A stretch of DNA of 64,000 nt. Origin: Haloglomus litoreum. Its GTDB lineage: Archaea > Halobacteriota > Halobacteria > Halobacteriales > Haloarculaceae. A program made the position numbers and the translations under genes. The DNA lies in contig NZ_CP119988.1 of NCBI RefSeq assembly GCF_029338515.1, forward strand, positions 3,038,001 through 3,102,000, read 5' to 3'. How positions within the stretch are numbered: the first letter of the stretch is position 1; each line of letters opens with the position of its first letter. The notes under the pieces were generated by a model. The model was not told the origin of the DNA, ran no database searches, and was given only the letters and a program-made list of their open reading frames with translations. Positions 1 to 64,000 of the stretch are shown one piece after another.

Positions 1-504
1 CATCGGCGACGAGAACGGTGTGGCGGCCTCGGGGATGCGCCGCTGCCGGTCGAAGGCCTCGGCGTAGGCCGTCACGGTGTGGTCGCCGGCGATGCGCCCG
101 TTCGCCAGGTTGTCCACACCTTCGAACAGCACCGTCTCCCCCGGCCGGACGGCGAGGCCGGCGGGGTCGAACATGAACCCGCCACACGGAGCCTCCGCGT
201 CTGCCAGTTCCACGTGCGTCTCCACGGTGTAGTCCGCCGACACCGGCCGCTCGATCCCACCGTACTCCCCCGGGAGGACGGTGAACCCGGAGAACGGGTG
301 GATGCAGCCCTGCTGCCGGCAGCGGTTGCGGTCACCGTCGCGGCCCCTATCGCCATCGCCCCTCCCATCGCCGCCTCTCCCATCGCCGCCGCCCTGTTGA
401 GCCGCTGCGCCGGCGCCGCCGACGAGCGGGATCGCTGTCGTTGCACCTATCGCCTTCAGGAGCGTCCGCCGTCCGGGGGACGCTCCGTCGGTTGTTCGGT
501 CCAT
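1..504 (-). CDS. Tat-exported cupredoxin-like (halocyanin-type) protein, partial
   Basis: The 3' end lies beyond the window; 168 residues are visible from ATG 504. Residues 12-20 read RRTLLKAIG, a twin-arginine motif, followed by a hydrophobic stretch ending at AAAQ near residue 36, so Tat export of a folded protein is expected. Residues 38-60 form a Gly/Asp/Arg-rich linker. Residues 112-150 resemble the start of a plastocyanin fold: FDPAGLAVRPGETVLF, then GDHTVTAY, where His142 would be the first copper ligand. The later Cys/His/Met ligands are outside the window, so copper binding cannot be confirmed. In haloarchaea such proteins are extracellular electron carriers. A short hairpin lies 24 bases upstream of the start. 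Confidence 0.75.
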   Translation of the reverse strand, partial: MDRTTDGASPGRRTLLKAIGATTAIPLVGGAGAAAQQGGGDGRGGDGRGDGDRGRDGDRNRCRQQGCIHPFSGFTVLPGEYGGIERPVSADYTVETHVELADAEAPCGGFMFDPAGLAVRPGETVLFEGVDNLANGRIAGDHTVTAYAEAFDRQRRIPEAATPFSSPM

Positions 505-832
505 GGTTCCTTGTGAGTCGTACGTGTCCCACGCCGCCAGGGGCGTGGGAGACGCACCCGACCGGTAGCACCCGTGACACCGTTGTTATTCGGGACGATT
601 CGTCCGAAAGGTTGGGATTTCTCCGGGGGCGGTCGTGCCGGTTCGCGCGACGAGCGCGTGGTGGTGCACCGGGATCGGGGCTCCGCTCTGATCGCCGTCA
701 CGCGGGTCCGTTCGGCCACATCCGGTAATCCGACCGTTCGTGCGCGAAACGCAGCCTTGTGGGTGCCCACTGGAACCTGACGGGGCGACGATCGGTGGTC
801 CAGCCGGCGGCCGAGCGTCGGATGGCCGGCCG
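505..832. other. Intergenic region
   Basis: This spacer of about 330 bases separates two minus-strand genes. Apart from the hairpin at 528-549 I see no convincing gene or RNA. Short reading frames crossing it have no promoter and no recognisable product. Confidence 0.5.
528..549. promoter_or_regulatory. Inverted repeat upstream of the cupredoxin-like gene
   Basis: CCCACGCC (528-535) pairs with GGCGTGGG (542-549) across a 6-base loop, 24 bases upstream of ATG 504. It could be an operator or a 5' leader hairpin. Only the symmetry is seen; a role is inferred. Confidence 0.35.
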
Positions 833-1903
833 CTACGCCCCGACGATGCGGACTGGCTTCTCGTCGGTCCGTTCGACGCCGTCGATCTCCAGCACGAGGT
901 CGGGCCCGTAGACCCCGCCGGGCGTCCCGAAGCCGGCCTCCCACTCCCCGTCGAGCACCTTCCGCGCGATGAGCAGCGCCGCGTCCACGGTCAGCGTGTA
1001 GGTGTTCGGCGTGACGAGCCGCGAGACGACGCGCTGCTCGTCGTTCGAGGCCTCGCCCCAGACGTAGCAGTTCGTGTGCTCGCGGGTGGCCTCGTCCGGC
1101 CCCTCGACCGTGGCGTGGACCAGGTCCTGCAGCGTATCGGTCACGCCCGGCAGGTCGAAGACCGGCGCGAACAGGTCCGAGGACCGCATCATGAGCCGTG
1201 CGATGCCCGGGACCGCGGTGTAGACGGTGACGTTCCCGATGCCGGTGGTGTGGTACGCGGTCGAGACGTCGCCCCAGGGGATGGTGACGGCGCCGGTCTT
1301 CCCGCGGCCGAAGTCGATGCGGCGAGTCTCGTGGGCCGACCCGACCGACTGGATGCGGCCGTCGCGCCGGACCGCACCGCCCTCGCCCATCGAGTTCACG
1401 GCGGTCGCGGCCGTCCCCGGCGAGAGGCCGCCCTCGGCCTGGAAGCCCAGCCGGAGGTCGGTCGCGTCCGGGAGCCGCTCGGCGAGGTGCGCGGCCAGAC
1501 AGTCCGTCGGCACCACGTCGAAGCCGACGCCGGGCATCACCTGGACGCCCGCGTCCGTCGCCTCGTCGTCACGGGCCGCGAGGGACTCGAACACCTCGAT
1601 CTCCCCGGTGATGTCGAGGTAGTGGGTCCCCGTCTCGATGCAGGCCTCCACCATCGGGCGATGCGTCTCGACGAACGGGCCGGCGCAGTGCAGCACCGCG
1701 TCGACGTCGGCCGCGTCCAGTTCCGCGGCCGCGTCGTCCGCGTCGAGGTCGAAGGCGCGGTGCGGGAGGTCGAGTTCGGCCGCCAGGTGCTGGGTCTTCG
1801 CCCGGTCGCGGCCGGCCAGCGTCGGCTCCTCACCCGCCGCGGCCGCCTGGCGGGCGATGAGGTCACCCGTGTACCCGTAGGCGCCGTAGATGAGCAGGTC
1901 CAT
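833..1903 (-). CDS. Saccharopine dehydrogenase-like NAD(P)-binding oxidoreductase
   Basis: A 356-residue protein. The N-terminus MDLLIYGAYGYTG has the glycine-rich dinucleotide loop (GxxGxxG, residues 7-13), followed by a Rossmann pattern with VDAVLHCAGPF near residue 75 and the family segment THYLDITGEIEVFE near 95-110. This fits the saccharopine dehydrogenase-like / trans-acting enoyl reductase group, cytosolic enzymes whose substrate varies. I chose ATG 1903 because the nucleotide-binding strand normally begins within a few residues of the start; the open frame extends to 1972 but adds an unlikely Pro-rich stretch. The adjacent rhomboid gene is divergent and gives no substrate clue. Lysine metabolism is not implied. 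Confidence 0.8.
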   Translation of the reverse strand: MDLLIYGAYGYTGDLIARQAAAAGEEPTLAGRDRAKTQHLAAELDLPHRAFDLDADDAAAELDAADVDAVLHCAGPFVETHRPMVEACIETGTHYLDITGEIEVFESLAARDDEATDAGVQVMPGVGFDVVPTDCLAAHLAERLPDATDLRLGFQAEGGLSPGTAATAVNSMGEGGAVRRDGRIQSVGSAHETRRIDFGRGKTGAVTIPWGDVSTAYHTTGIGNVTVYTAVPGIARLMMRSSDLFAPVFDLPGVTDTLQDLVHATVEGPDEATREHTNCYVWGEASNDEQRVVSRLVTPNTYTLTVDAALLIARKVLDGEWEAGFGTPGGVYGPDLVLEIDGVERTDEKPVRIVGA

Positions 1904-1985
1904 GCCCGGGCGGTCCGCCGGGGGCGGCCTAAACCCACCGGAGGCATGGACCGGGGCCGACCCGACGGACATCCGCCCGACGGGC

Positions 1986-1990
1986 TTTTG
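1986..1990 (+). promoter_or_regulatory. CTTTTG promoter element for the rhomboid gene
   Basis: GGGCTTTTGC centred about 27 bases before the GTG start. The spacing is that of an archaeal TATA element for a leaderless transcript. Confidence 0.45.
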
Positions 1991-2013
1991 CGCGGGCCGC
2001 GCCGAGTTCCGGC

Positions 2014-2616
2014 GTGGCGTTCCGCGAGAGCCCGACGGTCGAGACGCTGGCGGCGATGGCGACGGTGTTCCTCGTCCAGACCGCCGCGGGCGTGGTCGGC
2101 GTCCGCGGGTTCGTGTTCGCGCTGGCGCCGCCGCTGCTCGACCCGCCGTGGGCGCTCGTCACCAACGTCTACGCGCACGCGTCGGTCCCGCACCTGCTGG
2201 GGAACGCGGTGGCGCTGGCGGCCATCGGGCTGGCCGTCGAGCGGACGAGCACGCGCTTCCGGTTCCACGCGTTCTTCCTCCTGACGGGCACGCTCTCGGC
2301 GGTCGTGCAGGTGCTGGTCGACGGGCTGGTCGGGCAGCCGACGGCCGTGCTGGGTGCGAGCGGCGCCGTCTTCGCGCTCGTGGGCTACGCGGTCACCGGC
2401 AACGCCGTCGTCCACGCCGCGCTCCGGCGGTTCAGCCCGGACCGGACGCTCCTGCTGGTCGCCGGCGCCGCCCTCGTGAGCGCCGTCGTGCTGGTGACGG
2501 CGGCGCCGAACGTGGCGCTGGTGGCCCACGCCGTCGGCTTCGGGGCGGGCCTGGTCGCCGGACGGCGCCGGGTCCTCCACGCCGGCCCCGGCCGCCGGCT
2601 GGTCGACCGGCCCTGA
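2014..2616 (+). CDS. Rhomboid-family intramembrane serine protease
   Basis: A 200-residue polytopic membrane protein with GTG start at 2014. The catalytic GxSG motif is GASGAVF, with Ser116 as nucleophile. The catalytic His is His172 in AHAVGFGAG of the last helix. HLLGN (60-64) matches the conserved HxxxN segment of the second helix. Rhomboids cut transmembrane segments of substrate proteins within the membrane. A TTTTG element at 1986-1990, 28 bases before the GTG, supports leaderless initiation there. An ATG at 2056 is an alternative start but would remove part of the first helix. Substrate unknown. Confidence 0.88.
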   Translation: MAFRESPTVETLAAMATVFLVQTAAGVVGVRGFVFALAPPLLDPPWALVTNVYAHASVPHLLGNAVALAAIGLAVERTSTRFRFHAFFLLTGTLSAVVQVLVDGLVGQPTAVLGASGAVFALVGYAVTGNAVVHAALRRFSPDRTLLLVAGAALVSAVVLVTAAPNVALVAHAVGFGAGLVAGRRRVLHAGPGRRLVDRP

Positions 2617-2772
2617 CCCCCGGTCGCGAACCGGAGAGGTCACCGTCGCCCCCGGGACTCCAGTCGGCCTCCCATCACCCATCGGAGTCCGGCCGGGCCC
2701 ACGCGCTGTCCGGGAGATCAGGGCGTGGTCCGGGGAGAGACTGGTTGCAATTGGGTGAGTTTCTGGAGAAGG

Positions 2773-2782
2773 TTGATATAGG
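2773..2782 (+). promoter_or_regulatory. TATA box for the small membrane protein gene
   Basis: TTGATATAGG lies 21-30 bases before ATG 2803, inside a G+C-rich surround. This fits a TATA box whose transcription start coincides with the ATG. Confidence 0.6.
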
Positions 2783-2802
2783 ATTGGCACCAGTTAGCAC
2801 AC

Positions 2803-3078
2803 ATGCGCTGGAACCCCCGACGCGCGCTCCGCCGCGGCCTCCCCGAGCGGTCCGGGGACGGCCCCACGGGGACGCTCGCGCGACTCGCACGGCTGGGGGT
2901 GCCCGCCGTCGCTGCGGTCGAGACCGTCGGCTTCTGGACCGCCGTGGCCCTGCCGCTCTGCTACGTCCCGCTCCTGCTCACCGGCCTCTCGAGCGAACGT
3001 GACGCCGCCCTGCTGGGTGCGCTGGTCGTCCTCCACCTCATCGCGCTGAGTGCCGGCCACGCACACAACCGGGACTGA
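2803..3078 (+). CDS. Small membrane protein, function unknown
   Basis: A 91-residue protein. An Arg-rich N-terminus (residues 1-30) is followed by a long hydrophobic stretch (about 33-62) and a second one (about 67-85), so it is probably a two-helix membrane protein with cytosolic N-terminus. It ends SAGHAHNRD. I do not recognise a family. The TATA box at 2773-2782 sits exactly where a leaderless gene would need it, which is the main reason to believe this short frame. It lies between the rhomboid gene and the tubulin-like gene, which has its own promoter. Confidence 0.6.
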   Translation: MRWNPRRALRRGLPERSGDGPTGTLARLARLGVPAVAAVETVGFWTAVALPLCYVPLLLTGLSSERDAALLGALVVLHLIALSAGHAHNRD

Positions 3079-3158
3079 CCGGGACGGGACATCCACGGGT
3101 GGAGAACTGCCGGCACCGGTGTCCACGCGGCGACCGCGGGCCGCGGTGGCCGGGACGG

Positions 3159-3166
3159 TTTTAAGA
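3159..3166 (+). promoter_or_regulatory. TATA box for the tubulin-like gene
   Basis: TTTTAAGA lies 23-30 bases before ATG 3189, in an otherwise very G+C-rich spacer. Strong match to a leaderless haloarchaeal promoter. Confidence 0.65.
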
Positions 3167-3188
3167 CCCCATACACACATCTCGACGC

Positions 3189-5552
3189 ATGAACAGGCCG
3201 ACAGTCGTGGTCGGCGTCGGGGCCGGCGGGGCACGGATGCTGCGAGCGGTCGCCGACCGCGTGGGGGCGGTCGCCGACGGGAGCGGGTCCGACTGGACCG
3301 GTGACCCGGACATCGACCCGGAGCGGTTCGCGTTCCTCGCCATCGACACCGACGAGACGGACCTGGAGACGGCGGCCCCGGACGTGGCCGAGCGTGTGCC
3401 GCTCGGGCCGCCCGACGCGAACGCGGAGCGCCCGTATCTGCCGGCCGCGCCCTCGACGACAGAACCAGGGGCGGGGCTGCGCCGACGCCGAGCGCTGGGC
3501 CGACTCACGCTCGAATCCGGCGGCAACCTCGATGTCGCCCGCACGGCGCTCGAGGCGGCCATCGAGGACTGCGCGGCACTCGAGGACGCCGACGACGGGC
3601 TCGACGTCTGGCTGCTCGCCGGACTCGGGGGCGGTATCGGCAGCGGGAGCCTCCCGCTGCTGGCGGCCCTCGTCGCCGACATCGCGACGGAGGTGCAGCC
3701 ACCCGTCTCCACGTACGTCTTCGGGAGCCTGCCCAGCAGCGGCTCCGATGCGACGACGGCCATCCACGCGCGCAACGCCTACGTCACGCTGCGTGAACTG
3801 GGGGCGCTCCTGCCCAGCGACGACCGCGTGTACCCGCTGGAGTTCGAACTGCCGCTGGCCGAGGCCGTCCTCGGGCGGTCGGCGATCAGGCTGTCGGAGC
3901 CGCCGCTGGCCGGGCTCTTCCTCGCGACCATCGACGACGAGGGGCGCGTGGCCCCGGTCGAGCGCGCCGCCGCGACCACGGTGGTCGGGCACGCGCTCAC
4001 GGACGGCCGCCCGGACCTGGCGTTCGACAACGCGACGTTCGGGCAGGACCCCGGGCCGCCCATCTATGCCGCCACCGCCGGCCGGGTGACGCTCCCGGCG
4101 GCCGACCTCGACCGGCTGTTCGACATCCGGGCCGACCGCCGCGCGGCCACCGACCAGCTCGAGGACCTGGAGGACCGCATCGAGGGCCTCGAGGACGACA
4201 TCGACTGGCTCTCGACGGTCCTCGAGGCGGACCTGGACCGGGACCGCGTCCCGGAGGGCGTCGAGGACACCGTCTTCCACTACCCGCGGCGCCGCGCCGC
4301 CGATGCCGACATCGACGCCCTCGCGAGCGGCGGGGTCGATATCGACACCCACATCGACAGCGTCGTGAGCGAGGTGGGGCGCGCGGTCCCGAAGCGGGCG
4401 CCGACGCGGCCGGTCGTGGCGCTCGTCCTCGGCCAGGACCTCGCCGACCGGCTGGACGAGGTCGTCGACACCCACCCGTTCCGGTCGACGCTCCGCGAGA
4501 CGGCCACCGAGTACGGTGACGCCGTCGACGCGGTGCTCGCGGAGCGTGGCGAGGAGGGGCTGCCGTCCGAGCCGTTGCGGGCCTGGCGCGAGGTGGTCGA
4601 GCCGGCGCTGTCGAACGCGGCCGGATCGCTCGCCGCGGCGGCCGACGACCGGCTGAACCCCATCGCCAGTCGACGGCTCGGCAAGCAGGCCGAGGCCGCC
4701 AACGGGCGTGCGGCCGAGCTGTCGGACCTGGCCGACGCGTTCGCCACCCTCACCGCCGTCCGCGAGGCCGCGCGCGAGCGGGCCGACGAGGCACGGACAC
4801 GGCTCCGCGAACGCCGGGCCGAACTCGAGCGCGAGCGCGACGCCGCCCGGCGCGAGCGCGACAGCATCCGCGAGTCACGCCGCGAGATCACCCGCCGGCG
4901 TGACGACCTGCGCGAGCGGCTGGCCGACCCGGCAATCGAGGAGGCCGGCCACCACCGCCGGGTCCCGCTGGCGAACGTCGCGGACCTCATCCCGGAGACG
5001 CTGTCGTTCTCGGACAGCCTGGCCGAACTGGTTGCGGAGGGGTTCGTCGACGAGGCCGCGATGGCGGCCGAACTCGCAGCGCTCGCCGACGCCCTCTCGG
5101 ACCCGGTCCACGAGCCCGACGCCGAGGCGTCGCCGGCGAGCCGGCTCGTGATGGCGACCGCACGCGAGAACCGCTGGGGGCCGGCCGGCGACCTGCTGGC
5201 GCTCGACCCCGAGGACGGGCCGGACGTGCAGGCGGCCCTGGCCGACGGCTTCGACGACCGCATCGGCGTCGACGACGGCCGCGGATTCGCGGTGGACCTC
5301 GCGGGGCTGTACGCCCCTGTCTCGCTGGCCGAGATGAGCACGCTCGGTGACCTCCACGCCTCGTTCGAGGACGCGACCCGGAGCGTGAGCGAGGTGTTCG
5401 GCGACCTCGACGACGCGAGCGTCCGCGACGCCATCGCCTATCCCGAACTCGTGCCCGAGGAGACCCAGGGCGCCAAACAGCGCGAGGTCGCCGACGCCGT
5501 CGCCGATATCGAGATCGACGGGCCCGACAGGCGGCCGTTCGACCGGGAGTGA
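3189..5552 (+). CDS. Tubulin/FtsZ-superfamily protein with long coiled coils (Tubulin_2-like)
   Basis: A 787-residue protein. Residues 5-15 (TVVVGVGAGGA) match the first nucleotide-binding loop of FtsZ/tubulin. Residues 50-59 (LAIDTDETDL) match the FtsZ AINTD segment. Residues 145-156 (GLGGGIGSGSLP) match the tubulin signature GGGTG(S/T)G, with Ile replacing the first Thr. Coiled-coil-like segments lie at about 315-345 and, highly charged with Arg and Glu, at about 520-590. FtsZ and CetZ are usually about 360-400 residues, so this is a long, divergent relative of the Tubulin_2 type. GTP binding is likely and filament formation is inferred. It is transcribed alone from the TATA box at 3159. 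Confidence 0.8.
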   Translation: MNRPTVVVGVGAGGARMLRAVADRVGAVADGSGSDWTGDPDIDPERFAFLAIDTDETDLETAAPDVAERVPLGPPDANAERPYLPAAPSTTEPGAGLRRRRALGRLTLESGGNLDVARTALEAAIEDCAALEDADDGLDVWLLAGLGGGIGSGSLPLLAALVADIATEVQPPVSTYVFGSLPSSGSDATTAIHARNAYVTLRELGALLPSDDRVYPLEFELPLAEAVLGRSAIRLSEPPLAGLFLATIDDEGRVAPVERAAATTVVGHALTDGRPDLAFDNATFGQDPGPPIYAATAGRVTLPAADLDRLFDIRADRRAATDQLEDLEDRIEGLEDDIDWLSTVLEADLDRDRVPEGVEDTVFHYPRRRAADADIDALASGGVDIDTHIDSVVSEVGRAVPKRAPTRPVVALVLGQDLADRLDEVVDTHPFRSTLRETATEYGDAVDAVLAERGEEGLPSEPLRAWREVVEPALSNAAGSLAAAADDRLNPIASRRLGKQAEAANGRAAELSDLADAFATLTAVREAARERADEARTRLRERRAELERERDAARRERDSIRESRREITRRRDDLRERLADPAIEEAGHHRRVPLANVADLIPETLSFSDSLAELVAEGFVDEAAMAAELAALADALSDPVHEPDAEASPASRLVMATARENRWGPAGDLLALDPEDGPDVQAALADGFDDRIGVDDGRGFAVDLAGLYAPVSLAEMSTLGDLHASFEDATRSVSEVFGDLDDASVRDAIAYPELVPEETQGAKQREVADAVADIEIDGPDRRPFDRE

Positions 5553-5625
5553 GCCCCGGCGCGGGGGCGGCGCGGCGCCCCGGTCGCCCGACGGGCCTTT
5601 GGCCCCCGGGGCCGACGCCCGTGGC

Positions 5626-6165
5626 ATGGCAATCCGCTCGTTCGAGGGCACGGAACCGACCATCCACGAGGACGCGTTCGTCCACCCCGCGGCCGAGGTC
5701 ATCGGCGACGTGACGCTGGAGGCCGACGCCAGCGTCTGGCCGAACACCACGCTCCGGGGCGACCACGGCGCCATCGTCCTCCGCGAGGGCGCGAACGTCC
5801 AGGACAACGCCGTCCTGCACGAGGGCGCCGAGATCGGCCCGTACGCCACCGTGGGCCACTCTGCCATCGTCCACGGCGCGGTCACGGCGGAGCGCTCCCT
5901 GGTCGGGATGAGCGCGGTCGTCCTCGACGACTGCACCGTCGGCGAGGAGGCGATGGTCGGGGCCTGCGCGCTCGTCACGGAGGGCACCGACATCCCGGCG
6001 AAGACGCTCGCCGTCGGCCAACCCGCCGAGGTGAAGAAGGAGGTCGAGGAGTCGCCGTGGGCGTACGCCGGCGACGCCTACACGACGTACGCCGACGACC
6101 ACCGCGAGTCCAGCGAGGTCGTCGCACACGGACACCCGCCCGTCGAGGGCCGGACCGACCGATAG
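5626..6165 (+). CDS. Gamma-carbonic-anhydrase-like hexapeptide-repeat protein
   Basis: A 179-residue left-handed beta-helix protein. The three zinc-ligand histidines of the gamma-CA/YrdA family are present: His65 in NAVLHEG, and His78 and His83 in TVGHSAIVHG. Conserved NTTLRGDHG and NVQDN segments precede them. The family forms trimers with zinc at subunit interfaces. Some members hydrate CO2, others are inactive or acyl-CoA-related, so activity cannot be deduced. ATG 5626 fits the family N-terminus MAIRSFEG and has a CTTTG element 28 bases upstream. The last 30 residues are a His/Glu/Arg-rich tail. Confidence 0.85.
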   Translation: MAIRSFEGTEPTIHEDAFVHPAAEVIGDVTLEADASVWPNTTLRGDHGAIVLREGANVQDNAVLHEGAEIGPYATVGHSAIVHGAVTAERSLVGMSAVVLDDCTVGEEAMVGACALVTEGTDIPAKTLAVGQPAEVKKEVEESPWAYAGDAYTTYADDHRESSEVVAHGHPPVEGRTDR

Positions 6166-6260
6166 GGCGGACGTCCACAGGGACGCTCGCCGGGGGCTGC
6201 GACCCTCGCCCCCGTGTAATAAACCCCAGTACGTACCCGGCAGAACCGTTAGTTGTGAGT

Positions 6261-6404
6261 ATGCGTATCGTTGCCATGCGGTGGGTGGTTGCCACCACCA
6301 CCAACACCACCACCACCCTGTCACCACCCACCGGCGCTGCCGTCACCACTCTGCCGCCCTTTCCCTTTCGGTGCCCGGTTCGAACAGTCGGGAGGGTCTG
6401 CTGA
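6261..6404 (+). CDS. Candidate Thr-rich leader-like peptide (47 residues)
   Basis: ATG 6261 opens a frame beginning MRIVAMRWVVATTTNTTTT and ending PFRCPVRTVGRVC. The Thr-codon run resembles bacterial thr operon leader peptides, and an AT-rich element (TAATAAAC, 6217-6224) lies about 40 bases before it. But no plus-strand gene follows: the next gene is convergent. The same CCA-rich DNA also encodes His and Pro runs in the other two frames, so it could be a simple repeat. A real translated product is uncertain. Confidence 0.3.
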   Translation: MRIVAMRWVVATTTNTTTTLSPPTGAAVTTLPPFPFRCPVRTVGRVC

Positions 6405-6407
6405 ATC

Positions 6408-6482
6408 CATCAAATGTCGCTATACAATAATAAAATATCCAATAATAGAAACAATCCAGTTTTTATTCGCTTACATAGGCAC
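6408..6482. other. AT-rich island between convergent genes
   Basis: About 75 bases with runs such as ACAATAATAAAATATCCAAT and TTTTTATT, in sharp contrast with the G+C-rich surroundings. It lies just past the 3' end of the MFS gene and of the short ORF at 6261. Likely a termination or promoter zone, or the edge of an old insertion. I see no gene in it. Confidence 0.5.
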
Positions 6483-6498
6483 TAGGGAACGAATCGGC

Positions 6499-7743
6499 TC
6501 ATTCCCCTCGGACCAGCCCGAGTCCGGCGACGACCGCCAGGAGGCCGGCCGTCGCGAGCAGTCCCAGTCCGGGGACGAACGAGCCAGTCGCGTCGCGCAG
6601 CGCGCCGACGAGTGCCGGCCCGGCGAAGCCGCCGATCTCGCCGACGGCGAAGACGAGGCCCACGGCAGTCCCGGTGCGCTCGGCGCCGACACCCTCCAGC
6701 TCGACCGGGAGCGCCCGGAGGAGCGGCGAGATGGTCCCGAGACCGAGACCGACACCGGCGACCAGGGCCGCGGCCACGAGCGGGTCGACCGCGACGGCCA
6801 CGCCGGCGGTCCCGCCGGCGAGGACGAGCCCCGCGACCGGGACGGCCGCCCGCCGTCGGCCCGCGCGCTCGGCGAGCGGTGCCAGCGCCACGGTTCCGAC
6901 GAGCTGCGCGACGACGAGGAGCGTCGTCACGCGGGCGGCGAGGGTGGGCGACGCGCCGCGGGCCTCCAGCACCGCCGTCAGCCAGCCCTGCAGGCCGTGG
7001 ACGACGAACAGGTAGACGAAGCCGACGGCCACGAGGAGCGCGACCGCCGGGGTCCGGGCGACCGCCCGGAGCGCCGCGAGCGAGGACTCGCTCGCCGAGC
7101 GGTCCGGGACCGGCGCTCGCCGTTCGGCCAGCGCGAGCGCGACCCACCAGCACGCCGCGAACCCCACGACGACCACCCCGGCAGCGCCGAAGAAGGGCCG
7201 CCAGCCACCCAGCGCCGGGCCGATGGTGGGCCGCCCGAGCCCGAACGCGGCGGCGGTTCCGAGCGTCGACCCGACGAGGTAGACCGCCGACGCCCGACCC
7301 ACCAGCCGCTCGGGGAACCGGTCGGCCACCAGCTTCGGGAGCCCGAAGGTGATGCCCGTACCGCCGACGCCGAGGAGGAGCGTCGCCGCCAGCATCGTCG
7401 GGAAGTCCGGCGCCACGCTCCGGGCGACGTGCGCGACACCGACCAGCGTGACCCCGGCACCGACGGCACGCTCGCCGCCGAGTCGGTCGGTGAGGGCGCC
7501 GCTGAACAGCCCGACGGGGACGTACGTCAGCGGGACCGCGCCCGCGAGGACGCCCGCCTCGGTCGCCGAGAGCGCGAGGTCCGTGCGGATGGTGGCGAGG
7601 TAGGCGGGCAGCGAGAACCAGGCGAACAGCAGGCAGCCGTACGCGAGCCCCCCGAGGACGAGCAGTGCGACCGAGGCCCGTGAGGGACGCTGGGCACCTC
7701 GCTCCGCGGGGTCGCCGGCCGACGCCGCGGGGGCAGCCGACAC
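6499..7743 (-). CDS. Major facilitator superfamily transporter
   Basis: A 414-residue protein with about twelve hydrophobic segments. The first intracellular loop carries the MFS motif GALTDRLGGERAVGAG, and the loop between the halves is hydrophilic. The overall pattern resembles the CynX/NimT-type anion and drug efflux transporters; the substrate is unknown. It is the last gene of a uspA-GNAT-MFS operon, starting 10 bases after the GNAT stop codon, so co-transcription is near certain. Together with a GNAT acetyltransferase this could be a modify-and-export resistance pair, but that is inference. The N-terminal 20 residues are Ala/Pro-rich and poorly conserved-looking; ATG 7743 is the first start. 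Confidence 0.85.
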   Translation of the reverse strand: MSAAPAASAGDPAERGAQRPSRASVALLVLGGLAYGCLLFAWFSLPAYLATIRTDLALSATEAGVLAGAVPLTYVPVGLFSGALTDRLGGERAVGAGVTLVGVAHVARSVAPDFPTMLAATLLLGVGGTGITFGLPKLVADRFPERLVGRASAVYLVGSTLGTAAAFGLGRPTIGPALGGWRPFFGAAGVVVVGFAACWWVALALAERRAPVPDRSASESSLAALRAVARTPAVALLVAVGFVYLFVVHGLQGWLTAVLEARGASPTLAARVTTLLVVAQLVGTVALAPLAERAGRRRAAVPVAGLVLAGGTAGVAVAVDPLVAAALVAGVGLGLGTISPLLRALPVELEGVGAERTGTAVGLVFAVGEIGGFAGPALVGALRDATGSFVPGLGLLATAGLLAVVAGLGLVRGE

Positions 7744-7753
7744 GGCTGTCGGG

Positions 7754-8296
7754 CTACGCGTCCTCGGTGAGCCGCGCGGTCATCTCCAGCTCGAAGTTGC
7801 CGTCGCCGGTCCGCTCGAAGCCGACCTTCCGGTAGAGCATGATGGCGGGCTCGTTCCAGCGCTCGACGGTGAGCCAGACCTTCTGGATGCCCTGGTCGCG
7901 ACCGTGGCCGAGCAGGCTCTCGATGAGCTGGGTGCCGATGCCGGCGTTCTGGTAGTCGCCGTCGACGAAGATGGCGAGTTCGGAGGCGCCGTGACGGTCC
8001 GGGACGAGCGTGGCGTGACCGGCCGGCCAGTCGTCGTGCCACGCGACGACGTTGTGGCAGTCCTCGGCGGTGATGCTGTCGAGCCAGCTCCGGATGCGCT
8101 CCTCGTCGGCCGGCGGGATGCCCTGGGCGCGGTCCTCGGGGTCGTACCCCTCGTACATCTCCACCAGCGCCTCGAAGTCGTCGTCGGGACCCTCGCCGTA
8201 GACCCGGACGACGAGGTCGCGGCCGGCCCGGTCGGTGAACGACCGCGGTGGCGGCTCGTACGGGCCGGCGACCGTGTCGGGGTAGTCCCGGGTCAT
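7754..8296 (-). CDS. GNAT-family N-acetyltransferase
   Basis: A 180-residue protein with the GNAT core. The acetyl-CoA pyrophosphate loop is QNAGIGTQLIE (pattern Q/RxxGxG/A), preceded by the strand ELAIFVDGDYQ and followed by VWLTVERWNEPAIMLYRKVGFE, the typical C-terminal signature. The enzyme transfers an acetyl group from acetyl-CoA to an amine; the acceptor is not evident. Its ATG (8296) overlaps the TGA of the upstream universal-stress gene (ATGA at 8293-8296), so the two are translationally coupled, and an MFS transporter follows after 10 bases. Confidence 0.87.
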   Translation of the reverse strand: MTRDYPDTVAGPYEPPPRSFTDRAGRDLVVRVYGEGPDDDFEALVEMYEGYDPEDRAQGIPPADEERIRSWLDSITAEDCHNVVAWHDDWPAGHATLVPDRHGASELAIFVDGDYQNAGIGTQLIESLLGHGRDQGIQKVWLTVERWNEPAIMLYRKVGFERTGDGNFELEMTARLTEDA

Positions 8297-8661
8297 CTGA
8301 CGAGGGTGACGGTGACGCTGGCGTTCAGGACCACGAACTCGGCGATGCTTCCGAGGCGGATCTTCCCGAGCGGGCTGGTCTCGCCGCCGCCGAGGACGAT
8401 GCGCTCGAACCCTTCGCGCTCGGCCACGTCGACCAGCTGGCTGCCGGGGTCGCCCTCCAGCCGGCGGACGGTGGCGTCGATACCCGAGTCGGCCAGCCGG
8501 TCGCGGACCGCCTGCTCGACCTCGTCGATGGCCCGGGGGCTCTCGGGGTTGTCGAGGACGGCGATGGTGAGGTCGTCGCCGGCCTCGCGTGCGCGCTCCA
8601 GCGCGCGTGACAGCGCCCGGAGGGAGTCGTCGCTCCCGCCGACGCCCAGCAGTACCTTCAT
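8293..8661 (-). CDS. Universal stress protein (UspA family)
   Basis: A 122-residue protein. It begins MKVLLGVGGSDDSLRAL, the usual Usp beta-strand with the Asp that contacts ATP, and contains the ATP-binding pattern GGGETSPLGKIRLGSIAEFV (G-2x-G-9x-G(S/T)), so it is probably an ATP-binding Usp. The cytosolic role is stress survival by an incompletely known mechanism. ATG 8661 is fixed by the family N-terminus; the frame is open far upstream but only by chance, over the aminopeptidase gene. It leads the operon and has a CTTTTG element at 8686-8691. Confidence 0.88.
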   Translation of the reverse strand: MKVLLGVGGSDDSLRALSRALERAREAGDDLTIAVLDNPESPRAIDEVEQAVRDRLADSGIDATVRRLEGDPGSQLVDVAEREGFERIVLGGGETSPLGKIRLGSIAEFVVLNASVTVTLVR

Positions 8662-8685
8662 ACGGCGGGGGAGGCCGGGAGAGGG

Positions 8686-8754
8686 CAAAAGTCTCCCGAC
8701 GAGTCCCACCTGGCGGGTCCCGGGGCGTCCGCCCCCGACCCCGGGGGCCTTTTG
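8686..8754. promoter_or_regulatory. Divergent promoter pair, uspA operon and M29 aminopeptidase
   Basis: On the minus strand CTTTTG (8691-8686) lies 25-30 bases before ATG 8661. On the plus strand CTTTTG (8749-8754) lies 25-30 bases before ATG 8779. The same hexamer at the same spacing serves both divergent leaderless genes. Confidence 0.55.
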
Positions 8755-8778
8755 CCGGTGCCGGCCGAGCGGCTCCGT

Positions 8779-9876
8779 ATGGACGACCGCGTACGCGAGC
8801 ACGCCCAGACGCTTGTGGAGTGGAGTGCCCGCATCGAGCCGGGCGACGACGTCATCCTGCAGGTCGGCGAGGGAGCCCACGAACTGGCCGTCGCCGTCGC
8901 CGCCGAACTCGGCGAGCGGGAGGCGAACCTCGTGAGCACGTACACCTCCGGCGAGGTGCATCGGGCGTACATGCGGGCCCACGAGGGCGAGTTCGAGCCC
9001 GACCCCGCCCACGAGCTGGCGCTCTACGAGAACGCCGATTCGGTGCTGTCGCTCCGGGCCGGCTGGAACGCGTCCGCGACCGCCGACGTACCCGGCGAGC
9101 GGTCCCAGGCGCTCTCGCGGGCCCGGACGGGAATCCGCGAGGCCCACATGGATACCGACTGGGTCAGTACCGTCCACCCGACGCGGTCGATGGCCCAGGC
9201 CGCCGGCATGAGCTACGAGGCCTACCGGGACTTCGTCTACGACGCCATCCTCCGGGACTGGGAGGCGCTGGCCGAGGAGATGGCCCAGCTGAAGGAGATA
9301 CTCGACGACGGCGACACCGTCCGGCTGCAGAAGGCGGGCGGGCCCGTCGAGACGGACCTGACGATGTCCATCGCCGGCCGCACGGCGGTCAACTCCGCCG
9401 CATCCGTCGCCTACGATTCGCACAACCTCCCCTCCGGCGAGGTGTTCACCGCACCCTACGACACCGAGGGCGAGGTGTACTTCGACGTCCCGATGACGCT
9501 GCAGGGCCAGCGCGTCCGGGATGTCACCCTCTCCTTCGAGGGCGGCGAGGTGGTCGACTGGAGCGCCGAGCAGGGCGAGGACGCACTCGAGGACATCCTC
9601 ACGACCGACGAGGGCGCCCGGCGGCTGGGCGAACTCGGCATCGGCATGAACCGCGGCATCGACCGCTTCACCGACAGCATCCTCTTCGACGAGAAGATGG
9701 GCGACACCGTCCACCTCGCGGTCGGCCGGGCGTACGACTCCTGTCTCCCCGAGGGCGAGGCGGGCAACGACTCGGCGGTCCACGTCGACCTCATCACGGA
9801 CGTGAGCGAGGAGGCCTCGCTGACGGTCGACGGCGAGGTGATCCAGCGGAACGGCCGCTTCGCCTGGGAGGAGTAG
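8779..9876 (+). CDS. M29-family (thermophilic type) metallo-aminopeptidase
   Basis: A 365-residue protein. The C-terminal half carries M29 landmarks: SGEVFTAP (where the Glu is a metal ligand), GGEVVDW, then LGIGMNRGIDRFTDSILFDE and GDTVHLAVG with the metal-binding Glu, His and Asp pattern. The N-terminal half (EPGDDVILQVGEGAHELAVAV) matches the family's dimerisation domain. It removes N-terminal residues from peptides in the cytosol using two metal ions, probably in protein turnover. ATG 8779 was chosen over a TTG at 8752 because the promoter element at 8749-8754 fits it. The final YDSCLPEG and DLITDV segments look complete. Confidence 0.85.
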   Translation: MDDRVREHAQTLVEWSARIEPGDDVILQVGEGAHELAVAVAAELGEREANLVSTYTSGEVHRAYMRAHEGEFEPDPAHELALYENADSVLSLRAGWNASATADVPGERSQALSRARTGIREAHMDTDWVSTVHPTRSMAQAAGMSYEAYRDFVYDAILRDWEALAEEMAQLKEILDDGDTVRLQKAGGPVETDLTMSIAGRTAVNSAASVAYDSHNLPSGEVFTAPYDTEGEVYFDVPMTLQGQRVRDVTLSFEGGEVVDWSAEQGEDALEDILTTDEGARRLGELGIGMNRGIDRFTDSILFDEKMGDTVHLAVGRAYDSCLPEGEAGNDSAVHVDLITDVSEEASLTVDGEVIQRNGRFAWEE

Positions 9877-9954
9877 CGGCCCGCCATCCCGGCCCGCTGG
9901 CCGGGGGCCGCCGTCTCGGGACCACCGTGTGACGCCGTAACAACAAAGAAAGGG

Positions 9955-9958
9955 TTTT
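9955..9958 (+). promoter_or_regulatory. TTTT promoter element
   Basis: AAAGGGTTTTCAG, with the T run 26-29 bases before ATG 9984, in an A-rich patch. A similar GGGTTTTC element precedes the methyltransferase gene at 44563. Confidence 0.45.
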
Positions 9959-9983
9959 CAGTTTCCGTCCGCTGCCCGTGGAC

Positions 9984-10373
9984 ATGTCGACGAGCGACGA
10001 GGGCGGTGTCGGTGGGCCGCTGGGCCCGGTCTGTGCGCTCCGCCGGGCGGCGGTGCGTGACGGGGTAAAACTGCAGCGCAGCGTCGCGGACTCGCTTCTG
10101 GAGGAGGTCGACCGGGCCGAGGACCACCGCCGGCGGCTCCGGCTCTCCTCGCACTACGCCGCCGTCCGGGCGGTCGATCAGGTGGAGACGGCCCACCCGG
10201 ACGAGGAACCCCCGACGGACCCGCTGTACGACGGCGTCGGGCGGACCTTCGAGGTTCTCACCGACCTCGACGACCGGGCCACGGAGACGGCCGCCACCAC
10301 GGTCGAGACGGCCGCCACGCTCTCGGAGCGACTGACGCGCCGGCTGCTCACGCCCGGACTGGGCGTGGCGTGA
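9984..10373 (+). CDS. Conserved protein of unknown function, tandem paralogue 1
   Basis: 129 residues, acidic and Leu/Arg-rich, without signal peptide or membrane segment, predicted helical. It shares with the next gene the core LRLSSHYAAVRAVDQVETAHP and LYDGVGRTFEVLTDLDDRA. The two proteins align end to end except for a longer C-terminus in the second. I do not recognise a family; the helical, charged pattern would suit a small scaffold or phasin-like protein, but that is a guess. GTG 9978 is an alternative start; ATG 9984 better fits the upstream T run. Confidence 0.65.
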   Translation: MSTSDEGGVGGPLGPVCALRRAAVRDGVKLQRSVADSLLEEVDRAEDHRRRLRLSSHYAAVRAVDQVETAHPDEEPPTDPLYDGVGRTFEVLTDLDDRATETAATTVETAATLSERLTRRLLTPGLGVA

Positions 10374-10530
10374 CCGTCGCGACCGGGACCGGCGTCCCAC
10401 GTGGGCGAGCCCGCCCCGTCGGGCGGGCCACCGGACCTGCGCATCGCTCCCGGTTTCCGTTCACTCCCCGACGCCGCCCGCCGGTTAACAACGTTCCGTC
10501 GTCCGCCCCGCGTCCGACACGGTGGAAACC

Positions 10531-10541
10531 CTTATACAATA
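10531..10541 (+). promoter_or_regulatory. TATA box for tandem paralogue 2
   Basis: CTTATACAATA lies 23-33 bases before ATG 10564. Clear AT-rich element in a G+C-rich spacer. Confidence 0.65.
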
Positions 10542-10563
10542 CGGTCCTGTTTTAGGTGGCTGT

Positions 10564-11037
10564 ATGGTATCGGATGACGTGGACCGGGGCGGGCTGTTCG
10601 GGCCGGTGCTCTCGATGCAGCGCTCCCTCGTCCGTGGCGGGCTCGGTGTCCAGCGACAGATCGCCGAGGACGTCCTCGAGGGGCTGGAGAGCCTGGAGCA
10701 GTTCAGCCGCCGGACGCGCCTCTCATCGCACTACGCTGCCGTCCGGGCGGTCGACCAGATCGAGGAGGCCCACCCCTCCGACGAGGCCTCGCTGGACACG
10801 CTGTACGACGGTGTCGGGCGGACCTTCGAGACGCTGGCCGACGTGGACGACCGGGCGGCCAGCACCGTCAGCGAGGCCGTCGAGCGGACCGCCGACGCGA
10901 CCGAGGAGCTGGGCGAGCGCTACCTCGAGGTGAGCGAAACGACGTGCGAACCGCTGGTCGACCGCCTCGGCGACTCGCTCGGGGAGACGGCGCCCGAGCA
11001 CGGGTACGGCTACGAGGGCGTCGCGGCAGACGACTGA
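10564..11037 (+). CDS. Conserved protein of unknown function, tandem paralogue 2
   Basis: 157 residues, soluble and acidic, helical in pattern. It shares the segment RLSSHYAAVRAVDQIEEAHP and LYDGVGRTFETLADVDDRA with the gene just upstream, so the pair arose by tandem duplication. It differs by about 28 extra C-terminal residues ending in a Gly/Tyr-rich tail (EHGYGYEGVAADD). It has its own strong TATA box, so the copies can be regulated separately. ATG 10564 is chosen over the upstream in-frame start because it fits the TATA spacing. Function unknown. Confidence 0.68.
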   Translation: MVSDDVDRGGLFGPVLSMQRSLVRGGLGVQRQIAEDVLEGLESLEQFSRRTRLSSHYAAVRAVDQIEEAHPSDEASLDTLYDGVGRTFETLADVDDRAASTVSEAVERTADATEELGERYLEVSETTCEPLVDRLGDSLGETAPEHGYGYEGVAADD

Positions 11038-11101
11038 GGGCGACACGGCCGACAGCCCCGCCCACGGCCAGGCTCGCGACGACATCGGGGCCGTGACACG
11101 A

Positions 11102-11920
11102 CTACAGGTCTGCGGCGTCGAACCGGCGATAGCCGAGTACGAGCGGAGCCACGAACCACACGGCTAGGAGGAAGACCCCCATCCACCAGTCCACGTAGAC
11201 TGGCGTTCCGTCGCCGACGTAAAGGCTCGCGAGGTCGACATCGAACCCCGCCCGGACGAGGCGCCGATACGACTCTGCCGGGCCGAGGAGCCGGAAGAGC
11301 AGCGCCCAGTCCGGCAGATTGGACAGCACGCCACCGTCGAACCGGTGGAGGACCAGCATCGTCAGCGAGTGGACGCCGTCCCAGAACGTCACGAACGCGA
11401 CGTAGCCACCGAAGGCGCCGAGGGTAATCCGCCGGTCGACGGTCGTCGACATCGACAGCCCGACGGCCAGGCCGACGAACGCTAGCCCGTACAGCCCGGT
11501 CGCGACCAGGAACCACGGATACAGCACCACGCCCTGGGTCCCGTACCGGAACGCACCGGCGACACCTGCGGCGGCGAGGGCCACGAGCGTCGGTGCCAGC
11601 AGCACGACGGACCGGCCGACAACCTTCCCGACCAGGTAGTCCCACCGCGAATGTGGGAACGAGAGGGTAAGGAAGAGGCTGCCGCCGGCCCGCTCGTGGC
11701 TGACGGACTTGTAGCCGACGAGGATGGCGAGCACGGGGAGCGCGACGGCCAGGAGGCGAGTGAGCCCGCCGAGGAAGGCGGGGAACGTATTCTCACCGAG
11801 GTACGTGTGGGCGACCGCGTAGCCGACCGACAGCACGCCGAGCAGGAGGAACAGCACCTGGACGCCACGCGACCGGACCGCATCGCGGATGTCCTTGCGG
11901 GCGATGGCCTGCCAACTCAT
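11102..11920 (-). CDS. ABC-2-type transporter permease
   Basis: A 272-residue membrane protein with about six helices. It begins MSWQAIARKDIRDAVRSRG, the typical cytosolic elbow of NosY/ABC-2 permeases, has an SHERAGGSLFLTLSFPHSR segment after the second helix, and ends LVLGYRRFDAADL, a tail shared with the neighbouring permease (LGLAYRRFEGSDLA). It is the third gene of an ATPase-permease-permease operon, with its ATG overlapping the previous stop (ATGA at 11917-11920). The two permeases probably form a heterodimer. Substrate unknown. Confidence 0.87.
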   Translation of the reverse strand: MSWQAIARKDIRDAVRSRGVQVLFLLLGVLSVGYAVAHTYLGENTFPAFLGGLTRLLAVALPVLAILVGYKSVSHERAGGSLFLTLSFPHSRWDYLVGKVVGRSVVLLAPTLVALAAAGVAGAFRYGTQGVVLYPWFLVATGLYGLAFVGLAVGLSMSTTVDRRITLGAFGGYVAFVTFWDGVHSLTMLVLHRFDGGVLSNLPDWALLFRLLGPAESYRRLVRAGFDVDLASLYVGDGTPVYVDWWMGVFLLAVWFVAPLVLGYRRFDAADL

Positions 11921-12726
11921 GCCAGATCACTCCCCTCGAACCGACGGTAGGCGAGCCCCAGCGGGACGGCCGCCCAGAGGACCAGCAGTCCCAGGGCGAC
12001 CCAGCCGCCGAGGTACCAGGGACCCTCCACGCCGGTGCCCGGCACGACGAGGTCAACGGTGACCCGTTCGAAGACGCGTCCGGGCGTGAGCCCGAGGGCG
12101 AACTGGACGGGACCGGGGAGCTGTCCGTCGATGATGCCGGCGGCCTCGAGGCCGAGCGCGAGCGCCTCGGCCGCGGCGTCCCACACGATGGCGAACAGGA
12201 AGACCAGGCCGAACCCGAGGACGAGCGCCCGCCGCCTGGTGGCCGCCGCCAGCGAGACCGCGATGCCGAGCCCGCTCCACACCAGGCCGAACAGCGCCGC
12301 CACGACCAGGAAGGCGAGGAACCGGGCGAGCGCGAGTTCGCCGAACGGGTAGACGACCAGCGCGCCGGCCAGGAGCAGCGAGCCGACCAGCGCCCCGACG
12401 ACGAGCCCTGCCCGGCCGACCGTCTTCCCGAGGACGAGGTCGCTCCGGCTGAGCGGGAGCGACAGCGAGAGCCGTATGGCCCCCGATTCCCGGTCGCCGA
12501 CGACCGCGCCGTAGCTGGTCAGTACCCCCACGAACGGGACGACCGTGGTGAGCGCGCCGATGACGAACCCGGGGAAGCGGGCGGTCGTGAACGGGGCCGT
12601 CCCCGCGATGGGGTAGAGGTATCCGGCCAGCACGACGACCGTGACCAGCGCGCCGAGCAGGAGCCTGGTCGACCGCGTCCGGGCCGTCAGGGCGCCGTCG
12701 CGGCGAGCGATATGCCGCCAGGTCAT
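11917..12726 (-). CDS. ABC-2-type transporter permease
   Basis: A 269-residue membrane protein, six predicted helices, with MTWRHIARRDGALTARTRS at the cytosolic N-terminus and GDRESGAIRLSLSLPLSRSD after the second helix, the same landmarks as the downstream permease, to which it is a distant paralogue. ATG 12726 overlaps the ATPase stop codon (ATGA at 12723-12726), and this fixes the start although the frame is open further upstream. It forms the middle subunit gene of the exporter operon. Confidence 0.87.
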   Translation of the reverse strand: MTWRHIARRDGALTARTRSTRLLLGALVTVVVLAGYLYPIAGTAPFTTARFPGFVIGALTTVVPFVGVLTSYGAVVGDRESGAIRLSLSLPLSRSDLVLGKTVGRAGLVVGALVGSLLLAGALVVYPFGELALARFLAFLVVAALFGLVWSGLGIAVSLAAATRRRALVLGFGLVFLFAIVWDAAAEALALGLEAAGIIDGQLPGPVQFALGLTPGRVFERVTVDLVVPGTGVEGPWYLGGWVALGLLVLWAAVPLGLAYRRFEGSDLA

Positions 12727-13634
12727 GCGCCGGCCCCCGTGTACTCGATGAACATGTCCTCGAGGGAGGCCTCCTCGGTGCGGAAGTTCACCACGTCGAC
12801 ACCGGCATCGTTCAGTGCGACGAGGATGTCCATCTTCGCGTCGTTCGTGCACGTCACCTCGATGGTCGCCTCGTCGTTGACGACCGCGGTCTCGACACCC
12901 TCGACGGTTCGGAGCCGGCCGACCGTACTGTCGTCGACCTCGTCGACCGTGATGATGAGCTTCGTCCCGCCGCCGATGGACTCGCGGAGCCCCTCGATGG
13001 TGTCGACCGCCACCAGTTCGCCGTCCTGCAGGATGCCGACACGGTCACAGACCGCCTCGACCTGCTCGAGGATGTGGCTGGAGAAGAACACGGTCGCACC
13101 ACGCTCGTTCTCCTCCCGGAGGATGCGACGCATCTCCGCGGCACCGTTTGGGTCCAGGCCCGTCGAGGGCTCGTCGAGGACGAGCAGGTCCGGCTCGCCC
13201 ACCAGCGCCATCCCGAGGACGAGCCGCTGGGCCATCCCCTTCGAGTAGTCGCTGGCCTGCCGGTCGGCATCCTGCAGGATGCCGACGCGGTCGAGCACCT
13301 CGCTGGGGTCGCCGTCGACCCCCTTCGACTCGATGGCGTACTCGATGTGCTGTCGACCGGTGAGTCGCTCGAACACCGAGTACCCCTCCGGGAGGACGCC
13401 GATCCGGTCACGCGCCATGACGCCCTCCGTCTGGCAGTCGTAGCCGAAGATCTCGACATCCCCCTCGGTCGGGGCGACGAAATCGAGCAGGACGTTGATG
13501 AACGTCGACTTGCCGGCCCCATTGGGGCCGAGGAACCCGAACGTCTCCCCCTCCTCGACGGTGAGGTCGACCCGGTCCAGCGCCGTCTCGGTCCCGTAGC
13601 GTTTCGACACGGCCTCCGCATCGATCGCGACCAT
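12723..13634 (-). CDS. ABC transporter ATP-binding protein
   Basis: A 303-residue ATPase. Walker A is GPNGAGKST (36-44), the signature is YSKGMAQR rather than the canonical LSGGQ, Walker B is DLLVLDEPSTGLD, and the switch His is in FFSSHILEQ. An extra domain of about 80 residues at the C-terminus is usual for ABC-2 exporters of the NosF/CcmA type. It powers the two permeases encoded next. ATG 13634 fits both the family N-terminus (MVAIDAEAVSKRYG) and a TATA element, CTTATC, at 13659-13664. An upstream open extension is probably chance. Confidence 0.9.
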   Translation of the reverse strand: MVAIDAEAVSKRYGTETALDRVDLTVEEGETFGFLGPNGAGKSTFINVLLDFVAPTEGDVEIFGYDCQTEGVMARDRIGVLPEGYSVFERLTGRQHIEYAIESKGVDGDPSEVLDRVGILQDADRQASDYSKGMAQRLVLGMALVGEPDLLVLDEPSTGLDPNGAAEMRRILREENERGATVFFSSHILEQVEAVCDRVGILQDGELVAVDTIEGLRESIGGGTKLIITVDEVDDSTVGRLRTVEGVETAVVNDEATIEVTCTNDAKMDILVALNDAGVDVVNFRTEEASLEDMFIEYTGAGA

Positions 13635-13658
13635 GATCGGGGGTACACGGGACGGACT

Positions 13659-13664
13659 GATAAG
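13659..13664 (-). promoter_or_regulatory. TATA element for the ABC-2 operon
   Basis: CCTTATCAG on the minus strand, 25-30 bases before ATG 13634; leaderless spacing. Confidence 0.5.
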
Positions 13665-13840
13665 GGAGGAAGCAGCATCTCCGGGTCTGAGACGCTCGTC
13701 CCCTGCCCTTCCCTCACTGAGAGTCCTGCCCCTGCCGCCAGGAGCCGCCGGCGGTGGTGTCGGAATAGCTTCACTCGCGTCTCGCAGTGAGCAACCCTGT
13801 CCCCCGGTACAAGTCATTCCCCGGCAAACCCACGGCCGTA

Positions 13841-14983
13841 ATGGTCCCTGCTACCACCCGTGCGGCCCTGACAGCGGTCGCGCTCGGCACGCTGGTCCTC
13901 CTCTCCGGTGTCGGAGCGAGCGCCACCGTCGCCCAGCAGCCGCCCGCTGTCGACCGGCCCACACACGACGGACAGCTGACGACCGCCAGTGTGAACGACT
14001 CGACCGTTCCCGATGGCGAGGAGATCGTCGAGCGGTTCGAACAGCGCCTCGTCTCCCTCGAGACGGTCGTGATGCGGTACGAGATGACGATGCGGTTCGG
14101 CAACCGGACGACGACCACGGAACGGAAGCTGTGGGTCGACCGCGAGAACGACCGGATTCGGACCGAGACCGAGACCAACCGGACGGACCTGACGACGGTC
14201 CGAAACGAGACCGCGATCGTGACCTACGACGCCGAGAGCAACCAGGTCAGGCGGATCGAGCGCTCCAGCGAGACAACCCCGAAGACGCTAATCGGGCCCC
14301 TCGTCAACGGCAGCGAACTGACCTACGAGGGTCGCGAACGGGTCGGCGGCGAGCCCACCTACCGGCTGGACGCGGAGCCGACGAACTCGGCCGGGTCGGG
14401 CTCGATCGACGTTACACTCTGGCTCGATCAGGAGACCTACTTCCCGACCAGGATCGCCACCGTGACCGAGACTGGCGGCGACGAGGTCACCACGACCATC
14501 CGGATTCGGAACGTCACGCTGAACGAGCCGATCCCCGACGACCGGTTCACGATCGACGTTCCGAAGGACGCCGACAGGCGCGAACACTCGGTACCGGACC
14601 GTTCGACATACGACTCCCTGCCCGCCCTCCGAGAGAACACCGCTCGTTCGGTTCCCGAGCCCGACATCCCCGACGCCTACACGTTCGAGGAGGGAGTCGT
14701 CACGACGGGGGCGGACGGCGATTCGGTCTCGCTCCAGTATGCGGCGGGTGACGAGTCCTTCCGCGTCGTGACGCGGCCCGCGACCGGGTACGACCTCGGC
14801 GAGGTCGAGGCCCTCGAGGAGGTCGACATCGGGAACGAGACGGGCTATTACACCGAGTACGAGTACGGCGGCGCGACCACCGCGGTACTCGTCCTTCCCT
14901 GCGAGAACGCGACACACAGCATCTACGGCGACCTCTCGAAGGACGCCAGTATCGACATCGCCGAGTCGTTCGGCTGCGAGTGA
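13841..14983 (+). CDS. Secreted LolA-like protein
   Basis: 380 residues. The N-terminus (TTRAALTAVALGTLVLLSGV, then ASATVAQQ) is a Sec signal peptide. The mature part has the LolA/MucB-like beta-sheet pattern: EIVERFEQRLVSLETVVMRYEM, then strands RKLWVDRENDRIRTET, YDAESNQVRRIE, LWLDQETYFPTRIATVT and DDRFTIDVPKDA. In bacteria this fold binds lipid chains or lipoproteins; haloarchaeal members are extracellular and of unknown function. The C-terminal 90 residues form a separate domain with a single Cys near the end (VLPCENATH) and another as the penultimate residue. The element TACAAGT at 13808-13814 supports ATG 13841. It is divergent from the ABC-2 operon, which hints at a shared envelope role. 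Confidence 0.75.
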   Translation: MVPATTRAALTAVALGTLVLLSGVGASATVAQQPPAVDRPTHDGQLTTASVNDSTVPDGEEIVERFEQRLVSLETVVMRYEMTMRFGNRTTTTERKLWVDRENDRIRTETETNRTDLTTVRNETAIVTYDAESNQVRRIERSSETTPKTLIGPLVNGSELTYEGRERVGGEPTYRLDAEPTNSAGSGSIDVTLWLDQETYFPTRIATVTETGGDEVTTTIRIRNVTLNEPIPDDRFTIDVPKDADRREHSVPDRSTYDSLPALRENTARSVPEPDIPDAYTFEEGVVTTGADGDSVSLQYAAGDESFRVVTRPATGYDLGEVEALEEVDIGNETGYYTEYEYGGATTAVLVLPCENATHSIYGDLSKDASIDIAESFGCE

Positions 14984-15633
14984 GCGCCGGCTGACACGCT
15001 CCGACGACACTCGATCTGTCCGTTCGAACCGCCCCGCTCCTCCTGAACCGAGCCCAACTGTCGACTCGCCCCCGCCGACCCGGTCGTCGAGGCGACCCCG
15101 CTCGAGACCCGTGCGACCCTGCCAGGTCGGTCATCGTGGCAGCCTCCAGACCGTGGCACCGTCGCGGAAACCGCGACCCGACTCGGGCAGCGAGTCGTCG
15201 GCGATGGGGTCGGTCGCGGTGTCTCCGAGCCAGAGACACGGGGCGGGGGGATTTTTCCATCCGGTACCAACTGCCGGTTGCCCGCGACCCCCTGCGCGGG
15301 TTCCGATGATAGGCCCTCATCGGACGGTCACACCACGACCACCCTGCCCCCCATCCCCGCTCCGGCCCTCCGCTGTCCCGCCATGGCGGCTGGGCCACAG
15401 CCCTCCCCCTCTTCGTTCGACGCGTCCCGCGACCGCTTCACGACCCCGGGCAGCGGCTCGGGCGCCGATTCATCGCGCCGGGAAGAACGGCGGCGGCGGA
15501 CCTCCGCAAGCGGCTCGCCGACACGGGACCCGACCGCAGCGGCCATCCGCGGCACCCGGCGGTACCGCGAGCAACTCCCCGTTCGAAGCACCGGTGGTAG
15601 TCGTCTCGGTCGCCCGCGGATCTGCGGACGGAC
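14984..15633. other. Intergenic region without convincing genes
   Basis: About 650 bases between the LolA-like gene and the convergent DUF5518 gene. Several reading frames cross it on both strands, but they are Arg/Pro/Ser-rich, lack promoters and look like products of G+C-rich noncoding DNA. I see no RNA gene or strong repeat. Its codon-phase signal is weak compared with flanking genes. Confidence 0.5.
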
Positions 15634-16083
15634 TCACCTCCCGACGGCGGATGCTGACCGACCCAATTGCGTAGCGAGCCAGGCACCCACTTTCGCACCG
15701 AGCACGCCGACGATGATCGACATCAGGGTTGCGACCACGATCCAGGAGACCACCACCACGCCGAGACCGACCGTCCGGAACCACGCCGGACCCCCGACCG
15801 TGGCGGTGAACAGGTACGTATCGAGGACGAGCCAGATCCCGGGCAGACAGCCGACAACGCCAGTACGGATCCCCACGGGAACCGCCCCGACGTGCTCCGA
15901 CCGGACAGCGGCGAGACACCCGGCGATGAGGCCACCGATGAAGACCATGTTGAGCGACAGTTCGTTCGCCGTCTCCGACAGCCAGTAGAGGCCGGTCGTG
16001 AGAGGGATCGATGCGAGGCCGCCGACGAGGCCGTACCGCCACGCCGGCGTGAGTCGGGAGAGGACTGGACCTGACGGGCGCAT
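15634..16083 (-). CDS. DUF5518-type four-helix membrane protein
   Basis: 149 residues with four hydrophobic segments. The pattern WRYGLVGGLASIPLT, then NMVFIGGLIAGCLA, GIRTGVVGCLPGIWLVLDTY and GVLGAKVGAWLA is typical of the haloarchaeal DUF5518 family, whose glycine-rich helices may pack tightly. No biochemical function is known. ATG 16083 is fixed by the promoter element CTTTTG (16112-16107) 24-29 bases upstream, so the long upstream extension is not translated. It is divergent from a histidine kinase gene. Confidence 0.8.
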   Translation of the reverse strand: MRPSGPVLSRLTPAWRYGLVGGLASIPLTTGLYWLSETANELSLNMVFIGGLIAGCLAAVRSEHVGAVPVGIRTGVVGCLPGIWLVLDTYLFTATVGGPAWFRTVGLGVVVVSWIVVATLMSIIVGVLGAKVGAWLATQLGRSASAVGR

Positions 16084-16106
16084 ATGCAGCCGCCCGAGCG
16101 ACGGAG

Positions 16107-16186
16107 CAAAAGCACCGCTTGCGTGTCTCAGGGGCCGAGACGGGCGACCGTCGACTGCTTCGGAGCGGTTGTGTGGCTTTTTATCC
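16107..16186. promoter_or_regulatory. Divergent promoter pair, DUF5518 gene and histidine kinase
   Basis: Minus strand: CTTTTG (16112-16107) before ATG 16083. Plus strand: CTTTTTATCC (16177-16186), 23-32 bases before ATG 16209. Both fit leaderless starts. Confidence 0.55.
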
Positions 16187-16208
16187 AGTGAGCCGGAACA
16201 CAGTGGCG

Positions 16209-17867
16209 ATGGGTCCCTCCGCCGACAGCCTCCTCCTCGTCGGGATACTCGCCGGCGCCACCGTCTGCTGGGTCGGGTACCGTGTCTCCCGGACACCGGC
16301 ACAACCGGGACGGAGGTGGTTCATCGTGTTCACGGCCGTTCTCGGCGGCGGTTGCCTCATCACCGGGACCATCGCCATCGTGCCGTCGCTCCTCGGCCGG
16401 CCGTCGGCGCAGTCGCTGTGGGCGGGGTGGACGAACCTTCCACTCCTGCTCTGGCTGCTCTCGACGCTCCCGTGGTTCCTGTTCGCCCTCCAGTACACCG
16501 GCACACGGACGCGACTGCGCCGTCGTACCATCCTGCTGATCGGTCTGCCCCACCTCCTCTTCATCGGACAGATCGCTCTGAACGAGCTCTACGAGTTCGG
16601 CTCCAGCAGTACCCTGCTATACGGCCTCGGATCGGCGGCGTTCATCTACATCACGCTGCTCGCCGCGGGCGGTTCCTACCTGCTCCTGCAGAAGAGCTAC
16701 GCGTACGAGTACCTCCCGCTCGGGCAGGGAGCCGGGCTGGCCGTCACGATGGTTGGAACGCTCGTCATCTGGAACACGGTCGGCATGGCACCCGAGACGG
16801 CGACGACCACGCAGGCCGGCGCGTATGCAGGCGGCGGCGGCGTCGCGGCGCTGGCGCTGGGCGCCGCGCTGCTGCGGTACGACCTGTTCGAGGCGACCCC
16901 CTCGGTCGGCACGCTTGGCGACCGGGCGCTCACGCGAGAGACGGACGACCTGATGTTCGTCACCGACGGCGACGGCCGTGTCGTCAGGATCAACGAGACC
17001 GCTGTCGACACCCTCGAGACGGCGCGTTCGGACGCCATCGGGAGCCGACTCTCGGAGGTTCTCGACCACGACCGGGCGACACTGCAGCGCTCGGAGACGG
17101 TCGCCGTCCAGACGACCGACGGGACCCGCCGCTACGACCCACAGGTGACGGCGGTCCGTGACCACCGTGATACCCGGCTGGGAACGATGCTGAGCCTCCG
17201 CGACGTGACCGACCGGGAGCTCCGCGAGCAACGGCTCGCGGTGCTGAACCGGGTCCTCAGGCACAATCTCCGAAACGAGACCGATGTCCTGAAGAGCCAC
17301 GCCGAGGCCCTGGAGCCGGTCGAGAGCGACCACGTCGACGCCATCAGCGACTCGGCCGATGCGATCGCGGCGCTCGGACAGCGGGCCAACCGGATCGACC
17401 GCTACGTCTCCGAGTCACCCGACGACGTGGCGGTCGACCTCGGGGATCTGGTCGACACCGTCCTGGGGACGGTCGGTGCGGACCGGGCCGACGTATCCGT
17501 CTCGACCGACACCCCAGCGTCGGCGACACTCGTGACGAACCGGCTGGCCCTGCAGAGTGCGCTCGAGAGCGCCCTCGACAACGCGGTCGCGTACGCCGAG
17601 AGCGCGGTCGACGTGGTCGTCGAGGCACGACCCGACGGCTACGCGATCAGCGTCACGGACGATGGGCCAGGGATTCCGGAGTGGGAACTCGACTCCCTCG
17701 AAACCGGGACGGAATCACCGCTCGAGCACAGCACCGGACTGGGGCTCTGGCAGCTCAAGTGGGCCGTCATGACGCTGAACGGCGAGCTCTCGTTCGAGAC
17801 CGGTGACGGCACGACCGTCGAGTTCATCGTTCCGGACCGCGCGGACGCCGCCACCGTTCGGAGTTGA
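16209..17867 (+). CDS. Membrane histidine kinase, 7TM-PAS-HATPase
   Basis: 552 residues. Residues 1-225 hold about seven hydrophobic helices (histidine-kinase 7TM type). A PAS-like domain follows (DLMFVTDGDGRVVRINETA to TMLSLRDVTDREL), then the phosphoacceptor segment LNRVLRHNLRNETDVL, and an ATPase domain with DNAVAYAES (N box), VTDDGPGIPEWE (G1) and STGLGLWQLKW (G2). It should autophosphorylate on the His in LRHNLRN in response to an unknown membrane signal. It closely resembles the kinase at 19431-21089, which has the same length. ATG 16209 fits the promoter at 16177-16186. No receiver gene is adjacent. Confidence 0.87.
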   Translation: MGPSADSLLLVGILAGATVCWVGYRVSRTPAQPGRRWFIVFTAVLGGGCLITGTIAIVPSLLGRPSAQSLWAGWTNLPLLLWLLSTLPWFLFALQYTGTRTRLRRRTILLIGLPHLLFIGQIALNELYEFGSSSTLLYGLGSAAFIYITLLAAGGSYLLLQKSYAYEYLPLGQGAGLAVTMVGTLVIWNTVGMAPETATTTQAGAYAGGGGVAALALGAALLRYDLFEATPSVGTLGDRALTRETDDLMFVTDGDGRVVRINETAVDTLETARSDAIGSRLSEVLDHDRATLQRSETVAVQTTDGTRRYDPQVTAVRDHRDTRLGTMLSLRDVTDRELREQRLAVLNRVLRHNLRNETDVLKSHAEALEPVESDHVDAISDSADAIAALGQRANRIDRYVSESPDDVAVDLGDLVDTVLGTVGADRADVSVSTDTPASATLVTNRLALQSALESALDNAVAYAESAVDVVVEARPDGYAISVTDDGPGIPEWELDSLETGTESPLEHSTGLGLWQLKWAVMTLNGELSFETGDGTTVEFIVPDRADAATVRS

Positions 17868-17896
17868 GCGATGGCTCCGCCGAGAGCCTGCTGGCC

Positions 17897-19267
17897 TCAG
17901 GCCCCTTTGGCGACGCTGTACCACGCCCCGTCCCAGCCGAGCAGGTACTCCACGACGGCCTTGATGCCGGCCAGGCTGTACAGCGGGAGCACGACCGGCG
18001 TCACGAGGGCGCCGACGCCGATCCCGTCGAGGCGGCCGGCACGGGCGTCATAGGCCCGCATCGCGAGCGCCACGCCGACAAGTGCCAGGACCGGGAGTAC
18101 CACCCAGGCCGCGACACCGTTGACGACCAGGACCGCCATCTTCGGGACCAGCGACAGCATGAACAGGTTCCCGATGACGGAGCCCGCGCAGATGACCGGG
18201 GAGACGAGCGTCCGGTAGTTCTTCGGCGCGGTGCAGCCGGCGACCAGCCCGTGGAGGACCTGGGCGTAGCCAGTCATCCACCGCTTCCGCTGGCCCCACC
18301 AGTCGATGGGGCTGTGGGCGGCCTCGATCAGGGAGGCGTAGGGGAACTGCTCGACGACATCGAGACCGGCCTCGTAGCACGCGAACGCGAAGGCGTAGTC
18401 CTCGGTGAGCATCTCCGGATCGTAGCCGCCAACCGTCTCGAAGGCGGCCCGCCGCATGACGACCGTCCGGCTCGCCGCCACGGTGAAGTCCGTGATGGCC
18501 GTGAGGAGCCGCTGGCTGAGATCGCCCAGTACCACGGACTCGTAGTAGGCGACCGTCTCGATCAGGCCGTCCGGCTCGGGGATCGTCCGCCCCTGAACGA
18601 CATCGCAGTCGTCCAGCGCCGCAACGGCCGCCGGGACGAACCGGGGGTCGACCCGCTCGTCGACATCGAAGACCGCGACGTGCTCGCTCTCGGTCACCTC
18701 GGCCGCGTAGTTCACCGCACCGGCCTTGCTCCCGGGGTAGCGGTCGTTGATGAGCAGTTCGACGCGGTCGTTGTCGCTCGCGTACTCGCGGGCCCGCTCG
18801 ATGGACGCCTCGTCACCCGGTTCGGCGACGATGACGACCCGGAGGTCCTCGTAGCGGCTCCCGAGGAGGCTCTCGACGCTCCGATGCAGCGCCGCCGCGT
18901 CACGGTGGACCGGGACGACGGCCGTGACCGTCGGCCCCGTGGTGGGGAGCCGGTCCGCACCGCCACCGGCGACCTGTCCGAACAGCACGACCGCGGAGAG
19001 GGTGAACAGCCCGGCGATGGACAGGCAAGCGACCACCGCCTGCAGCACGACGACGCTCCCGCCGCCGAGGGCGGCCGGCAGCCCGACGACCATCGACAGC
19101 GCCCCCTGGAGGTATCCGGTGCCGAGAACGGCCACGACCACGAGGCCGAAGACCGGGCGTTCGAGCAGTTCTCGGGGAGCGGCCGGTGTCGACGGGCGGA
19201 GGGCACGCAAGGCCTGTCGCAATCGGTCTCTGATGCTGTGCGTCGGGTGGAGGGCCGAGGGGGACAT
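17897..19267 (-). CDS. Family 2 membrane glycosyltransferase
   Basis: 456 residues. Two N-terminal helices are followed by a GT-A domain: VTAVVPVHRDAAAL, KAGAVNYA, the DxD-type site VFDVDERVD, EDYAF, and QRKRWMTGY, which matches the (Q/R)xxRW motif of processive GT2 enzymes. Three or four helices close the protein. It probably transfers sugars from nucleotide donors to a polysaccharide or lipid at the inner membrane face. ATG 19267 is preferred; GTG 19309 is an in-frame alternative. It is on the same strand as the histidine kinase at 19431 but 160 bases away. Confidence 0.87.
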   Translation of the reverse strand: MSPSALHPTHSIRDRLRQALRALRPSTPAAPRELLERPVFGLVVVAVLGTGYLQGALSMVVGLPAALGGGSVVVLQAVVACLSIAGLFTLSAVVLFGQVAGGGADRLPTTGPTVTAVVPVHRDAAALHRSVESLLGSRYEDLRVVIVAEPGDEASIERAREYASDNDRVELLINDRYPGSKAGAVNYAAEVTESEHVAVFDVDERVDPRFVPAAVAALDDCDVVQGRTIPEPDGLIETVAYYESVVLGDLSQRLLTAITDFTVAASRTVVMRRAAFETVGGYDPEMLTEDYAFAFACYEAGLDVVEQFPYASLIEAAHSPIDWWGQRKRWMTGYAQVLHGLVAGCTAPKNYRTLVSPVICAGSVIGNLFMLSLVPKMAVLVVNGVAAWVVLPVLALVGVALAMRAYDARAGRLDGIGVGALVTPVVLPLYSLAGIKAVVEYLLGWDGAWYSVAKGA

Positions 19268-19430
19268 CGTTCGTTTCGCTGGTCGCCCGGTTCCCCCCTG
19301 TATCGACACGCTACCAATCGGAGACGGACCCGGAGATGTCTCTAGCTATCCCGAGACCACGGCGCCCACCCGCCCGCACCGTCCGGCCCGCTCCCGGCAG
19401 ACCCGATGCACTCTGCGACAGTCGGCCGGG

Positions 19431-21089
19431 TCAGGGATCGACCCCCACCCCGTGGAGACGGACCGTCACGCGACTCCCGCGGGGGTCGTTCTCGCCGAAC
19501 TCGAGCTCCGCACCCAGCTGGGTGACCGCCCAGTTGACGAACCAGAGCCCGATCCCCCGTCCGTGTTCGAGCGGCGTCTCGTCGCCGGCCTCGAGGAGTC
19601 GTCGTTCCCGCTCCGGGATCCCTGGCCCGTCGTCCGCCACCGTCAGTTCGGCGGCCCCCTCCCTCGCCCTGACGATGATCTCGACGTGCGGCGAGGGCCC
19701 GGCGTGTGCCAGCGCGTTGTCGACGAGCTCCGATACCACCCGTTCTAGGACCCTGCGATGCGACCGGAGCACCAGCGCGTCCGGGCAGTCGACCGATATC
19801 TCCCCGTCGTGGTCCCCGTCACGGTACTGCTCGACGACGGTCGCGGCCACGTCCGCGAGGTCGACGCGTGCCGGCGACGCCACGCTGGTCGACATGAGTT
19901 CCTCGGCCTCGCGGGCCCTGTCGCTGAGATCGACCAGGTCGGTCGCACTTCCCCGGATCGCACGCCGGAGGTCGGGGTCGTCGATCCGGTCGGCGTGGGC
20001 GAGGACGATGTCCAGCTCGTTCCGGACGTTGTGCCGGAGGACGCGATTGAGCACCGTGAGGCGTTGCTCTCGGGTCCGACGCTCGGTCACGTCACGGAAC
20101 AGCACCGCCCTGGCGACGGGGTCGCCGTCGCGGTCCTCCTCGGCGGTCCGGCTACCGACCGCCGACACGCTGAACTGGAACCGCCGTCGCCCCCGTGTCG
20201 TCCGGAGTCCGACCGTTCCGGTGGCCCCTGCCGAGAGGTCGTGGCCGGCGATCCCGTCCGCGACCGACTCGATCGGGGTACCGACCAGCGCCCCGGGGTC
20301 GCGGTCGAACAGCCGCGCGGTCGTGTCGTTTGCGTCGAGGATGCGCCCGTCCCAGTCGATGACAACGACCGCCTCCTGCAGGTCCTCCACGACACGCGAG
20401 CGGGCGACGTGGTCGGCCTTCGGGAAGCCGGTCAGCACCGGATACCGCCACACGGCGACGCCGAGGAGCCCGCCAGCGAGGAGGTGCCCGAGCGTCACCC
20501 CGTTGGCGGCGGTCTCGCCCTGCCCCATCGCCCCCAGGAGATACGGCGCGCCCACGCCGAGGACCAGGAGGGCAACCTGCGGCCCGGAGACCCGGCCGTG
20601 GCGCCGGGCGAGGCCGACCAGGAGGTACGTCCCGTACAGCCAGACCGCCAGCAGGTAGAGCAACTCCGTTCCCACGAGCGACGCGATCGCCTTCTCGGCG
20701 ACCGACGCCGACGGGGCGAGCGCGAGGACGACACCGCCCAGAACCACGGGAAGTGTGATGCCGGCCAGCATGAGGACGCGCCGTCGGGTCAGTCCGGTTC
20801 CGCGGCCGGTGTAGCCGAGCGTGTACAGCGTCCACAGACCGGGGACGAACAGCGCACACCCGATCTCCCCGAACTGCAGGAGCGTCGAGACGTGCGAGTC
20901 CGGGCGGACGACGGGGAGGCCGGCGGCGAGCGAGAACAGCGTCCAGAGGGTCAGCGTGGCGACGATGGCCACGAACGGTCCCGCGCTGGGGCGCTCACGG
21001 GATCGGAACGCGACCCAGGTCACCCAGCCAAGGACCGTGACCGCCGCGGCATCGAGGCCGACGGCGACGAGCGTGGTCAGGACCGACAC
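19431..21089 (-). CDS. Membrane histidine kinase, 7TM-PAS-HATPase
   Basis: 552 residues, GTG start. About seven hydrophobic helices occupy residues 1-220. A PAS domain follows (AVVVIDWDGRILDANDTTARLF), then REQRLTVLNRVLRHNVRNEL with the phosphoacceptor His, and an ATPase domain with ELVDNALAHAG, VADDGPGIPERE and GRGIGLWFVNW. It is a paralogue of the kinase at 16209-17867: same domain order, same length, and near-identical phosphoacceptor segment. No partner receiver is next to it; the HalX regulator at 25539 is a possible partner. The RDD gene lies 58 bases upstream on the same strand, so the two may be co-transcribed. Confidence 0.87.
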   Translation of the reverse strand: MSVLTTLVAVGLDAAAVTVLGWVTWVAFRSRERPSAGPFVAIVATLTLWTLFSLAAGLPVVRPDSHVSTLLQFGEIGCALFVPGLWTLYTLGYTGRGTGLTRRRVLMLAGITLPVVLGGVVLALAPSASVAEKAIASLVGTELLYLLAVWLYGTYLLVGLARRHGRVSGPQVALLVLGVGAPYLLGAMGQGETAANGVTLGHLLAGGLLGVAVWRYPVLTGFPKADHVARSRVVEDLQEAVVVIDWDGRILDANDTTARLFDRDPGALVGTPIESVADGIAGHDLSAGATGTVGLRTTRGRRRFQFSVSAVGSRTAEEDRDGDPVARAVLFRDVTERRTREQRLTVLNRVLRHNVRNELDIVLAHADRIDDPDLRRAIRGSATDLVDLSDRAREAEELMSTSVASPARVDLADVAATVVEQYRDGDHDGEISVDCPDALVLRSHRRVLERVVSELVDNALAHAGPSPHVEIIVRAREGAAELTVADDGPGIPERERRLLEAGDETPLEHGRGIGLWFVNWAVTQLGAELEFGENDPRGSRVTVRLHGVGVDP

Positions 21090-21147
21090 GGCTCGTCACC
21101 TCTCGGCCACATCCGTCCGGCGCGCGGGAACCGAGGTGCGACGCCAG

Positions 21148-21606
21148 TCACCGCCTGACGACGACCGTGCCCCCCAGCCGATCACCCAGCCGCTGGGGCT
21201 CGTCCGAACTCAGGACCACGACGATGCCGAGGGCGTAGCCGAACGGGAGCCAGTCGACGAGCCGCGCGAGGTTGCGGAGGAGCGACGCGCCCAGCGAGAG
21301 CGGCGACCCGTCCGTGCTCTCGACCCGGATCCGCACGAGTCGCTTCCCGATGGTCCCACCGAACCGCCACTCGCAGACCGTGTGATAGCCGACCGCGAGG
21401 CCGAGCCACAGGGCGAGTGCCGCGGCGGCGGGCCCGCCCTCGAGGTTGGCGTCCGTGCCGTTCGCGACGGTCTCGATCTGCCCGGTCGCGGCTGCGACCG
21501 CGTACACGGCGACGAACAGCAGCGCGAACCAGACTCCCGAGTCGATCGCCATCGCCACGCCGCGGATTCCGACTCCGCACCGGTCGTCCTCGTCTGTGCT
21601 TGCCAT
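21148..21606 (-). CDS. RDD-family membrane protein
   Basis: 152 residues, three hydrophobic segments. The family landmarks are AIDSGVWFALLF (the usual R-D-D segment, where the Arg is 8 residues upstream), FGGTIGKRLVRIRV (GT-x-GK) and the charged LLRNLARLVDWLPF. RDD proteins are found in all domains; some act in Na+/H+ exchange but most are uncharacterised. ATG 21606 (MASTDEDD) is preferred over a start nine residues upstream. The frame ends GDRLGGTVVVRR, complete for the family. Confidence 0.8.
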   Translation of the reverse strand: MASTDEDDRCGVGIRGVAMAIDSGVWFALLFVAVYAVAAATGQIETVANGTDANLEGGPAAAALALWLGLAVGYHTVCEWRFGGTIGKRLVRIRVESTDGSPLSLGASLLRNLARLVDWLPFGYALGIVVVLSSDEPQRLGDRLGGTVVVRR

Positions 21607-21811
21607 GGATCTGGCTCGGAGTCGGGACGACAAGGACCTGCGTGCGGTGTTTCAGGACGTGAGACGCTGTCCGCGAACACGTTCCGCGCAGGGGTAGTCC
21701 TCGCAGCCGCGCGGCCTCCCGGGCATCGGGACTCCCCGAAGTAGGTCCGCCGCTCGTCTCGCGCTCCGAGACACCCCGCCCGGGTTCTTGTCCCGTGGTG
21801 CCCACGTGTCG

Positions 21812-22492
21812 ATGGAGCCGCCCTGGCTCCGTGACATGATGGACATCGATCAGTTCAAATCCCAGCACCTCCCGACGGAGTCGGACGAGACGTTCCAGCG
21901 TGAGAACAGCTACACCCTCGACGCCGCTGTCGACGGCGCCGTGATGGCGAAGGCCGGGTCGATGGTCGCCTACACCGGCGACCTCTCGTTCACCGGCCAG
22001 TCCTCTGCTGAAGGTGGCATCACCGGGTTCCTCAAGGAGGCCGCCACCGGGGAGGGGACGCCGGTGATGGAAATCGAGGGCGAGGGACACGCCTACCTCG
22101 CGGACAACGAGAAGAAGGTCCAGATCCTCCAGCTCGACGCCGGTGACGCCATCACGGTCAACGGCGAGGACGTGCTGGCGTTCGAGTCGGGGCTCTCCTA
22201 CGAGATCAGCACCATCGACAGCCTGGCCGGCTCGTTCGCCGGCGGGTTCACCAACGTCTACCTGGAGGGCCCCGGTCACGTCGCCATCACCACCCACGGC
22301 GACCCCATCGTGTTCGAGCCGCCGGTCGCGACCGACCCGAGCGCGACCGTCGCCTGGAGCGGGGCCTCACCCGACGTGGAGGTCAACTCCAGCCTGTCGG
22401 ACATGGTCGGCCAGGAGTCCGGCGAGCGCTTCCAGATGAACTTCGCGGGCGAGGACGGGTTCGTCGTCGTCCAGCCGTACGAGGAGCACTGA
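21812..22492 (+). CDS. AIM24-family protein
   Basis: 226 residues, soluble, beta-rich. It has the AIM24/TRAP-like pattern: AVMAKAGSMVAYTGDLSF, EGHAYLADNEKKVQILQL, DAITVNGEDVLAFE and LEGPGHVAITTHGDPIV. Bacterial and archaeal members are conserved but poorly understood; the yeast relative is a mitochondrial inner-membrane organiser. ATG 21812 has the element TTCTTG 22-28 bases upstream; the ATG pair at 21836/21839 is an alternative giving a protein beginning at MMDIDQFKS. It is transcribed alone. Confidence 0.85.
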   Translation: MEPPWLRDMMDIDQFKSQHLPTESDETFQRENSYTLDAAVDGAVMAKAGSMVAYTGDLSFTGQSSAEGGITGFLKEAATGEGTPVMEIEGEGHAYLADNEKKVQILQLDAGDAITVNGEDVLAFESGLSYEISTIDSLAGSFAGGFTNVYLEGPGHVAITTHGDPIVFEPPVATDPSATVAWSGASPDVEVNSSLSDMVGQESGERFQMNFAGEDGFVVVQPYEEH

Positions 22493-22811
22493 CAACCACG
22501 GGGAAGCCTGTCCGCGTGCCCTCCGCACCGCCGTGGGCCGCTCTCCCGAGCTCCGCGGCGGTGCGGTCCCGACGCTGTCCCGCCGTGAGCCGCCCCAGGG
22601 GTGACGCCGCCCCCGATGATGACCCAACACGTTGATACCCCATCCCATACACCCACTCTGCACTACTAGAGCGGGGGGCTATGGGCTCCCCGAAGCAACC
22701 AGAGACACATGGATCCGAGTACAGCCCGAGACGACCCACGCCGGCCGACACCCCCCTGTGCGGGTGCCCAGCGCGGGAACACCAGCTGTGGACGGGAGCC
22801 CGGTGGTCATC
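22493..22811. other. Intergenic region before a histidine kinase
   Basis: About 320 bases. It holds the shared 17-base motif at 22656-22672 and an ATG at 22681 in a frame that overlaps the kinase gene but encodes an Arg/Ser-rich shadow. The kinase frame itself is open from 22632 (TTG), so the kinase could begin earlier than annotated. Confidence 0.4.
22656..22672 (+). promoter_or_regulatory. Shared 17-base motif, copy 1
   Basis: CTCTGCACTACTAGAGC. A second copy with one mismatch lies at 26276-26292, upstream of a winged-helix regulator. CTCT and AGAG-type ends give it partial dyad symmetry (CTCT...AGAG). Candidate operator or promoter element for regulatory genes. Confidence 0.5.
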
Positions 22812-23897
22812 ATGGGGGATGACCGGGCGTCACCCGGGGGTGCCGACCCCTCGACGGTCCCCATCGAATCGATACCCGCGCCCGTCGTCGGATACGACAT
22901 CGAGGACGGGGAGCCGTCGATCACGGAGACGAACAGCGCCTTCGAGTCCACGTTCGACACGGGAGCGACGGGAACAGTCATCCGGAGGTGGCTCCGGACC
23001 GTCGGGACTGGCGACGTGCCGGTGGAAGAGGTGTGCTCGCGGCTCGCCGACGGTGATCGCGTCGACACCGAGCTACGGCTCCAGGAGGGCGACGACCGGG
23101 GCAACGAGCGGTGGTACCGGCTCCGGACGCTCGGCCCGGCCGACGGGGAGGCCGGCCACGTGCTACTGACGGAGGGGTCGCCGTGCCGCGACGGCATCGA
23201 GGCCGACCGGCTCGCGAGCGTCATCAGCCACGACCTCCGGAACCCGCTCGACGTCGCGACCGCACACCTCCGTGCGGCACGGGAGACCGGCGAGGAGGAG
23301 CATCTCGACCAGCTCGAGCGGTCGCACGACCGGATGGAGCGGATCATCCAGGACGTGCTCACGCTCGCCCGGGGGGAGAACGCACTCAACGTCGTCCCGG
23401 CGGTCGATATCGAGACCGTCGCCACCGAGGCGTGGGCGACCGTCGACACGGAGACGGCCTCGCTCACGCTCTCGGGCGATCTGCCGACGATCGAGGCCGA
23501 CCCCGACCGGCTGCAGCGGCTGTTCGAGAACCTGTTCCGGAACAGTATCGAACATGGTTCGACGGGCAGCCGGACGGGGTCCGGCGACGGCGTGGAGCAC
23601 GGTTCGCCGAACAGTCGGCCGGAGGCCGACGACGGGACGGGCGAGGGGGGCGTCCAGGTCCGTGTCGGGCCCACGGAGGACGGGTTCTTCGTGGCCGACG
23701 ACGGCCCCGGCGTCCCCGCCGAGGAGCGTTCGCGTGTGTTCGACCCGGGCTTCAGCTCGCACGGGTCGAGAGACGGGACGGGACTCGGGCTGCCCATCGT
23801 CGAGCGGATCGTGACGGCCCACGACTGGTCCGTGTCGGTCACGAGCGGCCCGCTCGGCGGCGCACGGTTCGAGTTCCACGAGGTGCGATCGACGTGA
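22812..23897 (+). CDS. Soluble histidine kinase
   Basis: 361 residues. A degenerate PAS-like N-terminal region (IPAPVVGYDIEDGEPSITET, then LRTLGPADGEAGHVLLTE) is followed by HisKA with the phosphoacceptor in VISHDLRNPLDVATAHL, and an ATPase domain with LFENLFRNSIEHG (N box), FFVADDGPGVPAEE (G1) and SRDGTGLGLPIVERI (G2). A Gly/Ser-rich loop of about 30 residues interrupts the ATPase domain after the N box. No membrane helix is seen, so it should sense a cytosolic signal. The Bat-type regulator begins 28 bases after its stop, so both are likely in one transcript. The start is uncertain: ATG 22812, or an upstream GTG/TTG. Confidence 0.82.
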   Translation: MGDDRASPGGADPSTVPIESIPAPVVGYDIEDGEPSITETNSAFESTFDTGATGTVIRRWLRTVGTGDVPVEEVCSRLADGDRVDTELRLQEGDDRGNERWYRLRTLGPADGEAGHVLLTEGSPCRDGIEADRLASVISHDLRNPLDVATAHLRAARETGEEEHLDQLERSHDRMERIIQDVLTLARGENALNVVPAVDIETVATEAWATVDTETASLTLSGDLPTIEADPDRLQRLFENLFRNSIEHGSTGSRTGSGDGVEHGSPNSRPEADDGTGEGGVQVRVGPTEDGFFVADDGPGVPAEERSRVFDPGFSSHGSRDGTGLGLPIVERIVTAHDWSVSVTSGPLGGARFEFHEVRST

Positions 23898-23925
23898 CGA
23901 CAGCGACGAACGGACACGACCACTC

Positions 23926-25527
23926 ATGGACAACCGACTGGAACAGGCCCCGATAGGGGTCATCGAGACGACGACGGAGGGGGCGGTCGTGGCGGTCAAC
24001 GAGGCCGCCGCGACGATGATCGAGACCGCACCCGGGGCGCTGCGCGGGACCGATCTCCGGGACCGGTTCCCCCGGTCGGCGGCCGGCACCCTCCGCGATA
24101 TGTTCGAGGGCGGGGCAGTCTCGCGGTCGTTCGAGGAGTACTATCCGGAGCTCGATCGGTGGCTCGCGGTCGACGTCCAGGTGGGTGAGACGGTACTGGT
24201 GTACGTCCGCGACCGCACCGAGTCCCACGAGAGCGAACAGCAGGTCGAGCGACTGGAGCGGCGTCTGGAGCGGATCGAGCGCATCAACACGCTCGTCGTG
24301 ACGGTGCTGCAACAGGTCATCGGCGCGTCGGATCGAGGGGACATCGGCCGGATGGTCTGTGAGGAGCTGGGCGGGACGGACCTGTACCGGTTCGTCTGGG
24401 TCGGCGAGCGGGAGTTCCCCGACGGGCGGCTTCGGCCCCTCGCTGCCGCAGGAGACGCCCCCGACCTGCACGACCGGATCGACGAGACACTGGACGAGGG
24501 GCAGGCACTGCCCGAACGGATGGCCGTCGAGAGCGGGGAGACGCGACTCGTCGGTTCGATCGCCGAGGACGATGCCGTCACGCGGGCCGTCCGCCGGGCG
24601 GCGTTCGGGCACGGCCTCCGGTCGTGTCTCGCGGTCCCGCTCGCGTACCAGGGAACGGTGTACGGCGTCGTGTCGGTGTACTCCGACCGCGAGGAGGGGT
24701 TCAGCGAGCAGGAGCGGGTCGGTCTCGAGACGCTCGGGCGGATCGCCGGGTTCGCGGTCAGGGCGCTGCGTCAGGAGGATCTGCTGGTGGCAGACACCGT
24801 CACCGAGGTGACCCTCGCGGTCCGCGACGAGACGATTCCGTTCGTCGAGGTCGCCCGGGAGGCTGACTGTCGGCTGTCGCTGGACGGGGCGGTCCCCCGC
24901 GGCGACGGGACGGTCGTCTGCTACCTCGGGACCGGCGACGGCGAGAGCGATGACGGCGGCGACGACGAGGACGGGGTGGACCTCGCGGAGACGCTACGCG
25001 CCCACCCGGCCGTCACCGGTGTCAGGTCGATCCGGTCGGAGGGGGAGCCGCTGGTGCAGGTGACCGTCGACGGCGAGATGCCGGTCACTGCTCTGGTCGC
25101 CTGGGGTGCGACGGTCCGGTCGGCCGAGTACACCGCGGAGTCGGCCCGGCTCGTCGCCGAGGCACCACCCGAGGACGATATCCGTCGGATGGTCGAGGCC
25201 GTCGACGGCGTGGCCGTCGAGACCACCCTCGTGTCGAAGGAGGAGCGCACCCGGACGGCCGACACGGCCGAGGCGTTCCACGACGCGCTCGCCGAGCGGT
25301 TGACCGACAGGCAGCGGACGGTCCTGCGGACCGCCCATCTGTCGGACTACTTCACCTCGCCACGCGGGAGTACGTCGGAGGAGGTGGCCGACACCCTGGA
25401 TATCGCGGGGTCGACGATGCTGTACCACCTCCGACGTGCGCAGCAGGAACTGGTCGATGCCTTCTTCGAGGCCGACGGGGAGCCCGCCACGACCGACGAG
25501 GAGCCTTCCGCCCCGGACGACCACTGA
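23926..25527 (+). CDS. Bat-type regulator, PAS-GAF-Bat domain-HTH_10
   Basis: 533 residues. A PAS domain (about 5-95: GVIETTTEGAVVAVNEAAA) is followed by a coiled linker, a GAF domain (about 115-280, including LRSCLAVPLAYQGTVYGVVSVY), a bacterio-opsin-activator-type central domain (about 285-430) and a C-terminal HTH_10 (about 450-510: LTDRQRTVLRTAHLSDYF to LDIAGSTMLYHLRRAQQEL). The family activates genes such as the bacteriorhodopsin operon in response to light or oxygen. No opsin or carotenoid gene lies in this window, so the target is unknown. A Ser/Asp-rich insert (GDGESDDGGDDEDG) splits the central domain. It is probably co-transcribed with the histidine kinase upstream. Confidence 0.87.
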   Translation: MDNRLEQAPIGVIETTTEGAVVAVNEAAATMIETAPGALRGTDLRDRFPRSAAGTLRDMFEGGAVSRSFEEYYPELDRWLAVDVQVGETVLVYVRDRTESHESEQQVERLERRLERIERINTLVVTVLQQVIGASDRGDIGRMVCEELGGTDLYRFVWVGEREFPDGRLRPLAAAGDAPDLHDRIDETLDEGQALPERMAVESGETRLVGSIAEDDAVTRAVRRAAFGHGLRSCLAVPLAYQGTVYGVVSVYSDREEGFSEQERVGLETLGRIAGFAVRALRQEDLLVADTVTEVTLAVRDETIPFVEVAREADCRLSLDGAVPRGDGTVVCYLGTGDGESDDGGDDEDGVDLAETLRAHPAVTGVRSIRSEGEPLVQVTVDGEMPVTALVAWGATVRSAEYTAESARLVAEAPPEDDIRRMVEAVDGVAVETTLVSKEERTRTADTAEAFHDALAERLTDRQRTVLRTAHLSDYFTSPRGSTSEEVADTLDIAGSTMLYHLRRAQQELVDAFFEADGEPATTDEEPSAPDDH

Positions 25528-25538
25528 CCGGTCGCCGG

Positions 25539-26114
25539 CTACCGGTCGAGCTCGGAGAACGACGAGAGTAGCTCCTCGGCCTCGGGGAGCAGGCTCCCGA
25601 CCCGCTCCTCGAGCTCCACGAGGCGCCCCTCGAGGTCGGCGAGTCGCTCGCTGTCCGCGGTCTCCTCCGGCAGCAGCTCCGCAGTGAGAACCGCCCGCTT
25701 CGACTCGAGTCGGAAATACTCCCCCAGCAGCTCGTACGCGAGCACCCGACACTGCTGATCCACGACGGTACGGAGGTCCTCGCGCTCGACCGGTTTCGAG
25801 AGGTAATCGTCGAACGGCATGTCCAGTACGCCCAGGTCAGGGTCGATGGCCGTCACCATGATCACCCGGGTCCGGAGCTCCCGTTCCCGGAGGCGCTCGA
25901 GTACCTCGTCCCCCGACAGCCCCGGCATGTGTCGGTCGAGCAGCACCACGTCCGGCGGGCGCCCCTCGTCGACGACATCGAGTGCCTCCTCACCGCCGTA
26001 CGCGACGGTCACGTCGGCGACGTCCTCGAGCCGGAGCGCGTAGGCGTCCGCGACACGCTTCTCGTCGTCGACCATCAGCACGGTCGGCTGCGTCACCTGC
26101 ATCTCCTCGCCCAT
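25539..26114 (-). CDS. Response regulator with HalX domain
   Basis: 191 residues. The receiver domain has the acidic pair DD (16-17), phosphoacceptor Asp60 in VVLLDRHMPG, the switch Thr in IMVTAID and Lys in YLSKPVE. The C-terminal 65 residues are a helical HalX domain (YFRLESKRAVLTAEL, then LADLEGRLVELEERV), a haloarchaeal output module without known DNA binding. It is convergent with the Bat-type gene (11 bases between stops) and is the only receiver in the window, so it is a candidate target of the three nearby kinases. The TATA element GATATTTC (26149-26142) supports ATG 26114. Confidence 0.88.
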   Translation of the reverse strand: MGEEMQVTQPTVLMVDDEKRVADAYALRLEDVADVTVAYGGEEALDVVDEGRPPDVVLLDRHMPGLSGDEVLERLRERELRTRVIMVTAIDPDLGVLDMPFDDYLSKPVEREDLRTVVDQQCRVLAYELLGEYFRLESKRAVLTAELLPEETADSERLADLEGRLVELEERVGSLLPEAEELLSSFSELDR

Positions 26115-26141
26115 TCTGTCGCCCGATACGGACCCAGCCTA

Positions 26142-26149
26142 GAAATATC
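26142..26149 (-). promoter_or_regulatory. TATA box for the HalX regulator
   Basis: GATATTTC on the minus strand, 28-35 bases before ATG 26114. Confidence 0.55.
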
Positions 26150-26275
26150 CCCGGCCACGAGAGGTACAGTCCACCGTCGGCCGCTTCGGGACCGCAGTAC
26201 CTGCCGTGCGCCTGTTCCCGGACCGACGGCCACGGGACGATGGCTCGGCGTCCCGGCGTCGTCGTCCCGCCCGGT

Positions 26276-26292
26276 CTCTGCATTACTAGAGC
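26276..26292 (+). promoter_or_regulatory. Shared 17-base motif, copy 2
   Basis: CTCTGCATTACTAGAGC, identical to 22656-22672 except for one C/T change. It lies about 70 bases upstream of the winged-helix gene. Same possible operator or promoter role as copy 1. Confidence 0.5.
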
Positions 26293-26363
26293 CGAGGGAG
26301 GCCGGCAGTTCCGCATGGTAGCATCGGATTACAGGGAGCCCTGGTGGGTTGCTATGGACGAAG

Positions 26364-26765
26364 ATGCGAGACGATGGCCCTCCATTCCACCGAGCGAGCG
26401 AGACCACGGGGCGGATTTCCGACCCCGAGACGGCGGTCGACGCCGACGAGCTCCTGTCACTCCTCGGTGACGAGTACGCCCGCGAGATACTCTCCACTCT
26501 CGGGGATCAATCGTTGCCGGCCCGGGAGATCGTTGACCGGTCGAGCGTGTCGCGCCCGACGGTGTATCGCCGCCTCGACCGGCTGGAGGAAGCAGGACTG
26601 GTCGAGACGACGATGAGCCTCCATCCGGACGGCCACCACCGGAAGGAGTTCCGGATCGTCGTCGACGCGGTCGAGTTACGACCCAAGGACGACACCCTGG
26701 TCACCCATGCCGAGCATCAAACGGCCGGCAACCCGGAGGAACGCCTCGCCCACGCCTCGGACTGA
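26364..26765 (+). CDS. Winged-helix transcription regulator (ArsR/HTH_20-like)
   Basis: 133 residues. The DNA-binding domain spans about 28-100: DADELLSLLGDEYAREILSTL, recognition helix SVSRPTVYRRLDRLEEAGLV, and the wing HPDGHHRKEFRIVV. It is a small soluble haloarchaeal regulator without a ligand domain. ATG 26364 (MRDDGPPFHRAS) is chosen; a TTG at 26349 is in frame. The shared motif at 26276 lies upstream. A 52-codon frame begins 9 bases after the stop and may be in the same transcript. Target genes unknown. Confidence 0.8.
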   Translation: MRDDGPPFHRASETTGRISDPETAVDADELLSLLGDEYAREILSTLGDQSLPAREIVDRSSVSRPTVYRRLDRLEEAGLVETTMSLHPDGHHRKEFRIVVDAVELRPKDDTLVTHAEHQTAGNPEERLAHASD

Positions 26766-26774
26766 CCCGTCGCC

Positions 26775-26933
26775 ATGAACGGCTCCAGGGTCGTCGACGT
26801 GGCCTGCCCGCCAGGACTGGTCCTCGCCACCCTCGGCGCCGGCCCGGGATTCTGCGAGACGGGGGCGCTCCCCTCCGAGATCGACGACGGGACGACGGCG
26901 ACGATCGAGCTGTCGGAGCTGGACGCGGCGTGA
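26775..26933 (+). CDS. Small protein, 52 residues, function unknown
   Basis: ATG 26775 lies 9 bases after the stop of the winged-helix gene. The product begins MNGSRVVDVACPPGLVLATL and ends IELSELDAA; it is acidic, with a hydrophobic centre (PPGLVLATLGAGPGF). Third codon positions are strongly G/C, as in the flanking genes, and the close spacing suggests co-transcription. I do not recognise a family. It could be a small haloarchaeal protein working with the regulator, or a chance frame. Confidence 0.45.
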   Translation: MNGSRVVDVACPPGLVLATLGAGPGFCETGALPSEIDDGTTATIELSELDAA

Positions 26934-26975
26934 CGGGACGGAGATACGTCACCCCCGCGAGCGACGGACCGAGCA

Positions 26976-27239
26976 CTACGGGGCCTCCTCGAACAGGCCC
27001 GGGACGACGAAGGCCACCCCGAGAACCAGAACGGCGAGGGCCAGCAACAGGGCCGGGCCGAGCCCCGGATCGAGCCCCAGGGCTCGCGCGAGACCGGTCG
27101 CGACCGGCTCCGTCTCCGACTCGATTTCAGGACCCACGATGCCGGTCGCGCCGACACCGATGGCCGCGGTGATGAGGGCCGGCGGGCCGCCTGCCCTGAT
27201 AATCCGACGCGGGTTGTTGTCGGGGGACTGCCCGGACAT
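26976..27239 (-). CDS. Small membrane protein, function unknown
   Basis: 87 residues. A basic N-terminus (SPDNNPRRIIRAGG) precedes a first helix (PALITAAIGVGATGIVG), an acidic loop (PEIESETEPVATGLARAL) and a second helix (LGPALLLALAVLVLGVAFVV), so two membrane passes are likely. No family recognised. An AT-richer stretch at 27263-27278 (GCATTTCC / CATATC on the minus strand) is a plausible promoter for ATG 27239. It is convergent with the small frame at 26775. Confidence 0.6.
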   Translation of the reverse strand: MSGQSPDNNPRRIIRAGGPPALITAAIGVGATGIVGPEIESETEPVATGLARALGLDPGLGPALLLALAVLVLGVAFVVPGLFEEAP

Positions 27240-27404
27240 ACCCGCACACGTGGGACGCGGTGGGAAATGCGATATGGCTGCGTCTCCTCCCCTGAGACAG
27301 CGGGTCCATCCCCGTCGGGAGTCGTGTCCCGCCGTCGGAATCGGGCGACACAGCGTCCGTCGAGTGTGCCCGGAGCCCCGGCAGAGGCGTCTGCCGAGAC
27401 CCCC

Positions 27405-29495
27405 CTAGGCCAGGAAGACGTGTCGCGGGCGGTCGGCCAACACCTCGCGGCCCCACTCCACGGTGTCGCGGAAGGCGTCCGAGCGGAAGAACGTCATCGC
27501 GTCCTCGCGCGAGCGCCACTGGCTCGCGATGAACATATCGTTCTCGTCCTCGCGGTTGACCATCAGGTCCGTGTCGAAGTGCCCCTCCATGTCGGCGAGC
27601 ATCCCACCCACGTCGGCGAAGGTGTCGACGAACTCCTCGCGGTAGTCCGGCTCGACGGTGTAGAACATCCCCATCGTCCCGAAGCCGGACTCCTCGCCGG
27701 CCCGCTCGACGATGCCCGGGAGCTCGGCCAGGAAGCCGCTCGCGGTGTCGGCGGCGTCGGCGGTCTCCCAGATGCTGACCACGGCGGTCCGGTCGCCGGT
27801 CCCCGCGCCGGCGTCGCCGGCCTCGCCGGGCGCGCCACGTGCGTCGTAGAGCGCGGTCTTGACGTGCGTGTCGTAGTGGTCGAACCGCTCGCGCATCCCG
27901 AACACCTCGTCGGCGAGTTCCTCGGCGTCGGCCTCGGAGTAGAGCACGACCGCGTAGACGTCCTCGCCGTGGGGCTGCCCGGCGTAGACGTCGAGGTCCC
28001 GGAGCTCCTCGCGGAGCGACTGGGTCTCCTCGTCGTCGGTCCCGGCGGTGCCGTCCTCGCCGGCCCCGTCGTCCGCCTCGTCGCTCGGCGTCGCGTTCGC
28101 TTCGGTCTCCTCGGCGTTCTCGCCGCCCGGGAGCGGCCCGCCGACGCCGCGCTCGACCTCCATGAGGTCCCCGAGGAAGCCGCTCGCGGTGTCGGCGGCG
28201 CGCTGGTTCGCCCACAGGCTGATGATGGCCGAGCGGCCCTGGTCCGCCCGTACGGTAGTGAGGACGTGCGTGTCGTAGTGGTCGAAGTTGCCCCGCAGCC
28301 CATCGACCTCCGCCATCATCTCCTCGGCGTCGGCACTGGAGTAGAAGACGAGCCCGTAGCCCGCCTCCAGGTGGTTCTCGACCGGGACGCCGAGACTCCG
28401 GATCTCGCGCTCGATGGCCTCCGTGTCGATCTCGTCGTGGGGCGCCTCGTCCGGCGTCCCCGGCCGGCCGCCGCCGGTGTCGGGGTGGTCGTCTCCCGAC
28501 GCGTCGCCCTCGCCATCGGCGTCACCAGCCGCCGCGTGGGGGTGGCCGCCGTCGTCGCTCGCCTCGCCGTGGGGGGAATCCCCATCCTCCCCGTGGGCGT
28601 GGCTGGGCGCCGCCGTGTCGTCACCGTGTGCGTGCGCGGTCCCGGTCGTGCCCGCGCTCGCGCCCGCCTGTCCCGCGTCAACGCTCTCCCCATCGCTCGG
28701 GACGGCCTCGCCTGCGAACAGCGCGGGCAGGTCCGTCGGCGGGAAGCGCTGGCCGAAGTAGAACGTCCCGAACTCCGCGTAGCGCGAGGAGGAGGGATCG
28801 AACCGCATCTCGTACAGCAGTTTCTTGATCTGGGTGGGATCGTCGCTGAACAGCGTGACGCCCCACTCGTGGTCGTCGAGGCCGACGCTCCCGCTGATGA
28901 TCTGCGTGACCTTCCCGGCGTACTCGCGGCCGATGTCGCCGTGCGCGCTCATCAGGTCCGCGCGCTCGTCGAACGGGAGGTCGTACCAGTTGTGGTCCGG
29001 GCCGCGGCGCTTGTCCATCGGGTAGAAGCAGACGTGGTCGCGGTCGGGGATGTCGGGATAGATGCGCTGTTGCATGTAGCGGCGCATCCCCTCGTCCTCG
29101 ACGTTCTCCAGGCCCGCGTCGAGGTCGTCGTGCATATAGCCCGAGACCTCGGTCACGGAGAGGTACGAGTCGACCTGCTCGGTGTAGCCGCCGAGCGCGG
29201 TCCGCTCGAACGCGCGCTCGGCACGGTCCAGCGCCTCCGGCGTCGGGCGGAGGTGCAGTACCATGAAGTCGGCCTTGTGCCCGACGACGGAGAAGACGGC
29301 CGTGCCGCCCTCCTCGCCATCGATGTCGGCGAGGGCGGCGTGCTGTTCGAGGTAGTCGATTCCCTCGTCGAGCGCCGTGTGGCGCTCGCGCTCGGGTGCG
29401 TCGCGCCATGCGTCCCAGTCCACGCTGCGCAGGTCGTGGAGTACGTACCAGCCCTCCTCCGTCGGGGGGGCCCGACGACGTTCGGCGTCGCTCAT
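27405..29495 (-). CDS. PitA-like haem protein, HemQ/Cld domain plus extra modules
   Basis: 696 residues. Residues 1-265 are a chlorite-dismutase/HemQ domain: Tyr158 and Lys162 in FYPMDKRR match the catalytic Tyr and Lys spacing of coproheme decarboxylase, and His185 in MSAHGDIGREYAG is the likely proximal haem ligand. A His/Asp/Gly-rich linker follows (about 275-365). Then come two tandem modules (about 370-465 and 515-605) sharing FDHYDTHV and ADTASGFL, and a C-terminal monooxygenase-like domain (about 605-696: FYTVEPDYREEFVDTF, then FIASQWRSREDAM). Haloarchaeal PitA is known as a Cld-domain/monooxygenase fusion with a His-rich linker; the two central modules appear to be extra. It probably acts in haem synthesis or haem handling. 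Confidence 0.82.
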   Translation of the reverse strand: MSDAERRRAPPTEEGWYVLHDLRSVDWDAWRDAPERERHTALDEGIDYLEQHAALADIDGEEGGTAVFSVVGHKADFMVLHLRPTPEALDRAERAFERTALGGYTEQVDSYLSVTEVSGYMHDDLDAGLENVEDEGMRRYMQQRIYPDIPDRDHVCFYPMDKRRGPDHNWYDLPFDERADLMSAHGDIGREYAGKVTQIISGSVGLDDHEWGVTLFSDDPTQIKKLLYEMRFDPSSSRYAEFGTFYFGQRFPPTDLPALFAGEAVPSDGESVDAGQAGASAGTTGTAHAHGDDTAAPSHAHGEDGDSPHGEASDDGGHPHAAAGDADGEGDASGDDHPDTGGGRPGTPDEAPHDEIDTEAIEREIRSLGVPVENHLEAGYGLVFYSSADAEEMMAEVDGLRGNFDHYDTHVLTTVRADQGRSAIISLWANQRAADTASGFLGDLMEVERGVGGPLPGGENAEETEANATPSDEADDGAGEDGTAGTDDEETQSLREELRDLDVYAGQPHGEDVYAVVLYSEADAEELADEVFGMRERFDHYDTHVKTALYDARGAPGEAGDAGAGTGDRTAVVSIWETADAADTASGFLAELPGIVERAGEESGFGTMGMFYTVEPDYREEFVDTFADVGGMLADMEGHFDTDLMVNREDENDMFIASQWRSREDAMTFFRSDAFRDTVEWGREVLADRPRHVFLA

Positions 29496-29558
29496 ACGCG
29501 CCCTTGTCCCCCGGTGGTCAGGGGTCTTGCGGTTCCGGGTTCGCGGGTCGGGGACCGG

Positions 29559-31646
29559 TCAGGGGACGCGTCGGCACAGGAGCCAGCCCAGCGAGAGGAC
29601 GGCGACGAGTCCACTCACGAGCCCGAGCCCCGGCCCGGACGCGGCCGTCCCGGTGGTCCCACCGGACTCGGCGGACCCGGCAGACTCGGTCTCCGGCGCC
29701 TGCGTCGGTGACGGCTGTTCGTAGCGAACCGTCAGCTGCGTCGAATGGGTCTCGTCCCCGGCCTGGACCCGGACCTCGTGGGTGACATCCCCGGCCGTCG
29801 ACGGCGGGTCGAGCACGAATCGGGCCTGCCCGGATTCGTTCGTCGTGCGCCGCTCGTCGCCCAGTTCGACCGTCGCGTTCGCGACCGGGTCCCCGCCGAG
29901 TTCGGAGAGTCTCACCACGACGGCGTCGTCGCTCGTCGAGGCCGTCACGGTGAGGGACTCGTCGAGGCCATCGTACTCGCGGACGACGGTCCGCCCGTCG
30001 ACGCGTGTGAAGATGAACAGGTCGCCGTCCCTGACACGCACCGAATCAATCGTCTCGTTCGCGGCGAGCGTGACCGGGAGCCGACCGACGACAGCCTCCC
30101 GGGCGGGGTCGTAGACGGTGTAGTTCCCGGTGACGCGGCCGAACGTCGCGGCCCGGTCACGGGAGAGGTTGGACGCGAACTGTGGGACGAGCAACAGGCC
30201 GTCCTCCGTCGCACGGAACCGGGAGACGCGTCCCGGCGCGAACGGGAGTTCAGCGACCGTCTCGTTGGTTCGCAGGTCGACGACCTGGGCCATCGATTCC
30301 GAATCCGACGTGGCCGAGTACAGGGCCACCGGCGATGCGATCACAGCGTGCTCCTGGCTCGCCGCGACACGGTATCCGAGTTCCCGATTCAACGCCTCGT
30401 GACGACCCACCGAGATGCGTTGTGCCGCAATCGTCCGGGTTTCGGTGTTCACGACCCGGACGCCCCGAGTCTGATACCTCCCGAGGCGGCTCTCACCCGC
30501 CATCTTCACGACGACGTACTCCCCGTCGGGAGTGACCGAGTGGACGGTCTCGAACTCACCGAACACCCGCTCCCCGTCGACTTCGGTGTTGTACGTGCTC
30601 TGCTGGTCACCGGCGTACAGCGACGTCGCGTTCCCGGTCGTCAGGTTGATCCAGCGGTGGTGCATGACGAGCCGGTCATCGTGGCGGGTCAGCCGTCCAC
30701 CGGGTCGGTCGCGGCGCCACTCCTCCGCGGCGGTCGTGACGTTGTATGCGACGAGGTCACCCCCGAGGATGACGACCGTCCCCGACCCCGTCCCGTCGAA
30801 GACCTGCGTCGGCCCGGCGCCCGCCGGCGCGAAGTACGTCAGGTCCTCGTTCAATGGGTCCCAGACCGGCCAGTCCGGGGCCCCGATGCGGTAGCGGAGG
30901 CGGTCGGGCTCCCGGTCGGTGACGCCGATAGCCCCACGGAAGACGATGGGATAGCCGACCTTCGCGGGGAGCGCGGAGTACGTGACCGCGCGGGCGTTCG
31001 TCGAGACGTGCGTGTCGTTCGCCCGGAAGCGCTCGGGGTCACCCGGCGGCGCATCGACGTGACTGGTCCAGTTCTCGATGCCGAGCAGGAGCTCCGAGTT
31101 CCGGGTCATCACGTAGTACCGGTCGGCGGTGGCGACGGCCGAGGGATTCGTCGCCGTGAACCGCTCCACGGGGTGGCCCTCAAGCGGTGTCCGGGGGTCG
31201 GTGAGCCAGCGCCGCGTCGACACGTCGTAGATCATCGGGCCGTAGGTCGTCCCGATGGCGATGGTCCCGCGGTCGGTGTACCGGGCCTGCTCTCTCACTG
31301 GGAGGATGTAGTCGGGGTGGGACGGAAACACCAGGTCACGCTGCAGGAAGGTCCGGCCGTTCGGCCGTGGAATCGCATGGAGCGTGTCGTTGGTGGCGTC
31401 GTAGTAGAAGAGTCGATTCCCGGTCACGCGATAGAACGCAGCCGCATCGTTCGGCGACGCCTGCCAGTCCCGGAGTGCCGTCCGGTCGACCGACGCCGTC
31501 GTGTGACTCGTATCGAGCGCGACCGGTTCGTCGACGGTGACAGCAACCGGCGAGGGGGGCTGAGCGGACTGTTGGCCGCCAGCGATAGCCGGAACGGGCA
31601 GCATCAGGACGATACAGACGAGTACCAGCCAGTAGCGACCCCCCAT
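29559..31646 (-). CDS. Large secreted surface protein with C-terminal anchor
   Basis: 695 residues. Signal peptide: MGGRYWLVLVCIVLMLPVPA. The middle (about 30-580) has repeated strand pairs such as LFYYDATNDTLHAI, GTIAIGTTYGPMIYDVS and VVILGGDLVAYNVTT, suggesting a beta-propeller of the PQQ/WD type. A carboxypeptidase-regulatory-like Ig domain follows (VVVRLSELGGDPVANATVEL). A Thr/Gly/Ser-rich stalk leads to PGLGLVSGLVAVLSLGWLLCRR, which resembles a PGF-CTERM archaeosortase signal with PGL instead of PGF. Many N-x-S/T sites suggest glycosylation. ATG 31646 fits an AT-rich element at 31672-31679. Function unknown. Confidence 0.75.
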   Translation of the reverse strand: MGGRYWLVLVCIVLMLPVPAIAGGQQSAQPPSPVAVTVDEPVALDTSHTTASVDRTALRDWQASPNDAAAFYRVTGNRLFYYDATNDTLHAIPRPNGRTFLQRDLVFPSHPDYILPVREQARYTDRGTIAIGTTYGPMIYDVSTRRWLTDPRTPLEGHPVERFTATNPSAVATADRYYVMTRNSELLLGIENWTSHVDAPPGDPERFRANDTHVSTNARAVTYSALPAKVGYPIVFRGAIGVTDREPDRLRYRIGAPDWPVWDPLNEDLTYFAPAGAGPTQVFDGTGSGTVVILGGDLVAYNVTTAAEEWRRDRPGGRLTRHDDRLVMHHRWINLTTGNATSLYAGDQQSTYNTEVDGERVFGEFETVHSVTPDGEYVVVKMAGESRLGRYQTRGVRVVNTETRTIAAQRISVGRHEALNRELGYRVAASQEHAVIASPVALYSATSDSESMAQVVDLRTNETVAELPFAPGRVSRFRATEDGLLLVPQFASNLSRDRAATFGRVTGNYTVYDPAREAVVGRLPVTLAANETIDSVRVRDGDLFIFTRVDGRTVVREYDGLDESLTVTASTSDDAVVVRLSELGGDPVANATVELGDERRTTNESGQARFVLDPPSTAGDVTHEVRVQAGDETHSTQLTVRYEQPSPTQAPETESAGSAESGGTTGTAASGPGLGLVSGLVAVLSLGWLLCRRVP

Positions 31647-31860
31647 TTCGGCGGCGTTTCGGGGAATGGCCGCAAATAGTTTGTTCTCGAGCGGTTCGCC
31701 GAAGGGCTTCGACGCTGGTCCGTTGGTTCGGACGGTCGGGCCACACCTCTGCAGAGACGGGGGACCGTTGGCAGACTCCCTGCGACCCGGCACCGATCAT
31801 CGCGACGGGAGCCGCCGACCGTACCATAGCTCCAAATGGTTCCAGCCCCAAGCGACCCAC

Positions 31861-32064
31861 ATGCTCCGTCGCATCCTGGCCCGGCTGACCGGGCACGGTG
31901 ACGACGATGTCGAGGTCGAGGACTCCCGCTTCGTCCCCTCCGAACTCGATGTCTCGGTCCGGGAGGCCCACGGCTCCGGACGCGCCGAGGCCGAGCGCGA
32001 GCTGGCCAGCATCGAGGCACAGGCGGAACTGCTTGAGGAAGGCGAGAGCGGGCACGAACGCTGA
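31861..32064 (+). CDS. Small acidic protein, function unknown
   Basis: 67 residues. MLRRILARLTGHGDDDVEVE is followed by RFVPSELDVSVREAHGSG and a Glu/Ala-rich helical end (AEAERELASIEAQAELLEE). Acidic composition and G/C third positions match real genes nearby. CCAAATGG at 31832-31839 may serve as a promoter. It is divergent from the large surface protein gene. I do not recognise a family. Confidence 0.6.
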   Translation: MLRRILARLTGHGDDDVEVEDSRFVPSELDVSVREAHGSGRAEAERELASIEAQAELLEEGESGHER

Positions 32065-32155
32065 GCTCGCTCGGTGGTGTGAAAGAACGGGAACTGCGAA
32101 CGGTCACTCCCATCGCGCGGTGCGGTGGGGGCCGTCGGTACTGTCTGCGAAGGAG

Positions 32156-32365
32156 TTACTCGATGCGAACGAGGTTCGCGGCGCGCGGGCCCTTCGGGGA
32201 CGACTCGATGTCGAACTCGACCTCCTGGCCCTCCTGCAGGTCCTCACCGCCAACGTCGTCCATGTGGAAGAAGACGTCCTCGTCGTCGTCCAGGTCGCCG
32301 TCGTCCGTAGAGATGAAGCCGTAACCGCCAGTGTCGTTGAAGAAATCAACTTTTCCGGTTGCCAT
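32156..32365 (-). CDS. cspA: Cold-shock domain protein (CspA family)
   Basis: 69 residues, a single OB-fold. The RNA-binding motifs are seen: KVDFFNDTGGYGFIS (RNP1 region) and EDVFFHMDDV (RNP2 region). The loop between them carries the acidic DDGDLDDDED, a halophilic enlargement. It binds single-stranded RNA or DNA as a chaperone in the cytosol. ATG 32365 is fixed by the family N-terminus MATGKVDFF and by GGGTTATCC (32400-32392), 27-35 bases upstream. Monocistronic. Confidence 0.92.
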   Translation of the reverse strand: MATGKVDFFNDTGGYGFISTDDGDLDDDEDVFFHMDDVGGEDLQEGQEVEFDIESSPKGPRAANLVRIE

Positions 32366-32391
32366 TGCGAATAGATGTAACGTGGTGTCGG

Positions 32392-32400
32392 GGATAACCC
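32392..32400 (-). promoter_or_regulatory. TATA box for cspA
   Basis: GGGTTATCC on the minus strand, 27-35 bases before ATG 32365; leaderless spacing. Confidence 0.5.
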
Positions 32401-32529
32401 TTCCGAGGGTCGAGGTACCACGACCCCCGACGGGGCGTCCGGTGCGACGGGGGTCGACTGCTGGCCTGCACACATCGCCGTAGGGCACAGGGCTATGTGT
32501 GCCGGTCCCATGGGGTGAGACGCATCGCC

Positions 32530-32799
32530 ATGAAACCGTGTCAGAACTGTCAGGCGGTCATCGACGAGTATATCCTCGACAAACAACTCGAACCCCTGCG
32601 CGACCTCACGGTCGACGATTTCAACGTCTGCGCGGACTGCACGACGGTCGTTGCTGATGCGTGCGTGGAGTGCGGCGGTGCGGTGTACGTCCCCCGGAAC
32701 ATGGGCGGGACGCCGGACTACTGCCCGGCGTGCCGGTCCGACCTCATCGGTCGGACGGGTGAGGACCCCGGCTGGCACTGTGACCCCTTGTCCTCCTGA
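32530..32799 (+). CDS. Small zinc-ribbon protein
   Basis: 89 residues with four CxxC or CxDC pairs: CQNC at the N-terminus, CADC near residue 39, CVEC near 48 and CPAC near 66, enough for two zinc sites. Between them lie AVIDEYILDKQLEPLRDLTVDDF and VYVPRNMGGTPDY. It is likely a small nucleic-acid- or protein-binding factor; I do not recognise a named family. ATG 32530 is chosen because the first Cys pair follows at once; the frame is open 11 codons further upstream. It is divergent from cspA. Confidence 0.75.
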   Translation: MKPCQNCQAVIDEYILDKQLEPLRDLTVDDFNVCADCTTVVADACVECGGAVYVPRNMGGTPDYCPACRSDLIGRTGEDPGWHCDPLSS

Positions 32800-33022
32800 A
32801 CGACGGTCCGGGCGGCCATATTTTGCTCGCAGGATAGTGCCCGCGCAGCCCTCGCTACCCGGAGACCGCCGTTCGTCCGAGAGGGCTGACACCGTCCACG
32901 CCGTTCGTGAACACGGCCCAAACTGAACCGACTGTTTGTGCTTTCGCCGCTTTGAATAATTGTTCAACCCACGAGGCGAGTGACGGTTCCATCGGCCCTC
33001 CAGGCCCGAGAACCCGCTACGC

Positions 33023-34288
33023 ATGAAACTACGCAACCTCCTCACGGTCGCGCTGGTGGCGCTTCTGGTCGCGCCAGCAGCGGCGGCCTACGCACCGGTG
33101 GACAGCACGCCCGCACAGCAGGGCGAACCAGCAGCGCTCGCGACGGACGGCGCCGCGAACGATGATGCCGCGGCGGCCTCCCAGGAGCGCAACTACACGC
33201 GCCTCTACATCGAAGAGGGCTACCGCAGCAGCGAGGTCAAGCCCGGCGAGTCGACGACGTTCAATGTCACGGTCGGCAACAGCGAGGACGAGACGGTCGA
33301 ACTCGACCCGCACGTCGTCCTCCCGCAGGTCAGGGGCCGCCCGCTCGCGAAGAGCTGGGTCAGCATCGAGAGCGCGGACACGACGCTCGAGGCCGGCGAG
33401 GAGCGCACGTTCACGGTGACCGTGGCGGTCCCCTCGGATGCCGATCTCGGCGAGTACCGCGCGCTGGTCGCGTTCACGAACGAGACCGTCACCTACCGCC
33501 CGGGCCAGCCGGAGCGGCCGGTCCACGCGGCGACCATCAACGTCGACGTGTTCAAGGAGCCGACGGTCCGGATCAGTAGCGACCGGTACTACCACACCCA
33601 GGTCCAGGCCGGCGACGACTACACCTACGAGATCGAGATCGAGAACACCGGCGAGCAGGCGGTGCCGGTGAACCCGACGCTGGAGACCCAGGACACCCGG
33701 CGTCGCTACCACGGCTCGGAGCAGACCGTCGAGCGCTCGTGGTTCGAGATCGACGCGCCCAGCGAGGTCGCACCCGGCGAGACCGCGACCGTGAGCGTGA
33801 CCGTCAGCCCGCCCGAGTCGGCGAGCGTCGGTGACTACAACGCCGAGATCGACCTCGGCCTGCAGGACCCGGCCCGACCGGACCGGGGCGACTACTGGCA
33901 GCGCGTCGACCTGCGCTTCCAGGTCTGGGCACAGCCGGACGACCCCTTCGAGACCTCCTTCGATGTCAGCGAGGAGGCCGAGAGCGCATCGCTGACGCTG
34001 TCGACGGCGAGTCCCCACAACGACCGACCGGCCAGCTTCGACGTGAGCTTCGTCGCGCCGAACGGCACGGTGGTCGATGCCGAGCGGGTCCGCGTCTCGA
34101 ACGACGGCCACGTCAGCCTCGGTGAGGACCGCCCGCGCGGCGAGAGCCAGGGTCCCTACACCAGCCGCGGCAGTCAGCAGGAGTTCGTCTACCGCATCGA
34201 CGACCCGGCCGCGGGCCAGTGGACCGCCCGGATCATGCCCGAGAACGCGGTCGACTTCCGCTACGAGATCACCCGCGACGAGGACTGA
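33023..34288 (+). CDS. Secreted protein with tandem Ig-like (NEW3/CARDB-type) domains
   Basis: 421 residues. Signal peptide: MKLRNLLTVALVALLVAPAA, cleaved near AAAYA. Two Ig-like repeats follow, recognised by SSEVKPGESTTFNVTVGNSE with TLEAGEERTFTVTVAVPSDA, and VQAGDDYTYEIEIENTGEQ with EVAPGETATVSVTVSPPES. A third beta-domain of about 110 residues completes it (ASFDVSFVAPNGTVVDAERV). No C-terminal anchor, so it is probably released or held by partners. Such modules usually mediate adhesion or assembly at the cell surface. GAATAAT at 32955-32961 suggests a promoter with a 5' leader of roughly 35 bases. Confidence 0.78.
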   Translation: MKLRNLLTVALVALLVAPAAAAYAPVDSTPAQQGEPAALATDGAANDDAAAASQERNYTRLYIEEGYRSSEVKPGESTTFNVTVGNSEDETVELDPHVVLPQVRGRPLAKSWVSIESADTTLEAGEERTFTVTVAVPSDADLGEYRALVAFTNETVTYRPGQPERPVHAATINVDVFKEPTVRISSDRYYHTQVQAGDDYTYEIEIENTGEQAVPVNPTLETQDTRRRYHGSEQTVERSWFEIDAPSEVAPGETATVSVTVSPPESASVGDYNAEIDLGLQDPARPDRGDYWQRVDLRFQVWAQPDDPFETSFDVSEEAESASLTLSTASPHNDRPASFDVSFVAPNGTVVDAERVRVSNDGHVSLGEDRPRGESQGPYTSRGSQQEFVYRIDDPAAGQWTARIMPENAVDFRYEITRDED

Positions 34289-34462
34289 GCCTCCGACCGC
34301 GGTCTCCGTTCCCGTTCCCCTTCTTTTCCGCGCCCGTCGCTTCCGAGCGCCGAGCCCCGGTCGCGACGGCGACCGGAAAGACCGAGGGTCGTCGCCGGCC
34401 ACGTCCGGGTATGCGACGCCCGAGCCCGGACCGGAGCGACCAGCACAGCGGGGCCCCGACCG

Positions 34463-35848
34463 ATGCGTGAGGCCGACCCCCGCGAGCGCGAGATGGGGAT
34501 GGCATGGTACGTGAGCGACGCCGACGGGACCGGTGGCGAGTTGCGCTTCGCCGAGGAGGACTTCGTCGTCCGCGAGCGCGAGCGGTTCAACGTCGACCTC
34601 CACCCCATCGACGCCGACACGGGCGCGTACCCGCACCTCGTCTTCCGCGCGACGCTGCGTGGCTGGGACACCAACGACTTCGCGAGCGCGCTCTCGAACA
34701 AGCTGGGGATGAGCCGCGAGCGCGTCTCCTGGGCCGGCACGAAGGACAAACGCGCCGTGACGACGCAGCTGTTCTCGGTGCGGTACGAGGACGAGACGCT
34801 CCCCGCCCTCGACGACGCCGAGGTCGAGGTCCTGGGTCGCGCGGGCCGGCCGGTCCTGTTCGGCGACCTCGCGGGCAACGCCTTCGAGATCCGCGTGCGG
34901 AACGCCGACCGCCCCGAGAACGCCGCGGCCATCACCGAGTCGCTCCGGCGGTTCGCCGCGGGCGGCGGCGACGAAGATGTGTCGGCCGACGACCCCGCGG
35001 GCGTGCCGAACTACTTCGGCCACCAGCGCTTCGGTTCCTACCGCCCGGTCACGCACCGAGCGGGGCTCGCGGTCGTCCGGGAGGACTGGGCGGACGCCGT
35101 CATGACCTACATCACGCAGACCGCACCCGAGGAGCCCGCCGACACGCGCGAGGCCCGCGAGTTCGTCGCCGAGACGCGCGACTGGTCGGCGGCGCTGGAG
35201 CGCCTGCCCGGCAAGTTGCGCTACGAACGCGCGATGCTCCATACCCTGGCCGAGCGGGTCGGCGAGGGCGAGCCGACCGACGAGGACTGGCGCGCCGCCC
35301 TCGAATCGCTGCCCTCGAACCTGCAGACGATGCTCGTCAACGCCGCGCAGTCGTACGCGTTCAACCTGATGCTCTCCGAGCGCCTGGAGCGCGGGCTCCC
35401 GTTCGCCGAGGCCGTCGCGGGGGACGTGGTCTGTTTCGCGGACCGCTCCCCGGAGACGCCCGACGACCTCGCGCTCCCCGACACGGACCGCCTCCAGCGC
35501 GTGGACGAGGGGCGCGTCGACACGGTCAACCGGCACTGCGCCCGCGGCCGGGCGTTCGTCACGGCACCGCTCGTCGGGACCGAGACGGAACTCGCGGACG
35601 GGGAGCAGGGCGACATCGAGCGGGCGGTGCTGGACGAGCTGGACCTCGAACCGGGCGACTTCGACCTGCCGGGCGCGTTCGAGTCGACGGGGACGCGTCG
35701 GGCGATTCTGTTGCGGACCGGGCTGGATGTCGAGCGCGTCGACGATGACCCCGACTCGCTGTGGTTCCGGTTCGCGCTGCCGAAGGGGTCGTACGCGACG
35801 GTCGTGCTGCGCGAGTACCTGAAGGACGACCCGCTGGCGCTAACGTAG
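34463..35848 (+). CDS. truD: tRNA pseudouridine(13) synthase TruD
   Basis: 461 residues. The TruD catalytic motif [12 protein letters not shown] contains the nucleophilic Asp95; [13 protein letters not shown] and the [15 protein letters not shown] segment are also conserved. Archaeal TruD is longer than the bacterial enzyme, in line with this length. It isomerises U13 of tRNA (and in some archaea other U positions). ATG 34463 begins [17 protein letters not shown]11 and M13 are close alternatives. Pus10 is encoded 2.6 kb away, so two archaeal tRNA pseudouridine synthases lie in the same neighbourhood. Confidence 0.92.
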
Positions 35849-35885
35849 TCGCCTGGGTGCGGCGACGTTCGTGGTCGAGGGCCGG

Positions 35886-36293
35886 TTAGTCCCAGAGCGT
35901 CGGGTAGTACTCGGCCATCTTGCTGTCGTCGGTGATGATGGCGTCGGTGCTCCTGTTGGCGTGGTTGGCGACGATCATCGCGTCGTGCATCTGCGCAGGG
36001 AAGGTGCCGAGATGCGAGAGCAGTTCGCGTGCGTCGGCGTGGGTGTCCTCGACGAAGGTGGCTGGGAGCTGTTCGAACCAGCGGAGGGCGTCCTCTGCGT
36101 CGAAGGGGATGGTTGTCCCCAGGAGCTCGTCGCGCCGGTCGAGAACGAACATCGCTTCTACAGCCGCGATGACCGGAATCTCCAGCGTCACGCGCCCGTC
36201 GGCGGCGGCCCGGAACTGCTCGTGGGCCGTGTCGGGGAGAATCCCGAGGGTGAAGTCGACGAGCGCGTTCGCGTCGACGGTGTACCGCTTCAT
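35886..36293 (-). CDS. PIN-domain toxin (VapC-type)
   Basis: 135 residues. The acidic metal-binding residues of a PIN ribonuclease are seen: Asp7 in YTVDANALVD, Glu in IAAVEAMFVL, Asp in QMHDAMIVANH and the final pair in IITDDSKM. VapC toxins cleave tRNA or rRNA. Its ATG overlaps the stop of the AbrB-type antitoxin gene (ATGA at 36290-36293), which is the usual antitoxin-first order. Convergent with truD. Confidence 0.85.
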   Translation of the reverse strand: MKRYTVDANALVDFTLGILPDTAHEQFRAAADGRVTLEIPVIAAVEAMFVLDRRDELLGTTIPFDAEDALRWFEQLPATFVEDTHADARELLSHLGTFPAQMHDAMIVANHANRSTDAIITDDSKMAEYYPTLWD

Positions 36294-36559
36294 CGGTCGA
36301 GGCTGGGGCGCTGTAGCTCGTCCATGTCCTCCTTCAGCGCATCGCTGACCGCCCGTGCCTCCTCCTCGGTCATGTCCTCTGCGAGGAAGCCGTAGTTCGG
36401 AAGGTCGCCCTTCTTGCGAAGCATGATGCCGTCCTCCTCCTCGACCCAGACCACTTCGTCGCCGGGTTCGATGCCGTACTTCTCGCGGAGCGCCTTCGGG
36501 ATAGTCGTCTGCCCCTTGTCCGTGACCCGCGTGGTCTCAGGGCCGTCCGTCCCGCTCAT
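36290..36559 (-). CDS. AbrB/SpoVT-type antitoxin
   Basis: 89 residues. RVTDKGQTTIPKALREKYGI followed by EPGDEVVWVEEEDGIMLRK is the swapped-hairpin AbrB DNA-binding fold. The C-terminal half (LAEDMTEEEARAVSDALKED) is acidic and should wrap the toxin. Such antitoxins neutralise their PIN partner and repress their own promoter. Two direct repeats of GTAAGAA (plus-strand reading) at 36565-36583 lie just upstream of ATG 36559 and are the likely operator. Confidence 0.87.
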   Translation of the reverse strand: MSGTDGPETTRVTDKGQTTIPKALREKYGIEPGDEVVWVEEEDGIMLRKKGDLPNYGFLAEDMTEEEARAVSDALKEDMDELQRPSLDR

Positions 36560-36564
36560 ATTTC

Positions 36565-36583
36565 GTAAGAACAGGTGTAAGAA
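36565..36583 (-). promoter_or_regulatory. Direct repeats upstream of the AbrB-PIN operon
   Basis: TTCTTAC occurs twice on the minus strand (36583-36577 and 36571-36565), 12 bases apart, 6-24 bases before ATG 36559. The repeat is close to one helical turn, as expected for cooperative binding of an autoregulator. It overlaps the expected promoter and start of transcription. Confidence 0.5.
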
Positions 36584-36669
36584 GTTAGGCGTTGGGTCGG
36601 AGGTGCCGGCAGTGGACTCGCCGTGAGCGCGGAGCCGCCCTTTCTCTCCCGCTGCTCCGAACCGCCCGG

Positions 36670-36675
36670 CTTATG
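36670..36675 (+). promoter_or_regulatory. TATA element for the DUF2103 gene
   Basis: GGCTTATGC, with CTTATG 24-29 bases before ATG 36699. Confidence 0.5.
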
Positions 36676-36698
36676 CGCGCCCACGGCCACCTTCCGAT

Positions 36699-37430
36699 AT
36701 GGAGTGTCGCCAGTGTGCCACGCCGCTCTCGCGCCCTGGCGACTTCTGTCTCACCTGCCGCACGGAGAACGCGGACAGCGTCGTGGTCGACTGCGACCGC
36801 GAGCGCGCCACCGTGACGGTCCTTCTCGATGGCGACGTGGTCGCCGAGCGCACGGTCACCACGCGCCCGGAGAACGACGGCGAGCGCGAGCCCGTCGAGT
36901 TGCGCAACTTCGCGGGCCTCATCGCCGACGAGGTCCACCGCAAGCGCCCCGACGAGGTGTACGCCGCCGGCGACCGTGACGTGCTGGAGGCGGTCCGCGA
37001 GCAACTGCACTACTCGCTCCGGCGTGTCGAGCCCCGGGGCGACCAGTCGGTCGTCGACGCCGTCCGGGAGCGGGCGGGCGAGCGCTCGCTGGAGGTGGTC
37101 GAGACGCCGCCCGACGAGAAGCTCGGGGGCTCGCACTCGACGCTGGTCGGCGGCCGCGACGGGATGACCGCCGTCCGCACCGTCGCCGCGCACCCACACG
37201 TCAAGAAGGTGATTCCCGGCCCCATCTCCGCGGGCGGGTCGGGGTCGCGCTCCGGCCTGCGGGCGAAGGCCACCCGCGCCGACGAGAACGGCAACGTCCG
37301 ACTGCTCGTGCGGGACGGCTCCTCCGTACAGGAGAACCGCGTCGTGACGACGGCCGGGAGCCGGGAGATGGGCGAGCGGGTGCGGGACGACCTCGACGAG
37401 TCGCTCCGGGAGGCCGGGCTCCAGGAGTGA
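36699..37430 (+). CDS. DUF2103-type metal-binding protein
   Basis: 243 residues. It starts with a zinc-ribbon half (CRQC at 3-6 and CLTC at 17-20). A long acidic middle domain (AGLIADEVHRKRPDEVYAAG, then RERSLEV-type strands) leads to the conserved segment LGGSHSTLVGGRDGMTAVRTVAAHPHVKKVIPGPIS, a His-rich motif of the archaeal DUF2103 family (described here in part only). Family members are predicted metal-binding proteins of unknown role. ATG 36699 fits a TATA element at 36670. Convergent with rnhB. Confidence 0.78.
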   Translation: MECRQCATPLSRPGDFCLTCRTENADSVVVDCDRERATVTVLLDGDVVAERTVTTRPENDGEREPVELRNFAGLIADEVHRKRPDEVYAAGDRDVLEAVREQLHYSLRRVEPRGDQSVVDAVRERAGERSLEVVETPPDEKLGGSHSTLVGGRDGMTAVRTVAAHPHVKKVIPGPISAGGSGSRSGLRAKATRADENGNVRLLVRDGSSVQENRVVTTAGSREMGERVRDDLDESLREAGLQE

Positions 37431-37495
37431 TTTCGAGGAGAACCTGACGATCAGCCAGAGAGATCTGCAGGTTCGAGAGATATTCCGCGACCTCG

Positions 37496-38146
37496 TCAGA
37501 AATCCTCCAGCGCGGCCTGTTCCTGCTTCGCCAGCAGGTCGTCGCAGGTGCCCCACGACCGTCGGGCGCAGTCCGGGAGGTGGCCCTCGCGTTCGAGGTG
37601 GGCCTGCAGGAACTCGCGGGTCTTCGGGTCCGACGGGTAGCCCGACCCGAGGTCGTCGAAGCCCATCGAAGTGTAGCGGTCGACCAGGTCCGCGACGTGC
37701 GTGTCCCGCTCGACCTTGGCGATGACCGAGGCGGCCGCCACGAGCGCGTACGTCTCGTCGGCCCCGTGTTCGGCCCGGAGGTCGACATCCACGTCGAGTC
37801 GCTCGCGGACCCGGCGCGCGAAGCGGTCGGCGTCCGTGTCGCCGCCGTCGCAGATGCCGCCGTCGCCGTCGCGGACGACCTGCGCGAGCGCCTCGGCCTG
37901 CGCCGCGACGGTCAGCGTGTTCATGTCCTCGTCGCCGTCGATGCGCTCGACCGTGACCTCGGCGACACCCACGTCGACGCGGTCGTCCTCGCGGAGGGTG
38001 GCCGCGAGGTCCTGGCGCTGCTCGGGGCGGAGCCGCTTCGAGTCGTCGACCCCCGCCGGGATGGCGACCGCCGGCGCCCGGACGGCCGCGGCGAACATCG
38101 ACCCCAGAACGGGTCCCTTGCCGGCCTCGTCCACCCCGAAGCGCAT
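37496..38146 (-). CDS. rnhB: Ribonuclease HII
   Basis: 216 residues. Motifs: FGVDEAGKGPVLG with catalytic Asp5 and Glu6, GVDDSKRLRPEQR, and YALVAAASVIAKVERD, followed by GSGYPSDPKT. The enzyme cuts the RNA strand of RNA-DNA hybrids at a 5'-ribonucleotide and starts ribonucleotide excision. An acidic insert near residues 95-105 (DGDGGICDGGDTD) is halophilic. The TATA-like element TTGATTA (38178-38171) lies 25-32 bases before ATG 38146. Monocistronic. Confidence 0.92.
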   Translation of the reverse strand: MRFGVDEAGKGPVLGSMFAAAVRAPAVAIPAGVDDSKRLRPEQRQDLAATLREDDRVDVGVAEVTVERIDGDEDMNTLTVAAQAEALAQVVRDGDGGICDGGDTDADRFARRVRERLDVDVDLRAEHGADETYALVAAASVIAKVERDTHVADLVDRYTSMGFDDLGSGYPSDPKTREFLQAHLEREGHLPDCARRSWGTCDDLLAKQEQAALEDF

Positions 38147-38256
38147 ATGCCCGGAGCGGGGCCGGTCGGCTAATCAACCTTTCGCGTACCCCAGGGTGGC
38201 CCCGGAGCTACCGGGCGCTCGGGGTCGGCGGGGTCGAAAGAAGGGCGAAGGTCGAC

Positions 38257-38373
38257 TCAGTCGTCGGTCGACGCCGGGTACTCGTACGCCGGCACCGCCG
38301 GCTCGCGCTCGGCTTCCTGGGTCCGTTCACGGGTCCGGTCGAGGGAGGTGTTGGCTGCTACATACTTGTACAT
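38257..38373 (-). CDS. Candidate small protein, 38 residues
   Basis: ATG 38373 opens MYKYVAANTSLDRTRERTQE and the product ends YEYPASTDD. A GGAGG sequence lies about 10-15 bases upstream on the minus strand (GCATGGAGGGGACC), a plausible Shine-Dalgarno site, and a CCCTTTTCTCC element lies further upstream. The composition is charged and protein-like. An in-frame extension upstream exists (MASAQPF). No family recognised; it may be a chance frame. Confidence 0.35.
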   Translation of the reverse strand: MYKYVAANTSLDRTRERTQEAEREPAVPAYEYPASTDD

Positions 38374-38480
38374 GGGGAGGTCCCCTCCATGCCAGGCCAA
38401 CACGTGCCATGGAGAAAAGGGTTGGGCGGAGGCCATCGGTTCCTCGCACTCGCGCCTCGGCCGACCTCGCTTCCGCCCGC

Positions 38481-39974
38481 CTACTCGGCCCCCTCCTCGC
38501 CGGGCTCGACCGGCGCGATGGCGTCCTCGGTGCTCGCCCGTTCGGTCACCATCGCCGAGGCACGGCCGTCGGGGACGCCCTCGGTCCATGCGTCCGGGTC
38601 GCGCCCGCCGGCACCGTCGAGGGCGTCCTCGTCGATGAGGAAGTCGGGGTGCTCGAACGGCCCCTCGACACCCTCGACGGCCATCACGTCCAGCGCCGTC
38701 ACCTCGGCATCGACGCCCAGTAACCCAGCGAGCGACGGCTCGGTGCGGCCCTCGTCGCCGCTGACGAGTTCCTTCACGTAGAGGCCGCCGGCGCCGTGGA
38801 CCACGATGGTCGCGTGCTCGGCGTCCGTCGTCGACCCGGAGATATCGTGGACCGTGCGCGTGCGCACGAGGTCGGCCCGCCGGTGGTCGACGCGGTTCGG
38901 GGTGCGCTGCTCGACGGTCGCCCCCCGCAACTCGTCGAGCGCGGCCTGCAGGTCCGCCTCCGCGACGGGCTCGTCGAACGCGACGACCATCCGGTAGGTC
39001 TTGGTCGCCTCCAGTTCCTTCACGCGCTCGACCATGTCGTGGGTCGCGTAGCGCAGGCCGACGACCTCGATGTCCTCGGAGGCCTCGTTGATCTCGCGCT
39101 CCAGTTCGGCGAGGTCGGTGCGTCGGCGGTGCGGGTCCTCGACCTCGAGGACGAACGGCCGGCCGGTGCCGACCATCAGCGCGTCAACGTCCTCGCGGCC
39201 GGCGCCGTGGAAGACCCCTTCGCGGCCGCGGTGGGCCTCGACCAGCGTGGGCGCGACCTCCTGCTCGACACTGGTTCGGTACCGGTAGCCCGTCCCGTCG
39301 CACTCGCCGCAGGGACCCACGCCGTACTGTCGGCCCGAGCCACCACACGCCGAGCACGGCCACTCCGTCTGCGGGACCATCCGCTTCAGTTTGCGATAGC
39401 GCCCGTAGACCGCCAGCGAGTTGATATCGACCTCCACCTCGGTCCCGTCGCCGACGGCCACGTCGAGCGTCACCTGCACCTCCGGGCGCCCGAAGTCCAC
39501 CTCGGTCTCCGTCCGGGCGCCCACGCGCCGACCCACTTCGCGGTTGAGCTCCTTGCGCAGGTCCTCGCCGTGCGCGGCGTCGATGGGGTCAAGGCCGACC
39601 TCCTCGCGGAGCAGTTGCTCGTTCTCCTCCAGCAGCGCCGGCACCCGGCTCCCGAGCTGGTAGGTGTCGAACTCGATGCCGTCCAGTTCCGCGACGACGC
39701 GCTCGGCGAGGGCGTCGAACTCGCCGCAGAGCCCCTCGCAGACCCAGCAGTCGGCCACGTCGGGGGACTCGTACGGCTCGTCGTCCTGGAGTGCGATGGT
39801 CGTCCGGAGCGCCCGCCCGCGCTCCTCGTTGCGCAGCCCGAAGCTCCGGTCGGCCACCAGCCGGCCCAGGCAGGCGTCACACACCGGCCCCGAGGCGACG
39901 GCCCGGCGGGCGACCGCCAGCACGTCCACGTCCTCGCCGGCATCGGTCCCGTCGCCGGCGTCCGCGTCGGTCAT
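38481..39974 (-). CDS. pus10: tRNA pseudouridine synthase Pus10
   Basis: 497 residues. An N-terminal zinc/THUMP-like region has CDAC (32-35), CWVCEGLC (76-83), and CSAC and CGEC (207-225). The catalytic motif FHGAGREDVDALMVG contains the nucleophilic Asp near residues 262-264. RPFVLEVEDPHRR and the closing HDISGSTTD, GGLYVKELVSGDEGR segments are typical. In archaea Pus10 makes pseudouridine 54 and 55 in the T-loop. ATG 39974 (MTDADAGDG) is chosen; the frame stays open upstream but overlaps the next gene. The Ala/Glu-rich tail of about 45 residues is an addition. Confidence 0.9.
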   Translation of the reverse strand: MTDADAGDGTDAGEDVDVLAVARRAVASGPVCDACLGRLVADRSFGLRNEERGRALRTTIALQDDEPYESPDVADCWVCEGLCGEFDALAERVVAELDGIEFDTYQLGSRVPALLEENEQLLREEVGLDPIDAAHGEDLRKELNREVGRRVGARTETEVDFGRPEVQVTLDVAVGDGTEVEVDINSLAVYGRYRKLKRMVPQTEWPCSACGGSGRQYGVGPCGECDGTGYRYRTSVEQEVAPTLVEAHRGREGVFHGAGREDVDALMVGTGRPFVLEVEDPHRRRTDLAELEREINEASEDIEVVGLRYATHDMVERVKELEATKTYRMVVAFDEPVAEADLQAALDELRGATVEQRTPNRVDHRRADLVRTRTVHDISGSTTDAEHATIVVHGAGGLYVKELVSGDEGRTEPSLAGLLGVDAEVTALDVMAVEGVEGPFEHPDFLIDEDALDGAGGRDPDAWTEGVPDGRASAMVTERASTEDAIAPVEPGEEGAE

Positions 39975-40038
39975 GCCCGATGGTGGTCGTGGCCGGCGCT
40001 TGTGCCTTCCGACTGGTGGTGCGGAGCCCGGAGCCGCG

Positions 40039-40563
40039 TCAGTCTCGCCGGTCGGCCGCCTCCTCGATGAGTTCGTCCGCACGCTCGCGCAACTCGCCGG
40101 TCATGTGTAGACCGTGCTCGTCGAGTTGTCGGACAAGTCGCTTCCCCGACGATGGGGAGCGCCCCTCCTCGACGGCACGCACGACGACACCGATGGTCCC
40201 GGTGACCGTCACGTCGAACCCGTCGGCGACGGTCCGCAACCGGCGGTCGTCGGAGACCAGCGCCACAGGTTGGTCGTCGTCGAGTGCGGCCAGGAACGTA
40301 GCGACGAGCTGCACGTCACCCGTGACCGCCTCGTCCCCGAGGAGTTCCTGGGCACGGTCCAGCTGTGGCCCCGTGCTCGGGCAATCCATGAGGATGTCGT
40401 GACTCTCGCAGAGGCGTTCCAGATTCGTCCGCGCGGGCTCGGTCGTCACCTCGTCGTGGACGACGGGAGGGACGACGAGGTCCCCATCGAAGTTCGTCAA
40501 CAGGTCGAGTTCCCCGACCGTTCCGAGCCCGATGAGGGTCGTCGCGTCGAGGAGAATCCTCAT
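40039..40563 (-). CDS. PIN-like toxin (DUF3368-related)
   Basis: 174 residues. MRILLDATTLIGLGTVGELD supplies the first Asp of a PIN-like fold; VPPVVHDEVTTEP, then VALVSDDRRLRTVADGFDVTVTG and IGVVVRAVEEG match the DUF3368 subgroup, whose members pair with UPF0175 antitoxins. It should be a metal-dependent ribonuclease. Its ATG overlaps the antitoxin stop (ATGA at 40560-40563). The last 40 residues are charged and helical. Confidence 0.82.
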   Translation of the reverse strand: MRILLDATTLIGLGTVGELDLLTNFDGDLVVPPVVHDEVTTEPARTNLERLCESHDILMDCPSTGPQLDRAQELLGDEAVTGDVQLVATFLAALDDDQPVALVSDDRRLRTVADGFDVTVTGTIGVVVRAVEEGRSPSSGKRLVRQLDEHGLHMTGELRERADELIEEAADRRD

Positions 40564-40862
40564 AGCTCACGGGCGGCGTCCGCGTCCCGTTCGAGGTCGT
40601 CCGGAGTGAGCTGGGTGGTGAGATTCCGTTCCCGGGCGATCTCGAGCCAGTCGGCGACGCTCACCCCCGCGATTCGGGCGGCCTCGTTGACACTCACCTC
40701 TCCGGACTGGTACCGTTCCGCTGCCATCCGGACCCGGATGTCACCGAGACCCTCCCGGAGCGCCTTCCGGATGACCGAACTCTTGTCCTCGCCCAGCAAC
40801 TCCGCCACCGCCTCCAGGTCGGCCTCGTCCTCCTCCGGAATCCGCGCACTGATCGACCCCAT
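40560..40862 (-). CDS. Ribbon-helix-helix / UPF0175-type antitoxin
   Basis: 100 residues. The N-terminal ribbon-helix-helix (MGSISARIPEEDEADLEAVA, then DKSSVIRKALREGL) is followed by the UPF0175 segment YQSGEVSVNEAARIAGVSVADWLEI, a small helix-turn-helix. It is the antitoxin for the PIN-like toxin encoded directly downstream. Two copies of TGTAGTA lie 11-27 bases before ATG 40862 and are the probable operator. Confidence 0.85.
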   Translation of the reverse strand: MGSISARIPEEDEADLEAVAELLGEDKSSVIRKALREGLGDIRVRMAAERYQSGEVSVNEAARIAGVSVADWLEIARERNLTTQLTPDDLERDADAAREL

Positions 40863-40872
40863 GTTTACGTCT

Positions 40873-40889
40873 TACTACACCGTACTACA
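40873..40889 (-). promoter_or_regulatory. Direct repeats upstream of the RHH-PIN operon
   Basis: TGTAGTA occurs at 40889-40883 and 40879-40873 (minus strand), exactly 10 bases apart, within the expected promoter. One-turn spacing suits cooperative ribbon-helix-helix binding. The layout mirrors that at 36565-36583, with a different sequence. Confidence 0.5.
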
Positions 40890-40972
40890 AGTACGTTCTG
40901 TCGCTCGGGACCGTCACCCATCCGCGCCCCGGACCGGAACGCCTACACCAGCCCGTGGGCCAGCACTCGATA

Positions 40973-41866
40973 ATGCGAGAGGCACTTCGATTGGCTGTCG
41001 TCATCGGTATCCTCCAGGGAGTGTTCGAGTGGCTCCCCGTCTCGAGCGAGGGCAACGTCGCGCTCTACCTGACCGTGGTCGAGGGACTCCCCGAGGGGGC
41101 CGCCGTCCAGTACGCGCTCTTCCTCCACGCGGGCACCGCACTCGCCGCGGCGGTCTACTACCGCGACGAGCTGGGAACGGTCCTCCGGACGCTCCCCGAC
41201 TGGGGGCCCGGGATGGCCTTCGCGGACCACGACCACGCGGACGTGACGTTCCTGCTCGTGGCGACCGTCGCCTCGGGGGTCGTCGGCATCGCGGCCTACC
41301 TCGCGCTGGATGCCATCGTCTCCGCCGTCGCGGGGGGCGCGTTCGTCGCGCTCATCGGCGTGTTGCTCGTCGGGACCGGCGTGGTCCAGTTCGCGGCGAC
41401 GCGACGCGAGGCCGGGGCCGAGACCGACGGCGGCACGGCCACCGCCGGAACCGTCGGTGGGGGCGGCCTCGACACCGCGTTCGGCGAGCGCGAGGTCGCG
41501 AACGTTCCGGACGGGCTGCTCGTCGGCGTCCTCCAGGGACTCGCCATCCTCCCGGGCGTCTCCCGGTCGGGGACGACGGTCTCGGCGCTCCTGCTGCGTG
41601 GCTTCGAGGAGGAGGTAGCCTTCCGGCTCTCCTTCCTGCTGTCGATTCCCGCGGCACTGGGTGCGGCGGCGCTGGTCCTGCTGGACACGGGTGTCCCGAC
41701 CATCGGCCCGCTGCCGGCCGCCATCGCGCTCGTGACGAGCGCGGTCGTCGGCTACGCCACCATCGACGGGCTGATGCGGCTCGTCCGCCGGGTCGCGTTC
41801 TGGCTCGTCTGCCTCCTGCTCGGCGCGCTCGCCATCGTCGGCGGCGTGTTCGTGGGCGTCGTCTGA
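40973..41866 (+). CDS. UppP/BacA-type undecaprenyl-diphosphatase homologue
   Basis: 297 residues, about eight hydrophobic helices. The two family motifs are present: QGVFEWLPVSSEGN (with the catalytic Glu and SSxGN) and LPGVSRSGTTVSALLL. A hydrophilic loop of about 35 residues (RREAGAETDGGTATAG to FGEREVANV) between the halves is longer than in bacterial enzymes. Bacterial UppP recycles C55 lipid carrier; in archaea the likely substrate is dolichyl or similar polyprenyl diphosphate released during surface glycosylation, which is inference. ATG 40973 chosen; GTG 40955 is in frame. Confidence 0.85.
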   Translation: MREALRLAVVIGILQGVFEWLPVSSEGNVALYLTVVEGLPEGAAVQYALFLHAGTALAAAVYYRDELGTVLRTLPDWGPGMAFADHDHADVTFLLVATVASGVVGIAAYLALDAIVSAVAGGAFVALIGVLLVGTGVVQFAATRREAGAETDGGTATAGTVGGGGLDTAFGEREVANVPDGLLVGVLQGLAILPGVSRSGTTVSALLLRGFEEEVAFRLSFLLSIPAALGAAALVLLDTGVPTIGPLPAAIALVTSAVVGYATIDGLMRLVRRVAFWLVCLLLGALAIVGGVFVGVV

Positions 41867-41908
41867 ATCAGCGGGCCGCCACGCACCGCCGGAAGTCGCT
41901 AGGTATTC

Positions 41909-41922
41909 CAGCCTGCAGGCTG
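41909..41922. promoter_or_regulatory. 14-base perfect palindrome in a promoter
   Basis: CAGCCTGCAGGCTG, perfectly symmetric, sits directly after a TATA-like GTATTCC (41903-41909) and ends 11 bases before ATG 41934. A protein bound here would block transcription start, so it is a candidate operator. Confidence 0.5.
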
Positions 41923-41933
41923 AAAGGCGGCCA

Positions 41934-42158
41934 ATGCAGGACACCCACAAGGAGCTGATGTTCCGTAGCTTCAAGGACGCCATGGATATCGTCGCCGACT
42001 ATAACGAATGGGCCGACGACGCCTTCGACCAGCAGGTGCCGGTGCCGCCCCAGGCCGTCCCACAGGTCGCGATGGCGCTGTACCAGAGCCGTATGCGCGA
42101 GCGGATGGGCAGCGGCGACCTCGACTTCCCGGACTTCGACGGCCGGATGTACGACTGA
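41934..42158 (+). CDS. Small conserved-looking protein, function unknown
   Basis: 74 residues: MQDTHKELMFRSFKDAMDIV, then ADYNEWADDAFDQQVPVPPQ, ending DFPDFDGRMYD. Soluble, acidic, helical at the N-terminus. Its composition and codon phase are those of a real haloarchaeal gene, and a palindrome plus TATA-like element precede it. I do not recognise a named family. It lies between the UppP-like gene and the CoA-transferase gene, both with separate promoters. Confidence 0.7.
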   Translation: MQDTHKELMFRSFKDAMDIVADYNEWADDAFDQQVPVPPQAVPQVAMALYQSRMRERMGSGDLDFPDFDGRMYD

Positions 42159-42247
42159 CGGCCGGGTCGGAGCGACAAGGGTGGACCCAGACGACCTCGC
42201 GACGGAGGCCGGGCATTGATACGGGCCACGGCTGAACCCATCGCACC

Positions 42248-44485
42248 ATGGCTCCCTCCGAGTTCGACGACGTCTCCGCGTGCGTCGACCGTATCCTCGA
42301 CCGACTGGGCGACGATATCACCGTCGCGGCGCCGCTCGGCGTCGGGAAGCCGAACCACCTGCTGAACGAACTCGTCGAGCGGGCACTCGCGGACCCCTCG
42401 CTCGACCTCACCGTCTGGACGGCACTCACGCTCTCGAAGCCCGACTGGGATTCGGACCTGGAGCGGCGGCTGGTCGAGCCGCTCGCCGACCGCCTGTTCG
42501 GCGATTACCCGACGCTCCGCTACGACGAGCTGCTCCGGGCGGGCGACCTCCCCGAGAACATCGAGATCCACCAGTTCTACTTCCCACCCGGCGACTTCCT
42601 CGGCAACCCCGACGCCCAGCAGCACCACCACAGCGTTAACTACACGCACGTCGCCCGAGCCATCGAGGAGGCCGACGTGAACCTGCTCGTCCAGCTCGTC
42701 GGCGCCGGCGAGCTCGACGACGAACCCGTCCTCAACCTGGGGTCGAACCCGGACCTGACCCACGAGGTGCTCGAGACCCTGCGGCAGGAGCGTGCCGACG
42801 GCGAGGAGGCGATGGTCGTCGGGCAGGTCAACCGGAACATGCCCTTCATGTACGGCGCGGCCCCCATCGAGCGCGACGCGTTCGACGCGGTCCTGGACGA
42901 CCCCGACTACGAGTTCCCGCTGTTCGGCCCGCCGAACCTCCCCATCTCGACGGCCGATCACGCCATCGCGCTGCGGACGAGCGCGCTGGTCAAGGACGGG
43001 GGGACGCTCCAGATCGGCATCGGCTCGCTGGGCGACGCCATCGGCGCGGCCATCGCCCTGCGGGACCGGCAGAACGACCGCTACACCGACATCGCCGACG
43101 CGCTGGGCATCCCCGAGGACTGCCCGGACCTGCTCGCGGAGTGGGGCGACCTCGACCCGTTCGACGAGGGACTGTACGCCGCCTCCGAGATGGTGGTCGA
43201 GGCGTTCGTTCACCTCTACGAAGCGGGCGTCCTCCGGCGCGAGACCTACGACGACATCCACGTCCAGCGACTCGCCAGCGAGGACCTCGTCCCGGAGGGC
43301 CCGAGCCTCGCGGCTCTCGACGCGCTCGTCGAGTGGGCCGCCATCGACGAGTCGCTCACCGCCGCGGACGTCGACTACCTCCGGGAGTGGGGCCTCCTCC
43401 GGGAGGCCGTCGAGTACGATGCGGACGACGGGAACGAGGACGACGGCGGCGATGCCGGTACCCTGCACGTCGACGGGGAACGCTTCCCGGCCGACCTCGC
43501 CGACGAGGCGGCCCGCGAGGCCATCGCGGCCCACGCGCTCGGCGACGAGCTGTCGGGCGGGAAGGTGCTGCACGGCGGGTTCTTCCTCGGGTCGCAGGGG
43601 TTCTACGACGCCCTCCGCGAGATGGACGAGGCCGATCGCCGACGGTTCAGTATGCGGAGCGTCCAGTTCACGAACCAGCTCGGCGGCCAGCGTGACCTCG
43701 CCCGGCTCCAGCGTCGGGACGCACGCTTCGTCAACACGGGCATGAAGGCGACCGTGACGGGCGGCGTGGTCTCGGACGGGCTCGCGAGCAACCAGGTCGT
43801 CAGCGGGGTCGGGGGGCAGTTCGACTTCGTGGATATGGCCCAGGAGCTCCCGGACGGCCGGTCGATCATCCTCGTCCGTGCGACGCGGGAGACCAGCGAC
43901 GGGGGCGTCGAGTCCAACATCATCTGGAACTACGGCCACATCACCATCCCGCGCCACATGCGCGACATCGTCGTCACGGAGTACGGCGTCGCCGACCTCC
44001 GGGACCGCTCGGACGCCGAGGTCATCCAGGAGATGATCAAGATCGCGGACTCGCGCTTCCAGGACGACCTCGTCGAGCAGGCGAAGGCGGCCGGGAAGCT
44101 CCCCGAGGACTGGACCGTCCCGCCCGCGTACCGGAACAACTACCCGGAGACCATCGAATCCGCGCTGGCACCCTACCAGGACGACCTCCCGTCGTTCCCG
44201 TTCGGGACGGAGCTGACCGAGGAGGAGCGGGCGCTCGCCGAGGGGCTGCGAACGGTCCAGCGGCAGGTCGCGGGGCTTCCGCGTGCCGTCCGGTCGCTGG
44301 CGACGGGCGAGCGGTCACTGGGAGCGGCCGCCGGCAGTCTGGGCCCGCTGTGGAAGGGACTGCGGGTGCCCGACGCCGCCGGTCCGTATCTCGAACGTAT
44401 GGACCTCGACCGGCCGACCACCCGGCAGGAGCGGGTCTACCGGCATCTCGTCGCCTACGCGCTGGCCGAGGTCGACGCCGTCTGA
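42248..44485 (+). CDS. Acetyl-CoA hydrolase/transferase family protein, long form
   Basis: 745 residues, longer than the roughly 500-residue class-I CoA-transferases. The N-terminal half has APLGVGKPNHLLNELVERAL, NYTHVARAI and LQIGIGSLGDAIGAA. The C-terminal half has VLHGGFFLGSQGFYDALREM, MRSVQFTNQL, ARFVNTGMKATVTGGVVSD, SGVGGQFDFVDMA and IPRHMRDIVVTEYGVADLRD, the typical CoA-transferase sheet and glycine loop. An acidic insert of about 60 residues (DADDGNEDDGGDAG) joins the halves. It should hydrolyse or exchange CoA thioesters; the acyl group is unknown. TTGATACG at 42216-42223 fits ATG 42248. Confidence 0.83.
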   Translation: MAPSEFDDVSACVDRILDRLGDDITVAAPLGVGKPNHLLNELVERALADPSLDLTVWTALTLSKPDWDSDLERRLVEPLADRLFGDYPTLRYDELLRAGDLPENIEIHQFYFPPGDFLGNPDAQQHHHSVNYTHVARAIEEADVNLLVQLVGAGELDDEPVLNLGSNPDLTHEVLETLRQERADGEEAMVVGQVNRNMPFMYGAAPIERDAFDAVLDDPDYEFPLFGPPNLPISTADHAIALRTSALVKDGGTLQIGIGSLGDAIGAAIALRDRQNDRYTDIADALGIPEDCPDLLAEWGDLDPFDEGLYAASEMVVEAFVHLYEAGVLRRETYDDIHVQRLASEDLVPEGPSLAALDALVEWAAIDESLTAADVDYLREWGLLREAVEYDADDGNEDDGGDAGTLHVDGERFPADLADEAAREAIAAHALGDELSGGKVLHGGFFLGSQGFYDALREMDEADRRRFSMRSVQFTNQLGGQRDLARLQRRDARFVNTGMKATVTGGVVSDGLASNQVVSGVGGQFDFVDMAQELPDGRSIILVRATRETSDGGVESNIIWNYGHITIPRHMRDIVVTEYGVADLRDRSDAEVIQEMIKIADSRFQDDLVEQAKAAGKLPEDWTVPPAYRNNYPETIESALAPYQDDLPSFPFGTELTEEERALAEGLRTVQRQVAGLPRAVRSLATGERSLGAAAGSLGPLWKGLRVPDAAGPYLERMDLDRPTTRQERVYRHLVAYALAEVDAV

Positions 44486-44533
44486 GCCGGCCCGGGGCCG
44501 AGTTCCGTCAGCCCAGGGCCGTCGCCGACAGGG

Positions 44534-44537
44534 TTTT
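44534..44537 (+). promoter_or_regulatory. TTTT promoter element for the methyltransferase gene
   Basis: AGGGTTTTCGA, 26-29 bases before ATG 44563; nearly the same as the element at 9951-9960. Confidence 0.45.
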
Positions 44538-44562
44538 CGACAGCGCTCGCGTCCGGGAGCGC

Positions 44563-45366
44563 ATGCGAACCCTCCGGGACGTGATGGACGCGGTCGCCGC
44601 CGCCCGGGCCGAGGGGGACGGCCCGATCCACGGGACCCTCTACGACGACCTCGCGCCGCTGTACGCCTTTGAGCGCGAGCGGATGCGCGACTATCCGGCC
44701 GTCGCCGAGTTCGTGGGCGAGCACGTTCCCGCCGACACCCGGCGGGTCGGCGTCGGGGCCTGCGGCCCGGGACTGGTGCTCGAGCAACTAGCCGAGCGGT
44801 TCGAGACGGCCGTGGGATTCGACCTGAGCCCGGCGATGCTGGAACTGGCCGCCGAACGGACCGGGGCGCCGGTCGTCCGCGCGGACCTGCGGAGCGTCGT
44901 CGCCCCCGGAGCGTTCGACGCGTTCACCATCCTCGGTGGCTCCATCGCACACCTCCCCGTCGTCGACGACGAGGACAGCGTCCGAGCGGCGCTCGGGAGC
45001 ATCCACGACAGCCTCCGGCCGGGCGGCGTCTTCCTGTGTGACTTCATGGAGCGCGGCGCCCTCGAGAGCGGAGCGGTCGTGACGGACACGTTCGAGTCGG
45101 ATCGGTTCCACGTCGAGCGGACCGTCATCACCACGGGCGAACCCGACGGCACGACCGCCCTCGGGGGGACCGGCCGGTACACCTTCGCCTACGAGATCAC
45201 GGACCACGAAACGGACGAGACGGTCCGGGTCGGCACCTCGACGTCGGTCCGGGAGTTCGGCGTTCCGCAGTTGCTCGGGGCGGTCCTGGCGGCCGGCTTC
45301 ACCGACGCGACGCTCGTCCGGCCGCCGACACACGGGATGGGACTGGTCGCACACAAAGGGACGTGA
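44563..45366 (+). CDS. Class I SAM-dependent methyltransferase
   Basis: 267 residues. The SAM-binding core is seen: VGVGACGPGLVLEQLAERF (motif I), AVGFDLSPAMLELAAER (acidic residue after strand 2), VVRADLRSV (motif II region) and FDAFTILGGSIAHLP (motif III/IV). The rest (LRPGGVFLCDFMERG) is the usual fifth strand. It resembles small-molecule methyltransferases; acceptor unknown. ATG 44563 is supported by the T run at 44534-44537; the frame is open upstream into the CoA-transferase gene. Confidence 0.83.
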   Translation: MRTLRDVMDAVAAARAEGDGPIHGTLYDDLAPLYAFERERMRDYPAVAEFVGEHVPADTRRVGVGACGPGLVLEQLAERFETAVGFDLSPAMLELAAERTGAPVVRADLRSVVAPGAFDAFTILGGSIAHLPVVDDEDSVRAALGSIHDSLRPGGVFLCDFMERGALESGAVVTDTFESDRFHVERTVITTGEPDGTTALGGTGRYTFAYEITDHETDETVRVGTSTSVREFGVPQLLGAVLAAGFTDATLVRPPTHGMGLVAHKGT

Positions 45367-45396
45367 GCGTGGGTCCGGGGACGGGAGCGGGGGCCG

Positions 45397-46551
45397 CTAA
45401 CCGCTGGTCAACTGCGCGGCCGTCTCGGCGAGGAGTCGTCTGGCCTCGACCAGCGTTCCGCTCTCGGTGAGGACCTCCAGCGCCCCCTCGACGGGCCCGA
45501 TGGGGTGACGGTGGAGCCCGACGACGACCACCGTGTCGTCGGCGTCTGCCCGGACGAGATGGAGGCCCACGCCCCAGCCTTCAGCGTCGCCCCCGAGGAC
45601 GCCAACGAAGCTCTCGATCTCGGTCTCGGTGTCGAGCAGCGTCGCCGTCTGCGGCCCCTCGTCGGGCCGGACGCGCTCGGGGCCCTCCACCAGTTCCAGT
45701 TCCGTCCCCTCGCCGAAGCCGGCCTCCTGGAGGAGTCGCTGGGTCTCCTCGCGCTGGAGGAGCGTCTCCGCCTCGATGTCGGCGAGGGGGTTGGCAGACT
45801 GGCCCGCGACCTCGGCCGTCGGCGTCGAGAGGACGGCCACGCCGAACGAGACACCGCCCATCGGCGCTGGCTGCGGGACGGTATCGCGGAACTCGAACCG
45901 TTCGGGCGGGGAGTCCCCCTCGGGCCACGCCCCGACGAGGGCGTCGCCGGGGGCCGCGACGAGGACCGATGAGGGGTCGAACGTCTCGCCGTCCTCGAGC
46001 GGGCGCCCCGGGGGGTCGTCGTCACCGAACACCTCCGCCCACGTGCGCTGGCCCGTCGAGACGAGCGCCTTGCGGGGTTCCTCGCCCCCGGTGAAGGCGA
46101 TCTTGATCTCGACCTTCGCCAGCGACTTACCGGGCGCGAGCCAGCGCTGGCCCGGCCCACCCCCCTCGTCCGTCGGGACCCAGCTCTCGTCCGGCAGGAA
46201 CTCCGCGACCGGGACCACGCGGTCGACCCCGACTGGTCCGTCCCGCGCGGGGACGAGTTCGTCCGCGTCGATGGCCTCTCCGGGGACCAGGACCATCGTT
46301 CCGTCGGGGTCGCTTCGCATGGCCGCAGCGATCTTGATCTCGACCTTCCCGTCCGCCGCTCCGCCCGGGACGGCGAGGCTCACGAGGCCGCCATCCGCAC
46401 CCGGGCTCCCCTCGAACATCCCGAGCGGCACCGTCTCGAGGCCGGCGCCCGATGCGGGGGCGACGACCGCACCCCGGCTGATGAACCCGTCGTTGGCCTG
46501 CTCGACGAAGCGACCCATCGGCGTGCGGAGCGGCCCGTGTCGGTCGGCCAT
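45397..46551 (-). CDS. DUF6517-like C-terminal half fused to a tube-protein N-terminal remnant
   Basis: 384 residues. It begins MADRHGPLRT, identical to the first ten residues of the tail-tube protein at 48733-49179, then diverges. Residues 25-250 are an unrecognised beta-rich region containing KVEIKIA twice. Residues 255-370 (FGVAVLSTPTAEVAGQSANP, then TLLDTETEIESFVGVLGG and WGVGLHLVRADADDTVVVVG) match the C-terminal half of haloarchaeal DUF6517 lipoproteins and of the protein at 46917. The matching N-terminal half is the separate frame just upstream, whose TGA is one base before this ATG. No signal peptide of its own, so location is uncertain. Function unknown. Confidence 0.6.
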   Translation of the reverse strand: MADRHGPLRTPMGRFVEQANDGFISRGAVVAPASGAGLETVPLGMFEGSPGADGGLVSLAVPGGAADGKVEIKIAAAMRSDPDGTMVLVPGEAIDADELVPARDGPVGVDRVVPVAEFLPDESWVPTDEGGGPGQRWLAPGKSLAKVEIKIAFTGGEEPRKALVSTGQRTWAEVFGDDDPPGRPLEDGETFDPSSVLVAAPGDALVGAWPEGDSPPERFEFRDTVPQPAPMGGVSFGVAVLSTPTAEVAGQSANPLADIEAETLLQREETQRLLQEAGFGEGTELELVEGPERVRPDEGPQTATLLDTETEIESFVGVLGGDAEGWGVGLHLVRADADDTVVVVGLHRHPIGPVEGALEVLTESGTLVEARRLLAETAAQLTSG

Positions 46552-46552
46552 C

Positions 46553-46852
46553 TCACTGGCCCCCGAGTCCGGCCGCCCGGCTGTAGACCGCCGTGTGGCT
46601 GGTGACGCTCACCGAGACGTTCCCCCCGGCCGCACTCCGCTCGACCGTCGGGGACTCCCGTGACTCCTCTCCCAGGCGGAGCTCCTCCTGGGCGGTCGCA
46701 GAGAGCCCCGTCGGCGAGGATTCGAACGACTGCGACGTGACACCACCACAGCCCGCGAGCGACACCGCCGTCGCCGTCCCGAGCGTCGCGAGGAGGCGCC
46801 GGCGACCGAGACGGGCGACGGGCCCAGACTCTTCCGTGTCGTTGGCTACCAT
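46553..46852 (-). CDS. Tat lipoprotein, N-terminal half of a DUF6517-like protein
   Basis: 99 residues. RRRLLATLGTATAVSLAGCG is a twin-arginine signal with lipobox Cys; QSFESSPTGL, then VSVSVTSHTAVYSRAAGLGG and Q-stop match the first half of DUF6517 proteins, which normally continue through a segment like AAVF...STP...GQS.NP. That continuation is found at the end of the next gene. The stop TGA is followed by one base (G) and the ATG of the next gene, so termination-reinitiation is likely. ATG 46852 was chosen because it precedes the Tat motif closely. It parallels 49181-49462. Confidence 0.65.
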   Translation of the reverse strand: MVANDTEESGPVARLGRRRLLATLGTATAVSLAGCGGVTSQSFESSPTGLSATAQEELRLGEESRESPTVERSAAGGNVSVSVTSHTAVYSRAAGLGGQ

Positions 46853-46916
46853 GATACCCGAGAAGGGGACCCTGAAAGGATAGCCGTTTGGGTCGGGCGG
46901 GGCGCGTACGGCCACC

Positions 46917-48608
46917 TCAGAGATACTCGAGTCGGCCGGCCGTCTCCGCCGTGAACTGCCGGCCCCGGCCGAGGGCCCGCTGCCAGCCCGACGAGTCGGA
47001 GAGGCCGGCTGCGGTCCCGAGCGGCTGGCGATGCACCCCGGCCGCGATGACGTGCGAGTCGTCGGTGATGGGGGCAAGGTGGACGCCGACCGCCCACGGG
47101 CCGTCCTGCCCGCTCACGACGCCCTCGTAGCTCTCGACCGTCGTTTCCGTCCCGAGCATCTGGACCGAGGTACTGGCATCGGCACCCGCGGAGCGGGGCC
47201 CGTCCAGCCACTCGACCGACCCAGCGTCGGTGACACCGGCCCGACCGAGCACCCGCCGCGCGACCTCGTGTTCGAGCAGCGCTGTCGCGTTCATCCCGAC
47301 GAGGGGATTGACCGACTGGCCCGCGATGGACGCGTCCGGCGTCGAGACGGTCCCCAGCCCGAATGTCGCGCCGGCCAGCGGCGCGGGCGCACCCGCGTCG
47401 AGCAGGTCGTCGACCCCACCGGGGCCGGAGCCCGTCACCTGCAGCGAGGGCCCGTCGAACGGGGGGGTCGCCGGCCCGACCACCGCGAACACGGTCGATG
47501 CCGGGTCGACGGTGTCGCCCGCGGTGGCTGGCTGAACACCCGCAGCAGCGGCGGCGTCGGACCCCGCAGCCACCCCGAGTGCGTCCTCCAGGGACCCGCT
47601 GCCGGTGTCGAGGAGGACTTGGACGGCCGACCGGTCACCCGTCGGCCAGCCCGGAACCGGGTCCGAGGGCGAGTCGGCACCGTCCTCTGATTCCCCGCCC
47701 CCCACGTGCCACGAGCGGTCGTGGAAGAACGCCCGTCCGGGAACCCAGTACAGGCGCCCCGCGGCACCCTGCTTCACCGTGCGAGTGCCCCCCTGTTCGA
47801 GGTCGCTGCCCCGGAGGAGCCAGAGGGCGGCCGCGTCACCGTCGCCCCTGGCGCCCTCCGGGACGAGCAGGCCGACCTGCTGGCCGGGAGCGGTCGCGGC
47901 GGCGTCGAGCCAGTCGAGCGTCACGCCCTGGATGCCGACATCGGCGCCCGCGACGAGGGCCGCGCCGTTCCCGACCCGGCCGCCGTTCGCCGTCCGGACG
48001 TACCGGAACACGCCCGAGTCGCCCCGACCCTGCCGTTGCTCGACGGGGCCGGTATCGGCGACACGCTCGACGTCCTCGAAGTCGACAGTGACCGACTCCG
48101 TGGCGATGGCTCCTTGGCTCCCGCCCGTCGTCGCGTCGAGCGTCGGCGGGTCGTAGGCGAGCGGCCGGGCGTTCGTGAACCGCCACTGGAGCATCGTCGT
48201 TCCGGCGTCGTCCTGCAGGGAGACGACGACCTCCTTCCGGGCCTCGTCCATCTTCCCCTGGTCGACGGACGTGCGCCAGTCGTCCAGTGTACTGTCGCCC
48301 TTCCGCATCCCGCGCTCCATCGTCAGGTCCTCGTACTCCGTCTGCCCCATGGTCCGGCGCTGGCCCCCGCTCTCGCCGCCGGAGTCGACCAGCCCCGTCG
48401 AGCGTGCCGGGAGGTCGACGACCTGGAAGCCACTCACCTCGACGCCGTCGAGCTCGACCACGAACCGGCCGGTCCGGAGCGGGCCGTGTCTGTCCGGCGC
48501 TTCGAGCGACCGGGCCCGCTCCGCCCGCGGCCTGTCGGCGGCGTGGCCGACGAACGGTGCGGCTCCGGACGCCTGCATGGTCCGACGGTGGTCTGGGTCC
48601 TCGGTCAT
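46917..48608 (-). CDS. Tail-tube (gp19-like) domain fused to a DUF6517-like C-terminal half
   Basis: 563 residues. After a 37-residue leader, residues 38-185 are a tail-tube domain: DRHGPLRTGRFVVELDGVEV, MGQTEYEDLTMERG, LDDWRTSVDQGKMDEARKEV and LQWRFTNARP. Residues 190-400 are an unrecognised region with RLYWVPGRAFFHD. Residues 405-540 repeat the DUF6517-like half: FGLGTVSTPDASIAGQSVNP, MLGTETTVESYEGVVSG and WAVGVHLAPITDDSHVIAAG. Tube proteins of phage tails and contractile injection systems stack into hexameric rings; no sheath or baseplate genes are near. It lies 124 bases after the stand-alone tube gene. Confidence 0.65.
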   Translation of the reverse strand: MTEDPDHRRTMQASGAAPFVGHAADRPRAERARSLEAPDRHGPLRTGRFVVELDGVEVSGFQVVDLPARSTGLVDSGGESGGQRRTMGQTEYEDLTMERGMRKGDSTLDDWRTSVDQGKMDEARKEVVVSLQDDAGTTMLQWRFTNARPLAYDPPTLDATTGGSQGAIATESVTVDFEDVERVADTGPVEQRQGRGDSGVFRYVRTANGGRVGNGAALVAGADVGIQGVTLDWLDAAATAPGQQVGLLVPEGARGDGDAAALWLLRGSDLEQGGTRTVKQGAAGRLYWVPGRAFFHDRSWHVGGGESEDGADSPSDPVPGWPTGDRSAVQVLLDTGSGSLEDALGVAAGSDAAAAAGVQPATAGDTVDPASTVFAVVGPATPPFDGPSLQVTGSGPGGVDDLLDAGAPAPLAGATFGLGTVSTPDASIAGQSVNPLVGMNATALLEHEVARRVLGRAGVTDAGSVEWLDGPRSAGADASTSVQMLGTETTVESYEGVVSGQDGPWAVGVHLAPITDDSHVIAAGVHRQPLGTAAGLSDSSGWQRALGRGRQFTAETAGRLEYL

Positions 48609-48732
48609 ACCTGCTCCGTGTCGGTATCGTTCGTGCTGGTGTGTCCGGCGTCGTGTCCCGCGATAGCCGGACCGTCTCGAATGTGACTGCGCTCGGGCCT
48701 CGCGCGTGGGCGGTGGGTGGACACGGGACTCC

Positions 48733-49179
48733 CTACTCCGCCCGCGTCATCTCGTCGAAGACGATGGTGACATCCTCGGTGGCGACGCCGCCGCCCTCGC
48801 TGGTCGCGTCGAGGGTCGGAGGGTCGTACCGCTTGGGCCACGCGTTCGTGAACTCCCAGCGGATCGCCTCCTCGCCCGTCTCGGTCTGTAGCACCACGGC
48901 GAGGTCCTTCCGGCCCTCCTCCATCCGCCCCTCGTCGACGGACTTGCGCCAGTCGAACAGCGTCGTATCCCCCTTCTTCGCCCCACGCTTCATCGTCAGG
49001 TCCTCGTACTCCGTCTGCCCCATGAGCTGGCGATTGTCGTCAGGGTCGGAACCCTCCCGGTACTCCACTTCCTTCGTGAAGCGTGCCGGGAGGTCGACGA
49101 CCCGGAACCCATCCACCTCGACGCCGCCGACCTCGACCACGAACCGACCCGTCCGGAGCGGGCCGTGTCTGTCCGCCAT
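48733..49179 (-). CDS. Phage tail tube / contractile-injection tube protein (T4 gp19-like)
   Basis: 148 residues, a complete single tube domain. The pattern GPLRTGRFVVEVGGVEVDGF, VEYREGSDPDDNRQLMGQTEYEDLTMKRG (given in part), LFDWRKSVDEGRMEEGRKDL, IRWEFTNAWPKRYDPPTLDA and ATEDVTIVFDEM matches the gp19-type tube family found in phage tails and in eCIS particles, including the NAWP signature. Its ATG is one base after the stop of a Tat lipoprotein half, with the same junction CAGTGAGATGGC as at 46551. No capsid, sheath, baseplate or terminase gene is in the window, so it may be a domesticated or satellite tube gene. Confidence 0.78.
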   Translation of the reverse strand: MADRHGPLRTGRFVVEVGGVEVDGFRVVDLPARFTKEVEYREGSDPDDNRQLMGQTEYEDLTMKRGAKKGDTTLFDWRKSVDEGRMEEGRKDLAVVLQTETGEEAIRWEFTNAWPKRYDPPTLDATSEGGGVATEDVTIVFDEMTRAE

Positions 49180-49180
49180 C

Positions 49181-49462
49181 TCACTGTCCCCCGGTCCCGA
49201 CGGTGCGGTCGTAGACCCCGGCGTGGTTCGTCAGTTCGACCCGGCTCCCGGCGGGCCCGTCGAACGAGAGCGTCAGTTCCTCCAGCGCCGTCTCGGTCAC
49301 CTCCAGCGGCTCGTGGGTCTCGTCCGGGAGCCCCACGGCCGACGCCTCGAACGACTGCTGTGTCGGGTTCCCACACCCCGCCGTCGCGGTCGCGACAGCT
49401 GCGGTCGCCGTGACGAAACTCCGCCGTGAGACCGGTAGCCCGGACTCCCCCTCCTCGGTCAT
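49181..49462 (-). CDS. Tat lipoprotein, N-terminal half of a DUF6517-like protein
   Basis: 93 residues. SRRSFVTATAAVATATAGCG is a twin-arginine signal with lipobox Cys. QQSFEASAVGLPDE, then SRVELTNHAGVYDRTVGTGG and Q-stop match the first half of DUF6517 proteins and the paralogue at 46553-46852. It ends at exactly the same point of the family alignment, GGQ-stop, one base before the tube gene's ATG. It is the first gene of the cluster and has a TATA-like GTAATATACC upstream. It should be exported and lipid-anchored; its function is unknown. Confidence 0.68.
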   Translation of the reverse strand: MTEEGESGLPVSRRSFVTATAAVATATAGCGNPTQQSFEASAVGLPDETHEPLEVTETALEELTLSFDGPAGSRVELTNHAGVYDRTVGTGGQ

Positions 49463-49481
49463 GAGGTGATATCTACGAAGG

Positions 49482-49515
49482 TGGTATATTACACTTATTC
49501 AATATTTATTATATC
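49482..49515 (-). promoter_or_regulatory. AT-rich promoter of the lipoprotein/tube cluster
   Basis: On the minus strand GTAATATACC (49491-49482) lies 20-29 bases before ATG 49462, within an AT-rich block to 49515 containing ATAATAAATATT. This is unusually AT-rich for the window and marks the upstream edge of the cluster. Confidence 0.55.
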
Positions 49516-49696
49516 TTCGCGCGAGGAGACCGATTCCGTCCCGTACGCCAGTTCGTGCGGTTCGAGAGCTGTGGACCGGCTTCGGAGCACGTCAGGAATC
49601 ACCACACCGCAGTCGAATTCTCGGTTGAGCGATAGCTCCCACAGACGGGGAAGGCGGTATCAGCCGGACGTCGACCGGGGCGAACTGGGACGGAAC

Positions 49697-50923
49697 CTAC
49701 GCCCGCCGTCGGCGGGTCAGGAGGAGTGCCCCGGCGAGCAGTGCGACGACGGCGACGACGGCGCCGAAGCCGGCCTGGCCACCGGTGCCGGTCGTGGTCT
49801 CCGGGCCGCCCGGCGATGTCGGGGTCGACGGCGTGATGACGCTCTCGTCGGTCGGGGTGGCCGTCGGGGTCGGACTCACGGTCGGGATCGCCGTGGTGGT
49901 CGACGTGTCGGTCGGGGTCGACGTGGCCGTCGCGCTCTCGGTCGGCGTGTCGGTGGGAGTCGGGGTTGCGCTCTCGGTCGGCGTATCGGTGGGCGTCGCT
50001 GTCGCGGTCGGCGTCGGGGCGGGGTCGCTGCCGCCCGACGACCCATCGTTCGACGAGCCACCGTCCGAGGAGTCACCGTCGTCGGACGGGTCGTCCGAGC
50101 CGCCGTCCGACGGGGGCGCGTCGGTCGGCGTATCCGTCGGCGTCGGCGTATCCGTCGGCGTCGTGGCCGACTCGATGGTCACGTCCTGGCGGTCGCTGAT
50201 GCCGAGCGCCTCCTGATCGCCGGAGCTGGTCGTCTCCGGACCCCGGACGACGCCGTACAGCGCGTACGACCCCGACGAGAGATCGTCTGTCGGCAGGGAG
50301 GCCTCGTAGCTCCCGTCACCGGTCTTCGTGGCGTCGACCCGGACCATGTCCGTCTCGTTGCCGAGGACGACCTGGACCTTCGTCGGGTCCGAGGCGTCGG
50401 CGTCGACCTGCGAGATGGAGACGGACGCGTCGATGGTGTCGCCTCGGGTCGCAGCCTCACTGGAGGAGACGGAGACGCTGTAACCACGCACGACGAGCGG
50501 GTGGATCGTCTTGACGCCGCTGTTCTCGACGACGATGTAGTACGTCGACGGGTCGTAATCGCTCATGTCGTACGAGTAGTCCCCGCTGCCGGTCACCTGC
50601 CGCTCGATAATCCGCTGGGTGTTACCGTTCCGGTCCTTCAGGAGCACGTCGTACGTCGCGTCCGAGGGGGCCGTCACGGAGACGGTGTACTGCGAGTTCG
50701 AGTCCTGCTTCGCGATGGCGTCGACCTGATACGTCGTTCCCTCGACCGTCACCTCGCGCGACGGGATGGCGACGCTACCGGGGATGTCGATGTCGTAGCC
50801 GTTGGACTGTACGTCCAGCATCGCGTCGCTCCGGGCGGCCGGTTGCTGGAGCGCGGCGCTCGCTCCCGCACCCGATGCGACAACCACGACCGCCACGGCG
50901 AGAAGAACGGGGACTCGTCTCAT
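49697..50923 (-). CDS. Surface protein with Thr/Pro stalk and PGF-CTERM-like anchor
   Basis: 408 residues. Signal peptide: VPVLLAVAVVVVASGAGASA. Residues 35-240 form beta-rich domains (GYDIDIPGSVAIPSREVTVE, YSYDMSDYDPSTYYIVVENS, then SYEASLPTDDLSSGSYALYG). Residues 245-375 are a stalk of repeated PTDTPT/ESATPTP units, a likely O-glycosylation region. The end, GGQAGFGAVVAVVALLAGAL and LLTRRRRA, resembles an archaeosortase (PGF-CTERM) sorting signal with AGF in place of PGF. ATG 50923 fits CTTATG (50955-50950 region) 27-34 bases upstream; GTG 50926 is an alternative. It probably sits in the S-layer. Confidence 0.8.
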   Translation of the reverse strand: MRRVPVLLAVAVVVVASGAGASAALQQPAARSDAMLDVQSNGYDIDIPGSVAIPSREVTVEGTTYQVDAIAKQDSNSQYTVSVTAPSDATYDVLLKDRNGNTQRIIERQVTGSGDYSYDMSDYDPSTYYIVVENSGVKTIHPLVVRGYSVSVSSSEAATRGDTIDASVSISQVDADASDPTKVQVVLGNETDMVRVDATKTGDGSYEASLPTDDLSSGSYALYGVVRGPETTSSGDQEALGISDRQDVTIESATTPTDTPTPTDTPTDAPPSDGGSDDPSDDGDSSDGGSSNDGSSGGSDPAPTPTATATPTDTPTESATPTPTDTPTESATATSTPTDTSTTTAIPTVSPTPTATPTDESVITPSTPTSPGGPETTTGTGGQAGFGAVVAVVALLAGALLLTRRRRA

Positions 50924-51004
50924 CACGTGTTCCTGCGTGTCGTCGGGGGCATAAGTCTCTCTGTCACCCGTCGGGAATGGTGTAATTGACTGGATTGAAA
51001 TCCT

Positions 51005-51024
51005 CCCCGCCCTGAAGGGCGGGG
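51005..51024. mobile_element. Solitary IS200/IS605-type terminal hairpin
   Basis: CCCCGCCC (51005-51012), loop TGAA, GGGCGGGG (51017-51024), preceded by GAAATCCT and followed by TTTAGCC. In haloarchaea this hairpin typically ends IS1341/IS605-like (TnpB) elements. No transposase lies next to it, and it is upstream of both flanking genes, so it is not their terminator. Probably a remnant or palindrome-associated miniature element. Confidence 0.5.
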
Positions 51025-51131
51025 TTTAGCCTCAAATCTTCCATTATCCGCCTTCGTGGCGTTGATAGAACAAGTGTGCGCCTGTCGTACCCAAACTGTT
51101 TTCTACTAGCGTTCTGACCTATCTTTCGATA

Positions 51132-54100
51132 ATGTCTCGGCTGAGAGCAGTTACGCTATCCTTCCTGCTGCTCGTGTCAGCGCTCGCTGGCGTGCTCGCG
51201 TTCGGCGCGGGCCACGTGGCGGCCACGAGTGGGGGGGATACGTTGGCAGTCGATGGTGACGGGGACTGTACGGTACCCGGTGCCAGTACAGAGTACTCAA
51301 CGATCTCTGCGGCGGTCGGGAATGCCGCGGCGGGCGACACCATCGTCGTCTGCAGCGGTGACTACAACGAGGCGGTCACGGTGGACAAGTCGCTCACCAT
51401 CGTCACCTACGAGGACAACGCCAACCTCGTCGGGAACACTCCGTCGGACTTGGGGACGGCGTTCGACGTGACCGCCGACGACGTGACCATCGGAGCCGGC
51501 GCACAGGCCGGCAACGAGGGCTTCACGATCACGGGGTACTCCAGCACCGGCATCAGCGCCGACAGCGTGAGCGGGCTGACCGTGAACAACTCCGAGATCG
51601 GCGAATTCGACGGGGGCGGTGGGACCGGCATCAGCGTGTCGAGCTCCGCTGATGTCGCAATCAGGAGCAATCTGGTCGGGAATGTCCAGACAGGCATCTC
51701 GTTGGATGACACCAGTAGTTCCGGTACGACGGAGGTCACCGACAACAAGATCGGCGAGGTCACGACTGGAATCGCGCTCACCAACCCTAATGATGTAACC
51801 ATCAAGCGGAACGGTATCGTCGGAGCCGATGGGCGCGCAATCGACGTCGCGGTCCCTGGCAGCATCAGTGGCGTGAAGATCACGGAGAACGTCCTCGATG
51901 GAGAGGACGACGAGGATGCGACGAACTCCGTCGGCATCCGATTCAGAGGGGGTGGCTTCAGTGGAGGAGACCCTGGAGACGAGGCCAACGTCTACCTCAA
52001 TCTCATCCGGAACAACACCCAGGGGGTCCACTTCTCGAGTAGTCCCAGTGATTTCGACCCGAGTGGCATCCGACTCGCGTTCAACTTCTTCCAGGATGGC
52101 ACAGCCGACTCGACGGCATTGAACGCGGTCGACAACGATCTATCGACGGCGGTCGTCGCCCGGCAGAACTACTTCGCGGCCGATAGCGGCCCCAGCGGCG
52201 GTATCTCCGATCCTCGGACGGGAACGACTGCCAACGGTGACGGCCAGGGAGTCAGCGGGAGTGTCTTCTTCGACCCGTGGCTCGGCAAGGCGAACGTCTG
52301 CTCCGGCGGCCAGTTCACGAGCGCGTTCGACTCGGCCTCCTCGGAACTGGATGATATCCCCACGGAGATCCGCGGTGTCTCCATCGAGGCAGCGCTCCCG
52401 ATCTGTGCCTGGGACCGTGCCGCGTTCCCGCTTCGCGGGACTACCGACTCCGCCGAGACGGTCGTTCCGCTCCCGCTGATCGAGGCGGGCGCCGGCGCAC
52501 CCGGAAGCGCGACGAACAGCATCGACCGGGACGAACTGGTCGTCTACACCCAGGACGACGGCGTCACGCTCGAGTACTCCTCCGTCGACGGCGTCGCCGA
52601 TACGTCTCAGTTCCCGGACGAACCGGTTCAGGTGCTCGTCCTCGAGGACATCCAGTCGACGCAGGAGTCCGATCTCCTGACGGGTGGCTCGTTCAGCAAC
52701 GAGACCGGAGCGGTGACGCTGACGACCGCCGCGACGAGCGCTCGCGTCCTCGAACCCGGCTCGCTCAGTAGTGGCTCTATCACCATCAGCGACACACCGG
52801 AGACGCCCGGGCCCGTCGCGTACGTGGTCGTTCAACCCCAGTTCGGTGACGGGCTGACCGACGACACGCCCGGGGATGGGACCGTCAGCATCCAGGGCGG
52901 TGTGGACGTCATCGGCGCGACCGTCATTCCGGTCCAGGAGGCCGCCGGCGATGCCGGCCTGCAGTCCAGCACGGTGACCGCCGGCGACGACGTGGAGTTC
53001 GAGCCGAACTCGAACCTCGGAAGCGGCACCACGAGCCACGTCGTCGGAATCTACGACCGGGACGCGGTCCAGGGCGGCCTCGTGAAGGTCTTCGCCGACA
53101 CCACGGTCGACGATGTCCTCGCGCTCTCGACCTCGACCTCGGACGTGACGATCCAGACCTCGATCACGGCCGTCAACGGGACGCTCGACTTCCAGGACGA
53201 CATCGTGGTCGACACCGAGGCGTTCGGCCAGGCGATCGACCTGACGCTGTCGGGGACCTCGACCGGCACGCAGTCACTGACCGGCGAGGACTTCGTCGAG
53301 GGCGTCTCCCCGATGACCGTCGTCAACGCCTCGGCGACATCCCTCGAGGGCGGCCAGAGTCCGGGGACGGTGAACGTCGCCACGAACGAGAACTTCGAGC
53401 CCGGGACGTACCAGTACGTCTACCTCGCCCAGCAGGGCGGCGGCTTCGGTTCGTTCAGCACCGACGCCGGGACACTGACGATCGAGGAGCCGACGACACC
53501 GACGCCGCCGCCCGGCGACGGTGACGACGACGGCGACGACGGTGGCGGTGGCGGCGCTGGCGGCGGTGGGGGCGGCACCGGCGTCACCTCGCCGCTCGTC
53601 GTGAGCGAGGCCTCCATCAATCCGGACCGCATCGCACCCGGCGAGACCACGACCGTCACCGTGACGGTCCAGAACACGCGACCGAGGACGCCGCTCGTCA
53701 ACCGCAACGTCATCGTGACGGTGAGCGACGAGCGGGTGGCGACGAGGACGATCACCCTGAATCCGGGCCAGCGCCGCACGCTGGAGATTCCGATCACCCT
53801 CACCGAGGAGGGACGGTTCACGGTCGGGGTGAACGGCCGACCCGCCGGCCTCGTCACGGTCCTGCCGGATGGCGTCCGGGACCGGAGTGTCTCCCGAGTC
53901 TTCGACCAGAACAGTCGCATCCCAGGTGTACAGGTCCGGTTCCCGAGAACCTCGGTCGGACAGATCACCTTCCCCGAGGCGGTCCCCGGCGAGGCCAGAG
54001 TCGACGAGCTCGACCGCTTCCCACAGGATGTCCCGGCGGCGCCGGGTCGCTCTGTGACGATGCTGGACATCACTGTGCCCGAGCAACTCCGTGGCCAGGG

Positions 54101-54545
54101 CGCGACCATCCAGTTCGAGGTCCAGCGCACCCAGCTCGCGGACCTCGGAATCGACGCCGAGAGCATCCGGATGTACCGCTTCAACGATGGCGAGTGGCAG
54201 CAGCTCAACACCACCATCGTTCGTGAGGATGACGAGAAGGTCATCTACGCGGCGGACACCCCGGGCTTCTCGTTCTTCGCCGTGACCGGGCAGGAGGCGA
54301 CGCCGACACCCACGCCGACGCCGGCCACACCGACGCCGACTCCGCCGCCGGAGACACCGACCGACACGCCGACCGACACGCCAACCGACACGCCGACCGA
54401 CACGGCCTCGCCCGAGGGGCCGACCGACACGCCCGGTGGTGGCGGCATCCCGCCCGCGGGGCTGGCTCTCGGGGCACTGATCATCATCCTGCTGGTCGCC
54501 GCGGCCGGCGCGGCGCTCTACCTCTCGCAGGAAGGGAACGCCTGA
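51132..54545 (+). CDS. Large surface protein, parallel beta-helix, PGF-pre-PGF-like domain and Thr/Pro stalk
   Basis: 1137 residues. Signal peptide: FLLLVSALAGVLAFGAGHVA. Residues 45-390 are a NosD/pectate-lyase-type right-handed beta-helix (STISAAVGNAAAGDTIVVCS, then ITGYSSTGISADSVSGLTVN). Residues 440-780 hold beta-sandwich repeats. A Gly/Asp-rich hinge (about 797-820) precedes a CARDB-like domain (VVSEASINPDRIAPGETTTV). Residues 930-1055 match the domain found before archaeal PGF signals (QVRFPRTSVGQITFPEAVPG to TPGFSFFAVTG). A TPT/PTDT stalk and one helix (AGLALGALIIILLVAAAGAA) end the protein without an Arg cluster. It probably binds or degrades polysaccharide, or builds adhesion structures. 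Confidence 0.8.
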   Translation: MSRLRAVTLSFLLLVSALAGVLAFGAGHVAATSGGDTLAVDGDGDCTVPGASTEYSTISAAVGNAAAGDTIVVCSGDYNEAVTVDKSLTIVTYEDNANLVGNTPSDLGTAFDVTADDVTIGAGAQAGNEGFTITGYSSTGISADSVSGLTVNNSEIGEFDGGGGTGISVSSSADVAIRSNLVGNVQTGISLDDTSSSGTTEVTDNKIGEVTTGIALTNPNDVTIKRNGIVGADGRAIDVAVPGSISGVKITENVLDGEDDEDATNSVGIRFRGGGFSGGDPGDEANVYLNLIRNNTQGVHFSSSPSDFDPSGIRLAFNFFQDGTADSTALNAVDNDLSTAVVARQNYFAADSGPSGGISDPRTGTTANGDGQGVSGSVFFDPWLGKANVCSGGQFTSAFDSASSELDDIPTEIRGVSIEAALPICAWDRAAFPLRGTTDSAETVVPLPLIEAGAGAPGSATNSIDRDELVVYTQDDGVTLEYSSVDGVADTSQFPDEPVQVLVLEDIQSTQESDLLTGGSFSNETGAVTLTTAATSARVLEPGSLSSGSITISDTPETPGPVAYVVVQPQFGDGLTDDTPGDGTVSIQGGVDVIGATVIPVQEAAGDAGLQSSTVTAGDDVEFEPNSNLGSGTTSHVVGIYDRDAVQGGLVKVFADTTVDDVLALSTSTSDVTIQTSITAVNGTLDFQDDIVVDTEAFGQAIDLTLSGTSTGTQSLTGEDFVEGVSPMTVVNASATSLEGGQSPGTVNVATNENFEPGTYQYVYLAQQGGGFGSFSTDAGTLTIEEPTTPTPPPGDGDDDGDDGGGGGAGGGGGGTGVTSPLVVSEASINPDRIAPGETTTVTVTVQNTRPRTPLVNRNVIVTVSDERVATRTITLNPGQRRTLEIPITLTEEGRFTVGVNGRPAGLVTVLPDGVRDRSVSRVFDQNSRIPGVQVRFPRTSVGQITFPEAVPGEARVDELDRFPQDVPAAPGRSVTMLDITVPEQLRGQGATIQFEVQRTQLADLGIDAESIRMYRFNDGEWQQLNTTIVREDDEKVIYAADTPGFSFFAVTGQEATPTPTPTPATPTPTPPPETPTDTPTDTPTDTPTDTASPEGPTDTPGGGGIPPAGLALGALIIILLVAAAGAALYLSQEGNA
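54354..54401 (+). repeat. 12-base tandem repeat encoding PTDT units
   Basis: Four near-perfect copies of ACGCCGACCGAC in frame, encoding Thr-Pro-Thr-Asp. It lies in the stalk of the surface protein and could change length by slippage. Confidence 0.7.
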
Positions 54546-54626
54546 TCGCGGACACGGCGCTCCCCTCTCGATACCGCTGACGGTGGCTTTTTGTCCGGAC
54601 TGTACCCATAGTCGGCAGAGACATCG

Positions 54627-55442
54627 ATGTCGAGTCCCCGCCAGTCGACGAGCACCCCTCCACCTGCCGAGACGGACCCGCCGACCGACCCGCCGGTCGT
54701 CTGTCGCGACGCCCGCCGCGAGTACCGGCGCGGCGACAGCGGCCCGGCCGTCACGGCACTCGACGGCGTCTCGCTGACCGTCGAGGCCGGCGAACTCGTC
54801 GCCGTGGTCGGCGCGAGCGGGAGCGGGAAGTCGACGCTGTTGCACCTGCTGGCCGCGCTCGATACGCCGACCGACGGGCACGTCGCCGTCGCCGGGACGG
54901 ACACCGCGTCGGTCGGGGGCCGGGGCCGGACCCGACTGCGCCGCGACCACATCGGCATCGTCTTCCAGCGGATGCATCTGTTCCCGTCGCTGACGGCTCG
55001 GTCGAACGTCGCCTTGCCGCTGGTCGAGGCCGGCGTGGGCCGACACGCACGACACGCCCGGGCCGACGACCTGCTCGACCGGGTCGGGCTGGGCGACCGG
55101 CTCGACCACCGGCCCGACGAGCTGTCCGGCGGCGAGCGCCAGCGCGTCGCCGTCGCGCGGGCGCTCGTGCTGGACCCGGACGTGGTCGTCGCCGACGAGC
55201 CGACGGGCGAACTCGACACGGCGACCGGCGAGCGGGTGCTGGAGCTGTTCGCCGAGGCTGCCGACGACCGGGCCGTGGTGGTCGCCTCACACGACGACGC
55301 CGTGGCCGCCGCTGCCGACCGGGTGATCGAACTGCGCGACGGCCGGCGCGTCGACGACGCCGGCCGAGAGGGGGACGGGGCCGGCCGGGGTGGTACCGGT
55401 GCCGCTCCGGACGGCAACGGGGCCCGGACCGGGGAGCGATGA
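54627..55442 (+). CDS. ABC transporter ATP-binding protein (MacB/LolD-like)
   Basis: 271 residues. Walker A GASGSGKST, the Q-loop VFQRMHLF, signature LSGGERQR, Walker B VVVADEPTGELD and switch VVASHDD are intact. The MacB/LolD subgroup is indicated by ALDGVSLTVEAGELVAVVGA and by the two FtsX-type permeases directly downstream. A disordered tail of about 35 Gly/Arg/Asp residues ends the protein. The last codons overlap the next start (ATGA at 55439-55442). These systems use ATP hydrolysis to drive movements of extracytoplasmic domains, for export or lipoprotein handling. Confidence 0.9.
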   Translation: MSSPRQSTSTPPPAETDPPTDPPVVCRDARREYRRGDSGPAVTALDGVSLTVEAGELVAVVGASGSGKSTLLHLLAALDTPTDGHVAVAGTDTASVGGRGRTRLRRDHIGIVFQRMHLFPSLTARSNVALPLVEAGVGRHARHARADDLLDRVGLGDRLDHRPDELSGGERQRVAVARALVLDPDVVVADEPTGELDTATGERVLELFAEAADDRAVVVASHDDAVAAAADRVIELRDGRRVDDAGREGDGAGRGGTGAAPDGNGARTGER

Positions 55443-56710
55443 GCGAGGACGAGCCGGCGTTCGACCCGGAGGGGACGCGCCGCGGGCGGCTCCGTGGCGT
55501 CGTCGGCCTCGCGGGAGCCAGACTCGGCCATCGCCTCCGCGACCGTGACGGGCAGACCCTCCTCAGCGTGGGCGGCGTCGCCGTGGCCGTCGCACTGCTA
55601 CTCATCGTGACGAGCGTCAGCGTCGGCCTCGTCACCGGCGGCACCGTCGGCACCGACGAGACGGACTACTGGATCGTCCCGGAGGGCTCCTCGGGGAGCG
55701 CCGTGACGGCGGTCGAGGGACAGCGGCTCGGCCAGGTGCATCCCGTCAGCGAGCGACTCCGCGACCGCGAGGGCGTGACCGACGCCACGCCCGTCCTCGC
55801 GGGGGTCCTCAGGTTCCGCCCGGCCGGGAGCGACGCCGAGGCCGAGTACGCGCTCGTCCTCGGTGTCATCCCTGGCGCGAGCGAGCAGCGCGTCGCCGGC
55901 CTCCCGACGGGCGCGCTGTCGCCGGGTGACCCGCACTACGCGGACGGGGCGTACGACGGCCCCTGGACCGGGGAGGCCGTGGTCTCCGAGAGCGCCGCCG
56001 ACGCGTTCGTCCCCGGCGACGGCCGGCTCCGGAGCGGTGCGGAACTCGCGATTCCAGGGAAGGACACGGGGGAGCGGTTCACCGCCGTAACGGTGGCCCA
56101 ATCCGACGGCCCTGGTCTCGGCCAGCTGCCGGTGGTCGTGGTGCATCTCGCCGAACTGCAGACGCTCACGGGCGGGACGCGGGGCGACGTGGCCGACCAG
56201 ATCCTCGTCGCGACCGACGGCTCCGTCGCCGCCGAGGACCTCGCCGGCGTCTACCCGAACGTGCAGGTCCTGACCCGCGGCGAGTTGCTGACCTCGCGGG
56301 CGCAGTCGAGCGGGCTCCCGGTCGCGATGGCCGCCGCGGCGCTGGTCGTCGCCGTCGTCGTGGGCACCCTGTTCCTCGTGACGACGGTCGGGTTCTCCGT
56401 GCTGGCCGACGCCGAGGCACGGGCGGTGCTCACCGCCATCGGTGTCTCCGGCTCCTCCCGGGCGACGCTCGTCGCCGGGGAGACGCTGGCGACCGCCGGC
56501 GTGGGCGGGCTCGTCGGCATCGGGGGCTGGCTGGTCGCCGCTGGTATCGTCGCCGTGCTCGGCCAGTTCGGGACCGCGATTCCGTTCGCGGTCCGGCCGG
56601 TGTTCGGGCTGTACGGGCTGTTGGTCGCCCTCGGTGTGGGCCTCGTCTCGCTGCCGCCGCTGGTCGTGGTGAGCCGTCGGACGCGAGCCGTCCGGGAGGT
56701 GCTGCGATGA
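55439..56710 (+). CDS. FtsX-like ABC permease
   Basis: 423 residues. One N-terminal helix (LLSVGGVAVAVALLLIVTSV), an extracellular domain of about 210 residues (TDETDYWIVPEGSSGSAVTA), then three C-terminal helices with FLVTTVGFSVLADAEARAVL and TAIGVSGSSRATLVAGETL, the FtsX core. It is the second gene of a three-gene operon; its ATG overlaps the ATPase stop, and its stop overlaps the next ATG (56707-56710). It presumably pairs with the next permease as a heterodimer. Confidence 0.87.
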   Translation: MSEDEPAFDPEGTRRGRLRGVVGLAGARLGHRLRDRDGQTLLSVGGVAVAVALLLIVTSVSVGLVTGGTVGTDETDYWIVPEGSSGSAVTAVEGQRLGQVHPVSERLRDREGVTDATPVLAGVLRFRPAGSDAEAEYALVLGVIPGASEQRVAGLPTGALSPGDPHYADGAYDGPWTGEAVVSESAADAFVPGDGRLRSGAELAIPGKDTGERFTAVTVAQSDGPGLGQLPVVVVHLAELQTLTGGTRGDVADQILVATDGSVAAEDLAGVYPNVQVLTRGELLTSRAQSSGLPVAMAAAALVVAVVVGTLFLVTTVGFSVLADAEARAVLTAIGVSGSSRATLVAGETLATAGVGGLVGIGGWLVAAGIVAVLGQFGTAIPFAVRPVFGLYGLLVALGVGLVSLPPLVVVSRRTRAVREVLR

Positions 56711-58014
56711 GGTCGGACGGTGACTCCCCGGGCGATGAGTCCTTGGGCAACCAGCCCACCGACGATGAGCCGCCCGGCCCGTCGTGGCTGCCCGGGACGC
56801 GTGCCCGCGCGGCGGTCGGTATCTCGCTATCGCAGGTCCGGCACTACCGCATCCGGTCGATCCTCTCGGTGGTCGGCATCGCGCTGGGGGTGGTGCTGGT
56901 CGTCTCGCTCGCCGGCCTGGGCTACGGGCTGACGACGACTGGCGACGAGGCCATCGACTATCTCGACCACGACCTCTGGGCGACCAGCGGGCAGGTCGAA
57001 CTCAACCCAGCCGGCGTCGGCAGCGTCGCCAACCCCATCCCGGAGGCCCACCGGACGACCGAGGAGTTCGAGTCGCATCGTCGCGTCCGGGACGCGCAGG
57101 CACTCGCCTTCCAGACGGTGTACGTGAGCGAGTCGCCGTCGAACTTCGACACCATCGCCGGTGTCGGCCTGACCGGAAACGGATCGCGGGTAGTGGGCGG
57201 AGGTGGGTTCTCCACCGGCGATGTCCACTACGCGAACGGGAGCTACGATGGCCCGATGACCCACGAGATATTCATCGACGAGCGGACGGCGGAGCGCTAC
57301 GACGTGGGTGTGAACGACACACTGTACGTCGGTGGCACCATCTACCAGGCCGAACGCAACGAGTTCCGCATCGTCGGTGTGACACGCTCGTTCTCACGGT
57401 TCCTCGGCGTCCCGACGGTCGCGATGCATCTGAGCGAGCTCCACGAGGTTTCCGGGACGACCGGGAGCGACCGGGCCAGCATCATCGGTGTCAGTCTCGC
57501 CCGGGGGTACGAGACTGAACCGTCACAGCGGGTACTGGAGCGCGAGTACGCCGACTTCGAGTTCCGGACCAACGACGAGCAGGTCGGCGCCATCATCGGC
57601 CGGCAGGCATCCGTATTGGCCGGCGCGGGAACGCTCGTCCTGCTGGCGGTCGTCGCAGGCATCGCGCTGGTCCTGAACACGCTCGCGCTCGTCGTCTACC
57701 ACCAGCGCGAGGCGCTCGCCGCGATGAAGGCCGTCGGGATGCGAGGCCGCACGCTGGGTGTGATGGTCGGGACACAGGGCATCCTGTTCGGCCTCGTCGG
57801 GGGCGCCGTGGGCTGCCTGCTGGTACCGCCACTCGTCGGGGTCGTCAACGGGTTCGTGGCCGACCTGACGGGGTTCACGGAGCTCATCAAGACCCCGCTC
57901 TGGCTGTACGGCGTCGGCATGGGGCTCGCGCTCTCGATGGGAACGCTCGGCTCGCTCGTCGCCGGCTGGCGAGCCGCGAGTATCGACCCGCTGGCCGTCC
58001 TCTCTCGACAATGA
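56707..58014 (+). CDS. FtsX-like ABC permease
   Basis: 435 residues. A disordered N-terminal 35 residues, helix 1 (ILSVVGIALGVVLVVSLAGL), an extracellular domain of about 220 residues that shares FSTGDVHYANGSYDGPMTHE with the corresponding ADGAYDGPWTGEAVV of its neighbour, then three helices with REALAAMKAVGMRGRTLGVM, the FtsX signature loop. It ends SIDPLAVLSRQ, the usual tail. Third gene of the operon, translationally coupled to the second. Confidence 0.88.
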   Translation: MRSDGDSPGDESLGNQPTDDEPPGPSWLPGTRARAAVGISLSQVRHYRIRSILSVVGIALGVVLVVSLAGLGYGLTTTGDEAIDYLDHDLWATSGQVELNPAGVGSVANPIPEAHRTTEEFESHRRVRDAQALAFQTVYVSESPSNFDTIAGVGLTGNGSRVVGGGGFSTGDVHYANGSYDGPMTHEIFIDERTAERYDVGVNDTLYVGGTIYQAERNEFRIVGVTRSFSRFLGVPTVAMHLSELHEVSGTTGSDRASIIGVSLARGYETEPSQRVLEREYADFEFRTNDEQVGAIIGRQASVLAGAGTLVLLAVVAGIALVLNTLALVVYHQREALAAMKAVGMRGRTLGVMVGTQGILFGLVGGAVGCLLVPPLVGVVNGFVADLTGFTELIKTPLWLYGVGMGLALSMGTLGSLVAGWRAASIDPLAVLSRQ

Positions 58015-58165
58015 TCCGCTCCGACACTCACCGCGCCACCTCGTCGTACGACGGCCGGCGAACGGCATGGGGCGAACGCGATACATCGTGCTACACCAGC
58101 CGGTCAGTGTACGACATCCAGTACGAGATGTACGGTAGAGATGACACAGCCATCGAGGTGCGCGG

Positions 58166-61100
58166 ATGAGCTATCGTCGCGCGCTTCTCACGCGCTGGTC
58201 GCGCCGTGACCGGCTCGCGGTGCTGGTGGTGGCCGTGACCGTGGCCTTTCTCGTCGGGACGACGCTGCTGGTCTTCGCCGCGGGCACACAGACCGCCACC
58301 ATCGCCGCACAGTTCGACTCACCGGGGTCGGTGACGGTCCACGACTCACCCGCGGCTGCGGCCGCGAGCGACCCGGACGCGGTCGTGTTGCCGCTCGGCC
58401 GGTCGAACGGGACGACCGTCGTGGGCATCCCCGAGAACGCCTCCGTCGGTGGCGTTGCGCTCCGCGATGCCGTGCCGTCGGACTGGGAGGTCGTCACACC
58501 GGACGGGGTCGAGTCGCCACGCGCGGCGCTGGCCGTCCATCCCGATGGACGGAGTGCAGACGCACGGGACGGAGCGAACTCGACCGGCGCCAGCGGGGCC
58601 ATCGCGAGGGCCGTGCCGAACGAGGGCGTCCCGCTGCTGTCGGCACTGGCATTCTTCATCGCCGGGACGCAGCAGGCACTCGTCGTCGTCGGCGTGGCAG
58701 CGGCGTGCGGGGGCCTGCTGGTCGGCGTGACGACCTACAGCGTCACGCGGATGAGCGTCCGCGACCGACGTCCGACGATCCGGGTGGTTCGAGCCACGGG
58801 CGGGCGGCCACGGACCGTCCTCGGACTGTTCGCGGTACGCGCCGGGCTGTTGACCGGCGTCGGCGTGGCGCTGGGCTACGCGATCGGCGTCATCGCGACG
58901 AATGCGGCCGTGAACGTCGCGGTCATGGCCGGGTTGCCGACATCGCTCGCCGTGCAGGTGTCGCCACGGGCGGTCCGGGTACTGGTTCCGTTGTTCGCCG
59001 CCCTCGTCGGCGTCGGCATCGGGAGCGGCATCGTCGCATCGTGGAGCGCAGCTCGGGCGCCGCCCGGGTCGCTAACGGACCCAGTCAGTGGACGCCCGAG
59101 CACGGACGCTGACACGGGAATCGTGGCGCGGCTTCGGGCAGCCGCACGGCCACGAATCTTGGGCTGGCAGCCGCTGATTCCGACCGCGGCGACACTGACG
59201 GCGTTCGTCCTGTTCGTCGGGCTGGCCGCGGGGCTGGCCGGCGTCGCCGCGCCGATCGCGGGCGGCGCCGGACCGCTCGCGGGGCTGGTCGACAGCGGGA
59301 CCGCCGTCGAGACGACGACGATCGTCCAGCCCGGGAGCACCCATCCGGTGAGTAGTCAGCTCCCGGCCGGATACGCCGACGCGCTCCGGGCACGCGGGGC
59401 AAGTGCGAGTCCCGAGATCCTCCTGTTCGAGGTCGTCGACGGCCAACCAGTCCCCGCCCGCGGGGCGAACTACACAGCGTTCGCGGGGGTGACCGACGCC
59501 GACCTGGTCACCGGGCGTGCGCCACGGAACGCCTCCGAGGCCGTCATCGGGGCCGATGCAGCCGCGACGCTCGACCTCTCGGTCGGCGACCGGATGCTCC
59601 TAGGTGGGAGCACCCAGCCCGCGGTCACGCAGGTCCGGCTGGTCGGGACCTTCGAGGCCGCGGGCCCGTTCGACGACCAGGTCGTGGTGCCGCTGGCGAC
59701 GGCGCGGTCGCTGACCGGCGTCGGTGCAGATCGGGCGAACCTCATCCGGACGACGGATCTCCCGGCTACGGACCCGACCATCCAGAGCGGCATCGGTGTC
59801 ATCGGGCTCTCGACGCCCGACCGAGTGCCCGCCGAGGGGCAGCTGCGGGTCGGTATGACCGTTCGGAACGACGCACCCGAAGAGGGGACCGAGCGGATCA
59901 CCGTCACGTACCGCAACACGACGCGGACCGTCGAGGTGACGCTGGCACCGTTGCGCTCGACGACCCGAACCGTCACCTTCCCCGCGGGTGCAGCCGGAAC
60001 CGCCACCGTGGAAGCCGGTGACGCCAGCCGCAGCGTGACGGTCGTCCCCCGGGATGCACTCGTACTGGAAGGCGTCCCAGGGCGGGCACCGCCCGGGTCC
60101 GAGCCGCTTGTCCGGGTAGTCAACGCCTCGGGGACGCCGACACGAGCGACGGTGACGGTGACGAACGGGTCCTGGAACCGTTCAGTTTCCACGGGTGGCA
60201 ACGGTCGGACACGCCTCGCGCTGCCCGCCACGGCCGGCACCTACACCGTGCGGGCGACAGCGAACGGAGCGACGGCCGCGGAAACGACGGTTACCGTCGC
60301 GACGAACGCGACCCGGCAGGTAGTGACTCGACTGACGGTCCGCCCGGACGCCCCCAGCACGCTCGTCCGGCCGACGGCGGCGCTCCGGTTGTCGAACCCC
60401 TGGAACCGGACGCTGACGCGTCGGGTGCAGTTGACAGGTCCCGGAGTCACACGGGGCCGGGAACTCCGGCTGGCACCCGGAGAGCGGACGGCACTCGAGA
60501 CACGACTCGGTCGGCAGCCTCCGGGCGAGTTCACCGTCACCGCGACCGTCGGGTCGGGGACCGGCGCGACGGCGCTGAACACCACCTACCGCGTGACCGG
60601 TGACGACCGCATCGTCGCGGCGCTGGCGACCAGTGGCCGGACGGGGACGAGCGGTATCGGCCAGGCGATCGAGGTGGCGTTCGGGAACTTCGGGCTGCTC
60701 GTCGGGACGCTCGTAGGGCTCGCAGCGCTGATGACCGTCGGCGGAACGACCGCCGCGTTCGCGGCTGCCGTCGCGGCGCGCCGCCGGACACTGGGTGTCT
60801 TCCGTGCGACGGGGGCGACACCCGCTCGTGTCGCGCGGCTGGTGCTGGCCGACGCGCTGCGAATCGGTGTCGTCGCGGCGCTGCTCGCAGTCGCCCTGGC
60901 ATCGGTCGCGCTCGCCGGCCTCGGGGCTGCCGATCTGCTCGTCGTGTTCGGCGTCCGCCTCGGCTTCCCGACGCCGGCCGTGCTGGCCGTCTGTGCTGCG
61001 GGCGCGGTGCTGTTGACGCTCGTGGCTGCCGGCCTCGCGCTGGTCGGGCCACTCCGGGCGCCGCCCGGTTCGTTACTCGGTGGCGGCGGTCCGGAGCCCC

Positions 61101-61192
61101 CCGACGCGGCCACTCGAAGCTCGGACCGGCAGCCTCGCCCGTCCGGGGCGACCCTCGGTGTGGATTCAATCGATGGTGGTGACGATGACTGA
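58166..61192 (+). CDS. Large FtsX-like permease with two transmembrane blocks and Ig-like insert
   Basis: 1008 residues. Helix 1 (LAVLVVAVTVAFLVGTTLLV) is followed by an extracellular part, a first FtsX core (TYSVTRMSVRDRRPTIRVVR, then ATGGRPRTVLGLFAVRAG, residues 160-300), a helix near 345, a large extracellular domain (370-830) with FtsX beta elements and two Ig-like segments (LRVGMTVRNDAPEEGTERIT), and a second core (AAVAARRRTLGVFRATGATP). This is the long two-core form of the family. A GAGGTG ribosome site 5-10 bases before ATG 58166 supports the start. Its ATPase is probably the gene at 63048. It shares the ATGACTGA overlap with the next gene. Confidence 0.85.
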   Translation: MSYRRALLTRWSRRDRLAVLVVAVTVAFLVGTTLLVFAAGTQTATIAAQFDSPGSVTVHDSPAAAAASDPDAVVLPLGRSNGTTVVGIPENASVGGVALRDAVPSDWEVVTPDGVESPRAALAVHPDGRSADARDGANSTGASGAIARAVPNEGVPLLSALAFFIAGTQQALVVVGVAAACGGLLVGVTTYSVTRMSVRDRRPTIRVVRATGGRPRTVLGLFAVRAGLLTGVGVALGYAIGVIATNAAVNVAVMAGLPTSLAVQVSPRAVRVLVPLFAALVGVGIGSGIVASWSAARAPPGSLTDPVSGRPSTDADTGIVARLRAAARPRILGWQPLIPTAATLTAFVLFVGLAAGLAGVAAPIAGGAGPLAGLVDSGTAVETTTIVQPGSTHPVSSQLPAGYADALRARGASASPEILLFEVVDGQPVPARGANYTAFAGVTDADLVTGRAPRNASEAVIGADAAATLDLSVGDRMLLGGSTQPAVTQVRLVGTFEAAGPFDDQVVVPLATARSLTGVGADRANLIRTTDLPATDPTIQSGIGVIGLSTPDRVPAEGQLRVGMTVRNDAPEEGTERITVTYRNTTRTVEVTLAPLRSTTRTVTFPAGAAGTATVEAGDASRSVTVVPRDALVLEGVPGRAPPGSEPLVRVVNASGTPTRATVTVTNGSWNRSVSTGGNGRTRLALPATAGTYTVRATANGATAAETTVTVATNATRQVVTRLTVRPDAPSTLVRPTAALRLSNPWNRTLTRRVQLTGPGVTRGRELRLAPGERTALETRLGRQPPGEFTVTATVGSGTGATALNTTYRVTGDDRIVAALATSGRTGTSGIGQAIEVAFGNFGLLVGTLVGLAALMTVGGTTAAFAAAVAARRRTLGVFRATGATPARVARLVLADALRIGVVAALLAVALASVALAGLGAADLLVVFGVRLGFPTPAVLAVCAAGAVLLTLVAAGLALVGPLRAPPGSLLGGGGPEPPDAATRSSDRQPRPSGATLGVDSIDGGDDD

Positions 61193-62903
61193 CCGGCGCC
61201 GTACACTCGTGCTCGTCGCGCTGGCGACGCTCGCCGTGGGTATCGCCACGCGGGCGTGGCCGCTCTACTGGAGCCCGTACCCGGCGACACTCGACGCGTT
61301 CCGGTACGCACGACTCGCGGAGGCGACAGTCGAGGGTGCGCTCCCGGTCGCCACACTCCAGGCCGACGAGCTCGTCTTCACGATGGTCCACGGGTTCCTC
61401 GCGGCCGTCACCGGCGTCTCGACGCTGCGTATCGCCCAGCCGATGGTCGCCGTGACGGGTGGGGCCTCCTGCCTGACCGCGGTGGCGCTCGTGGCTCGCA
61501 TCGGCCGCGAGCGCGGGTGGTCCAGCCGTCGGGTGCGGGTCGCGGCCACTGCTGCGGGGTTAGGTATCGCTGTCGAGGGGCTCTACCTCCGACGCTCGGG
61601 CGTGCCCGACGAGGAAGCGTTCGGATTGCTCATCGTCCCGCTGCTGGCACTCGCCGCGTGGCAGGCACTCCGGACGCGACGCCCGGCGTGGTGGATTCCG
61701 GCCGTCGCGCTCGCACTCACGATGCCGCCGCTGCACAACATGAGCGGGCTGGTCGCGGGGATGACGCTGACCGGCATCGCGACGGTCGCCCTCGTTCGTG
61801 CCCGGAATCGACGGGACGTCGTCGCGGCAAGCACGGTCGGGCTGGGATACTGGACCGTGTACTTCGGCTACGCGCTCACGGCGCCCGCGGTGGGACTGGA
61901 ACTCACGTACAGTGGCCTGTTGCGCGGGACGCTCGGCCTGTTCGTCGCCTGGGTCGTCGCGGTCGGTATCATCGCCGTGTGGAGTCGGTCGGCATCGGCC
62001 ACGGCACTCCGGCTGGCCTGGCTGCTCCCAGTGGGTGGCTGGTTCGTCCTCGTCGGCGTGAACACGGTCGTGACCATCTATCCGGGGACCGTTCCGTCAC
62101 CGAACCTCATCGCGCTGCTCATCGGTGCGTACGCCGTTCCTGTCGTGCTGGTCGGCGTCGGGCTTCCCGAGGGCCGCGGCGGGAGTGGGACGCCGGCACT
62201 GGCCGCACTTCTCGCGCCCGTCACGCTCACCTACTACGCCCTCACCGCGACGCTCACGCCGCAGTTCTTCGGCCTAATCGTCCGTGTCCAGTCGTTCGCC
62301 CACCTGCCGGCGTTCGTGTTCGTCGGAGTCGCACTCGGAGTGATACTGGTCCACAGGGGCCAGGGAGAGACTGCTCGGTCACTGGCGAAGCCAGATGGCG
62401 GCGACACGGGCACGCGCACGCTGTTCGTCTCAGCAGCGAGCCTCGCGACTATCGGGCGGGTGGTGGTTGTCCTCCTGTTCGGACTTGCGCTCGCAACCAC
62501 ACTCCCGCTCGGCTACGTCGACTTCACCACTGGGTCGATTCCAAGCACGACGCCGCCCGCGGAGTTCCAGGCGGTCACCTTCGCCGAACGCAGTCTGAAC
62601 GGTCCGTACGCGACCGACCACGGGCCGTCAAGAATCGGGATCCACTACTACGCGGAGACGAACGCGAGCCCGCAGGTCAGTCCGATCAGGAGTTGGCTCC
62701 GGGGCGGTGCGCCACCCGATTGTCCCGTACTTCTCCCCCGCGACTGGACGACGACTGGTGCCCAGTTGTATCCGGCAGCGCCAGAGACGCTGTCTCGGGA
62801 ACAATACAACCGGTTCCTCGCCGAACGGAACGTGATCTACCAATCGAGCGGAGGCAATCCGCACGCGCTGGTGGTGCCGAGAGGGAATGCAACCACCTGT
62901 TAG
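61185..62903 (+). CDS. Polytopic membrane protein, GT-C glycosyltransferase-like
   Basis: 572 residues, about eleven hydrophobic helices and a C-terminal extracellular domain of about 110 residues. The first loop (YWSPYPATLDAFRYARLAEA) and a second loop with RRSGVPDEEAFGLLIVPLLA resemble the acidic catalytic loops of GT-C enzymes such as oligosaccharyltransferases; the match is weak. If real, it would use a lipid-linked sugar donor to modify surface proteins. ATG 61185 overlaps the upstream stop (ATGACTGA); ATG 61173 is an alternative four codons earlier. It sits between an FtsX permease and its likely ATPase, so it may act with them. Confidence 0.6.
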   Translation: MTDRRRTLVLVALATLAVGIATRAWPLYWSPYPATLDAFRYARLAEATVEGALPVATLQADELVFTMVHGFLAAVTGVSTLRIAQPMVAVTGGASCLTAVALVARIGRERGWSSRRVRVAATAAGLGIAVEGLYLRRSGVPDEEAFGLLIVPLLALAAWQALRTRRPAWWIPAVALALTMPPLHNMSGLVAGMTLTGIATVALVRARNRRDVVAASTVGLGYWTVYFGYALTAPAVGLELTYSGLLRGTLGLFVAWVVAVGIIAVWSRSASATALRLAWLLPVGGWFVLVGVNTVVTIYPGTVPSPNLIALLIGAYAVPVVLVGVGLPEGRGGSGTPALAALLAPVTLTYYALTATLTPQFFGLIVRVQSFAHLPAFVFVGVALGVILVHRGQGETARSLAKPDGGDTGTRTLFVSAASLATIGRVVVVLLFGLALATTLPLGYVDFTTGSIPSTTPPAEFQAVTFAERSLNGPYATDHGPSRIGIHYYAETNASPQVSPIRSWLRGGAPPDCPVLLPRDWTTTGAQLYPAAPETLSREQYNRFLAERNVIYQSSGGNPHALVVPRGNATTC

Positions 62904-63047
62904 TGAGCGGACAGGCTCCAGCAGGACTGACTCGACCGATGCCGCGTAACGGTCACATCGGCTGGGCATCACCACGACTTCGAGCGGCTACGCTCCAGAA
63001 GATCGAAAGCCGACAGCGTTAGGCCCCCGACCCCGGAACGGGGAGGC

Positions 63048-63764
63048 ATGGCAACGGAGAGGCAGGGATCGACCGACGCGACCGACACCGCGGAGCCGGT
63101 CCTGGCCGCGGCCGGCGTCTCGGTCGACCGGGGAGGAACACGCGTTCTCACGGACGTCTCCCTGGCCGTGCCGCCACAGGCCCGCATCCTCATCCGCGGG
63201 CCGAGCGGCGCCGGCAAGAGCACGCTGTTCCGCGTCCTCGGGCTGCTGGAACCACCCAACGAAGGGCGGATACTGGTCAGCGGGACCGACGCCGCCTCGC
63301 TCCCGGAGCGCAAGCGGGCGGCGTTGCGGCGCGACCACGTCGGCATCGTCTTCCAGGACTTCCAGCTCGTCCCAGACCTGACGGCCCGCGAGAACGCCGC
63401 GCTTCCGCAGGAACACGGCGGCGACCGGGACGGCGAATGGCTGGACGAACTGTTCGAGCGGCTGGACATCGTCGACCTCGCCGACCAGTACCCGGCGTCG
63501 CTCTCGGGCGGGGAGAAGCAACGTGTCGCCATCGCGCGGGCGCTGGCGAATCGGCCCGCTGTGGTGCTCGCCGACGAGCCGACCGGGCAACTCGACCCCG
63601 ACACCGAAGAGCGGGTGCTGGACCTGCTCGACGAGGCGACCCGCGAGACGGCGCTCGTGGTCGTGAGTCACGACCGAGCGCTGGGCGAGCGGTTCGAGCG
63701 GGTCGTGACGCTACGGGACGGGGAAGTACTCGAAGATGTGCCAGCATCGACTGGTTCGGATTGA
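63048..63764 (+). CDS. ABC transporter ATP-binding protein (MacB/LolD-like)
   Basis: 238 residues. Walker A GPSGAGKST, Q-loop VFQDFQLV, signature LSGGEKQR, Walker B VVLADEPTGQLD and the switch His in VVVSHDRAL are all present. It belongs to the MacB/LolD subgroup and is the likely motor of the long FtsX permease at 58166. A purine-rich GGGGAGG lies 2-8 bases before ATG 63048, and GCGTTAGG (63016-63023) could be a promoter, so it may also be transcribed separately. Confidence 0.88.
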   Translation: MATERQGSTDATDTAEPVLAAAGVSVDRGGTRVLTDVSLAVPPQARILIRGPSGAGKSTLFRVLGLLEPPNEGRILVSGTDAASLPERKRAALRRDHVGIVFQDFQLVPDLTARENAALPQEHGGDRDGEWLDELFERLDIVDLADQYPASLSGGEKQRVAIARALANRPAVVLADEPTGQLDPDTEERVLDLLDEATRETALVVVSHDRALGERFERVVTLRDGEVLEDVPASTGSD

Positions 63765-63829
63765 CCGACGACAGATACCGTCGCCACTATTTCCCGCCTC
63801 TGCCAGGATACCGCCCGGGGAAGAGTACT

Positions 63830-63851
63830 TGTGTTTGTGTACACAAACACA
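63830..63851. promoter_or_regulatory. 22-base perfect palindrome before the VapB-type gene
   Basis: TGTGTTTGTGT (63830-63840) and its exact complement ACACAAACACA (63841-63851) abut, ending 5 bases before ATG 63857. The placement over the start of transcription suits autorepression by the antitoxin. Confidence 0.65.
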
Positions 63852-63856
63852 TATGC

Positions 63857-64000
63857 ATGGGAACGAAAACAATCGGGCTTCGCGAAGACGCGTACGAGCG
63901 GTTGAAAGCCCGGAAACGGGATGACGAGAGCTTCACGGACCTGGTGAATCGACTTCTCGACGAATCAACCGCTGACTGGCGAGAGGGATTCGGAACACTC
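63857..64000 (+). CDS. VapB-type antitoxin, partial
   Basis: 48 residues are visible; the rest is beyond the window. MGTKTIGLREDAYERLKARK, then RDDESFTDLVNRLLDES and ADWREGFGTL match the archaeal VapB family (ribbon-helix-helix-like N-terminus). It should bind and neutralise a PIN toxin, expected just downstream outside the window, and repress its own promoter. ATG 63857 is preferred over ATG 63853, which is in a different frame. A 22-base palindrome precedes it. This would be the third toxin-antitoxin locus in the window. Confidence 0.82.
   Translation, partial: MGTKTIGLREDAYERLKARKRDDESFTDLVNRLLDESTADWREGFGTL

Follow-up and report, generated by a model that had tools for sequence, protein, structure and literature searches.

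Tail-tube proteins at the break of a naturally split lipoprotein in Haloglomus litoreum: a possible Tat-exported, lipid-anchored surface assembly

Haloglomus litoreum carries a gene unit in which a DUF6517-type lipoprotein is divided into two ORFs and two gp19-like tail-tube domains are located at the break. The best explanation, to which we give somewhat better than even chances, is that the split DUF6517 halves are co-exported and that the tail tubes are thereby lipid-tethered on the outside of the cell membrane as a structural or adhesive element. The wider proposal, namely that a tail-tube protein was turned into an exported, lipid-anchored surface assembly via Tat co-export of a naturally split lipoprotein, is advanced more tentatively, as a possibility somewhat short of an even bet; such an assembly would be a novel type of archaeal surface structure, with the tube subunit as its sole tie to injection systems.

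The window, i.e., the whole stretch of 64,000 nucleotides that was analyzed, contains two such units (Table 1). The ORF list and the sequence contain all five ORFs described in an earlier note on this DNA, all of them on the minus strand, and the features reported there for the two short proteins were found as well: both are Tat lipoproteins, with a twin arginine followed by a lipobox Cys (RRSF..TAGC in lipo1, RRRL..LAGC in lipo2), both end with GGQ-TGA, and one base past this stop a frame starting with MADRHGPLRT opens, the string CAGTGAGATGGC being common to the two units. Unit 1 indeed continues with a complete gp19-like tube protein (tube1) and then with a tube-plus-C-half fusion, the orthologues of which stand at 77-78% in two other Haloglomus genomes (G403, which is Haloglomus halophilum ZY41, NZ_CP101166.1, and G404) and at 47% in a genome of another genus (G433). 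The fusion keeps a conserved start, HRRxMxASGxAxFVG, which may be a decayed or weakened Tat signal, or something else. The GC content is 46% at 49450-49549 vs about 70% around it, with no comparable stretch before tube1 or the fusion ORF, and the A+T-rich stretch preceding lipo1 is likely, from its base composition, the promoter region of unit 1.

Table 1. Features of the two split units (positions in the window)
Feature	Position	Strand	Evidence and remarks
A+T-rich stretch preceding lipo1, likely unit 1 promoter region	49463..49600	-	base composition
lipo1: Tat lipoprotein, N-half of split DUF6517-type domain, unit 1	49181..49462	-	ORF, RRSF + TAGC, TAT_signal match
Unit 1 junction TGA-G-ATG, N-half/tube1	49177..49183	-	same arrangement in G403, G404, G433 (TAG-A-ATG)
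tube1: complete gp19/CIS1-like tail tube protein, no signal peptide	48733..49179	-	PF06841, CIS1 model
Fusion ORF, 563 aa: N-terminal HRRTMQASG segment, tube2, middle region, DUF6517 C-half	46917..48608	-	
tube2 domain inside fusion	48051..48497	-	PF06841 E=1.2e-22; AlphaFold model matches CIS inner tubes
Middle region, unit 1	47379..48050	-	homologous parts in unit 2 and in the middle of uncut chains
DUF6517 C-half, unit 1	46917..47378	-	PF20127 positions 71-164, E=1.1e-10
Segment missing from orthologous place in G403 and G404	42160..46900	.	~4.7 kb; CoA-transferase-like gene, methyltransferase, unit 2
lipo2: Tat lipoprotein N-half, unit 2	46553..46852	-	PF20127 positions 3-58; RRRL + LAGC
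Unit 2 junction TGA-G-ATG	46549..46555	-	
Unit 2 second ORF: MADRHGPLRT start, middle region, DUF6517 C-half, no tube domain	45397..46551	-	

The earlier note was to be refuted if the halves did not map to adjacent parts of one DUF6517 model (PF20127, gathering cut-off 23.9 bits), but they do: both C-half ORFs score 41-42 bits over positions 71-164, with E=2.4e-10 for the unit 2 second ORF, and lipo2 matches positions 3-58 weakly (E=0.0027, 18.2 bits, below the curated cut-off). Lipo1 gives no direct match; it is homologous to the N-halves of uncut chains, and it is counted as a DUF6517-type N-half because it is linked to the family through lipo2 and these uncut homologues. The two C-halves are 36% identical and contain the motifs that had been quoted for them. 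That a DUF6517 protein is normally a single chain is supported by ten uncut relatives (G036, G333, G211, G262, G063, G199, G282, G215, G030, and the second gene of G433), which hold N-half, middle region and C-half in one ORF, the middle region likewise lying between the DUF6517 halves, whereas both units of the window are split by a stop and a start codon.

The AlphaFold model of the uncut G030 protein, obtained with the split halves as extra rows (pTM 0.78, pLDDT 78.9), has as its top structural matches in the PDB small single-domain proteins of one fold group, comprising PsbP, Mog1, LpqN, DcrB, and SciW/EagT6, with Z up to 8.1, less than 15% identity and Foldseek E values of at least 0.005, a likeness that alone may reflect a common arrangement. 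Since the 110-160 residues aligned to the PsbP/Mog1 group are spread over model residues ~40-467, the N- and C-half appear to be one domain and the middle region an insert; the model thus suggests a Mog1/PsbP-like domain formed by both halves, the fold assignment being tentative. The middle region had no clear match among the listed structural matches and was modelled poorly in the AlphaFold model of the fusion, and no convincing hit came from searching PDB sequences with the profile of the uncut chains.

Other members of the family show further additions. Tandem peptide arrays (YPGSMW, IPGSQW, FFPDST/FFPDGY, LTGNNPF, VGGQSPF) occur in the middle or at the C-end of DUF6517-type lipoproteins, with fast local duplication of hexa-/heptapeptides (L104, L107, L108, L110-L115, L152, L158, L160), and at L161, L162, and L116 the domain is followed by stretches that look metallopeptidase-like or papain/C39-like by eye, in lipoproteins of ~970-1120 aa. 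The DUF6517 domain may be a general surface carrier; the literature search found no paper that mentions it.

As for the tubes, the 4.7 Mb single-contig genome of the window (G000) has no other gp19 genes than those of tube1 and tube2. A sheath (PF04984) was not found in this genome, nor in G403, G404, G433, G030, G046, G254, G198, and G097, and the same search was positive in G113, G106, and G342; gp25 (PF04965) was not found either in seven of these nine sheath-negative genomes, in a search sample that included no CIS-positive haloarchaeon as control. With no sheath and no gp25 detected, the idea of a domesticated injection device is not supported. The tubes of unit 1 group with haloarchaeal tubes that likewise stand alone and are separated from most tubes of CIS, and sister tubes carry export signals: the G030 tube is by sequence a Tat lipoprotein (TRRDAL..LSGC; MEPEVTRRDALQTLTVAGSTVALSGCSM), and those of G198 and G097 have a Tat signal without the Cys. 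These sister tubes are the best support for the view that the unit 1 tubes are meant for the cell surface, because they are exported, judging from their sequences; for the same reason the earlier suggestion of a membrane-anchored tube-like structure is plausible, and its second part, a role in injection, is not retained. In a Halovenus MAG a tube is followed by a CARDB-tube fusion, and in Natronosalvus amylolyticus a tube adjoins a tail-fibre (Peptidase_S74) protein.

Two further observations concern tube-like sequences elsewhere. Adjacent pairs of gp19-like genes lie between unrelated genes at several loci (L038, L039, L041-L049, L057, L060, L066, L072, L073, L184), and no sheath was found in the five paired-gp19 genomes searched (G306, G086, G009, G281, G290); from gene content, these pairs are a second kind of stand-alone haloarchaeal tube. 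Tube-like peptides are also present in non-tube surface proteins (L105 6122-6450; L103 6993-7053; the L149 second ORF; the CARDB part of L148): DRHGPMR/L occurs four times in a G199 lipoprotein, AKKGDTTL is found at the ends of the G252 and G173 lipoproteins, doubled in G252, and YREGNDAEYEKKTWG within the Halovenus CARDB region is another such peptide. They could be templated insertions from tube genes or cases of interface mimicry; overall, tube-derived 6- to 8-mers in other ORFs equal the shuffled controls, and only the clustered multi-motif cases stand out.

According to the favored explanation, two polypeptides would be made from one mRNA, by termination followed by immediate re-initiation at the fixed break point. 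The N-half would bring the Tat signal and the lipid anchor but no more of the domain than its initial strands, so that its folding probably depends on the C-half; the pairing of the halves is proposed because they are one chain in the uncut relatives. Tat is the dominant pathway in the secretion of these archaea, and Tat hitchhiker complexes are known, such as those of the small and large subunits of hydrogenases. As Tat moves folded proteins, the N-half would most likely associate with the C-half and its cargo while still in the cytoplasm; the complex would then be exported as a whole and stay attached to the membrane on its outer side. For unit 1, this cargo would be the free subunit tube1 together with tube2, which the middle region connects to the C-half; having no signal peptide, tube1 would need to bind the fusion for export and to oligomerize with tube2 for tethering, and the decayed-Tat-like start of the fusion could help export. 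The predicted product is a ring or short tube that is built of tail-tube subunits, held by the lipid anchor beneath the S-layer and devoid of sheath and baseplate; its likely role at the cell surface is structural or adhesive, not that of an injector.

Neither tube1 nor the C-half ORFs have a lipobox or a hydrophobic signal, and haloarchaeal CIS are put together inside the cell and attach to the cytoplasmic membrane (PMC11566945), which would also fit a set of separately acting proteins, with the N-half as a small free lipoprotein and the tubes and C-half residing in the cytoplasm, as in cytoplasm-assembled CIS. We regard this alternative as unlikely, since uncut relatives with a lipobox contain the N- and C-half as parts of a single domain, sister tubes have Tat signals, in one case with a lipobox, and neither sheath nor gp25 was found.

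The identity of the tubes is well supported. With PF06841, tube1 scores 111.1 bits (E=4.7e-32) and tube2 80.6 bits, both above the gathering cut-off of 28.2 bits; with the NCBIfam CIS1 inner-tube equivalog model NF053769, they score 145.6 bits (tube1, E=1.1e-42) and 122.7 bits, below its curated cut-off of 220 bits. The tube domain in the AlphaFold model of the fusion is structurally similar to the inner tubes of CIS, among them Pvc1 and Afp1, and a profile built from these tubes finds the same CIS inner tubes by sequence. The tube had been proposed to sit at a fixed point between the N- and C-half, and this is the case: among the split loci examined, a tube occupies the break in the window, G403, G404, and G433 and nowhere else; these represent three species of Haloglomus and a second genus, and the C-half genes of the units with tubes group as a single clade with 100/100 support. 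Over a 101-nt N-terminal stretch, tube1 and tube2 agree at 90% vs about 75% elsewhere, and the two tubes of each genus group together in the tube tree, which suggests gene conversion between them.

These signs of conversion, the strong divergence of tube2 in G433, and the presence of only two gp19 genes and no sheath in the genome are what a decaying mosaic would show, in which the split, the tube insertions and the tandem tubes are recombination remnants of a lost injection system, now functionless. This reading has little chance of being correct, as the same order and junction are kept in four genomes of two genera, no internal stop or frameshift is present in any copy, and dN/dS between genomes is 0.12-0.47 across all three unit 1 ORFs (lipo1 0.25-0.35 and tube1 0.15-0.38 for the window vs other genomes), so that these ORFs are under purifying selection. 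A viral origin of the unit was considered and rejected, no relatives being present in phage records or viral contigs. A search of genome contigs with the fusion alignment gave matches in Haloglomus halophilum and the Halovenus MAG, the corresponding search with the unit 2 second ORF gave no matches, and no plasmid relatives of this ORF were found.

The split itself is conserved. Genomes of the family and class were searched with the middle plus C-half region, and the loci were then read; the same split was found at 11 loci in 10 genomes, i.e., the window units 1 and 2 (W1, W2), G403, G404, G433, G252, G165, G430, G173, G200, and G160, each with an RR-lipobox N-half and a C-half ORF without lipobox or hydrophobic signal. 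Because the same cut recurs at all these loci, and the lipoprotein/tube junction itself also in G403, G404, and G433, an assembly error is ruled out. In an alignment of uncut and split chains the break lies just past the last N-half strand. Parsimony on the tree requires about four to five changes between the split and the uncut state, and the split may have had a single origin.

The second ORF is in the +1 frame at seven of the 11 junctions (W1, W2, G403, G404, G433, G252, G173), where a CAG/GAG/GCG-stop-(G/A)-ATG string is found, and one could imagine that programmed frameshifting or stop readthrough joins the halves into one chain, a conventional lipoprotein with an inserted tube. The frame is however -1 (TGATG) at three junctions (G165, G200, G160) and 0, with TAG, in G430; the stops vary (TGA, TAG, TAA), as does the codon preceding them (CAG, GAG, GCG, CTG, AAC, GAC), so that no constant slippery codon is present. 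The constant element is the stop and start placed 0-1 nt apart or overlapping by one base, with ATG at the stop in all, and a further stop and about 120 nt lie between tube1 and the fusion in unit 1. The mixed frames and stops thus disfavor recoding, which we hold to be very improbable; since frames, stops and preceding codons differ between loci, translational coupling by re-initiation, giving two polypeptides per split gene pair, would fit better. In G430 the halves lie in one frame, separated by a single TAG directly followed by ATG (L115 1716-1718), and its C-half has a PGSQW array and no STP motif. Least probable of all is that the lipoprotein-tube unit serves as anchor or adaptor for a CIS from another replicon or from rare partners: tube1 has its best match with a CIS1-type profile and putative membrane anchors dedicated to them are described for haloarchaeal T6SS-like CIS (PMC11566945), but no sheath was found in the nine genomes searched and no gp25 in seven of those nine.

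Unit 2 had been explained as a local duplicate of unit 1 in which only the first ten tube residues remain before an unknown region. The tree contradicts the duplication, since it places unit 1 with the tube-bearing G403, G404, and G433 (100/100) and unit 2 with the tube-less G165 (100/100), where the nearest relative of its second ORF is found. Synteny agrees: unit 1 is present alone in G403 and G404, where the homologue of gene 41934-42158 directly adjoins it, and unit 2 lies in extra DNA of the window. As tree and synteny place it with another genus, unit 2 is, on this evidence, a separate member of this split family that has no tube, and not a copy of unit 1 minus its tube. The unknown region proved to be a native family domain: it has homologous counterparts in the part of unit 1 that links the tube to the C-half and in the central part of uncut relatives; likewise, the second ORF of the seven tube-less split loci starts with the native family region, and several uncut relatives read G[PA]xxT..G.[FY] in the alignment at the segment corresponding to MADRHGPLRT. 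Only the DRHGP part of this start looks tube-like; DRHGP is the usual start of haloarchaeal tube proteins, and in unit 2 it may have been borrowed from a tube gene. Compared with the two other Haloglomus genomes, a CoA-transferase/hydrolase-like gene and a methyltransferase (42248-45366) were inserted together with unit 2, and a methyltransferase homologue is found near the split unit in G165 too. An exact 21-nt repeat (46097-46117 and 46328-46348) encodes KVEIKIA twice in unit 2; G165 has the first copy only, which makes the second look like a short insertion of later date.

If the favored explanation of Tat co-export is correct, a tail-tube protein would work outside the cell without sheath or baseplate, and the conserved natural split of a single domain, through its assembly, could enforce co-transport through Tat. 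The unit would then be a genetically simple test case for whether Tat can export a complex held by split-domain complementation, and it may explain some of the lone "phage tail proteins" annotated in haloarchaeal genomes. The building blocks are each known; no description was found of their combination, in which the conserved split of a lipoprotein domain goes together with sheathless tubes located at the break, and the literature search found no paper linking haloarchaeal tail tubes with Tat.

Compared with other haloarchaeal DUF6517 (PF20127) lipoproteins, the units have the same Tat lipobox N-terminus and STPxxxVAGQSxNP C-half, and differ in being two ORFs, with the middle region, plus the tubes in unit 1, between the halves. 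The predicted fold of the rejoined domain may be that of the Mog1/PsbP-like group, which includes the T6SS Eag chaperones SciW and EagT6; with Z of only about 8 and less than 15% identity, the likeness concerns the predicted fold. Tube1 and tube2 are similar in sequence and predicted fold to CIS inner tubes (Cis1/Pvc1/Afp1; PF06841, NF053769), whereas here the 220-bit cut-off is not reached, no sheath or gp25 was found, and the gene is part of a lipoprotein operon. The T6SS-like CIS of Halogeometricum borinquense, which is assembled in the cell and bound to the cytoplasmic membrane (PMC11566945), and that of Haloferax larsenii (locus L118) have in common with unit 1 a haloarchaeal tube protein and membrane association, which in unit 1 is predicted; locus L118, however, has a sheath, an ATPase, and further tail genes, none of which were detected in the window genome. 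The closest parallel to the proposed export is given by Tat hitchhiker complexes, the export of heterodimers with one signal peptide being described as established (PMC10924467): the sequence pattern, with a signal peptide on one partner only, is the same, whereas here the transport is predicted from sequence and the partners look like two halves of the same domain.
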